The position numbers and the translations under genes were made by a program. A stretch of DNA of 34,829 nt from Bacillota bacterium (GTDB lineage: Bacteria; Bacillota; DTU065). Shown here piece after piece: positions 1-34,829 of the stretch. Positions within the stretch are counted from its first letter, which is position 1. Each line of letters opens with the position of its first letter. Where the stretch lies: NCBI GenBank assembly GCA_028708605.1, contig JAQVYS010000013.1, positions 1,083-35,911 of the forward strand. Reading direction: 5' to 3'. The notes below the pieces were generated by a model, which did no database searches, had not been told where the DNA came from, and saw only the letters and a list, made by a program, of their open reading frames with translations.

Positions 1-201
1 CATCGCATCAAAGCCACCGCCGCCATGCAAATGAATATCAATAAAACCAGGTAGGATAGTAAGTCCACTTAGATCCAGCTCTTCTAGAGCATCTGAATCA
101 TCCTTACCAAGATGACTTATGCGACCATCTTTAATTGAAATATCCACCTTTTCTCGACCTTTTTCTGTTAAAACTACAGCTCCACGTAATTTTAAACTCA
201 T
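1..201 (-). CDS. nagA: N-acetylglucosamine-6-phosphate deacetylase, N-terminal part (runs off window)
   Basis: Only the first 67 residues are present; the gene continues beyond position 1. The reading frame starts at an ATG preceded by GGAGG seven bases upstream. The N-terminal half is a beta-rich composite domain typical of amidohydrolases. It ends in PGFIDIHLHGGGGFDAM, where the HxH pair is the start of the metal-binding site and the Gly-rich run followed by FDAM is typical of NagA. NagA removes acetate from GlcNAc-6-P in amino-sugar recycling, which would suit a neighbourhood of cell wall genes. It is the last visible gene of the rlmN-prpC-prkC-rsgA-rpe unit, 43 bases after rpe. Other amidohydrolases share the HxH motif, so the exact family rests on the Gly-rich stretch. 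Confidence 0.75.
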   Translation of the reverse strand, partial: MSLKLRGAVVLTEKGREKVDISIKDGRISHLGKDDSDALEELDLSGLTILPGFIDIHLHGGGGFDAM

Positions 202-244
202 TTGAAAACCTCCATTTGGTTATGTTCGTTAGGGCGTAAAATAT

Positions 245-955
245 TCATAGTCTAGACTTGCCATTTTTCCTTATATTGTCTATTGCTAGCGTTGCATCCT
301 TTTGGTTAAAAACTGCTGATCCACTAACAAGGATATCTGCACCAGCTTGAACAATTACCCCAGCATTTTTCTCATTTACTCCACCATCAACAGAGATAAA
401 AAAATGTTTATCGTGATCTTTGCGATAGTTGTGTAACATCCTAATTTTTGGCAGCACCTCAGGTATGAAACTTTGCCCACCAAAGCCTGGGTTGACACTC
501 ATCACAAGTACCAAATCAACAAACGGTAAAAGCGCCACTACACTTTCAAAGGATGTACCAGGATTAAGTGCAATACCTGCAAGACAGCCAGACTTTTTTA
601 TCTGCGTAATATGACGGTGTAGATGCCCACCTGATTCAAAGGAGATTGTTATAGCTTGAACTTTCATCTTTGCTAGATCTCCAATCATGATTTCAGGGTT
701 CTGTACCATCAGATGCACATCAAGTGGCAGTTTAGTTACCTTTGAGACAGCATCAATTACTAGTGGCCCAAAAGAGATGTTTGGGACAAAAACACCGTCC
801 ATGACATCTAGATGGAGCAAATCTGCTGACTCCACCCTCTTTAGCTCAGTTTTCAAATCTGTAAAATCTGCAGCAAGCAGTGACGGTGCAATAAAAGGCC
901 TGTCTAAGTCTTTTTGACCTAGACGTGTTAAAAGATTAGTTAATCTTGCTACCAT
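245..955 (-). CDS. rpe: Ribulose-phosphate 3-epimerase
   Basis: Interconverts ribulose-5-P and xylulose-5-P in the cytosolic pentose phosphate pathway. The 236-residue protein is a TIM barrel with the family motifs in order: APSLLAADF (23-31), LHLDVMDGVFVPN (47-59, metal ligand H48 and catalytic D50), DVHLMV (79-84, H81), MSVNPGFGGQ (152-161) and SVDGG (188-192, catalytic D190). The ATG overlaps the rsgA stop (ATGGTAG), so translation is probably coupled. About 20 residues precede the usual N-terminus, and no better internal start was seen, so the extension may be real. The rsgA-rpe pair is conserved in Firmicutes; thiN often follows there, but here nagA does. Confidence 0.95.
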   Translation of the reverse strand: MVARLTNLLTRLGQKDLDRPFIAPSLLAADFTDLKTELKRVESADLLHLDVMDGVFVPNISFGPLVIDAVSKVTKLPLDVHLMVQNPEIMIGDLAKMKVQAITISFESGGHLHRHITQIKKSGCLAGIALNPGTSFESVVALLPFVDLVLVMSVNPGFGGQSFIPEVLPKIRMLHNYRKDHDKHFFISVDGGVNEKNAGVIVQAGADILVSGSAVFNQKDATLAIDNIRKNGKSRL

Positions 956-1776
956 GGCTTCATCTCCTCAATCTCTTTTAGAAGCTCTCTATAGCTTTGA
1001 AAACGCAGTGGATGGATGTTGTCTCTTTTGCTGCAACCTGGTTCTTTAAGATGCATGCAATTCGCAAACCGGCAAGTTGCACCCTGGTATTCTCTAAAAT
1101 AACGGCTGAGATCCTTAGGATCATCAATTAAAACATCCAAACGGGAGAAACCTGGTGTATCAGCTATATACCCACCTTCTGGCAGTTGTAAAAGTTCAAC
1201 AACCCTTGTTGTGTGCTTTCCCCTTTGGGTTTTTTCACTCACATCCGCTGTCTCACGGTCATAACCCAACAATTTATTTACAAACGTCGTTTTGCCGACC
1301 CCAGAAGGACCGGCTAAGACAGTCGTTTTGTCTTTTAATAAACCTCTGATCAACTGACTTTTAGCATCATCTAAAAGGCTAAACTCATAGACATCATAAC
1401 CTATGCCGCGGTAGATGCCTGCTAAATCACTTTTTTTGAGATCCAATTTATTAAAGCCAATTATAGTTTTAAGCTGCCAATATTCGCTTAAAACTGTCAA
1501 ACGATCTATAAGATAGTTGTTCGGTTCTGGAGAGGAAGTTGCCATAAAAATAAACATCTGATTAACATTAGCAATCTTTGGCCTATCAAGAAGATTTAAC
1601 CTTGGCATTATTCTAGTAATAACAACATGGTTACTGCTTATTTCAAGCTCTACTACATCTCCTACAGTAGGGTAATCATCCAGCTTAAGACGGCCTTTAA
1701 CACTACACTCGAGCTTGCCTTCTAGTGTATTTACTGTAAAGACACCAGCTAGAACCTTTACCACTACTCCCTTCAT
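949..1776 (-). CDS. rsgA: Ribosome small-subunit GTPase RsgA (CpgA/YloQ)
   Basis: Circularly permuted GTPase that helps mature the 30S subunit. The 275-residue product has an N-terminal OB fold (about 1-60), then the permuted G motifs: NKLDL (G4, 109-113) before GPSGVGKTT (P-loop, 156-164) and DTPG (G3, 206-209). A C-terminal zinc site follows, with C235, C240, H242 and C248 in the expected spacing. I start at the ATG at 1776 because AAGGGGG lies eight bases upstream; the longer frame would begin with a TTG at 1797 with no such site. In B. subtilis the homologue is a substrate of the PrkC kinase, whose gene lies directly upstream here. Confidence 0.95.
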   Translation of the reverse strand: MKGVVVKVLAGVFTVNTLEGKLECSVKGRLKLDDYPTVGDVVELEISSNHVVITRIMPRLNLLDRPKIANVNQMFIFMATSSPEPNNYLIDRLTVLSEYWQLKTIIGFNKLDLKKSDLAGIYRGIGYDVYEFSLLDDAKSQLIRGLLKDKTTVLAGPSGVGKTTFVNKLLGYDRETADVSEKTQRGKHTTRVVELLQLPEGGYIADTPGFSRLDVLIDDPKDLSRYFREYQGATCRFANCMHLKEPGCSKRDNIHPLRFQSYRELLKEIEEMKPW

Positions 1777-1812
1777 AAAACGTCCCCCTTGCTCCAAAGC
1801 CTTAGAAAATAT

Positions 1813-3822
1813 TTATCTCGCAACATCTTGCAACACAATTTCTCTGAGAATTTCTCCGTCTAACCAAATTTGTACATAAACATCGGACTTACCTTGTACG
1901 CCAACACCATTAACTTTTCTTTGAATCAGTTCGCCTTCTTTTACATCACCGTGGAACCAATCCTTAGAACCAGTTTCGTCAATAACGACAATTCTTAAGT
2001 TGCCAGACCTAATAACATGCACTAGAACGTTATATTCTTTTACTCCACGGAACTCCATATCTTGCCCAAGATTCTCGGCATTTGGCTCTGCATTTTCTGG
2101 AGAACTAGAGTTTGATTTGGTGCTGATAGTAACGTCAACTATGGTACCTTCTGCTACGTCCGATTCTGGCAGAGGGTTTTGAGCAATAATATAGCCTTCA
2201 GGCAAAAAGGAGTGACTGTCTGGGAAAGTATCTCCAAGAATCAAACCTTGTCTAGCCAACAGAATCTTTGCTTCAGATAAAGTAGTATTAATTAGGTTTG
2301 GCATCTGAAAGACCCTTGTTGAAGTTGCTTTAGAAATCTGGATACTAATTGAGTCGCCTTTTTCGATCTGTTCGTTTGGCTTTGGAATTTGATCGATAAT
2401 GGTATTCGGAGGGTATTCATCAGTTTCAACGTAATCACGCTCTCCGACATTAAGAGCCATAGCTTGAAGCCTTACCTGAGCCTCTCTAATATCCATCGTA
2501 GTTATATCAGGAACAGTTACTAGCTCTGGACCTTTTGACAAAGTAACTTGAATGCTACGGTTGACTTTTACAGTACGACCTGCCTCAGGTATTTGATTAA
2601 TTACATGACCTCTAGGAATGTTTGAATCAAATATCTCAGATTCAACTTCATAGACCAAGTTCATTTCATCTAACACTTCTCTAGCCTTCGCATCACTTAA
2701 TCCGATAATATCAGGAATTGCAACTTCAGGTACATTTAAAAATGCTGAAATTTGGATAAATAGATAAGTGGGTAAAGCTAGTCCCAGTAGAATAAAAACA
2801 ACGGTTCTAGCTAACGATCGTTTAGCATTCTGATTAGTTTTATCAGCATCTTTTTTACTCATTTTGTTATCCCTCTCATTTGATTCATACGGTTTAGTCT
2901 TTTTAAAAACCATCGTTGAATCAACGTTCATTGCCCCATCTTTAGAAAAGGATTCTTGGAGATTAAACTTTGTCATAAAGGTCTTTTCCAAGTCAATTTC
3001 TTGAAGGGTATTTAATGCTTCGAAAATTTCGATTTCCATTTCATGGGCAGACTTAAAGCGGTCTTCTGCGCTTTTGGCTAACGCTTTATTGACAATATTG
3101 ACAATAAATGGAGGTAGGTCAGGTCTTTTCTCTTCAAGTGGAGGTAATTTAGCTTGTACATGCTGATAGGCAATTCCTACAGGAGTATCTGCCTCAAAAG
3201 GGACCTTACCAGTAAGCATCTCGTAGAGAACAATACCAAGCGAATAGATATCTGAAGCTTCGGTAACCTCTTTCCCTGTAGCCTGTTCTGGTGAAAAATA
3301 ATGTACAGAGCCAAGCACTACACCTGTTCTAGTTATTGTCGCTGAGCTTATTGCTCTTGCAATACCAAAATCCATCACTTTAACATGATTATCTTTGGTA
3401 ATCATTATATTATGTGGTTTAATATCCCTGTGAATAATTAAGTTTTTATGAGCATGTTCTAAAGCAGAACAGATCTGTTGAGCGATTTTTAAACTAACGT
3501 CAATGGATAGAGTACCTTCTTTTTTAATCATATCTTTTAGGCTTACACCATCAATATACTCCATAACAATATAATGAGTGTTTTCGGTTTCACCAACGTC
3601 ATATATGTTTACAACATTAGGATGGCAGAGTTTAGCAGCGGACTTGGCCTCTCTTTGAAATCTCTCCACAAACTCTTGATCTGAAGAGTATTCCGAACGG
3701 AGTAGCTTAAGAGCTACTGGCCGATCAAGAAGCTTATCCAAAGCAAGGTAGACTAAAGCCATGCCACCTTCGCCAATCAGCTTTTTAATTTCATAGCGAT
3801 TTCCTAGGATTTCTCCAATCAA
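1813..3822 (-). CDS. prkC: PASTA-domain Ser/Thr protein kinase PrkC
   Basis: Membrane kinase that senses peptidoglycan fragments outside and phosphorylates proteins inside the cell. The Hanks-type kinase domain fills residues 10-270, with the Gly loop GEGGMALVY (17-25), catalytic Lys39, HRDIKPHN (from 131) and DFG (from 151). A charged juxtamembrane stretch leads to one membrane segment (about 339-359), then three PASTA repeats (366-431, 433-499, 502-569), a polar linker and a final domain of about 75 residues. That last domain has an all-beta pattern and may correspond to the Ig-like C-terminal domain of B. subtilis PrkC. I start at the TTG at 3822 (MIGEILGNRYEI), ten bases after AGGAG and matching the family N-terminus; the TTG at 3831 is too close to that site. 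The partner phosphatase gene is directly upstream. Confidence 0.95.
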   Translation of the reverse strand: MIGEILGNRYEIKKLIGEGGMALVYLALDKLLDRPVALKLLRSEYSSDQEFVERFQREAKSAAKLCHPNVVNIYDVGETENTHYIVMEYIDGVSLKDMIKKEGTLSIDVSLKIAQQICSALEHAHKNLIIHRDIKPHNIMITKDNHVKVMDFGIARAISSATITRTGVVLGSVHYFSPEQATGKEVTEASDIYSLGIVLYEMLTGKVPFEADTPVGIAYQHVQAKLPPLEEKRPDLPPFIVNIVNKALAKSAEDRFKSAHEMEIEIFEALNTLQEIDLEKTFMTKFNLQESFSKDGAMNVDSTMVFKKTKPYESNERDNKMSKKDADKTNQNAKRSLARTVVFILLGLALPTYLFIQISAFLNVPEVAIPDIIGLSDAKAREVLDEMNLVYEVESEIFDSNIPRGHVINQIPEAGRTVKVNRSIQVTLSKGPELVTVPDITTMDIREAQVRLQAMALNVGERDYVETDEYPPNTIIDQIPKPNEQIEKGDSISIQISKATSTRVFQMPNLINTTLSEAKILLARQGLILGDTFPDSHSFLPEGYIIAQNPLPESDVAEGTIVDVTISTKSNSSSPENAEPNAENLGQDMEFRGVKEYNVLVHVIRSGNLRIVVIDETGSKDWFHGDVKEGELIQRKVNGVGVQGKSDVYVQIWLDGEILREIVLQDVAR

Positions 3823-3839
3823 GAGACTCAACTCCTATC

Positions 3840-4541
3840 TCAAACTTGGCCAAGTACCACAGTGACATTATCTCTGCCACCAGAGGCCAAGGCAGCTTCT
3901 ACTAGTTTGTCTGCCACATCCTCTAAACTATTTTTACTAAGTAATATTTCATCTATAGTCTCTTTAGCTAAATCAGCAACTAACCCGTCACTAGCCAAAA
4001 GGATTCTATCACCTTTTTCTAAATCAATCTCAAAAAGATCAACCTCGCAATCCTCTATGGTGCCTAATACCCTTAACAGAATATTGCGCTGGGGATGTTT
4101 ATGAGCTTCTTCTTGTGACAAAGTTCCAAGTGCCACTAGTTGATTTACATAGGAATGGTCTTGCGTTAATTGCACAACGCTACTTCCCCGAACAAGATAA
4201 GCCCTGCTGTCTCCTACGTGACCAATATATCCTTTGTAGTCTTTTACATAACAAACGGTAAGGGTTGTCCCCATACCTTCCTGTTCTTTATTATTCTTAC
4301 CTTGCTCGAAAATAGTACGGTTTGTCTCTAAAAAAACAGCTTCTAGCGTATCTAAAACATTATCTTCGATACTTAGCTCTGCAAGCGCATCAACGGCTAT
4401 TTGAGCAGCTACTTCTCCTGCTAAGTGACCACCCATGCCGTCAGCTACAGCAATAAGATTGTCTGATGCAAACAATCTATCTTCATTTGTTTTGCGAACC
4501 AAACCTTTTTCACTTTTAGCTACGACCTGCACTTTAGTCAC
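3840..4541 (-). CDS. prpC: PP2C-type Ser/Thr phosphatase PrpC/Stp
   Basis: Metal-dependent protein phosphatase that reverses PrkC phosphorylation. The 233-residue protein has the PP2C motifs in order: NEDRL near the N-terminus, VADGMGGHLAGE (metal-binding Asp), GMGTTLT, GHVGDSRAYL, QDHSYVNQL, LLASDGL (metal-binding Asp) and GGRDNVTVVL close to the C-terminus. There is no membrane segment or extra domain, and the length is usual for the short bacterial type. The GTG start at 4541 has only a modest AAAGG three bases upstream; a GTG three codons downstream is an alternative. It sits seven bases after rlmN and eight bases before the first possible prkC start, in the usual Firmicutes phosphatase-kinase order. 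Confidence 0.95.
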   Translation of the reverse strand: MTKVQVVAKSEKGLVRKTNEDRLFASDNLIAVADGMGGHLAGEVAAQIAVDALAELSIEDNVLDTLEAVFLETNRTIFEQGKNNKEQEGMGTTLTVCYVKDYKGYIGHVGDSRAYLVRGSSVVQLTQDHSYVNQLVALGTLSQEEAHKHPQRNILLRVLGTIEDCEVDLFEIDLEKGDRILLASDGLVADLAKETIDEILLSKNSLEDVADKLVEAALASGGRDNVTVVLGQV

Positions 4542-4548
4542 CAGCCTT

Positions 4549-5553
4549 TTACTCTATCACTTTTCTTTTTAGTTGCCCACAAGCTGCATCTATATCAGAG
4601 CCTCTAGAGCGTCTTAAAGTTACATTTAAATCCCGACTTATAAGCTTAGCAAATTGTTCGGCAGAAAAAGCGTTTTCACCTTTCCCTTCTATAGGATTTA
4701 CCGCGATTACATTTACATGGCAAAGAAGACCTCTTAGTAATTCGATAAGGAACTTCGCATTTTCTTTACCGTCGTTAAATCCAGGAACCACTGTATATTC
4801 AAAGGTGACTCTTCGATTAGTCGCCTCTATATATTCCTCAATAACCTCTATTAACTCCTTTAGGGGAAATTTGTTATTTATGGGCATAATTTGAGAGCGC
4901 AACTCATCTGTTGGTGCATGCAAAGATACAGAGAGGTTAATCTGCCATGGGGCCTCTTTAAGCGCTCTGATCTTTGGCACTATACCGCAGGTAGATACTG
5001 TCAGATGCCTTGCGCCTAGCCCAAAGCAGTCAGGGTCATTAATAATATCAATTGCCTTTTTAAAATTTTCGAAGTTTGCAAGCGGCTCTCCTTGCCCCAT
5101 TGCTACAGCATTTGTAACTGAAAGCTTCTTGGTATGCTTCCAGTAGTAGAGTTGACCTACAATCTCTCCAGCAGACAGATTTCTACTAAAGCCACTCTTG
5201 CCTGTTGCGCAAAACTCGCATCCCATAGCACATCCTACCTGGGTCGAGAAACAGACAGTTGCCCTGTTTTGCTCTGGAATATATACAGTTTCGATAAGTT
5301 CTCCGTCACTTAGCTCTAAAACAGCTTTTTGGGTGAGGTCTTTTGAACGCTGTATCAGTTTTTCTTTAAGGGGCAAAATAACAATGCCAAGAGTACTTTC
5401 TTGCAAGGAATGTGGTAAATTAGTCATTTTCTTAGTATCTGTGATACCTTTTTTATATACCCAGTCTAACAGCTGCTTGGCTCGAAATTTAGGAAGATTA
5501 AGATCTGTAATATGTTCTTCGAGATCAAGTTTGGTAGAACTAAAGAGATCCAA
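4549..5553 (-). CDS. rlmN: Dual-specificity 23S rRNA / tRNA adenine-C2 methyltransferase RlmN
   Basis: Radical SAM enzyme that methylates C2 of A2503 in 23S rRNA and A37 in some tRNAs. The 334-residue length is normal. The 4Fe-4S cluster motif CAMGCEFC gives C108, C112 and C115. GQGEPLANF is the SAM-contacting GEP region, and SLHAPTDELR and PINNKFPL are family signatures. The C-terminal AACGQL holds the second catalytic cysteine at about residue 325. The start is a TTG at 5553, seven bases after AAGGGGG. Only 27 bases separate it from the divergent plus-strand gene, so the promoter probably lies inside that gene. It heads the rlmN-prpC-prkC-rsgA-rpe unit. Confidence 0.95.
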   Translation of the reverse strand: MDLFSSTKLDLEEHITDLNLPKFRAKQLLDWVYKKGITDTKKMTNLPHSLQESTLGIVILPLKEKLIQRSKDLTQKAVLELSDGELIETVYIPEQNRATVCFSTQVGCAMGCEFCATGKSGFSRNLSAGEIVGQLYYWKHTKKLSVTNAVAMGQGEPLANFENFKKAIDIINDPDCFGLGARHLTVSTCGIVPKIRALKEAPWQINLSVSLHAPTDELRSQIMPINNKFPLKELIEVIEEYIEATNRRVTFEYTVVPGFNDGKENAKFLIELLRGLLCHVNVIAVNPIEGKGENAFSAEQFAKLISRDLNVTLRRSRGSDIDAACGQLKRKVIE

Positions 5554-5580
5554 TATTTAGCCCCCTTAGAGGTGAAAATA

Positions 5581-5868
5581 ATGAAGAGCAAAACCTATTT
5601 TATCACTGGTTACATGGAATTTTTGTTAAAACAAGGTCTAAAATATGAGGAAACTTATGTAGGAGATGCAAGCAGATATCTTAGATTCCTGCTTTCCACA
5701 GCTCCTGCAGATTCCGTTGAAAAGTTTATTGCACAATCAGGCTCTAGTCCATCTTACCACAGACGCCTTACTTCATCACTAAATAGATTCTTGGATTTTA
5801 CTAGAAATAATCTTGAGATTTCTAACCCTGAACAAGACGAATATGGACAAGTTCAGGAAGCTTTGTAA
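5581..5868 (+). CDS. Small stand-alone recombinase core-binding-like (SAM-like) domain protein
   Basis: This gene of 95 residues runs against its neighbours. Its ATG follows GAGGTG by six bases. The predicted helical pattern matches the N-terminal core-binding domain of Xer/phage tyrosine recombinases: YMEFLLKQGLKYEETYVGDA corresponds to the first long helices, RYLRFLL to the next, SVEKFI follows, and SPSYHRRLTSSLNRFLDFT resembles the SxxTxNRxLSALRxFFxFL segment. The protein ends shortly after a SNP where the catalytic domain would begin, so the R-H-R-Y residues are absent. The frame is intact, with no sign of decay. The last 47 bases overlap the 3' end of murC on the other strand. It could be a DNA-binding accessory or a partner or antagonist of Xer; this is inference from a distant match. 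Confidence 0.7.
   Translation: MKSKTYFITGYMEFLLKQGLKYEETYVGDASRYLRFLLSTAPADSVEKFIAQSGSSPSYHRRLTSSLNRFLDFTRNNLEISNPEQDEYGQVQEAL
5597..5605 (-). promoter_or_regulatory. Possible extended -10 promoter for the rlmN operon
   Basis: On the minus strand this reads TGATAAAAT, an extended -10 element (TGn followed by TAAAAT). It would start transcription near 5590, about 37 bases before the rlmN TTG. No good -35 was found. It lies within the plus-strand gene, as it must, because only 27 bases separate the two genes. Tentative. Confidence 0.3.
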
Positions 5869-7174
5869 TTGTTCCAGCTCCCATAGTAAGAATCAAAGCT
5901 CCTTTTGGGGCTTTTTCCTTTAAAAGCTCTGCTGCGTCCTCTAAAGTCTCTGCGTAAAAAACTGTTTTCCCGAGTTTTTTCACTTCCTGTGCAAGAACTG
6001 CACCACTGACTCCAGGAATAGGCTGTTCTGGAGGCGGAGCATAGATACCAAGAACAACAATTTTATCTGCATGGGCTAAAGCTTTAGGAAAGTCATCCCA
6101 TAAAAGCTTAGTACGACTATAGCGATGAGGTTGAAAGCAAAGCCAAATTTCTTTGTCTGGATAACGGTTCCTGGCAGCATCGACTGTAGCTTCAATCTCT
6201 GTAGGGTGATGTCCATAGTCGTCAACTATGAGTAGGTCATCTGTTTGATAACGTATTTCAAAACGTCGACCGATCCCACTAAAGGTTAACAAAGCTTGCT
6301 TTACTTCCTCTATATCTAATCCCAGTTCTAGAGCTACTGCAATTGCTACGAGGCAATTTGCGACATTATGTTTTCCTGGAAGCTTAATCGAAAAGACACC
6401 TAACTCTTGGTCTTTTAAACGGACTTTAAAGGTGGTAGTTTCTCCTTCCAAAATATCATAAGCTCTTAAATCGCCTGCGTTTAGACCGTATGTTAACACT
6501 TTAGATGTGGCATATTTTGCAAGATCTAAAGTTTTTTTGTCATCTGCACAGATTAAAGCTAAATCCCTAATGCTTGCAACAAACTTTTTGTAAGCATCAT
6601 ACAGCTTTTCGTAATCAAACTGGAAATTTTCAAGGTGATCTGCATCTACACTTGAGATGGAGCCAATCTTTGGGACGTAATGCAAAAAGCTGCCATCACT
6701 TTCATCACTTTCAGCGACTACTAAGTCGCTTTTACCAACCCGATAATTCCCACCAAGCTGAGGTATATACCCACCTATTATTCCAGTTGGATCCTGGCCT
6801 AATTTGTAAAGCATATAGGTAATCATTGCAGAGGTAGTGGTTTTGCCATGTGCACCAGAAATCGCAATACCATAGTGGTTATCTAAAATCTCCGCAAGAT
6901 TTTCAGAGCGGTGTATCTCCTTAATATTTTTCTCCCTTGCAGCAACTCTTTCCGGGTTGTCTTTAAGTACTGCTGTTGAGTAAACAACAACATCCGGGTT
7001 TCCCACATTTTCTTTAAAGTGACCAATAAAAATTCTAGCACCTTGTCTTTGTAATTGATCTGTTTGCAAGTTTTCTTTTAAATCAGAGCCTGTGACTTTG
7101 TGTCCTCTAGAAAGCATAATCGCAGCAAGTGCGCTCATACCAATTCCGCCAATACCTATATAATGATACCACAT
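5822..7174 (-). CDS. murC: UDP-N-acetylmuramate--L-alanine ligase
   Basis: Cytosolic ATP-dependent ligase that adds the first amino acid of the peptidoglycan stem. The 450-residue protein has the N-terminal dinucleotide-like fold HYIGIGGIGMSALA (4-17), the Mur P-loop GAHGKTTT (107-114), ESDESDGSF, VDADHL, NVANCLVAIA, DDYGHHPTEI and FQPHRYSRT. The ATG follows GAGGTG by six bases. murC usually lies in the dcw cluster between murG and murB; here it is the last gene of the ftsK-rodZ-hslO-UPF0182 series, preceded by a short hairpin. Its stop overlaps the 3' end of the plus-strand small gene. Confidence 0.96.
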   Translation of the reverse strand: MWYHYIGIGGIGMSALAAIMLSRGHKVTGSDLKENLQTDQLQRQGARIFIGHFKENVGNPDVVVYSTAVLKDNPERVAAREKNIKEIHRSENLAEILDNHYGIAISGAHGKTTTSAMITYMLYKLGQDPTGIIGGYIPQLGGNYRVGKSDLVVAESDESDGSFLHYVPKIGSISSVDADHLENFQFDYEKLYDAYKKFVASIRDLALICADDKKTLDLAKYATSKVLTYGLNAGDLRAYDILEGETTTFKVRLKDQELGVFSIKLPGKHNVANCLVAIAVALELGLDIEEVKQALLTFSGIGRRFEIRYQTDDLLIVDDYGHHPTEIEATVDAARNRYPDKEIWLCFQPHRYSRTKLLWDDFPKALAHADKIVVLGIYAPPPEQPIPGVSGAVLAQEVKKLGKTVFYAETLEDAAELLKEKAPKGALILTMGAGTITKLPELVHIRLVQG

Positions 7175-7192
7175 ATTTTCACCTCATACTAA

Positions 7193-7212
7193 AGCCCGGC
7201 ATAAGCCGGGCT
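7193..7212 (-). terminator. Short GC-rich hairpin between the UPF0182 gene and murC
   Basis: A perfect eight-base-pair stem (AGCCCGGC / GCCGGGCT) with a four-base loop lies just after the UPF0182 stop and 18 bases before the murC start. On the minus strand only TTTAGTAT follows, so the U tract is weak. It may be a leaky terminator or an mRNA-stabilising or attenuating structure that sets murC apart from the genes upstream. Confidence 0.5.
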
Positions 7213-7220
7213 ATTTCAAA

Positions 7221-9890
7221 TCAATTGGCATTTAGCCTAGCTAGTAGATCTCTTAGCTTTGCTTGTGCTTCACCGTATCTTTGCCAATCTGGTCCGCTTT
7301 GCAGAGCATCTTCGCTTTCAAGAAATGCTTCCCAAGCTCTCTTTGCTATTTCCGCATCATTATTCTCTGCAAAAATGCCTCTGTTATTAGTTTCTAAAGA
7401 AGTTTTTTGGGGAGCTTCTAGGTAGCTTTCCCCCTTTATCTTCTCTAAAGCCTCACTAAAGGTTCTGCCATAAATGATATTGTTCCCATCAGATAAGACT
7501 ACAAGTCTTAGCTCAGGAATTTGGCCTTGATTGGCCTGAAGATAGATAGGTTCAACATACAGGAGACTATCATTTAGAGGTAAGACTAATAGGTTGCCTC
7601 TTTGAACAGATGAGCCTTGCTGATCCCAAAGACTTAAAAGTTGGGAGATCTCAGGGTCTTGGTTGATCCTTGCTTCAATTTGCATCGGGCCATAGATAAT
7701 CCTGTCTTTAGGAAAGCGATAGAGTACAAGATCCCCATAGCTTTCCCCATCAGATCTACCTGCGAGCCAAGCTACCATGTTTTGTTTGCTTTTTGGAGTA
7801 AATGGAAGCATTAAAACAAATTCTGTTTGCTTTTGATCTGGAAATTGAACCATCGCATAATATGGCTCCATTTCTAATGTCTGTCCTTGGTAGACCTCCT
7901 TTGGAGCCTCCCAGATGTCTTCCTTGTTGAAGAAAACCTCTGGGTTTGTCATGTGATATGTCTCTAAAATTTTGGACTGAGCCAAAAACAGCTGCTCAGG
8001 ATAGCGGATGTGAGGTATAAACTCCTCAGGGAAGTCTGCTTTAGATTTAATTAATGTAGGAAATACTTTTTGGTATGCTCTGCCAAGAGGATCCGATTCG
8101 TCATACAGATAGATATCTACGTTACCTGTATAGGCGTCGACTATAATCTTAAAAGAGGCTCGCATATAATTTCCCAAACCATATATCGGTTGAGAATAAG
8201 GGAAGTGGTCTGTTAGTGTATAAGCATCCATCAACCAGTATATGCGACCATTGATAGAGATGGCATATGCATCTGGATCTAAGGTTAAAAATGGAGCAAG
8301 TCTTTGGACTCTATCTATAATATTACGGTGGTACATCACTCTAGAGTCATTATTGATATCTGAGCTCAAAATAATCTTTGTAGATCCAAACTTGAGAGAA
8401 AATAACAGTCTCTTAAAGAATCCACCGATCTCTATACCTCCCTCGCCACGATAGGAGGTGTAAACATTATCTTCACCACTTGGGTAGTTCATTTCTTTTT
8501 GGTCTGTATTAACAATTACATACTCATTAGTTTTTTCACCAAAGTAAATCTCTGGCCGTGTAATATCGATTGCACCTTTAGGAGGAATATCTTTAACCAA
8601 AAACTTTGGTATTCCCTGAGTAGTAACATTATGGATACTACTCATTACTAGGCCATAACCATGTGTGAAGATTAAATGCTTATTGACCCAGCTATTGGCT
8701 GTTCCGCTCAAACGACTCAAATCAAGCTCTCTTACGCTAACTGCAACCTGCTTAGTCTGGTCGTCAATTACGTAGCGATCGATGTCTATTTCGTCCATTT
8801 TATAGTAGTAGCGTAGCTCTTGTAGCTGGGCAAAAGACTTATCTAGAGCTCGCCAGTCCCAAAGTCTGACATTTTCTAACACTTCAGCATTATCGATCCA
8901 ATCATCAGAAGAAAAAGCTAGTGCCGGTTCAAACTGACTGGAAGTAACCTCATTTAAGTTGTAAGCAAACCGCGTAAATTTAATATTCTGTTCAATAAAT
9001 GGTCTTTCTTTAGTCAATTCATTAGGCGCTACAATGATGTTTTGTATTAAAACCGGTACAAACTGGCCAAGCACTCCAACTCCTATAAGAACAGCTAAAG
9101 ACAATAGACTTAGCTTGTATTTGTTGCGAAACACATCAATGACAAAGATGACAACTGCAACAAAAGAAAGGACCTGCATTATCCGATTGACTACAAGTCT
9201 GCCATAAATATCGCTATACCCAGCACCATAGATTACTCCAGTTGGAGAACGAAGAAGCTCGTAGTTTTTAATCTGCCAGCCTAAAATACCAAACCCAACT
9301 GCCAGCAAAATCAAAACTAACAGGTGGATGCGTGCTTTATCGTGAGTTACTAAATGACGATCGTAAAAGCGGAAACAACCTGTTACAAGATAAAAAATTA
9401 AAGCTGCAATTGCGGTTATAGCGGTCATACCTAAAAGAGTGTGGTAGACACTTTCAATTAAAGGTAATGTAAACACATAAAAAGACACGTCTAGATTAAA
9501 AATGGGGTCTTTTATGCCAAAAGGCGACCTTCCTAGAAATCTTGCTACATCCTTCCAGCTTAAAAAGAGGTTGCTGTTAAAAGCTATGGCAGCAAATAAA
9601 GAAATAATGACTATGATCCATTTACTCACTTTTATGGGCTCTTGCCCTTCTTCTACTCTAACAGCCTCCCACGTTTTCTGAGCGAACACCCAGTTTATGC
9701 TTAAAAAAGCATAGATAAACAAAAATGATACAAGCCCTGGAACAATTCTTAGTTTCAAAATTGTATAGAAGGAATCTAAATAACCTAAACTCTCATACCA
9801 GAGTATATCTGTGAAAAAATCAGCACCGATCACAAAAACCACAACAAAAACAACAAGAATTGCCAAAAGCCAAAGCCAAAGTTTACGCAT
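7221..9890 (-). CDS. UPF0182 (COG1615) large integral membrane protein
   Basis: The function of this family is unknown. The 889-residue protein starts with about seven membrane segments in the first 320 residues (for example 5-25, 46-66, 91-110, near 150-170, 187-205, 233-253 and 262-285), then continues as a large soluble, probably extracytoplasmic part. Family hallmarks are the FTDILWYESLGY segment near the N-terminus, PFGIKDPIFNLDVSFYVF, and, in the soluble part, GIPKFLVKDIPP, RPEIYFGE and YRGEGGIEIGG. The C-terminus is charged and ends in a short helical region rich in Ala, Glu and Gln. The ATG is seven bases after AAGGAG and 11 bases after hslO. Its place between hslO and murC suggests envelope work, but that is context only. 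Confidence 0.9.
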   Translation of the reverse strand: MRKLWLWLLAILVVFVVVFVIGADFFTDILWYESLGYLDSFYTILKLRIVPGLVSFLFIYAFLSINWVFAQKTWEAVRVEEGQEPIKVSKWIIVIISLFAAIAFNSNLFLSWKDVARFLGRSPFGIKDPIFNLDVSFYVFTLPLIESVYHTLLGMTAITAIAALIFYLVTGCFRFYDRHLVTHDKARIHLLVLILLAVGFGILGWQIKNYELLRSPTGVIYGAGYSDIYGRLVVNRIMQVLSFVAVVIFVIDVFRNKYKLSLLSLAVLIGVGVLGQFVPVLIQNIIVAPNELTKERPFIEQNIKFTRFAYNLNEVTSSQFEPALAFSSDDWIDNAEVLENVRLWDWRALDKSFAQLQELRYYYKMDEIDIDRYVIDDQTKQVAVSVRELDLSRLSGTANSWVNKHLIFTHGYGLVMSSIHNVTTQGIPKFLVKDIPPKGAIDITRPEIYFGEKTNEYVIVNTDQKEMNYPSGEDNVYTSYRGEGGIEIGGFFKRLLFSLKFGSTKIILSSDINNDSRVMYHRNIIDRVQRLAPFLTLDPDAYAISINGRIYWLMDAYTLTDHFPYSQPIYGLGNYMRASFKIIVDAYTGNVDIYLYDESDPLGRAYQKVFPTLIKSKADFPEEFIPHIRYPEQLFLAQSKILETYHMTNPEVFFNKEDIWEAPKEVYQGQTLEMEPYYAMVQFPDQKQTEFVLMLPFTPKSKQNMVAWLAGRSDGESYGDLVLYRFPKDRIIYGPMQIEARINQDPEISQLLSLWDQQGSSVQRGNLLVLPLNDSLLYVEPIYLQANQGQIPELRLVVLSDGNNIIYGRTFSEALEKIKGESYLEAPQKTSLETNNRGIFAENNDAEIAKRAWEAFLESEDALQSGPDWQRYGEAQAKLRDLLARLNAN

Positions 9891-9901
9891 ATGAACACTC
9901 C

Positions 9902-10765
9902 TTAGGCTTTTTTCAATAGTTCTTCTATCTCTTTGATACTAAAAAGATATTTTTCATTGCAAAACCGACACACCGTCTCAACTGGTTCGTGTTTTTTGAT
10001 TAAATCCGTAAGTTCATCTTTACCAAGGCTAATAAGGCCTCGGCTGAACCGATCTTTGGAACAATCGCAGTCAAACGTAAGAGGTCTTTCTTCTAATTTA
10101 TTCCAATGAGGAAAAAGATCGTTAAGCAACGACTCTGGCGTTTCTCCGGTGTCAAATCTGTGACTTATTGAACCTAAATTCATTAGTTTTTCTTCTAATT
10201 TTACAATATCCTCTTCGCTCACACCTGGAAAAACCTGTACTAAGATTCCAGCTGCAGAACGTACAAAACCGCTCCCATCTACTAAAACACCTAACCCCAC
10301 AGCTGAAGGTACCTGTTCTGATATTTGCAGATAGTAAGCTAGATCGTCTCCAATTTCACCTGTCTGAATTGGAACAGAACCAGTATAAGGCTCATAATTA
10401 TCGCGTTCTCTTACTACATAGAGCATACCTTTGCCAACAGCCTTGCCAACATCAAGTTTACCTTGGCTACTAAGATCAAGTTCAACGTGTGGGTATTCAC
10501 AGTATCCCTTAACACTGACGTTTCTATCTGCAACTGCTAAAATCGGCGAGATTGGTCCATCACCCCGAAACTGTAGCAGAATTCTTTCTTGTTTAGACTT
10601 AAAAGAACTTGCAAGAAGCCCTGCCCCAAGCAGTACACGACCGACTGCTGCAGTAGCTGTATGTGAAAGATTGTGTCTTTGTCTTGCCACTTCAACAGTA
10701 TCCTTGCCTGTGATAGCTACAATTCGAAATTTTGCATCAGCTATTCCTGTTACCAAATGATCCAT
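9902..10765 (-). CDS. hslO: Redox-regulated holdase chaperone Hsp33
   Basis: Cytosolic chaperone switched on by oxidative unfolding. The 287-residue length is normal. The N-terminal substrate-binding domain carries RILLQFRGDGPISPI and the YTGSVPIQTGEIGDDLAYYL segment typical of the family. The C-terminal zinc redox switch has all four cysteines: CDC (C233, C235) and CRFC (C266, C269), the normal CxC...CxxC arrangement. The ATG lies four bases after the rodZ stop with GGTGA upstream, so the two are probably translated together. Confidence 0.95.
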   Translation of the reverse strand: MDHLVTGIADAKFRIVAITGKDTVEVARQRHNLSHTATAAVGRVLLGAGLLASSFKSKQERILLQFRGDGPISPILAVADRNVSVKGYCEYPHVELDLSSQGKLDVGKAVGKGMLYVVRERDNYEPYTGSVPIQTGEIGDDLAYYLQISEQVPSAVGLGVLVDGSGFVRSAAGILVQVFPGVSEEDIVKLEEKLMNLGSISHRFDTGETPESLLNDLFPHWNKLEERPLTFDCDCSKDRFSRGLISLGKDELTDLIKKHEPVETVCRFCNEKYLFSIKEIEELLKKA

Positions 10766-10769
10766 TATG

Positions 10770-11660
10770 TCACCATCGTTTCACAATATTTATAGCTCCT
10801 GAATTATCTACAATTAACTCGCGGACGTCATTTTGTAAATCCGTCATTTGTCCATTAATTACTAGAGTAATAACATCAGGTTTACCAAGGGCAATTACTA
10901 AAGGACCACTTCTAGAAACAGTGACCGCTTGCCCATTTTGTAAAATCCCACTTCGAATAAGGGAGTTATTCTCATCGCGTATCTCGTACCAACATTCGCC
11001 ACTAGATCTTAAAGACACATCAAGTAAGACTATTATATCCTCCATTTGAGTATCTGGAGTGTCTTCTATTTCGTCTGAGAGATCTCCATCTAGAACACCA
11101 ACTGAATCTTCATCTTCTTCTAAATCCTCTTCAACTGGAGTTTCTGTTTTAGCTTCAGTAGTATTATTAGCCAAACTCTGAGAATCAACTTGAGGTTCTG
11201 TGTCAAAAGTAGTGCTAGGATCTCCAACACTTTCGTCAAAGTACCCGATGTAATCTAAGATGAAAATAGCCCCTATCAGAAGTAAAACAATGACCAATAA
11301 AACAAGAATTACCCGCCTATTTAAATGCTTTTTCGGAGCCTCTCCTTTAGAAGCTACAGTGCTTTGCAAAGTTCCATCCCATTTTTTGCCTGAAGGCAAA
11401 GCAACTCCTTCGCCTTCAGCTTCAACTTTCTCTACTAGGATGCGATATTTTTCCATGACAACATCCTCTGGTAGACCAATAACTTTAGCATAAGCTCTGA
11501 TATAGGTACGAGAGTAAAACTCACCTGGGAGTCTGCTTAACTCGCCTTCTTCGATCGCTTCTAAATAATCTAACCGGATTTTAGTTTCTAGGGATATCTC
11601 ATCGAGTGAAATATTCCTAGATTCTCGTTCAGTCTTTAAATACTCCCCAAACTCTCGCAT
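10770..11660 (-). CDS. rodZ: RodZ-like cytoskeletal adaptor (Xre-type HTH plus DUF4115)
   Basis: Bitopic membrane protein that in rods links MreB to the wall-elongation machinery. The cytoplasmic part (1-70) is a RodZ-type HTH: REFGEYLKTERESRNISLDE, TKIRLDYLEAIEEGE and LPGEFYSRTYIRAYAKVIGL. A basic KKHLNRR patch precedes one membrane segment (116-138). Next comes a strongly acidic, Thr- and Ser-rich linker (142-208) and a DUF4115 beta domain (212-296, CWYEIRDENNSLIRSGIL). No MreB gene is in the window. It sits directly between ftsK and hslO with short gaps, as part of one transcription unit. Confidence 0.85.
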   Translation of the reverse strand: MREFGEYLKTERESRNISLDEISLETKIRLDYLEAIEEGELSRLPGEFYSRTYIRAYAKVIGLPEDVVMEKYRILVEKVEAEGEGVALPSGKKWDGTLQSTVASKGEAPKKHLNRRVILVLLVIVLLLIGAIFILDYIGYFDESVGDPSTTFDTEPQVDSQSLANNTTEAKTETPVEEDLEEDEDSVGVLDGDLSDEIEDTPDTQMEDIIVLLDVSLRSSGECWYEIRDENNSLIRSGILQNGQAVTVSRSGPLVIALGKPDVITLVINGQMTDLQNDVRELIVDNSGAINIVKRW

Positions 11661-11672
11661 TATAACTCCCCC

Positions 11673-13844
11673 CTACAAATTGCTTAGTTTATCATGAAGT
11701 TCTGACTCACTGACTAATATATCTCTCGGTTTACTTCCCTGATGAGGTCCTACAATACCTAAGCTTTCCATAATGTCAATTAATCTAGCCGCTCTAGTAT
11801 AGCCAATACGAAGATGCCTTTGCAAAAATGAAGCTGAGGCTCTATCGTTTTCTACAACTATTTGAGCTGCTTGTGGTAAAAGTTCATCTCGGGCTTCTAC
11901 ACTTGCATTTTGGGCCTGCTCTGCAACTTTCATGTCGATATAATCTGGATCTCCTTGTGCTTTCCAGCACTCCACAAGCAATTCCACTTCTTTGTCAGAT
12001 ACATAAGCACCTTGAAGACGAACTGGTTTTGCCAGACCTATCGGATAAAACAGCATATCTCCCTTGCCTAGAAGCCTTTCAGCTCCTCTAGTATCTAGAA
12101 TAATGCTAGAGTCTGTTCCTGACGACACAGCAAAAGCTATCCGAGAAGGGATGTTTGCTTTAATAAGACCAGTAACAACATCGGTAGATGGTCTCTGTGT
12201 AGCTACGATAAGATGCATTCCTGCAGCCCTAGCCTTCTGAGCCAACCTGCAGATAGCTTCCTCGACTTCAGCAGAGGCTACCATCATTAGATCTGCAAGT
12301 TCATCGATAATAATAACGATACGAGGTAGAACTTCCTTACCTTCTTTTTTAGCTTTTTCGTTATAACCCTTTAGGTCTCTAACCCTAACCTCCTCAAAGG
12401 CCACATAACGTTCTTCCATCTCCATAACTGCCCAGCGTAGCGCTTTTGCAGCTTCTCTAGGGTCTGTGACCACTGGAGTAAGTAAATGAGGAATTCCTTC
12501 ATACAATGCAAGCTCAACGCGTTTAGGGTCAATTAATAGGAGTCTTAACTCTTCAGGAGACGCTTTGATTAAAAGGCTTGCTAGCATTGCGTTTATACAG
12601 ACACTCTTTCCAGAGCCTGTGGCTCCTGCCACAAGGAGATGAATCAATTTATTTAAGTCAGAGATAACGCTTGCTCCACCAATGTCTTTACCAAAACCAA
12701 TTGTCAAAGGAGAAGCGCTATTTAAAAACGACGGATTATCCAATACTTCCTTTAAATAAACAGTCCCTGGAGTTTCGTTTGGAACTTCTATTCCTACAGC
12801 TCGTTTGCCAGGAATAGGCGCTTCAATACGCACGCTTCTTGCTGCTAGAGCTAAGGCTATATCGTCTGCCAAATTTTCAATCTGCTTGACCTTTACTCCT
12901 GCTCCTGGAATAACCTCGTAGCGGGTAAGAGTAGGACCACAGATGTATCCAGAGATTGTGGTTTCTACATTAAAGCTCCTTAAAGTTTTTTCTAATAGGT
13001 CAGAACGGTCTTCCTGAGTCTGATCTTCATCTCTTATTGGATCTAAGAGAATATCTATAGTTGGACGACCCTTTGGACACCTAGATGCAATGTCGTTTTC
13101 GTTTTCTGCTTTTTTTAGAGTATGTGTATTAGGGATATCCTCTAACTCTTCTTCTTTTACTTCCTGTTTTTTAGTTCTCTTTCTAAATATTTTCTTTTTT
13201 TTATCGAATTTAGCAGCCTTTTCCTTAGGTTTTATAGGCTCAGCTTTTTTCTCGTACTCTTTTTCGCTATTCTTCTTTTTTCTACTAAACAAAAATCCAA
13301 TAAATTGTTTCAACTTATCCAAAAGCGGTCTTCTGCCAATACCAAGTAGAGCAACTGTCATGATTAAAATTAAAATAATCAATGTACCAATTTTCCCGGC
13401 AGCCCACCAGATAAGACCAGTAATTATAGCACCTATATATCCACCGCCAGAACCTAACCTTGCATATTCAAAAAACTCTGCCCAAGGCACAGCCCCACGG
13501 ACACTTTCTATAGGCAAAAGCCAGTGCCATAATCCAAGAACACCAATATATAAAACTAACACTGATTCGGTTCTCCCTCGTGGCTGTTTCCAAAAAGACT
13601 TAAAGATCACTGCCAAAGATCCAAAGACTAAAATAAGGGGGAAAAAACCTGCTAGAGAACCAAATGTTAGCCTCAATGTTTTGTTAATTAAGATACTAAA
13701 CTTACCATCCGGTGGAAAATAAAGATTCCACCAAATAAGGATAGCGAGGGCTATTATTACAACGCTTCCGACTTCCTTTTTTATACCATCAAAAATGCCT
13801 GGTTTTTTTTCGGGTTTGCTTCTTTTTTGACGTGCAACTGCCAT
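11673..13844 (-). CDS. ftsK: DNA translocase FtsK/SpoIIIE
   Basis: Septal membrane ATPase that pumps chromosome DNA through the closing septum; in spore formers the SpoIIIE type moves the chromosome into the forespore. In the 723-residue protein about four membrane segments (25-45, 60-82, 97-112, 137-170) precede a Lys/Glu-rich linker (185-250). The motor has Walker A GATGSGKS (407-414) and Walker B RIVIIIDELADLM (about 506-518), with ATQRPSTDVVTG after it. The last 65 residues form the gamma winged helix (ASFLQRHLRIGYTRAARLID). The ATG has GGGAGG nine bases upstream. It is the first gene of the chain ending in murC, behind the Na/Pi transporter terminator. Only one such gene is in the window, so FtsK and SpoIIIE cannot be told apart. 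Confidence 0.95.
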   Translation of the reverse strand: MAVARQKRSKPEKKPGIFDGIKKEVGSVVIIALAILIWWNLYFPPDGKFSILINKTLRLTFGSLAGFFPLILVFGSLAVIFKSFWKQPRGRTESVLVLYIGVLGLWHWLLPIESVRGAVPWAEFFEYARLGSGGGYIGAIITGLIWWAAGKIGTLIILILIMTVALLGIGRRPLLDKLKQFIGFLFSRKKKNSEKEYEKKAEPIKPKEKAAKFDKKKKIFRKRTKKQEVKEEELEDIPNTHTLKKAENENDIASRCPKGRPTIDILLDPIRDEDQTQEDRSDLLEKTLRSFNVETTISGYICGPTLTRYEVIPGAGVKVKQIENLADDIALALAARSVRIEAPIPGKRAVGIEVPNETPGTVYLKEVLDNPSFLNSASPLTIGFGKDIGGASVISDLNKLIHLLVAGATGSGKSVCINAMLASLLIKASPEELRLLLIDPKRVELALYEGIPHLLTPVVTDPREAAKALRWAVMEMEERYVAFEEVRVRDLKGYNEKAKKEGKEVLPRIVIIIDELADLMMVASAEVEEAICRLAQKARAAGMHLIVATQRPSTDVVTGLIKANIPSRIAFAVSSGTDSSIILDTRGAERLLGKGDMLFYPIGLAKPVRLQGAYVSDKEVELLVECWKAQGDPDYIDMKVAEQAQNASVEARDELLPQAAQIVVENDRASASFLQRHLRIGYTRAARLIDIMESLGIVGPHQGSKPRDILVSESELHDKLSNL

Positions 13845-13920
13845 TTATCTTCGCCTCCCAATCCTTGTCCCATCTTTTATTATTTCTCCACTTATTTACA
13901 GTAGTCCTTTCAATTCTATA

Positions 13921-13952
13921 TAAAAGAAATAACGGGACCTATGCCCCGTTAT
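13921..13952 (-). terminator. Rho-independent terminator of the Na/Pi transporter gene
   Basis: On the minus strand an eight-base-pair stem (ATAACGGG / CCCGTTAT, loop of eight) is followed by TTCTTTTATAT. The stem contains the transporter's TAA stop codon. It separates the transporter from the ftsK unit. Confidence 0.75.
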
Positions 13953-15589
13953 AAGTCGATTCGACCAATCTTTATCTCTTCATCTAAAACTGGCTCAACA
14001 ATGTTTACTGAATGGTCACCAATTCGTTCAAGATTTCTTAAAACTTCAACAAAAACTATACCGGTAAATGGTGAGCATTCGCCACAGTTAATTCTCTTTA
14101 AGTGTGCCCTTCGAAGTGTCGTTTCTAAGGTATCAATTTCGTTTTCAAACTGCATCACTTCGCGAGCTAGTACACGGTCGTCTTTGCGCAGAGCTTCTAC
14201 AGAACGATCAAACTGTGATTGGACTTTGTTATAGAAGTTTAAAAGTCCATCTCTAGCATCATCTGAGAAGTTTACATTTTCTTCCATTACGTTTTCTGAG
14301 TAACGAGCTAAGTTGGTACAGTGATCTGCAACCCTCTCAACATCACTTACGATATTCATAAGTCCTGCCATTTTAGCAGATTGTTGTTTCGTTAAGGAAG
14401 CCCGTGAAAGAATCGCTGAGAGGTAGCTGATCAGTTCCTTTTGGATATGATCGACTACATCCTCTTTAGCTAAAGTATCTTCGATAGCTTTTTTGCTGTG
14501 TTCAAAAAAGGCCAATTTCGAGTCTTCAATCATCTCTGATGCAATTTTCGCCATTCTCAGGAGTTCCCTAGAGGCTAAAGATAAAGCTACTGACGGAGTA
14601 GTTAGCATTCGCTTATCAAGATATTCTGGTGCCTTTTGTGGCAGCACACTGTCATGTCCTGGCACAAGATGATTAACCATTTTTTCCATTACAGGAACAA
14701 AACCAATCCATAGGAGTGTATTAAGGACATTAAAAGCGGTGTGAGCATTAGCAATTAAGTGAGCAAAATCATCTTTGGTACTAACAAAAAACACTAATCT
14801 AGTAAACCAAGGAAGTAATATCATCGCTAAAACCGATCCGACAACATTAAAAAGCAGATGAGCTGCTGAAGCTTTCTTAGCAGTTCTAGTTGAACCAATA
14901 GAGGCCAATATGGCAGTTATACATGTTCCAATATTAGCACCCAAAATCAGTGGAAGTCCAGCACCAAAACTTAGCAAACCTTGACTTCCTAAAGCTATGA
15001 CCAATCCTGTAGTAGCTGAAGAAGATTGAATAAGCATAGTTACTACAATACCAAGAAACAGTCCTTTGATTGGAGAAGCATCTATAGATATAAACAATTC
15101 CGCTAGCTTTGGGTTCTGCTTCAAAACACTTAAAGCAGTTGACATAACTTCGATTCCTAAAAATAAAAGTCCAAAACCTAAAATGGTTTGTCCAATATAT
15201 CTATATGTCTTATTTTTGGCTAACATTATAGAGAGAAAACCTAAACCTATAGCAGGTAAAGCCCACTCACCAAGATCAATCGCAATAAGCCAAGCAGTTA
15301 TTGTTGTACCAATATTTGCACCCATGATAACTCCAATCGCTTGCTTTAGAGTCATCAGTCCCGCATTGACAAAGCTTACCACCATAACTGTAGTAGCAGA
15401 GCTTGATTGGATAATAGCCGATACCCCAGCTCCTACTAATATTGCCGAAAAAGTATTACCGGTTAAAATCTCTAAAATGCCGCGCAGTCTATCACCAGCG
15501 GCCTTTTGCAGACCTTCTCCCATCAAGGACATACCGTATAGAAAAAGACCTAGGCCACCTAAAAGACCAAAAATTATTGTTTTTGCCAC
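13949..15589 (-). CDS. Na/Pi cotransporter II family protein fused to a PhoU-like domain
   Basis: Membrane transporter of the NptA/YjbB family, expected to move phosphate with sodium. The 546-residue protein has two inverted repeats, each with the family motif: QSSSATT at 61-67 and 188-194, each followed by GANIGT (90-95 and 217-222). About eight to nine membrane segments occupy residues 1-310. From about 340 to 530 the protein is a helical PhoU-like domain with MNIVSDVERVADHC and VEVLRNLERIGDHSVNI, the paired (D/E)xxRxxDH repeats that bind metal. The GTG start is the only reasonable one because an in-frame TAA lies six bases upstream. Its Shine-Dalgarno sequence is unusually far away, with a hairpin between. 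It has its own promoter and terminator, so it is monocistronic. Confidence 0.9.
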   Translation of the reverse strand: MAKTIIFGLLGGLGLFLYGMSLMGEGLQKAAGDRLRGILEILTGNTFSAILVGAGVSAIIQSSSATTVMVVSFVNAGLMTLKQAIGVIMGANIGTTITAWLIAIDLGEWALPAIGLGFLSIMLAKNKTYRYIGQTILGFGLLFLGIEVMSTALSVLKQNPKLAELFISIDASPIKGLFLGIVVTMLIQSSSATTGLVIALGSQGLLSFGAGLPLILGANIGTCITAILASIGSTRTAKKASAAHLLFNVVGSVLAMILLPWFTRLVFFVSTKDDFAHLIANAHTAFNVLNTLLWIGFVPVMEKMVNHLVPGHDSVLPQKAPEYLDKRMLTTPSVALSLASRELLRMAKIASEMIEDSKLAFFEHSKKAIEDTLAKEDVVDHIQKELISYLSAILSRASLTKQQSAKMAGLMNIVSDVERVADHCTNLARYSENVMEENVNFSDDARDGLLNFYNKVQSQFDRSVEALRKDDRVLAREVMQFENEIDTLETTLRRAHLKRINCGECSPFTGIVFVEVLRNLERIGDHSVNIVEPVLDEEIKIGRIDL

Positions 15590-15623
15590 TAGTTAACTGG
15601 CTAAATAGCCAGAGTCACCTCCT
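15590..15623 (-). promoter_or_regulatory. Distant Shine-Dalgarno with a hairpin before the transporter GTG
   Basis: On the minus strand AGGAGG (15618-15623) is followed by TGACT, a perfect 16-base hairpin (15597-15612, CTGGCT, loop ATTT, AGCCAG), TTAACTA and then the GTG. The site-to-start distance is 28 bases. Removing the hairpin leaves 12. No in-frame start lies closer to the site. Confidence 0.6.
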
Positions 15624-15636
15624 GTAAAGCCCAGTA

Positions 15637-15654
15637 TAGTTAAATAAATAACTA
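15637..15654. repeat. Short inverted repeat in the transporter leader
   Basis: TAGTTA and TAACTA face each other across six bases. The repeat lies just downstream of the predicted -10 box and covers the expected transcription start, a usual place for a repressor site. No matching second copy was seen in the window. Confidence 0.35.
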
Positions 15655-15655
15655 A

Positions 15656-15684
15656 TTAATATGGTTTCGAGTAATGAGAGTCAA
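15656..15684 (-). promoter_or_regulatory. SigA-type promoter of the Na/Pi transporter
   Basis: On the minus strand TTGACT (15679-15684) and TATTAA (15656-15661) are separated by exactly 17 bases. Transcription would begin near 15649. The -35 box overlaps the end of pgeF, so the transporter can be expressed independently of the ylmC-pgeF pair. Confidence 0.6.
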
Positions 15685-16376
15685 ATCCTTCTACCAACTA
15701 TGCTCACTTGTCTAAAAGATGTCTTGTCTCTCCGATAAGAGTGATACTCTCTAGAACAGATTGTGCATTGACTACTTTGATAAAGGTTAGAGACAACACC
15801 ATCTAATATTAACTGATGAAACCTAATTAAATCAAGAAAAATTCTCTCATTACTCTTATAAAAAACCTGCGGAGCTTCTCTTGGCCAACTAGCCAGAAAT
15901 TTATTATACAGATCGATCTGAACTTCGTAACAACAAGACCTCGCACAAGGACCTATTGCAGCTACAATCTCTTTGGCGCCATCTTTTTTAAGAAGTTCTA
16001 CAGCTTTAAGAGCAATCCCCTCTAAAGATCCTTTCCAGCCTGCATGGACAACTGCAACTTGATTCCCAGACATATCCGCAAAAATAATTGGCAAACAGTC
16101 CGCTGTAAAAACGCTACCTAAAAGGTTGTTCTCTAAAATCAAGCCATCACCGTCACCTTGATTTCCTCTTGTCTTTGCATAGACAATCTTGCTTCCGTGA
16201 TCCTGGTTTAAATAAGATAGACCCCGCCCTGTTTGCTCTTCAAGCTTCTTAATAAAAGATTTTTCTCTAGCATGGCCTATAAAGCTAGTGCTAAATAAGT
16301 TGAATGCTGGAAAATTAACAAAAGTTCCAAATGGGAAGCCAGAGATTAGTTTTAGTTGATAATAGATCTTGTCCAT
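15681..16376 (-). CDS. pgeF: Peptidoglycan editing factor PgeF (YlmD, multicopper polyphenol oxidase fold)
   Basis: Cytosolic enzyme of the DUF152/YfiH family; E. coli PgeF removes L-Ser wrongly built into the stem peptide in place of L-Ala. The 231-residue protein shows LNQDHGSKIV, FTADCLPIIFAD, VAVVHAGWKGSLEGI and IGPCARSCCYEV, which give the Cys and His residues of the active site. The C-terminus contains CTICSREYHSYRRD, the usual ending. The ATG at 16376 is 48 bases after ylmC. The strongest Shine-Dalgarno (AGGAGG) is 28 bases upstream behind a small hairpin, while a weaker GGGG is nearer. ylmC-pgeF next to sigE-sigG is a common Firmicutes layout. Confidence 0.9.
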   Translation of the reverse strand: MDKIYYQLKLISGFPFGTFVNFPAFNLFSTSFIGHAREKSFIKKLEEQTGRGLSYLNQDHGSKIVYAKTRGNQGDGDGLILENNLLGSVFTADCLPIIFADMSGNQVAVVHAGWKGSLEGIALKAVELLKKDGAKEIVAAIGPCARSCCYEVQIDLYNKFLASWPREAPQVFYKSNERIFLDLIRFHQLILDGVVSNLYQSSQCTICSREYHSYRRDKTSFRQVSIVGRRI

Positions 16377-16419
16377 AATTTGCAGGCCCCAATTATGAGG
16401 CTACCCTCCTTTTTGAGGG
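16377..16419 (-). promoter_or_regulatory. Distant Shine-Dalgarno with hairpins before pgeF
   Basis: On the minus strand AGGAGG is followed by GTA, a 16-base hairpin (GCCTC, loop ATAATT, GGGGC, with one T-G pair), CTGCAAATT and then the pgeF ATG, 28 bases in all. The Shine-Dalgarno itself can also pair with an upstream CCCTC (loop AAAAAG), which would hide it. A TTG 12 bases after the site opens a 25-codon out-of-frame ORF, an alternative reading as a leader peptide. Confidence 0.45.
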
Positions 16420-16424
16420 CTATT

Positions 16425-16685
16425 TCAGTAGTTTATTCCGATATTTGAAGCATCTACTAAAATAACGTCTTTTCCAATAGTTTTTATCTTCGTCCAAGGT
16501 ATCACTACATCCTCTCTTCTTCTAAAAATTCCCCAAAGACTATTTATACCTGGGACGATTAAAGCAGTAATTTGGCCGGTGTGCATATCAACTTCTAAAT
16601 CAATGATCTCTCCTAACTTCATGCCCGTTAAAGTGTCAACAACTTCCTTTTGTCTTATCTCATTAAATCGTGTACCCAAGGCCAT
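16425..16685 (-). CDS. ylmC: YlmC/YmxH family PRC-barrel protein
   Basis: Small protein of 86 residues consisting of one PRC-barrel. LGTRFNEIRQKEVVDTLTG and MKLGEIIDLEVDMHTGQITA form the first strands, and IPWTKIKTIGKDVILVD closes the barrel. The family is annotated as a sporulation protein in Firmicutes, but its molecular role is not known to me. The ATG follows AGGAGG by four to five bases. It stands alone behind a 368-base noncoding stretch, downstream of spoIIR and its terminator, and is likely co-transcribed with pgeF. Confidence 0.9.
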   Translation of the reverse strand: MALGTRFNEIRQKEVVDTLTGMKLGEIIDLEVDMHTGQITALIVPGINSLWGIFRRREDVVIPWTKIKTIGKDVILVDASNIGINY

Positions 16686-17041
16686 AACACCTCCTCTTTA
16701 CTTTATGCAAAGAGTGGGAGTCTGGCACTAGATAGATGCAGACTTTCTCATTTTTCTTGTAAGTAAAAGATTCCTCTAGGAAAGCAATAAAGAACCACTT
16801 AAAAAACAGGCAATTAGATCGACAATTCCATTGTACTGCCTCTTTCCCTTATGAGTAGACTTTAATGACAATTTGTGGGACTCTTAGATGCATATTGCCT
16901 TTTAAGAACGTCTCGCTAACTTGAATATTAAGTCTGTTTCTTAAGTCTCCGTTCTGTAAAAAACCAATCTTAACCGTGTAGAAGTCTATTTAGTAATTAG
17001 ACTTCTAATCTAAAAAAGGCATGTTTAGTATGTTTAAATAC
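16686..17041. other. Noncoding stretch between spoIIR and ylmC
   Basis: About 360 bases with no convincing gene. The longest start-to-stop frames inspected are 14 to 19 codons and lack good ribosome-binding sites. The stretch contains a nine-base-pair inverted repeat (16980-17006) and a weaker stem AGTCTG / CAGACT (16719-16744). The ylmC promoter must be here, but no clear sigma-A -35/-10 pair was found. CATAAAGT just upstream of the ylmC ribosome-binding site loosely resembles a SigE -10. No tRNA shape was seen. Confidence 0.5.
16980..17006. repeat. Nine-base-pair perfect inverted repeat
   Basis: AGAAGTCTA and TAGACTTCT flank a nine-base loop. Neither strand has a U tract directly after the stem, so it is not a standard terminator. 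It lies about 35 bases beyond the spoIIR terminator and may be an operator or an RNA structure. Confidence 0.5.
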
Positions 17042-17075
17042 AAAAAAACCGCCTCAAGACCAAGGCCAGAGGCGG
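17042..17075 (-). terminator. Rho-independent terminator of sigG-spoIIR
   Basis: On the minus strand a seven-base-pair stem (CCGCCTC / GAGGCGG, loop of 13) is followed by seven T residues. The stem includes the last codons and stop of spoIIR. Confidence 0.85.
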
Positions 17076-17668
17076 AACTGTTGTAAGAATGCTAGTACAG
17101 TATCGAGTGATGGAGGTTTTGGACGGTCATTTTGCGCAAGCTTAAAACGAAACCTAACCGGTGGCCCCCCACTGCCATCAACAACTTCGATAGCATTTTC
17201 ACCTGCTTCAATAGAGCAAAGAAGCGGAAATAAGACGCACCACCAGTTCTGCCCGTCTCCTTTGCCGATTATAACCCTAAGAGAGAGATACTCTCCGTTT
17301 GGAAGAGTAAGGTTGCCATAGTCTTTCTCAGGGTATTTTTCGCGGCCTAACTCTATTTTCACATCGTATCTTTTATCAATAGCTTCAGCCACTTTTTGAA
17401 CTAAGGCACCTTCATTTTCTCTTACAATTTCAATAACACTTTCAAGATCTTTTTCACCTGAAAGCCAAGTATTCATTTCATTCAAGATGGCATCTCGTGC
17501 TTTAAGCTTCAACATCTGATCTTCTAGACTATCTGAGTTAGCAAGCACATGAAGTCTCAAAAATTCCTGTGAACCATCTGTCGTGCCCAAAAACAATGGG
17601 ATTAGACAAATAGCCATAAAGATAAGTCCCAGTTTTTCTAGTCTCTCTCCCCAGACACGTTTTCTCAT
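17054..17668 (-). CDS. spoIIR: Stage II sporulation protein R
   Basis: Signal protein made in the forespore and exported to the intermembrane space, where it triggers SpoIIGA to cut pro-SigE. The 204-residue protein has an N-terminal membrane or signal segment (about 12-30) and then the family core FLRLHVLANSDSLEDQMLKL, with KARDAILNE right after. The middle contains YPEKDYGNLTLPNGEYLSLR and GDGQNWWCVLFPLLCS, both typical of SpoIIR. The start overlaps the sigG stop (ATGA), so the two are translationally coupled. In B. subtilis spoIIR lies away from sigG; here both would be made from one forespore transcript, with a strong terminator behind. Confidence 0.93.
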   Translation of the reverse strand: MRKRVWGERLEKLGLIFMAICLIPLFLGTTDGSQEFLRLHVLANSDSLEDQMLKLKARDAILNEMNTWLSGEKDLESVIEIVRENEGALVQKVAEAIDKRYDVKIELGREKYPEKDYGNLTLPNGEYLSLRVIIGKGDGQNWWCVLFPLLCSIEAGENAIEVVDGSGGPPVRFRFKLAQNDRPKPPSLDTVLAFLQQFRLWPWS

Positions 17669-18459
17669 AGATTGGTAGCCTCCCCTTCAGAATAGTGTTG
17701 CTTTAGATCTAAAAGAGCAGCTTTTTCTAATCGAGAAACTTGAGCTTGGGAGATGCCAATCTCTTCTGCTACTTCCATCTGTGTTCTTCCTTCAAAAAAG
17801 CGCATGCTTAGGATCTTTCTCTCTCTTTCATCTAGACTATCTATAGCTTCTCTCAAAGAGATCTCTTCAATCCATATTCCATCACTTGTTTTTTCATCAT
17901 CAATTTGATCCATAACAAAAATCGGATCACCACCATCATGATAGATAGGCTCAAAAAGCGAGATTGGCTCTTGGATAGCATCTAAGGCATAGACAATTTC
18001 TTCTCGGTCGATTCCTAAGGTCTCAGCAATTTCATTAAGGGTAGGCTCGGTGCCTTTTTCACTAGCAAGCTTGTCTCTTATTTGCAAGGCTTTATAAGCG
18101 ATATCCCGTAAGGAGCGGCTAACTCTTATAGGGTTATTATCCCTTAAGTACCTTCTTATCTCTCCTATTATCATTGGCACTGCATAAGTTGAAAAACGCA
18201 CATTTTGAGAGAGGTCAAAATTATCGATTGCTTTCATTAAGCCAATACAGCCTACTTGAAAGAGGTCATCTACATTTTCACCGCGATTGTTAAAGCGTTG
18301 AATAACGCTTAAAACCAAACGTAAATTACCTTGGATTAACTCTTCTCTAGCTGAGTCATCTCCATCTTTTACTCTTGCGAGCAGTTTTCGCATCTTCTCA
18401 TTTTTAATAACTGGTAATTCCGCAGTATTAACCCCACATATCTCAACTTTGTTAATCAT
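17665..18459 (-). CDS. sigG: RNA polymerase sigma-G factor (late forespore)
   Basis: Sigma-70 family factor that directs late forespore transcription. The 264-residue protein begins MINKVEICGVNTAELPV, matching the SigG N-terminus. Region 2 includes NLRLVLSVIQRFNNRGENVD and DLFQVGCIGLMKAIDNFDL; RFSTYAVPMIIGEIRRYLRD follows, and region 4 ends in the helix-turn-helix EVAEEIGISQAQVSRLEKAA. The longest frame adds 39 codons upstream, but the ATG at 18459 has GGGAGGAAG and starts with the conserved residues. It is separated from sigE by a strong terminator and has its own forespore-like promoter. Confidence 0.96.
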   Translation of the reverse strand: MINKVEICGVNTAELPVIKNEKMRKLLARVKDGDDSAREELIQGNLRLVLSVIQRFNNRGENVDDLFQVGCIGLMKAIDNFDLSQNVRFSTYAVPMIIGEIRRYLRDNNPIRVSRSLRDIAYKALQIRDKLASEKGTEPTLNEIAETLGIDREEIVYALDAIQEPISLFEPIYHDGGDPIFVMDQIDDEKTSDGIWIEEISLREAIDSLDERERKILSMRFFEGRTQMEVAEEIGISQAQVSRLEKAALLDLKQHYSEGEATNL

Positions 18460-18491
18460 ATGTTCTTCCTCCCTACAGGCCATCTCATAAA

Positions 18492-18521
18492 AAGTATGGG
18501 TGCAAAGAGCAGAAGATATAC
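18492..18521 (-). promoter_or_regulatory. Forespore (SigF/SigG-type) promoter of sigG-spoIIR
   Basis: On the minus strand GTATA (18517-18521) is followed after 15 bases by ACCCATACTT, whose ATACT core fits the SigF -10 pattern. The overlapping CATACTT at 18 bases fits a SigG -10. Transcription would start near 18485, about 26 bases before the sigG ATG and upstream of its GGGAGG site. It lies just after the sigE terminator, which explains how sigG can be off while sigE is on. The match is by eye. Confidence 0.5.
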
Positions 18522-18534
18522 CCCTTATTGAACG

Positions 18535-18568
18535 AAAAAAAAACAAGGTCCGTTTTCGGACCTTGTTT
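18535..18568 (-). terminator. Strong terminator after sigE
   Basis: A perfect 12-base-pair stem (minus strand AAACAAGGTCCG / CGGACCTTGTTT, loop AAAA) with a run of T residues at its 3' side. The stem begins directly at the sigE stop codon. It ends the spoIIGA-sigE transcript before sigG. Confidence 0.92.
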
Positions 18569-19309
18569 TTAATCAAACTTTTTTAGCTCACGCCTGAGTT
18601 TCTTCATAATACGTTTTTCTAAGCGGGAAATATAGGATTGTGAGATACCCATTTTATCTGCAACCTCTTTTTGGGTGAGTTCCCTTTCTATGCCAAGACC
18701 GTAACGCAAAGTAACTATTTCTTGCTCTCTTGGCTCTAGTTTTAGAAGAGCAGCTTTTAAGAGATTTCTATCAGTTTCTTCTTCTAAGACTTGATAGACA
18801 CCATCTCCATCTGCTGCCGGTAAAACATCAAGCCAAGAAAGCTCATTACCGTCCCAATCAGTATTTAAGGGGTCTTCTAGATAAACTTCCTTTGTTCTTT
18901 GGTGACGTCTTAAAAACATCAAAATCTCATTTTCAATGCATCTTGAGGCATACGTTGCAAGCTTAATATTTTTACTAATATCAAAGGTATTAACAGCCTT
19001 AATCAGGCCAATTGTGCCTATAGAGACTAGATCCTCTATTCCCACACCAGTATTTTCAAATTTCCTTGCTATATACACAACCAGTCTTAAGTTCCTCTCT
19101 ATTAGAGTACTTTTTACAGAAACTTCGCCGGATTGAAGCTTCTTAAGTAACACCCGCTCCTCTTCTGGTAGAAGAGGTGGTGGTAAAACCTCACTAGAAC
19201 CTACGTAATAAACAAAACGGCGTCTCCTTAAGAAGCGGCTGAGAAAAAGCTTGATATCTAATAGAGACAGGTGAGTGAGTTTAGCTAAAAACCTTTTAAG
19301 CCATTTCAC
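18569..19309 (-). CDS. sigE: RNA polymerase sigma-E factor precursor (early mother cell)
   Basis: Pro-sigma factor cut by SpoIIGA after septation. The 246-residue protein has a hydrophobic and basic pro-region of about 34 residues, with an RRRRF stretch just before the [12 protein letters not shown] site that corresponds to the YYIGGSEALPPP cleavage region of B. subtilis. Region 2 has [20 protein letters not shown] and [15 protein letters not shown], and region 4 has [21 protein letters not shown] choose the GTG at 19309, eight bases after GGAGG; the GTG at 19318 overlaps that site. The start lies inside the end of spoIIGA (14-base overlap), so the protease and its substrate are coupled. Confidence 0.95.
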
Positions 19310-20189
19310 GCTGTTCACCTCCGGTTTTAACCATCAAAAGTGCTGGATGAATCAGCGCTTGATACTCTCCTTTTTGACTTAAGGCATTATTCTCCAACCC
19401 AATTATTACACCTGGCAGTTTGACCTGCTTACCTTTATGTTTGAGATAAACCGAATCAGGTCTTAGCCCAACTAAAACTCCGTTATCTTTTCCTACTGAC
19501 TTAAATGGTATCAAAACCAATCTTCTGCCCCAATTTTCAGTGCTCTCAGAATCAACTAAAATCGGGGTCATCTGTTCCATAGACCTCATAATATCCTCAG
19601 GAACTAAACTTTTAAGAACCTCTTTTTCAACTATAACAACTCTTTTGCCACTTACAGGCTCAACTAATTCATTGCCACTATCGATAAGGGCTCTAAACAC
19701 TTGCTTGTGTCCACCAATCTCAACAACTAGGGCAATCTGACCAAAGCTTTCCCAAAATCTTTCATGTAAAAGCCCCCAGCCTATCTCTGCAATAAGTAAA
19801 ACTGCTATATGTGGACCAAGTAATACCCAAATCCTAGCAACATTCATCGACTGCAACCAAAAACCGATTCCTCCTGCAACAAGGGCTAACAGATAAACCA
19901 TTGGCAAAACTGCCTTTAGATCAATTTTGTTAAAGGCAAGCAAAACCATAAGAGCAGGCATAATCAAGGATAAAGTTGCCAGTATCGCAGGTGACAGAGA
20001 AAAATCACCTTTTGTTAGAAGCAAAAATCCTAGATAATAGAGACTACCTAAAATTGCTCCTAAAAAAAGCCCACCGGGACGCGCTTCTCGATTGGCTATC
20101 TCTCCTCCAGCCCAGAGGATTAGATAGTCTCTCCAAAATTCAGCGGCCAGGCAGGCGATTAATAGGTCTACATAAACTACAAAGGACAT
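19296..20189 (-). CDS. spoIIGA: Sporulation sigma-E factor processing peptidase
   Basis: Membrane aspartic protease that activates pro-SigE when SpoIIR signals from the forespore side. The 297-residue protein has about five membrane segments in the first 150 residues, starting [20 protein letters not shown]. The soluble protease half contains [20 protein letters not shown] with the catalytic Asp in DSG. I start at the ATG at 20189 because AAGGTGG lies six bases upstream and it gives the usual short N-terminus; the ATG at 20210 has a poor site. It follows ftsZ by 70 bases. No clear 0A box was seen in that gap. Confidence 0.93.
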
Positions 20190-20237
20190 ACCCTGCCACC
20201 TTCCCTTCATAACCTAATAATTACTTGAGAAGGTAGA

Positions 20238-20256
20238 TTTTCCTGCATTAGGAAAA
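20238..20256. repeat. Hairpin between ftsZ and spoIIGA
   Basis: TTTTCCT and AGGAAAA flank a five-base loop just after the ftsZ stop. On the minus strand only TCTACC follows, so it would be a weak terminator at best. It may reduce read-through from the division genes into the sporulation genes. Confidence 0.4.
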
Positions 20257-20259
20257 GAA

Positions 20260-21321
20260 TTAGTTTTTTGGTTTTCTCAAAAAAATCGGTATGTCGATAT
20301 CATGACCAGTAGAAAAAGGCTTAATCTCTTCTTTCGTTGGTGCAGCTTCATCTTTTGCCTTTTCTTTGATTGAATCAAAACCTGTAGCGATTACGGTGAT
20401 TTGTACTTCATCTTCAAGCTTTTCATCTATAACTGCGCCAAAGATAATGTTTGCATCAGGATCTGCAGACTCTGAGATAACTTTGGCAGCCTCTGTGATC
20501 TCCAAAATTCTAATATCTGCAGAGCCGGTTATGCTTAAAAGAATGCCTTTTGCTCCTGCAATGCTTGTCTCTAGAAGAGGCGACGATATCGCCTGTTTTG
20601 CAGCAGTAATTGCTTTATCTTCACCAGTTGCATTGCCGATTCCCATGATTGCTGTTCCGGCAGAAGACATAATCGTCTTAACATCAGCAAAGTCTAAATT
20701 AATAATTCCTGGTACTGCAATTAAATCAGAGATGCCTTGAACACCTTGGCGTAAGACATCATCGGCAATTTTAAATGCATCTATTAAGGTGGTATTCTTT
20801 TCAGCAATATTTAAAAGTTTATCATTAGGAATAATAATCAGAGTGTCCACTTTGTCTTTTAGACTACTCAAACCTGTTTCAGCTTGAGTCATTCTTCTTT
20901 TTCCTTCAAAGAAAAACGGTTTAGTGACAACCCCAACAGTTAACGCTCCAGCTTCTTTTGCAACTTCAGCTACAATCGGAGCTGCTCCTGTGCCGGTGCC
21001 TCCTCCCATACCAGCAGCGATAAAAACCATATCTGAACCACTAACAAGATTTAAAATCTCATCTCGAGATTCTTCAGCAGCCTTTTTACCGATATCAGGA
21101 TTAGAACCAGCACCTAGACCACGGGTCAGCTTTTCTCCAAGCTGAAGCTTAGTCTCAGCATTAGAAAGCGTTAGAGCTTGGGCATCGGTATTCATAGCAA
21201 TAAACTCTACACCCTTAACCTGGGCCTCGATCATACGATTTACAGCGTTACTGCCTCCTCCACCAACACCAATTACTTTAATGTTGCCAATTTGGGATCT
21301 TTCTAAATCAAACTCCAACAT
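20260..21321 (-). CDS. ftsZ: Cell division GTPase FtsZ
   Basis: Tubulin-like protein that forms the cytokinetic ring. The 353-residue product has [13 protein letters not shown] (18-30), the tubulin signature GGGTGTG (106-112), the PFFFEGKRR segment and the T7 loop [12 protein letters not shown]. After the GTPase and C-terminal domains comes a short linker of roughly 25 residues, ending in the conserved tail [10 protein letters not shown] (341-350) that binds FtsA or SepF. The longest frame adds 11 codons, but the ATG at 21321 has AGGAGGG directly upstream. The linker looks shorter than in B. subtilis. No ftsA lies upstream as it does in many cluster arrangements. Confidence 0.97.
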
Positions 21322-21337
21322 ATATTTCCCTCCTACC

Positions 21338-21988
21338 TTACAGGCCACGTGCATAGCCTTTTTGGCTTAAATCAATATATTTATGCTGTTGGCCACGCAT
21401 AGTAATTTCTTTTAATTTTTGACGAATAATATCGGGTTCTTCTAAATTGTTGCCCAGATATACTTCACAATTATCGGCCATTATTAAGGTAACTTTACCA
21501 TCTGTGCTTTTTATCTCTATTAAGCCTAAATCTCTAGTTGCTTCTATTAAATCCAGCAAATAAAGGTGTTCCTGTGGGATAGCTTGTCCAGGCATAAAAG
21601 GAAAAATAGCGAGACCTTGTATGGTTGGAAGATTTGCATTATCTCCAACTGACAAGATTGTACCATCACTAGAGATCTGCAACAGCGTGCCAGATAGGTC
21701 GATATTAGCTACTGGTTTGCGTTCTTCGACTACGACCCTAAGGCTAGAAACACCAATAACTTCAATAGTAGCCTTTTTTACCATACTATCTTCGCCAATC
21801 TTTTTTTCAAGTAATTTTAAATCGGCCCACAAAAGGTTCGGCTGGCCAATGATCCTTCTTATACTGCCCTCATTGGCCAGTACATTACCTACAATTGTTA
21901 TCTCTTTAACTCGAAAAATCCGAGTGATTAGTAGAAATCCAGTTAATGCTACTAAAAGAAAGATTAAATAACGTTTGTTATGCCTCAT
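21338..21988 (-). CDS. ftsQ: Cell division protein FtsQ/DivIB
   Basis: Bitopic division protein that joins FtsL and FtsB at the septum. The 216-residue protein has a basic N-terminus, one membrane segment (about 6-25) and then the POTRA domain starting at [39 protein letters not shown] and the C-terminal [13 protein letters not shown] belong to the beta domain. The ATG at 21988 has GGGAGG about ten bases upstream; the ATG at 22015 has no good site. It lies 16 bases before ftsZ and 76 after murA. MurB, often in this spot, is absent. Confidence 0.88.
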
Positions 21989-22064
21989 AAAAGATGGCCC
22001 TCCCAAACTTCTCATACAATCCTATTTCTGTCATTATCTGACAATTCCTTCTTTAGTTGCTGGA

Positions 22065-23336
22065 CTAATTGTAGCGCTCTACCATTGCTCCTAGAGAAAG
22101 CAGTTTTTCATTTAGATTTTCGTATCCCCGGTCTAAATGCTCTAACTGTCCCACTGTTGAATCCCCAGAAGCTGCAAGAGCAGCTATTACTAAAGCAGCT
22201 CCACCTCTGAGATCAGCTGCTTCGACTTTAGCCCCTCTGAGTTTTGGGACACCTTTTATAATAGCACACTCTCCTTCAACGGAAATATTTGCTCCTAGTC
22301 TAATCAATTCATGTACATATTTAAACCGATCAGGAAAAACAGTTTCTGTGATAAGACTTGTGCCATCTGCAAGTGCAAGAAGAGCTGTCATCTGTGGATG
22401 TAAATCAGTTGGAAAACCGGGATATGGCATCGTTCTTATTCTTAGCGGTGCGAATTTCGCTTTCGGACCTTTTATAACCTCAATAAAATCTAGACCAATG
22501 TTAAAATTTGCTCCTGCTTCATGGAGTTTATAAAGAAGAGCTTCATTATGATCTGCTCTTGCTCCATAGACCTTTACTGAGCCTCCAGTAATAGCCCCTG
22601 CAAGAAGAAATGTTCCTGATTCAATGCGGTCTGGCATTACTGTGTAGTCTGCTCCTTTAAGAGTACTAGCGTCTACTCCTTCTATAACAATGTTATCAGT
22701 ACCTGCACCGTGTACGTTTGCGCCAATTGTGTTTAAAAAGCGCTGAAGTTCTACAATTTCAGGCTCTCTTGCCACGTTTTCTATGATCGTACGTCCCTCC
22801 GCTAAAACAGCTGCCATCATCAGATTTTCTGTCGCTCCTACAGAAGGAAAATCCAGATAGATTCTAGCTCCTTTAAGACTACCATCACTGTAAAGATACA
22901 GCACTCCGCCTTGCTCTTTTTCAATAACAGCACCTAAGGCTTCTAAGCCTTTTAGATGGAGATCAATGGGTCTAGGTCCAATAGCGCACCCACCAGGATA
23001 AAAGACATGGGCTTTGTGAGAACGCGCAAGCAAAGGCCCTAAAATTAAGATAGAGGCTCTCATTTCACGCATTAACTTTTCTGAACCGTATGAACTTAAG
23101 CCGTTGGGATTATGAAGATAAAGTGTGCCTGGTTCTAACCATTTTGCATCTGTTCCCAAATCAATTAAAAGCTCTAACATCCTCTGTACATCAATTAAGT
23201 TTGGAACATTCCTAAGAATACACGGTTCTTTAGTAAGAATACTTGCAGCCATCATCTTTAGCACAGAATTTTTTGCTCCAGAAACCTTTACGCTGCCATT
23301 TAACGGTTTTCCTCCATAGATCAAGAGATCTGACAA
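22065..23336 (-). CDS. murA: UDP-N-acetylglucosamine 1-carboxyvinyltransferase
   Basis: Transfers enolpyruvate from PEP to UDP-GlcNAc, the first committed step of peptidoglycan synthesis and the target of fosfomycin. The 423-residue protein has LNGSVKVSGAKNSVLK with K22 and N23, the catalytic loop PGGCAIGPRPIDLHLKG with C117 (Cys rather than the resistant Asp), and later PGFPTDLHPQM. The start is a TTG at 23336 (MSDLLIYGGKPL), nine bases after GAGG; the GTG at 23366 would add ten unmatched residues. It lies between murG and ftsQ, where murC and murB often stand. Confidence 0.95.
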   Translation of the reverse strand: MSDLLIYGGKPLNGSVKVSGAKNSVLKMMAASILTKEPCILRNVPNLIDVQRMLELLIDLGTDAKWLEPGTLYLHNPNGLSSYGSEKLMREMRASILILGPLLARSHKAHVFYPGGCAIGPRPIDLHLKGLEALGAVIEKEQGGVLYLYSDGSLKGARIYLDFPSVGATENLMMAAVLAEGRTIIENVAREPEIVELQRFLNTIGANVHGAGTDNIVIEGVDASTLKGADYTVMPDRIESGTFLLAGAITGGSVKVYGARADHNEALLYKLHEAGANFNIGLDFIEVIKGPKAKFAPLRIRTMPYPGFPTDLHPQMTALLALADGTSLITETVFPDRFKYVHELIRLGANISVEGECAIIKGVPKLRGAKVEAADLRGGAALVIAALAASGDSTVGQLEHLDRGYENLNEKLLSLGAMVERYN

Positions 23337-23399
23337 AAAAATCAACCTCACCTTCAAAGGCTTCACTCACAGATTATGAGTAAAGTCCTTATCTGGTGA

Positions 23400-24503
23400 T
23401 TAGATCCCAGAGTGAATCTCTCTGACAATTACCTCTGTCGCGTTAGGATTACCTAAAGTAGTAGCATTTAAGGACATTTCCTTCCTTAAGACTGATTCTT
23501 TTAGAAGACCAAATAGGCTTTCCTCTAAACTTGAAATCTCCGATTCTCGAACGAGTAGACCTGCATTTTTTTCTTTCCAAACCATTGCATTATAAGTTTG
23601 GTGATCTTCAGCAGAATACGGAAATGGAATCATAATTAGTGGCACACCCAATACAGCAGCTTCGCTTAAAAAAATCGCACCTGCTCTAGAGACAACTAAG
23701 TCACTAGCCGACAGAACTGAGGCCATGTTCTGGATAAAAGGTGTGATAAAAATATTCTTAGAGATAGCTCTAGCATCTGCACCTAGCTCTTTTAAGAGCC
23801 TAGGATATAAGGTCTCTTTGTTTTTCGTCTCCACAAAATCATTTCTACCTGTGTGATGAACCACAACTAAATCATTTCTTTTGGAGAGTTTTTCATATAG
23901 CCCTCTAACAGCCTCATTGATAGCTTTTGCCCCTTGGGATCCTCCAGTTACCATAAGCAGAGTTTTATCCCCTAGACCTAATTCTAAGCGGGCTTTTGCT
24001 CTATCTGCCCTCAGTATCTCTTGTCTAACAGGATTTCCTGTAAAGATACATTTGTTTTCTGGTAGATACTTTTCTGCACCCTTACTTCCTAAAAAAATCT
24101 TTTTTGCTTTTTTTGCTAGAAGTTTTATTGTAACACCAGGATACGAATTTTGCTCCTGCAAAAAAAGCGGTATTTTTAGACTGCTTGCAGCCTGCCCTAC
24201 TGGACCCGAAACGTAACCTCCTGTCACTACCACACAATCAGGCTTAAAATCTTTTAAAAGGCTTTTGCTCTTTTGAGTAGCTCTAAAGGCTTTATATACG
24301 GTGACAAAATTCCTAAGTGACAACTTCCTTTGGAAACCTTCTACATCTAAAAGCTGATACTTCAAACCTGTTGTAGGAAGAATGTCCTTTTCAATGCCTT
24401 TTTTTCCTCCAATATACAGGATTTCTGCATCTAAGGCGCTGGCTATTGCCAAAGCAGGGTAGATATGTCCTCCTGTTCCGCCACCAGCTATGACTACTCT
24501 CAT
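23400..24503 (-). CDS. murG: UDP-GlcNAc:lipid I GlcNAc transferase MurG
   Basis: Peripheral membrane glycosyltransferase that makes lipid II. The 367-residue protein starts MRVVIAGGGTGGHIYPALAI, the Gly-rich acceptor loop. The second Gly loop is VTGGSQGAKAINE, and SRAGAIFLSEAAVLGVPLIM with PYSAEDHQTYNA forms the nucleotide-sugar site. The ATG at 24503 is preceded by GGGAGACGGTTAT. The gap to ftsW is 53 bases. Confidence 0.96.
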   Translation of the reverse strand: MRVVIAGGGTGGHIYPALAIASALDAEILYIGGKKGIEKDILPTTGLKYQLLDVEGFQRKLSLRNFVTVYKAFRATQKSKSLLKDFKPDCVVVTGGYVSGPVGQAASSLKIPLFLQEQNSYPGVTIKLLAKKAKKIFLGSKGAEKYLPENKCIFTGNPVRQEILRADRAKARLELGLGDKTLLMVTGGSQGAKAINEAVRGLYEKLSKRNDLVVVHHTGRNDFVETKNKETLYPRLLKELGADARAISKNIFITPFIQNMASVLSASDLVVSRAGAIFLSEAAVLGVPLIMIPFPYSAEDHQTYNAMVWKEKNAGLLVRESEISSLEESLFGLLKESVLRKEMSLNATTLGNPNATEVIVREIHSGI

Positions 24504-24556
24504 ATAACCGTCTCCCTTTTGGGTACTCAAAATCCGACTGCAAAAGCGATGTTCTT

Positions 24557-25642
24557 TTAGTCAACATAACGTGAAACATTCAAGAGTAAACCTACACTTA
24601 CCATTGTCATTACAAGGGAAGATCCTCCTGAACTAAAAAATGGCAAAGTTAGGCCTGTAACAGGTAAAAGACCTGTAACAACACCCATATTCATAAAAGC
24701 TTGGAAAGCAATCTGCATCGTCAGCCCAACTGCCAAATAACGGTGAAAAGAATCTGTTGCTCTAATTGCAGTTCTTAAACCACGCCAAGCATAAAGTGCA
24801 AAAAGCGATACAATTAAAAACGTACCAAGAAAACCAAATTCTTCACCAACAATAGGAAAAATAAAGTCGGTGTGGTTTTCTGGCAAATATAGATATTTCT
24901 GCTTAGACTGCCCAATTCCAACCCCTAAAATGCCACCCGATCCTAAAGCATAGATCGATTGAATTAACTGATATCCATCTCCTAAGGGATCGTTTTCATA
25001 ATCTAGGAATGTCAGCAATCTCTCGAGGCGATAAGGCTCGATAATTGCCAGGCCTATAACTCCTAAAACTCCCAGAAAAACCAGTACTCCAAGATGGCTT
25101 TTTTTGGCTCCAGATGCCACTAACATAAAAAAGCAAGTTGCCATGACTGCTACAGTCGTTCCAAGATCTGGCTCTACGACAACCAAAACGCCTACAATAC
25201 CTATTGGCAACAGAGCAATCCCCATACCTTTTATAGTTCTTATTTTCTCTTTTACACGACTTAAATAATCTGCAAGAAAGATAATCATGGCAAGCTTTGC
25301 TACCTCTGAGGGTTGAAAAGTACCAATACCTATGTCAATCCACCTTTTGGAGCCTTTGGTATCTTCACCAAAAATTAAGACAACAACAAGCAGACCTATG
25401 GCAATTAGAAGAATAAGAAAGCTTAATTTTCTTAACTTATCGAGCGGAAAAAATAACGCAATAACTGCTCCAACAAGGCCAACTACTGCAAAGATAGCCT
25501 GCCTCAAAAATATAGAATAGGAGTTCCCGTAATCTTGATATGAAATGACTGAACTTGCACTTAAAAGCGAAACTAATCCTAGGAACAAAAGCAGACTTGC
25601 AGTTAAGAGCAGCCAGAGGTCTATCTTTCCCTTGCGCTGCAT
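24557..25642 (-). CDS. ftsW: SEDS-family lipid II polymerase FtsW (SpoVE-like)
   Basis: Membrane glycosyltransferase that polymerises lipid II with a partner class B PBP, here probably the spoVD-type protein of the same cluster. The 361-residue protein has about ten membrane segments. SEDS signatures are GSKRWIDIGIGTFQPSEVAK, the VVEPDLGTTV segment, GLGxxIGQSK-type GVGIGQSKQKYLYLPENHTD (substrate-facing loop), FIFPIVGEEFGFLG and LTLPFFSSGGSSLV near the end. The ATG follows GAGGTG by six bases and lies 16 bases after mraY. murD, usually found between mraY and ftsW, is absent. Position fits FtsW or SpoVE; the sequence alone does not separate them. Confidence 0.93.
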   Translation of the reverse strand: MQRKGKIDLWLLLTASLLLFLGLVSLLSASSVISYQDYGNSYSIFLRQAIFAVVGLVGAVIALFFPLDKLRKLSFLILLIAIGLLVVVLIFGEDTKGSKRWIDIGIGTFQPSEVAKLAMIIFLADYLSRVKEKIRTIKGMGIALLPIGIVGVLVVVEPDLGTTVAVMATCFFMLVASGAKKSHLGVLVFLGVLGVIGLAIIEPYRLERLLTFLDYENDPLGDGYQLIQSIYALGSGGILGVGIGQSKQKYLYLPENHTDFIFPIVGEEFGFLGTFLIVSLFALYAWRGLRTAIRATDSFHRYLAVGLTMQIAFQAFMNMGVVTGLLPVTGLTLPFFSSGGSSLVMTMVSVGLLLNVSRYVD

Positions 25643-25658
25643 TTAGTTCACCTCACAA

Positions 25659-26621
25659 TTACCATAACCTTATTAAAAGCACAGTACCAATCAAAGCAAA
25701 CACTAAAGCCACCAAATAAAAACTCCACACAACTTTAGTTTCAGACCAACCCAAAAGTTCAAAGTGATGGTGGATAGGAGCCATACGAAAGACTCTTCTG
25801 CCAGTTCTTTTAAACACTACAACTTGGATGATGTCTGAAAGAACTTCGATAACAAATAGCCCTCCGACTATAACTAAAAACATTTCTGTGCCTGTAAGTA
25901 TGCTGATACCACCTAAAGCCGCACCTAAAGCTATAGATCCAGTATCCCCCATAAAAATTCTTGCCGGATGCCTGTTGAAATACAAAAAACCCAAAAGGCT
26001 ACCTATCAGAGATACTGTAAAGGTTAATAGACCTAGTCTTCCAGATACATATAAAACTAGCGCAAAGGGTAAAAGTGTAATAACAACAGTCCCTGCTGCA
26101 AGACCGTCTAAACCATCTGTTAAGTTAACAGCGTTTGTGGTAGCTACTAAAACTAGAGCAGCAAAAGGAACAAATAACCAAATCGGTAACTCCAATGCGC
26201 CTCCAAAAGGGAGGTAAACTAAAGTCCCAATATGAGGTGCGTTTGCAGCCCAAACTCCAATTAAAAGCCCAAGGGCGATTTGAAAAAAGAGCTTGTGCCT
26301 AGCTTTCAGGCCAAGATTTTGTTTCCTTTTAACAATGATAAAATCATCTATAAAGCCAATTAGTCCATAACCTAAAACAATAGCTAGAATAATTAACGCT
26401 TCGTCAGATGAGCGAGCAAATAACAGAGTACTTAAGGCTGTTCCGGTTAAAAACAAGACGCCACCCATTGTTGGAACGCCACTTTTTTTAAGATGGGTTT
26501 TTGGTCCATCCGTGCGTACTGTCTGCCCATACTTTAGCTTATGCAAGTTACCAATTAGTTTAGGCCCAATAACTAAAACAGTTATTAAAGAGACTATTCC
26601 TGCTAAAATTATATTAGTCAT
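25659..26621 (-). CDS. mraY: Phospho-N-acetylmuramoyl-pentapeptide transferase
   Basis: Integral membrane enzyme that puts phospho-MurNAc-pentapeptide on undecaprenyl phosphate to make lipid I. The 320-residue protein has about ten membrane segments. Family motifs are HLKKSGVPTMGGVLFL, FIDDFIIVKRKQNLGL (the Asp pair), NAVNLTDGLDGLAAGT and the loop RVFRMAPIHHHFELLGW. The ATG follows GAGGAG. Length is normal. Confidence 0.97.
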   Translation of the reverse strand: MTNIILAGIVSLITVLVIGPKLIGNLHKLKYGQTVRTDGPKTHLKKSGVPTMGGVLFLTGTALSTLLFARSSDEALIILAIVLGYGLIGFIDDFIIVKRKQNLGLKARHKLFFQIALGLLIGVWAANAPHIGTLVYLPFGGALELPIWLFVPFAALVLVATTNAVNLTDGLDGLAAGTVVITLLPFALVLYVSGRLGLLTFTVSLIGSLLGFLYFNRHPARIFMGDTGSIALGAALGGISILTGTEMFLVIVGGLFVIEVLSDIIQVVVFKRTGRRVFRMAPIHHHFELLGWSETKVVWSFYLVALVFALIGTVLLIRLW

Positions 26622-26690
26622 AAATTGCTCCTCAATTCGGAGGCTGCCCCCTTCAACTCCGTTTAATTAATCTAAATTCCCTTTCAAAGA

Positions 26691-28034
26691 TTATTGCTGT
26701 AACAATTTAAGTATTTTTTCCATCTCCATAGAGCGAGAACCTTTAAGAAGAGCTATGCCTCTTTTCGTTTTAAGTTCGTCCGCAATCTCTTTATGCGAGG
26801 TAAATACCTCTACCTCAAGTCCCTTAAGCTTTGCTTCCTTATAAGCCTGCTGCATTTGCTCCCCATATAAATACAAACCATCAAGGTTTAGATCTGCACA
26901 AATGCGACCTATTTCCCGGTGGTACTCGTCTGAATCCTCTCCTAGTTCTTTCATGTCTCCAAGGGCTGCATAAGCTTTAACCTTTAATGAATCTGCTCTT
27001 TTTCTAAGATGCTGTAGAGCAGTTTTCATTGAAAGAGGACTCGCATTGTAAGTATCATCAATAATAATTAAATCTAAAACCTTTACTTCTTCTAGTCTAC
27101 TGGAAACCTGGCTTATATTTTCTAGGGCGTGACTGATCTTTGTAAGCGAAATCCCTGCAAAACTTGCTGCAGCAGCTGCCGCAAGAGCGTTATTTACATT
27201 ATGTTCTCCAGAAAGGCCAAGTTTAACTGGCGTTTCTTCTTTGCCTTTTAAAAGCACAAAATTCGCCCGGTTTTCGCTGTCAAATGTGACATTCCTCGCT
27301 TTTATATCCCCGCCTTTTCCAAAGGAGAAACTATTTATATGAAGCCCTTTTAGGTAATCATAAAAGTCACTTTCTCTTGGAATGATTCCTAAGCCATCCT
27401 GGGGAAGGTTTTCTAACAGTTCTCCTTTAGCTTTGGCGATGTTTTCTCTGGTTTTTAGCAGTTCTAGATGGACTTCACCGATTACAGTGATTATTCCAAT
27501 CTTAGGCATTGCTATTTTTGCAAGATAATCGATTTGACCAAGACCTCTCATACCCATCTCAAGAACTACATACTTATAGGTCTCATCTAGCTTAAATAAG
27601 GTAAGAGGAAGGCCAATTTCGTTATTAAAGTTAGCTTCTGTAGCAAGGACCTTGCCATCTTCCTCTAAGATAGCTTTTAAGATCTCTTTTGTAGTAGTTT
27701 TACCATTACTTCCTGTGATGGCAAAAACTAGTGGGTTATACTTTCGGCGATGAAACCTTGCAATATCACCTAGTGCTTTATAGGTATCCTCTACTAAGAT
27801 ATAACAAGGAAAATCAACAGGTTTTTGGACTATAACTATCTTAGCATTAATGTTAGGACTTATATAGATATGTCCGTCACTTTTTTCACCTTTTAAGGCA
27901 ACAAAAGCCTCTACACCAGAAAGCTTTCTCGTGTCGATAGAGATGCCCTCTACTACTAACTCTTCCTCTTTTCTATTGCCACAAAGCTTACCAGAAACAA
28001 CCTTTTCAAGCTCTTTAACGCTGATTTTTACCAA
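26691..28034 (-). CDS. murF: UDP-MurNAc-tripeptide--D-Ala-D-Ala ligase
   Basis: Cytosolic ligase adding the D-Ala-D-Ala dipeptide. The 447-residue protein has the Mur P-loop ITGSNGKTTTKE, ATEANFNNEIGLPLTL, VLEMGMRGLGQIDYL and DTYNASPLSM, which together mark MurF. The start is a TTG at 28034 with GAGGGG about 12 bases upstream, inside the end of murE (20-base overlap). Because the site is a little distant, the exact start is not certain. Confidence 0.96.
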   Translation of the reverse strand: MVKISVKELEKVVSGKLCGNRKEEELVVEGISIDTRKLSGVEAFVALKGEKSDGHIYISPNINAKIVIVQKPVDFPCYILVEDTYKALGDIARFHRRKYNPLVFAITGSNGKTTTKEILKAILEEDGKVLATEANFNNEIGLPLTLFKLDETYKYVVLEMGMRGLGQIDYLAKIAMPKIGIITVIGEVHLELLKTRENIAKAKGELLENLPQDGLGIIPRESDFYDYLKGLHINSFSFGKGGDIKARNVTFDSENRANFVLLKGKEETPVKLGLSGEHNVNNALAAAAAASFAGISLTKISHALENISQVSSRLEEVKVLDLIIIDDTYNASPLSMKTALQHLRKRADSLKVKAYAALGDMKELGEDSDEYHREIGRICADLNLDGLYLYGEQMQQAYKEAKLKGLEVEVFTSHKEIADELKTKRGIALLKGSRSMEMEKILKLLQQ

Positions 28035-29451
28035 AAAAGATCAGCCCCTCTCTTGCAACTTCGCGATCATCAAAATGATACTTAGCCCCATTGATCTCTT
28101 GATAGTCTTCATGACCTTTTCCTGCTATTACAATCATATCACTAGGCTTTGCCTCACTTAAAGCTAAAAAGATGGCGTTTTTGCGATCAGCCTCGACTAG
28201 ATAAGGTTTGCCTTCGATGCCTGGTAGAATATCTTTAATAATGAGATTTGGGTCCTCTGTTCTAGGATTATCAGAAGTAACAATAATTTTGTCGGCCCAT
28301 GTGCTGACCACTTTGCCCATCTTAGGCCTTTTTGTTTTGTCTCTGTCTCCTCCACAGCCAAAAACTACAGTCAGGTCTCCCTTGCCTCTAACTTGCTTTG
28401 CAGCACTCGAAAGGACATTTTCGAGTCCATCTGGGGTATGGGCATAATCTACAATTACAGCAAAGTCCTGGCCTAGATCCACCTTTTCAAAACGCCCAGG
28501 CACCCCCGGAAAAGTTTCAAGTTTTCTTATAGCTTCTTCCATGTCAAAGTCCATGCCATGAAGCAGAGCTAACACCCCGAGAGAATTATACACATTGAAT
28601 TCCCCACCAATAGGTAGTTTTACTTCCCATTTTTTTTTGCCAACTACAAGGTCATAACCGATAGTTGTAGCTGTAGCTTCTATGTTTGTAGCTCTAATCT
28701 CACCATTGTTTACGCCAAAGCCAATCTTCCTACCTATATATTTAGCAGCCATAAAATTTACAGAAGGATCATCTCTATTAAACGCAGCTACGCTTTCTGC
28801 AGGCATCATATTAAAGAATTCTTGCTTGGCTTTTGCGTAGGCTTCCATAGTTTTATGAAAATCCAAATGATCTTGACTGAGATTGGTAAAGATCCCACCC
28901 ACAAAGCGAAGGTCTAAAACTCTATCCAGCACAACACTATGAGAAGATACCTCCATAACTGCATAGTTTGCACCATTTTTTAGCATGTGACAGAGCAGAT
29001 CATCGATCTCTAAAACCTCTGGAGTAGTGCGATCTTGGGAAAGCTCACTTTCGCCAACCATAGTCTTTACCGTTGAAAAGAGACCTGCTTTCTCTTTTAA
29101 AACGTGATATAGCATATAAGCTGTGCTAGTTTTGCCATTAGTTCCTGTTACTCCAATTAGGTTTAATTTATGGGAGGGATTATCATAAAAAGCGTGACTG
29201 AGTTTAGCTAGTGCCTCGCGGCTATTTCTGACCAAAACTTGATTTGGTAATCCAAGATCCTTTTCAACCACTACATATCTGCTACCACTAGCTAAAGCCT
29301 CTGGTATATAGATATGACCATCAGTCTTAAAGCCTGAAATAGCTACAAAGACACTGCCTGGTACGGTCTTTTTGGAGTTGGTAACCACTGCTGTAACTTC
29401 ACTGTTTTGAACTTTTTGCAGTAGATTCTCGAATGCAATACCTAAACTCAT
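28015..29451 (-). CDS. murE: UDP-MurNAc-L-Ala-D-Glu--meso-diaminopimelate ligase
   Basis: Adds the third residue of the stem peptide. The 478-residue protein has the P-loop GVTGTNGKTSTAYM, TTPEVLEIDD, VMEVSSHSVVLDRV and YAHTPDGLENVL. The specificity motif DNPRTEDP, in the C-terminal domain, carries the Arg that selects meso-diaminopimelate rather than Lys, so the wall is of the DAP type. The ATG at 29451 follows GGGAAGGG; the GTG at 29457 is less well placed. It lies 13 bases after the PBP gene. Confidence 0.96.
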   Translation of the reverse strand: MSLGIAFENLLQKVQNSEVTAVVTNSKKTVPGSVFVAISGFKTDGHIYIPEALASGSRYVVVEKDLGLPNQVLVRNSREALAKLSHAFYDNPSHKLNLIGVTGTNGKTSTAYMLYHVLKEKAGLFSTVKTMVGESELSQDRTTPEVLEIDDLLCHMLKNGANYAVMEVSSHSVVLDRVLDLRFVGGIFTNLSQDHLDFHKTMEAYAKAKQEFFNMMPAESVAAFNRDDPSVNFMAAKYIGRKIGFGVNNGEIRATNIEATATTIGYDLVVGKKKWEVKLPIGGEFNVYNSLGVLALLHGMDFDMEEAIRKLETFPGVPGRFEKVDLGQDFAVIVDYAHTPDGLENVLSSAAKQVRGKGDLTVVFGCGGDRDKTKRPKMGKVVSTWADKIIVTSDNPRTEDPNLIIKDILPGIEGKPYLVEADRKNAIFLALSEAKPSDMIVIAGKGHEDYQEINGAKYHFDDREVAREGLIFFGKNQR

Positions 29452-29464
29452 AAACACCCTTCCC

Positions 29465-31522
29465 TTACTGTGAAATAAAGGTTAATTCAACTGAATCTCC
29501 ATCACCTAACATCTGTCCCGCCGCAGGTTTTTGGCTTGCCACAATACCGTTTGTAGTTGTGCCCTTCGTTCTAATATGGATACCAAAAGATAAAGCTAAG
29601 CTATTTGCCTCAGCCAAAGATAAGCCGATAAATCGAGGGGTCTCTCTTGGTTCTTGAAGCGCACAGAATAAAGTAACCGTAGTATTAGGCTCAACGAAAA
29701 ATCCTGGCAGCGGTTCCTGGCTAGATACTTTCGTACTTTCCCCTTTTATATTGACTCTCAAGCCTAATTTTGTCAGCTCTTTAATTGCAGCATCCCTTGC
29801 TTTTCCTGATAGATCAGGGACTGCAATAGAACCACCATCTTGAACTCTAGTCCTTGCTCCAGTATATTGCAGAGTAGCTTTTGTAAATTCCTTGAAGACA
29901 GGAGCAGCTATGACTCCGCCTAAATTGTAGTCCGTATCGGGTTCAAAGATGGCAACTAAAGCTACTATCTGAGGATCATCTACTGGGGCAAAACCTAGAA
30001 AAGAGACTACCATCTTGTCCTCTGAGTAGCCACCTACCTCTGGAATCTGAGCAGTACCCGTCTTTCCTCCAACAGGAAAGCCTGCGATTTCCGCTCTTTT
30101 TCCGGAACCATTTACAATAACGGATCTCATCATCATTTTAATAGTATTTGCGGTACTTTCAGATATTACTTGTTTACCGTTATTATTTAAGGCCCTGTTT
30201 ACGATTCGTCCATTTTCTTTATAACTTTTTACAAGAGATGGCTCAAGTAGATAACCATCGTTTGCTATGGCGCTCATTGCAACAACTAATTGTAACGGAG
30301 TTACAGCAATACCTTGTCCAAAGCCAATGTTTGCCCAAGAAACCTTCGAGAGACTCTTTTTTGAGGCAAAGATACCCGAGGCTTCGCCGATAAAATCTAC
30401 ACCCGTCTTCTCTCCAAAGCCAAATCCTCTTAGATATTTATAAAGAGTATCATCGTTCATAGTTTCAGCTGCAAGCTTTGCAAAAACTGGGTTGCAAGAC
30501 CTTTCTAATGCTTCAAGAAACGTTTCATGACCGTGTCCCCAGATAGATGAGCAGCGGATTACTCTATCGCCAACTTGATAAGTAGGTGGATCATAGACTT
30601 CAGTACTTGGGTTTATGGCTCCTTCTTCAATTGCCGCAGCAGCTACAAAAACTTTAAATGTCGAACCTGGTTCAAAGCTTTCAGTAATAGACCAATTCTT
30701 GCGTACACTAAGTGGATAGGACGCAAAGTTATTAGGGTCAAAAGTTGGATATTCAGCTAATGCCAAAATTTCTCCAGTTTTTGGGTCCATTGCTAGTAGT
30801 ATACCCTGTTTAGCATTACTACCTGTAACAGCTTTTTCGATCTCTCTTTCTGCAATGTGTTGAATAACTGCATCTATTGTAAGATAAAGATCTACTCCAT
30901 CTTGTGGTAAAGACTTGCTGTTAAACCCAACAGGTATTGCTCTTCCAGCAGGATCTTTTTCTACTGTGTTTAGTCCAGGTTCGCCTGATAAAAACCGTTC
31001 ATAGGTCACCTCTATACCCTCTAAACCTTGATTATCAATACCAGCAATACCTATTGTAGAAGCTGCGAGCGTTCCTTCAGGATAATAACGTCTTGGTAGA
31101 CTAACAACACGAATACCTCTTAAATTAAGACTATCGATCTCTGAGCGTTTACCTATAGGAAGGTTTCTAGTTAACCATACAAAGTTACCAGGCTTTGTAA
31201 GGATGCTATACAGTTCCTCTACATTCATATCCAGTACTGGTGCTAAAGCTTCTGCAGTTTTTTGTGGGTTTTTAATAATACTCGGATCAGCATACACTGC
31301 AGGAGTTGGAATACTTTCTGCTAGAATTTTTCCATTTCGATCTAAGATATCGCCTCTTTCAGGAGTTATTGTATCGATACGTAATCTTTGAGATAACGCT
31401 CTGTCTGAAAGCTCTTTAGCTTCTACTACCTGAAACTGCAATAACCTTAAAACTACAAGTAAAAACAAAAACAACATGAAAAAAAAGATGAGGCCAAGCC
31501 TCATCCTAATAAGTTCCTTCAT
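29465..31522 (-). CDS. spoVD: Class B penicillin-binding protein with two PASTA domains (SpoVD/FtsI type)
   Basis: Membrane-anchored transpeptidase that cross-links septal or spore-cortex peptidoglycan. The 685-residue protein has an N-terminal membrane segment (9-27), a dimerisation domain with RGDILDRNGKILAES, and the transpeptidase domain with STFK (S287), SCN (342-344) and KTGTAQ (near 488). Two PASTA repeats end the protein (about 568-626 and 627-685). The start overlaps the ftsL stop by four bases. PASTA repeats are seen in SpoVD and in PBP2B-type FtsI of Firmicutes. As it is the only such gene in the cluster, it may serve vegetative division, sporulation or both. Confidence 0.92.
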   Translation of the reverse strand: MKELIRMRLGLIFFFMLFLFLLVVLRLLQFQVVEAKELSDRALSQRLRIDTITPERGDILDRNGKILAESIPTPAVYADPSIIKNPQKTAEALAPVLDMNVEELYSILTKPGNFVWLTRNLPIGKRSEIDSLNLRGIRVVSLPRRYYPEGTLAASTIGIAGIDNQGLEGIEVTYERFLSGEPGLNTVEKDPAGRAIPVGFNSKSLPQDGVDLYLTIDAVIQHIAEREIEKAVTGSNAKQGILLAMDPKTGEILALAEYPTFDPNNFASYPLSVRKNWSITESFEPGSTFKVFVAAAAIEEGAINPSTEVYDPPTYQVGDRVIRCSSIWGHGHETFLEALERSCNPVFAKLAAETMNDDTLYKYLRGFGFGEKTGVDFIGEASGIFASKKSLSKVSWANIGFGQGIAVTPLQLVVAMSAIANDGYLLEPSLVKSYKENGRIVNRALNNNGKQVISESTANTIKMMMRSVIVNGSGKRAEIAGFPVGGKTGTAQIPEVGGYSEDKMVVSFLGFAPVDDPQIVALVAIFEPDTDYNLGGVIAAPVFKEFTKATLQYTGARTRVQDGGSIAVPDLSGKARDAAIKELTKLGLRVNIKGESTKVSSQEPLPGFFVEPNTTVTLFCALQEPRETPRFIGLSLAEANSLALSFGIHIRTKGTTTNGIVASQKPAAGQMLGDGDSVELTFISQ

Positions 31523-31971
31523 AACAGCTCAGACCCCCCTAAAAGACCATAGAAAAAGTCTAATAGCCTGTCGAAGAGACTCGCTGGTACTGCGCCTGCA
31601 ACACTTGCTGGTCCAGCATCGATTCTTTCAGGTGAGGCAGCTGGTCTTGCGTTTGGAGGGATCAACACTACAACTTCTGTATTGTTATTGTTTACTAGAC
31701 CTAAAGAGAGTGCAACTTCTTCTACTTTCTGTAGGGATTGAAGCTCCTTAAGTTGATAATTCAATTGTCTCAGTTTCTCATCTTCAATCTGTAAAATGCG
31801 ATTTTTATCAGCGAGTCTTAAAGAGAGACTAGAAACCTGTCCCTGTAACAGTGCAACCCCAACTAGAGGAATCGCTAATAGCAAAATTAGTATTAGAATA
31901 GCAGGAAAGTTCTCATCGATTTGCGATTTTTTCTTTGCAATTTTCTGTTTATTTATTTCTTGGTAAATCAC
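31519..31971 (-). CDS. ftsL: Cell division protein FtsL
   Basis: Small bitopic septal protein that pairs with FtsB/DivIC and FtsQ. The 150-residue protein has a basic N-terminus, a membrane segment (about 23-42) and a coiled coil of heptads (about 43-92, QGQVSSLSLRLADKNRILQI). LGLV, the usual end of the coil, is present. The C-terminal 55 residues (Pro, Ala and Ser, then a hydrophobic SLFDRLLDFFYGLLGG) extend beyond the usual length. The GTG start overlaps the rsmH stop (GTGA), with AAGGAGG upstream. Assignment rests on position and topology, as FtsL is poorly conserved. Confidence 0.8.
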   Translation of the reverse strand: MIYQEINKQKIAKKKSQIDENFPAILILILLLAIPLVGVALLQGQVSSLSLRLADKNRILQIEDEKLRQLNYQLKELQSLQKVEEVALSLGLVNNNNTEVVVLIPPNARPAASPERIDAGPASVAGAVPASLFDRLLDFFYGLLGGSELL

Positions 31972-32930
31972 TTTCCCACCTCCTTAAATTCCGATATTTT
32001 CTCAGCGACTCTTAATTTTGAACTGTGAGCCCTTCTATTTTCTTCTGTTTCTAAAGTTGCAGGAACTATAGGCTTTCTCGTAATAATCTTAATAGTAGGT
32101 TTTTTCCCACATACACAATATGGTATAGTTTTAGGACAAGTACACGGGTCTTGCTTTTTTTTGAAAAACTCCTTAACGATACGGTCTTCGAGACTATGAA
32201 AGGATATTACTCCAAGCCTGCCACCTAGTTTTAAGTGTCTTAGTCCACTTTCTAAACTATCTTCTAAAGCGGCTAACTCATTATTTACAGCAATTCTAAT
32301 CGCTTGAAATGTGCGTTTAGCAGGATGCTGCTCAGCCAGTGCTCTTGCTGGCATCGCTTTTTTGATAGTCTCTGTTAACTCAAAAGTGGTGTCGATTGGT
32401 CGATCGCTTACGATCTGCCTTGCAATACGCCGTGCATACCGTTCTTCCCCAAATTCTCTAATAATCGTAGTCAATTGATCTAGTTCACAAGTATTGACAA
32501 TATCCCATGCTGACACGTCTTGGGTCTGATCCATACGCATGTCGAGTTTAGCATCAAAACGGTAACTAAACCCCCTGCTAGGATTGTCAAATTGAGGTGA
32601 TGACACCCCTAAGTCCCAAAAGATGCTGTCCACCTCTAAAATCTCAAGTTTTGCCAAAACAGTTGAAATCTTACTAAAATTCGCGTGTACCACAATCAAC
32701 TGGTCATTTTGGTAGATTAGTGGTTCATCAGACACCTTTTTTAATTGATAGGATTCTACCACTTCTTGAATGGCTTCAATATCTTGATCAAAACCGATTA
32801 CTTTAGCTCCACTATCTAAAAAACCTTTTGTATGCCCACCTCTGCCAAGCGTGCAGTCTACTATGACTTTTCCGGGGGTAGGCTCTAAAAGGTCTATAGA
32901 TTCCTTAAACAAGACAGGCACATGATTCAT
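31968..32930 (-). CDS. rsmH: 16S rRNA m4C1402 methyltransferase RsmH (MraW)
   Basis: SAM-dependent enzyme that methylates N4 of C1402 in 16S rRNA. The 320-residue protein begins MNHVPVLFKESIDLLEPTPG, has the SAM loop VDCTLGRGGHTKGFL, FDQDIEAI, the DLGVSSPQFDNPSRGFSYRF signature, HPAKRTFQAIRIAVN and ISFHSLEDRIVKEFF. The ATG at 32930 has GAGGG eight bases upstream; the GTG at 32939 is too close to that site. It lies 12 bases after mraZ. Confidence 0.96.
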   Translation of the reverse strand: MNHVPVLFKESIDLLEPTPGKVIVDCTLGRGGHTKGFLDSGAKVIGFDQDIEAIQEVVESYQLKKVSDEPLIYQNDQLIVVHANFSKISTVLAKLEILEVDSIFWDLGVSSPQFDNPSRGFSYRFDAKLDMRMDQTQDVSAWDIVNTCELDQLTTIIREFGEERYARRIARQIVSDRPIDTTFELTETIKKAMPARALAEQHPAKRTFQAIRIAVNNELAALEDSLESGLRHLKLGGRLGVISFHSLEDRIVKEFFKKKQDPCTCPKTIPYCVCGKKPTIKIITRKPIVPATLETEENRRAHSSKLRVAEKISEFKEVGK

Positions 32931-32942
32931 ACCTAACACCCT

Positions 32943-33374
32943 CTATATTCCTAAATCAACCAGGTTCTCAGCTATCTCAGTAATAGAACTACTAAACGAA
33001 TCCATATAAGCTTTCCATGCACTTGGCTCCCAAATCTCAATACGATTAGATACACCAACTACCACTGTTTCTTTTTCGATTCCTGCATGTAGTTTAAGAT
33101 TTGCAGGTATGTTGATTCTACCTTGTTTATCGATTTCTGCTTCAGAGGCTGCAGATAAAAAGAATCTAGTGAACGCTCTAACATCAGCTTTCCCAATAGG
33201 AAGCTCTTTGAGCCGGTTAACCATATTATTCCATTCTTCCGGAGGAAATAAGAACAAACAATTGTCGAGACCTTTTGTTACAACTGGGATATCACCAAGC
33301 TCATCACGAAACTTAGCCGGTATAGTAAGGCGGCTTTTAGTATCGAGATTATGCAAATATTCACCAATAAACAT
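32943..33374 (-). CDS. mraZ: Transcriptional regulator MraZ
   Basis: First gene of the dcw cluster and, where studied, its own repressor or activator. The 143-residue protein is two AbrB-like halves, each with the DxxxRxxxP motif: LDTKSRLTIPAKFRDEL and IDKQGRINIPANLKLHA. Start MFIGEYLHNLDTK is the family N-terminus; the ATG at 33374 follows GGGGTGACC. The longer frame adds 11 codons that overlap the operator. Three GTGGG boxes with ten-base spacing lie directly upstream. Confidence 0.96.
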   Translation of the reverse strand: MFIGEYLHNLDTKSRLTIPAKFRDELGDIPVVTKGLDNCLFLFPPEEWNNMVNRLKELPIGKADVRAFTRFFLSAASEAEIDKQGRINIPANLKLHAGIEKETVVVGVSNRIEIWEPSAWKAYMDSFSSSITEIAENLVDLGI

Positions 33375-33382
33375 AAGGTCAC

Positions 33383-33407
33383 CCCACTTTTCCCCACTTT
33401 CCCCCAC
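33383..33407 (-). promoter_or_regulatory. MraZ operator: three GTGGG boxes, ten-base period
   Basis: On the minus strand GTGGG occurs at 33403-33407, 33393-33397 and 33383-33387, each separated by five bases (GGAAA, GAAAA). MraZ is known to bind such TGGG-N5 repeats. The last box is part of the run that also serves as the mraZ Shine-Dalgarno sequence, so binding lies within the leader. No clear sigma-A promoter was found upstream; the region is A/T-rich and contains a 12-base palindrome (33433-33444). Confidence 0.85.
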
Positions 33408-33432
33408 ATATGGTGCTTATTCCACGTTAACT

Positions 33433-33444
33433 AAGGATATCCTT
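33433..33444. repeat. Perfect 12-base palindrome in the dcw upstream region
   Basis: AAGGATATCCTT lies 25 bases beyond the distal GTGGG box, in the region expected to hold the dcw promoter. It could be a protein-binding site; there is no other copy close by. Confidence 0.3.
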
Positions 33445-33473
33445 CAAAATCACAAAAAAAATTTCAATAATTT

Positions 33474-33510
33474 AAAAAAAGACCCCGAGGATCACCTCGA
33501 AGTCTTTTTA
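33474..33510. terminator. Bidirectional terminator-like hairpin between dcw and the HAD gene
   Basis: AAAAAGAC pairs with GTCTTTTT, and CGAGG pairs with CCTCG around an ATCA loop, with one two-by-two mismatch between. T runs follow on both strands, seven on the minus strand. It sits between divergent genes, so it probably stops antisense transcripts coming from the right before they reach the dcw promoter. Confidence 0.65.
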
Positions 33511-33606
33511 AGATAGCTTTTATTGCCAAAATGCCATAGAATATGTTTATATACAATAATTATCTGCAGCCAAAATTGCAGAGCATTTTTAGAAAGGCGT
33601 GTTAAA

Positions 33607-34254
33607 ATGAAAGCAGCACTCTTTGATATGGATGGGACACTGCTACACACCGAACATGTAGCTATTCCCGCCTTTAGATTGACGTTTGCTGAGTTAAAAA
33701 ATCGCGGGTTGTATTCTGGAGATATTCCTAGTGAAGAAAACTTTTTACACCAACTAGGCAATACCTTAGATATGATTTGGGGGGCAATATTACCTGGCTC
33801 TGACACAAAAACCCGACTTTTAGCTGACAAAATCATGCTCGAAAATGAAATCCGACTCATTAAAAGTGGCAGTCTATTTTTTTACCCTGGAGTTAAAAAA
33901 ACTCTTTTCACACTTAAAGAACGTGGATATGATATTTTTGTAACTAGTAACGGTCTAGAACAATATATAGACGCTATTATCAATCACTGTGATTTTGGCC
34001 ATCTATTTACAGACCTTTACAGCGCTGGCCGATTTCAGACCAAATCCAAGGTAGATTTAGTTGCCAAACTTCTAAAAGACTACCCTATTACGAAAGGTTA
34101 TATGATTGGTGACAGAAAGTCTGATGTTAAAGCTGGTAACTTAAATAAACTCCCTACTATAGGATGTTTATTCGGCTATGGTGGAAAAACAGAACTTGAA
34201 GATGCAACATATCTTGTGAAAAACTTTTCCGAGATTACTGAAATCATACTTTAA
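33607..34254 (+). CDS. HAD-superfamily hydrolase (phosphoglycolate phosphatase-like)
   Basis: Cytosolic phosphatase of subfamily I. The 215-residue protein has motif I DMDGT (D7 nucleophile, D9), an alpha-helical cap (about 15-90), motif II VTSNG (112-116), the conserved Lys in QTKSKVD (144-150) and motif III/IV GDRKSD (168-173). The substrate cannot be told from the sequence. The ATG at 33607 has AAAGGCG upstream; a longer frame from 33523 has no site and no homology-like residues. Its TAA stop shares the tetranucleotide TTAA with the convergent yneA-like gene. A weak promoter may lie near 33523-33551 (TTGCCA, 17 bases, TTTATA). Confidence 0.88.
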   Translation: MKAALFDMDGTLLHTEHVAIPAFRLTFAELKNRGLYSGDIPSEENFLHQLGNTLDMIWGAILPGSDTKTRLLADKIMLENEIRLIKSGSLFFYPGVKKTLFTLKERGYDIFVTSNGLEQYIDAIINHCDFGHLFTDLYSAGRFQTKSKVDLVAKLLKDYPITKGYMIGDRKSDVKAGNLNKLPTIGCLFGYGGKTELEDATYLVKNFSEITEIIL

Positions 34255-34547
34255 TTTATAGCAGTATAATCGAAAATTAAAAATTCACCTTCGTAAACTA
34301 TTTTATTTTCTTTTCCATTTAAATGCATCAGATACCAGATGACTTCATTGGCATCATGGTCTGGTGCAATTTTTTTTGCTATGCTCCACAAACTATCTCC
34401 ATTTTCAACAACAATATTTATTCTGTTAGAACGAATAAAATCGCCTGCTCTACTCTTTCTTATAGTAAATGAAGTTATAACAATCAAAAATAACAATAGA
34501 CACAATGGCAATCTTAATCTTTTCCCAACTGTTCTTTGTTTAGCCAT
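34251..34547 (-). CDS. yneA: YneA-like SOS cell-division inhibitor with a LysM domain
   Basis: Small membrane-anchored or exported protein that in B. subtilis blocks septation during the SOS response. The 98-residue protein has a basic start (KQRTVGKRLR), one membrane segment (about 12-28) and a LysM domain (43-94: VVENGDSLWSIAKKI, then EVIWYLMHLNGKE and YEGEFLIF). Size, order and LysM match YneA. It is divergent from a probable lexA, as in B. subtilis. It has a near-consensus promoter with a LexA box inside the spacer and GAGGTG before the ATG. The name rests on this combination; LysM alone would not prove it. Confidence 0.82.
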   Translation of the reverse strand: MAKQRTVGKRLRLPLCLLLFLIVITSFTIRKSRAGDFIRSNRINIVVENGDSLWSIAKKIAPDHDANEVIWYLMHLNGKENKIVYEGEFLIFDYTAIN

Positions 34548-34573
34548 TATAAGTCACCTCATAATTCTTGATG

Positions 34574-34587
34574 CGAACATGTGTTCA
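34574..34587. promoter_or_regulatory. LexA (SOS) box 1
   Basis: CGAACATGTGTTCA matches the Firmicutes consensus CGAACRNRYGTTYG at 13 of 14 positions. It lies just downstream of the predicted yneA transcription start. Confidence 0.85.
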
Positions 34588-34592
34588 AATAC

Positions 34593-34621
34593 ATCATATA
34601 CCGTACATATGTTCGTGTCAA
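34593..34621 (-). promoter_or_regulatory. Promoter of the yneA-like gene
   Basis: On the minus strand TTGACA (34616-34621, full consensus) and TATGAT (34593-34598) are 17 bases apart. LexA box 2 fills the spacer, so repressor and polymerase cannot bind together. Confidence 0.85.
34602..34615. promoter_or_regulatory. LexA (SOS) box 2
   Basis: CGTACATATGTTCG matches the consensus at 13 of 14 positions and lies directly against the -35 box of the yneA-like promoter. Confidence 0.83.
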
Positions 34622-34630
34622 GAAGAAAGT

Positions 34631-34644
34631 GAACATTTGTTTGT
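34631..34644. promoter_or_regulatory. LexA (SOS) box 3
   Basis: TGAACATTTGTTTG matches at 12 of 14 positions and overlaps the -35 box of the plus-strand promoter. The three box centres are 28 and 29 bases apart, close to whole helical turns. Confidence 0.7.
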
Positions 34645-34670
34645 TTTATTTTAAAAGCTATGTTATACTA
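34642..34670 (+). promoter_or_regulatory. Promoter of the plus-strand (probable lexA) gene
   Basis: TTGTTT (34642-34647) and TATACT (34665-34670) are separated by 17 bases. LexA box 3 covers the -35. The leader to the TTG start is about 88 bases and contains one further half-like site (AAGTTCGTG near 34680). Confidence 0.75.
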
Positions 34671-34764
34671 AAACCGTAAAAGTTCGTGAAACTTAAATAA
34701 ATAAAATAAGAAGTTTTAATATCTTAGTTTGAAATTGTTTGTTAAGGGTTAGGGGGTGTCTTAC

Positions 34765-34829
34765 TTGTCAACAAAAGTTGAGCTTTCACCAAGAGAAGAT
34801 CAGATACTCAAACTTCTTAGGCAAGGGAT
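34765..34829 (+). CDS. lexA: Probable SOS repressor LexA, N-terminal fragment (runs off window)
   Basis: Only 21 residues are visible: STKVELSPREDQILKLLRQG after the start. The first helix fits the LexA winged helix (LTxRQxxILxFI), and the divergent partner yneA with LexA boxes at both promoters is the B. subtilis lexA layout. The residues ending in LLRQG also resemble a LuxR/GerE-type helix-turn-helix, so the call depends on context. The TTG at 34765 lies eight bases after AGGGGG; the GTG at 34756 overlaps that site. Confidence 0.6.
   Translation, partial: MSTKVELSPREDQILKLLRQG

Follow-up and report, generated by a model that had tools for sequence, protein, structure and literature searches.

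A conserved gene beside rlmN in two classes of Bacillota whose product resembles the core-binding domain of tyrosine recombinases, without a catalytic domain

Background

Domesticated recombinases are usually recognised by means of a catalytic domain that is still present. A precedent for turning a recombinase fold into a repressor is MrpR, the master repressor of SPbeta: this phage-borne protein of about 320 residues is reported to keep the core-binding domain together with an inactive catalytic domain (PMC10516654). A conserved family consisting of the core-binding domain only would demonstrate that this half is able to persist on its own among the genes of a cell, and such a family is missed by current family models. 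A literature search, limited in its sources and terms, returned no paper on a family of free core-binding domains.

The window studied here, that is, the whole stretch of 34,829 nucleotides that was analysed, contains an orphan gene (Table 1) that an earlier note had read as the stand-alone core-binding domain of a tyrosine recombinase.

Results

The orphan gene and its relatives

The orphan open reading frame is a real gene. Its frame runs from the ATG at 5581 to the stop codon at 5866-5868, a total of 95 codons, and a second reading of the sequence bears out the frame and the coordinates that had been claimed for it, with a Shine-Dalgarno-like GAGGTGA 5' of the start. An earlier in-frame ATG exists at 5512, with an open frame from there on, but it falls inside rlmN; the start was taken at 5581 because this position fits both the ribosome site and the point where similarity begins in the relatives. 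Most family members have a ribosome site 5' of the start, the starts having been chosen partly by that criterion.

Table 1. Position of the orphan gene and of related features in the window
Feature	Coordinates	Strand	Remarks
rlmN, divergent neighbour	4549..5553	-	Pfam Radical_SAM and RlmN_N; 27 bases from the orphan start codon
Shine-Dalgarno-like GAGGTGA, 5' of the orphan ATG 5581	5569..5575	+	read from the sequence; similar sites in relatives
Orphan gene, core-binding (SAM-like, integrase-type) domain, probable	5581..5868	+	95 aa, no catalytic domain; sequence, relatives, profile match, dN/dS
murC, convergent neighbour	5822..7174	-	Pfam Mur_ligase domains; overlaps the 3' end of the orphan gene by 47 bases
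Sporulation genes spoIIGA and spoIIR, with two sigma factors (of sigE/sigG type judging from their position)	17054-20210	-	directly after ftsZ

The similarity of the gene to its relatives is far above chance. In single-sequence searches, the four relatives of the window's class have E-values from 2.1e-29 to 1.3e-37, the best of them belonging to the same genus and being 68% identical to the orphan protein, and a relative from another family matches at E = 3.0e-19. A search of the genome to which the window belongs found a single copy. The products of the window and of locus L003 are slightly acidic, with isoelectric points of 5.8 and 6.3; the other eight of the ten members computed are basic.

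Distribution, neighbourhood and selection

A 6-member profile detected the gene in 17 of 398 genomes of the phylum, five from the window's own class (five of five) and 12 from one other class, presumably Limnochordia; the genomes sampled outside these two classes contain no relative. With a 17-member profile, one copy each was found in 56 of 72 genomes of the second class. The gene is absent from 80 rlmN loci (out of 138 confirmed) taken from named records, a Hydrogenispora sp. among them, and no relative was found in the viral contigs, phages and plasmids searched, the phage search yielding three partial matches at E = 0.5.

Both neighbours in the window are intact by Pfam, in line with the claim that the gene lies between two conserved housekeeping genes and that murC is whole; the 47-base overlap with the 3' end of murC, which is on the opposite strand, is absent from the earlier note. 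On the 5' side, 57 of 61 loci have a divergent rlmN; as for the four exceptions, L165 and L201 are close to the end of a contig, and L108 and L116 show no rlmN in the available stretch. The 3' side holds murC in all five members of the window's family, where the tRNA is absent from the locus, and tRNA-Pro(CGG) in 51 of the 56 second-class loci, just downstream of the gene at -22 to 265 bases. This tRNA is on the strand of the orphan gene in 23 loci and convergent with it in 28, depending on the family; among the five loci without it, three (L006, L171, L205) stop shortly past the gene, whereas two (L112, L164) show none. Beyond the tRNA, a convergent spo0A, identified by Pfam Spo0A_C in the three loci tested, is present in 45 of the 49 second-class loci that have more than 700 bases of room, and the order continues with rsmB, a zinc peptidase, fmt and others.

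Some particular loci deserve a description of their own. The nine loci L166, L173, L177, L185, L187, L191, L193, L194 and L197, all of family f145, have the orphan stop codon 22 bases inside a convergent tRNA-Pro gene, which adds a GRGDTI tail to the product. In part of family f16 (L165, L167, L176, L179, L181, L190), a palindrome-like sequence, TGGCAAASTATGCCA, occurs in varying forms in the intergenic region that separates the orphan gene from rlmN, where it may belong to a promoter or operator controlling rlmN. The single-contig genome G189 (L225, L227) has an rlmN apparently split over two frames. Loci L208, L209, L212 and L214 and their relatives, in the second class, place spo0A beside tRNA-Pro(CGG) and rlmN.

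Sixteen second-class genomes have no match. The rlmN locus is visible in ten of them, where tRNA-Pro adjoins rlmN and no trace of the orphan gene is seen; in the remaining six, rlmN was not found or lies at a contig end, so that absence there is unsure. In a tree of rlmN, the gene-less lineages are scattered among the carriers, two members of family f104, for example, standing beside the carrier G214. This scatter suits an old presence followed by several losses, with counts of gains and losses that are soft because many of the deep forks are weakly resolved (16 of 51 are open). The earlier note had made its reading depend on close relatives, and there the orthologues are neither broken nor absent: all four relatives in the window's family carry the gene.

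Substitution rates were computed by the Nei-Gojobori method for all pairs of the 61 members, 37 of which are comparable (0.1<pS<0.6 and >70 codons). Their median dN/dS is 0.15, which indicates purifying selection; the two largest values (0.53) belong to pairs of distant sequences, and the pair formed by the window and L002 is saturated, with a pS of 0.79.

Kinship with the core-binding domain of Xer proteins

Taken by itself, the window protein matches no integrase family in scans of Pfam and PHROGs, the sole Pfam match being to an Ig-like family (E = 0.25). Since no relevant Pfam family is matched, a simple family search would have missed the domain. A scan with PF02899 detects the orphan gene in none of 17 carrier genomes, and sequence searches of the PDB with the orphan protein give no integrase.

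The profile of 60 family members was aligned by hhalign with 21 Xer core-binding domains taken from the same genomes: the alignment is collinear, end to end over 82 columns, with a score of 36.3, a probability of 88 and P = 3e-6. Controls score lower: at most 29.2 among 200 column shuffles (95th percentile 16.9), 12.3 for the reversed profile, and no more than 12.8 for pieces of the catalytic domain. When the 60 members are scanned one by one, integrase families come first in the three libraries, though with weak scores: Phage_int_SAM_4 and Phage_int_SAM_1 lead Pfam, with matches in 15 and 12 of 60 members (best E 3.7e-4 and 2.2e-4), XerD TIGR02225 leads NCBIfam with 5 of 60 (best E 0.016), and the integrase PHROG 1 leads PHROGs with 17 of 60 (best E 1.6e-4). 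A second Pfam scan, of ten chosen members, gave integrase models in L183 only, with E-values of 0.014 and 0.13 that do not reach the Pfam cut-offs.

Residues Y26, D29, F33, R62, F70 and F73 align with conserved residues of Xer; the invariant S31, R32 and R35 are peculiar to the family, within a very conserved signature segment, EE.Y.GDASRF.RFLL. All 61 products end at 56 to 116 residues, before any catalytic domain, the shortest being that of L205, at a contig end; the PF00589 domain, with the residues R-K-H-R-H/W-Y that define a full tyrosine recombinase, is thus lacking in the whole family. The evidence of these comparisons for an integrase-type domain is good, and homology of the family with the Xer/integrase core-binding domain appears well supported, in agreement with the initial reading of a stand-alone domain.

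A sporulation lead

The window contains spoIIGA, two sigma factors and spoIIR, at 11-14 kb from the orphan gene, and its lineage thus has sporulation genes. It is then possible to conjecture that the orphan protein belongs to the forespore or to sporulation, as a small DNA-binding factor under a promoter of sigma-F/G type. The convergent spo0A of the second class fits this conjecture, but the adjacency persists in genomes that have no orphan gene, and can therefore be old synteny. Carriers of the orphan gene have spoIIR in 57 of 61 cases, genomes without it in 11 of 16 (Fisher p 0.016, relatedness not corrected); however, G401, a genome 97% complete, has the orphan gene and no match to spoIIR.

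The remaining argument comes from promoters. The regions upstream of spoIIR could not serve as examples of sigma-F promoters, as spoIIR directly follows a sigma gene, and the promoter of that sigma gene was used instead: GAATA-N15-GGnnATACT, a sequence like the sigma-F type, precedes every one of the 29 sigma genes that were recognised in 30 spoIIR loci. A strict pattern, GGNNANANT, matched 20 of 61 regions upstream of orphan genes, but also 13 on the reverse strand, and its matches in f145 lie inside the coding sequence of rlmN; for these reasons it was replaced by a two-part score. A score of at least 8 out of 9 is reached by 10 of 61 genes, against an average of 1.3 and a maximum of 5 in 100 shuffled sets. 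Families f55 and f146 have a site similar to the sigma gene promoter, GGATA-N14/15-GGnnA, before the orphan gene in ten of ten cases with a relaxed pattern (one with GTTTA) and nine of ten by score, against a background of 2 and 4% of segments in f55 and f146 loci. However, nine of the ten high-scoring genes belong to this f55/f146 lineage, and none is found among five genes of the window's family, ten of f16 and 21 of f145.

The promoter and the associations with spo0A and spoIIR hint at sporulation, not in the window itself, and are a lead rather than a finding: we consider a forespore or sporulation protein unlikely. The more specific conjecture that, in spore-forming Bacillota of two deep-branching classes, a host-domesticated, catalysis-free integrase core-binding domain is made in the forespore and binds the chromosome, serving spore chromosome organisation or a spore-specific genetic switch, is a little more doubtful still.

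Relation to Xer proteins

Could the orphan protein modulate the resolution of chromosome dimers, as a free core-binding domain sitting on half of a dif-like site or in a complex with Xer? The domain would be of the right kind, and partners exist, for the window's genome encodes two full-length Xer proteins with core-binding domains of their own, in two PF00589 genes located on other contigs. The distribution of the genes argues against it: the orphan gene accompanies sets of two Xer proteins (in its own genome and in f55) as well as a single divergent recombinase of 350-390 residues in f16, where nine of ten examined genomes have one PF00589 match and the tenth has two. Moreover, PF00589 proteins are present in all 39 genomes examined, including all nine that are without the orphan gene. 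With carriers having one or two Xer proteins, and gene-less genomes having Xer too, the orphan gene is tied to no particular set. Co-occurrence thus gives no backing to a competition for dif sites or to a help to XerC/XerD, and the window contains no match to the dif pattern of the B. subtilis type, in a search that covered the window out of the whole genome. We hold a role in dimer resolution to be quite improbable.

A split recombinase, whose catalytic protein would be encoded separately, was considered and rejected, since both Xer proteins of the genome are full length. The Xer-like recombinase of f16 (L140, L141, L153, L254-L256) has, where read, a long insert in its N-terminal part.

Predicted structure and remaining alternatives

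An AlphaFold model built from 60 sequences has a mean pLDDT of 84 and helices at 7-18, 23-40, 45-53, 57-78 and 83-94; it replaced a 6-sequence model with a pLDDT of 66.7 and meaningless PDB matches. A Foldseek comparison of the model with the PDB found nothing significant, the three top rows being an Xer from an archaeon and two entries for the Tn1549 integrase. The earlier note had named a predicted structure unlike the SAM-like fold as a refutation; the model is helical, and many of its weak matches, none of them significant, are core-binding domains of integrases. In a second look by structure alignment, 10 of the 32 rows with Z of at least 2 are named integrases or recombinases, and most integrase rows cover no more than residues 31-95; XerD 1a0p is among the ten, with Z 3.0 and rmsd 3.0 over 53 residues, alongside unrelated rows whose Z is as high or higher. 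Unrelated helical chains outrank the integrases, with two ribosomal chains on top; the lack of a fold family in this second list is not evidence against that fold.

These results leave some room for a helical fold unrelated to integrases, with a convergent resemblance, binding for example RNA or a partner protein, and the presence of the rRNA methyltransferases rlmN and rsmB among the neighbours can be read in the same way. Such a fold is hard to reconcile with the profile match, which is collinear with Xer domains over the full length and has clean controls, or with integrases being ranked first by three family libraries, and we judge it about as improbable as the role in dimer resolution.

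Integrases often lie beside tRNA genes, and tRNA-Pro(CGG) adjoins most second-class copies, but the idea that the frame is the decaying, non-functional remnant of an element once integrated there, which the earlier note already held to be less likely, is scarcely tenable in view of 61 conserved relatives with open frames and ribosome sites, the fixed locus, the low dN/dS, the single copies across two classes, and the lack of any element at the loci or relative in mobile DNA. A guard against integration at this tRNA was also considered and rejected: in relatives that lack the gene, tRNA-Pro still adjoins rlmN and no element separates the two, and in the window's family the tRNA is missing from this place.

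Discussion

The explanation that best fits these observations, with a probability that we put at roughly 0.6, is that the gene is an old one of the host, passed on by vertical descent, and that it encodes a tyrosine-recombinase core-binding domain which lacks the catalytic domain and now serves as a DNA-binding protein that does not cut. An integrase or Xer protein would have lost its catalytic half and given rise to the ancestor of the orphan gene. Recombination by the orphan protein alone is impossible because it has no catalytic domain, and a small, non-cutting DNA-binding protein seems the most likely role. It would most probably act as a regulator or an architectural factor at chromosomal sites of its own. 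The orphan helices 2 and 4, which we take to be the counterparts of the DNA-facing helices of Xer and Cre, bear Arg32, Arg35 and Arg62, invariant or nearly so, which may contact DNA. A use in sporulation would be the weakest step of this scenario. The family provides a small, testable candidate for a DNA-binding protein, encoded close to spo0A in lineages of which little is known, probably including Limnochordia.

Among known proteins, the closest are XerC and XerD, with whose core-binding domain (PF02899 Phage_int_SAM_1, PF13495 Phage_int_SAM_4) the orphan family shares its length, the order of its predicted helices and aligned conserved positions, and which provides its weak but first-ranked Pfam matches. 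Unlike XerC and XerD, the family has no catalytic domain, possesses a signature segment of its own, and escapes genome scans with PF02899. As in MrpR (PMC10516654), a tyrosine-recombinase fold would have been reused for binding DNA without recombination; in contrast to MrpR, the orphan family consists of the core-binding domain alone, and is found at a fixed locus of the host.
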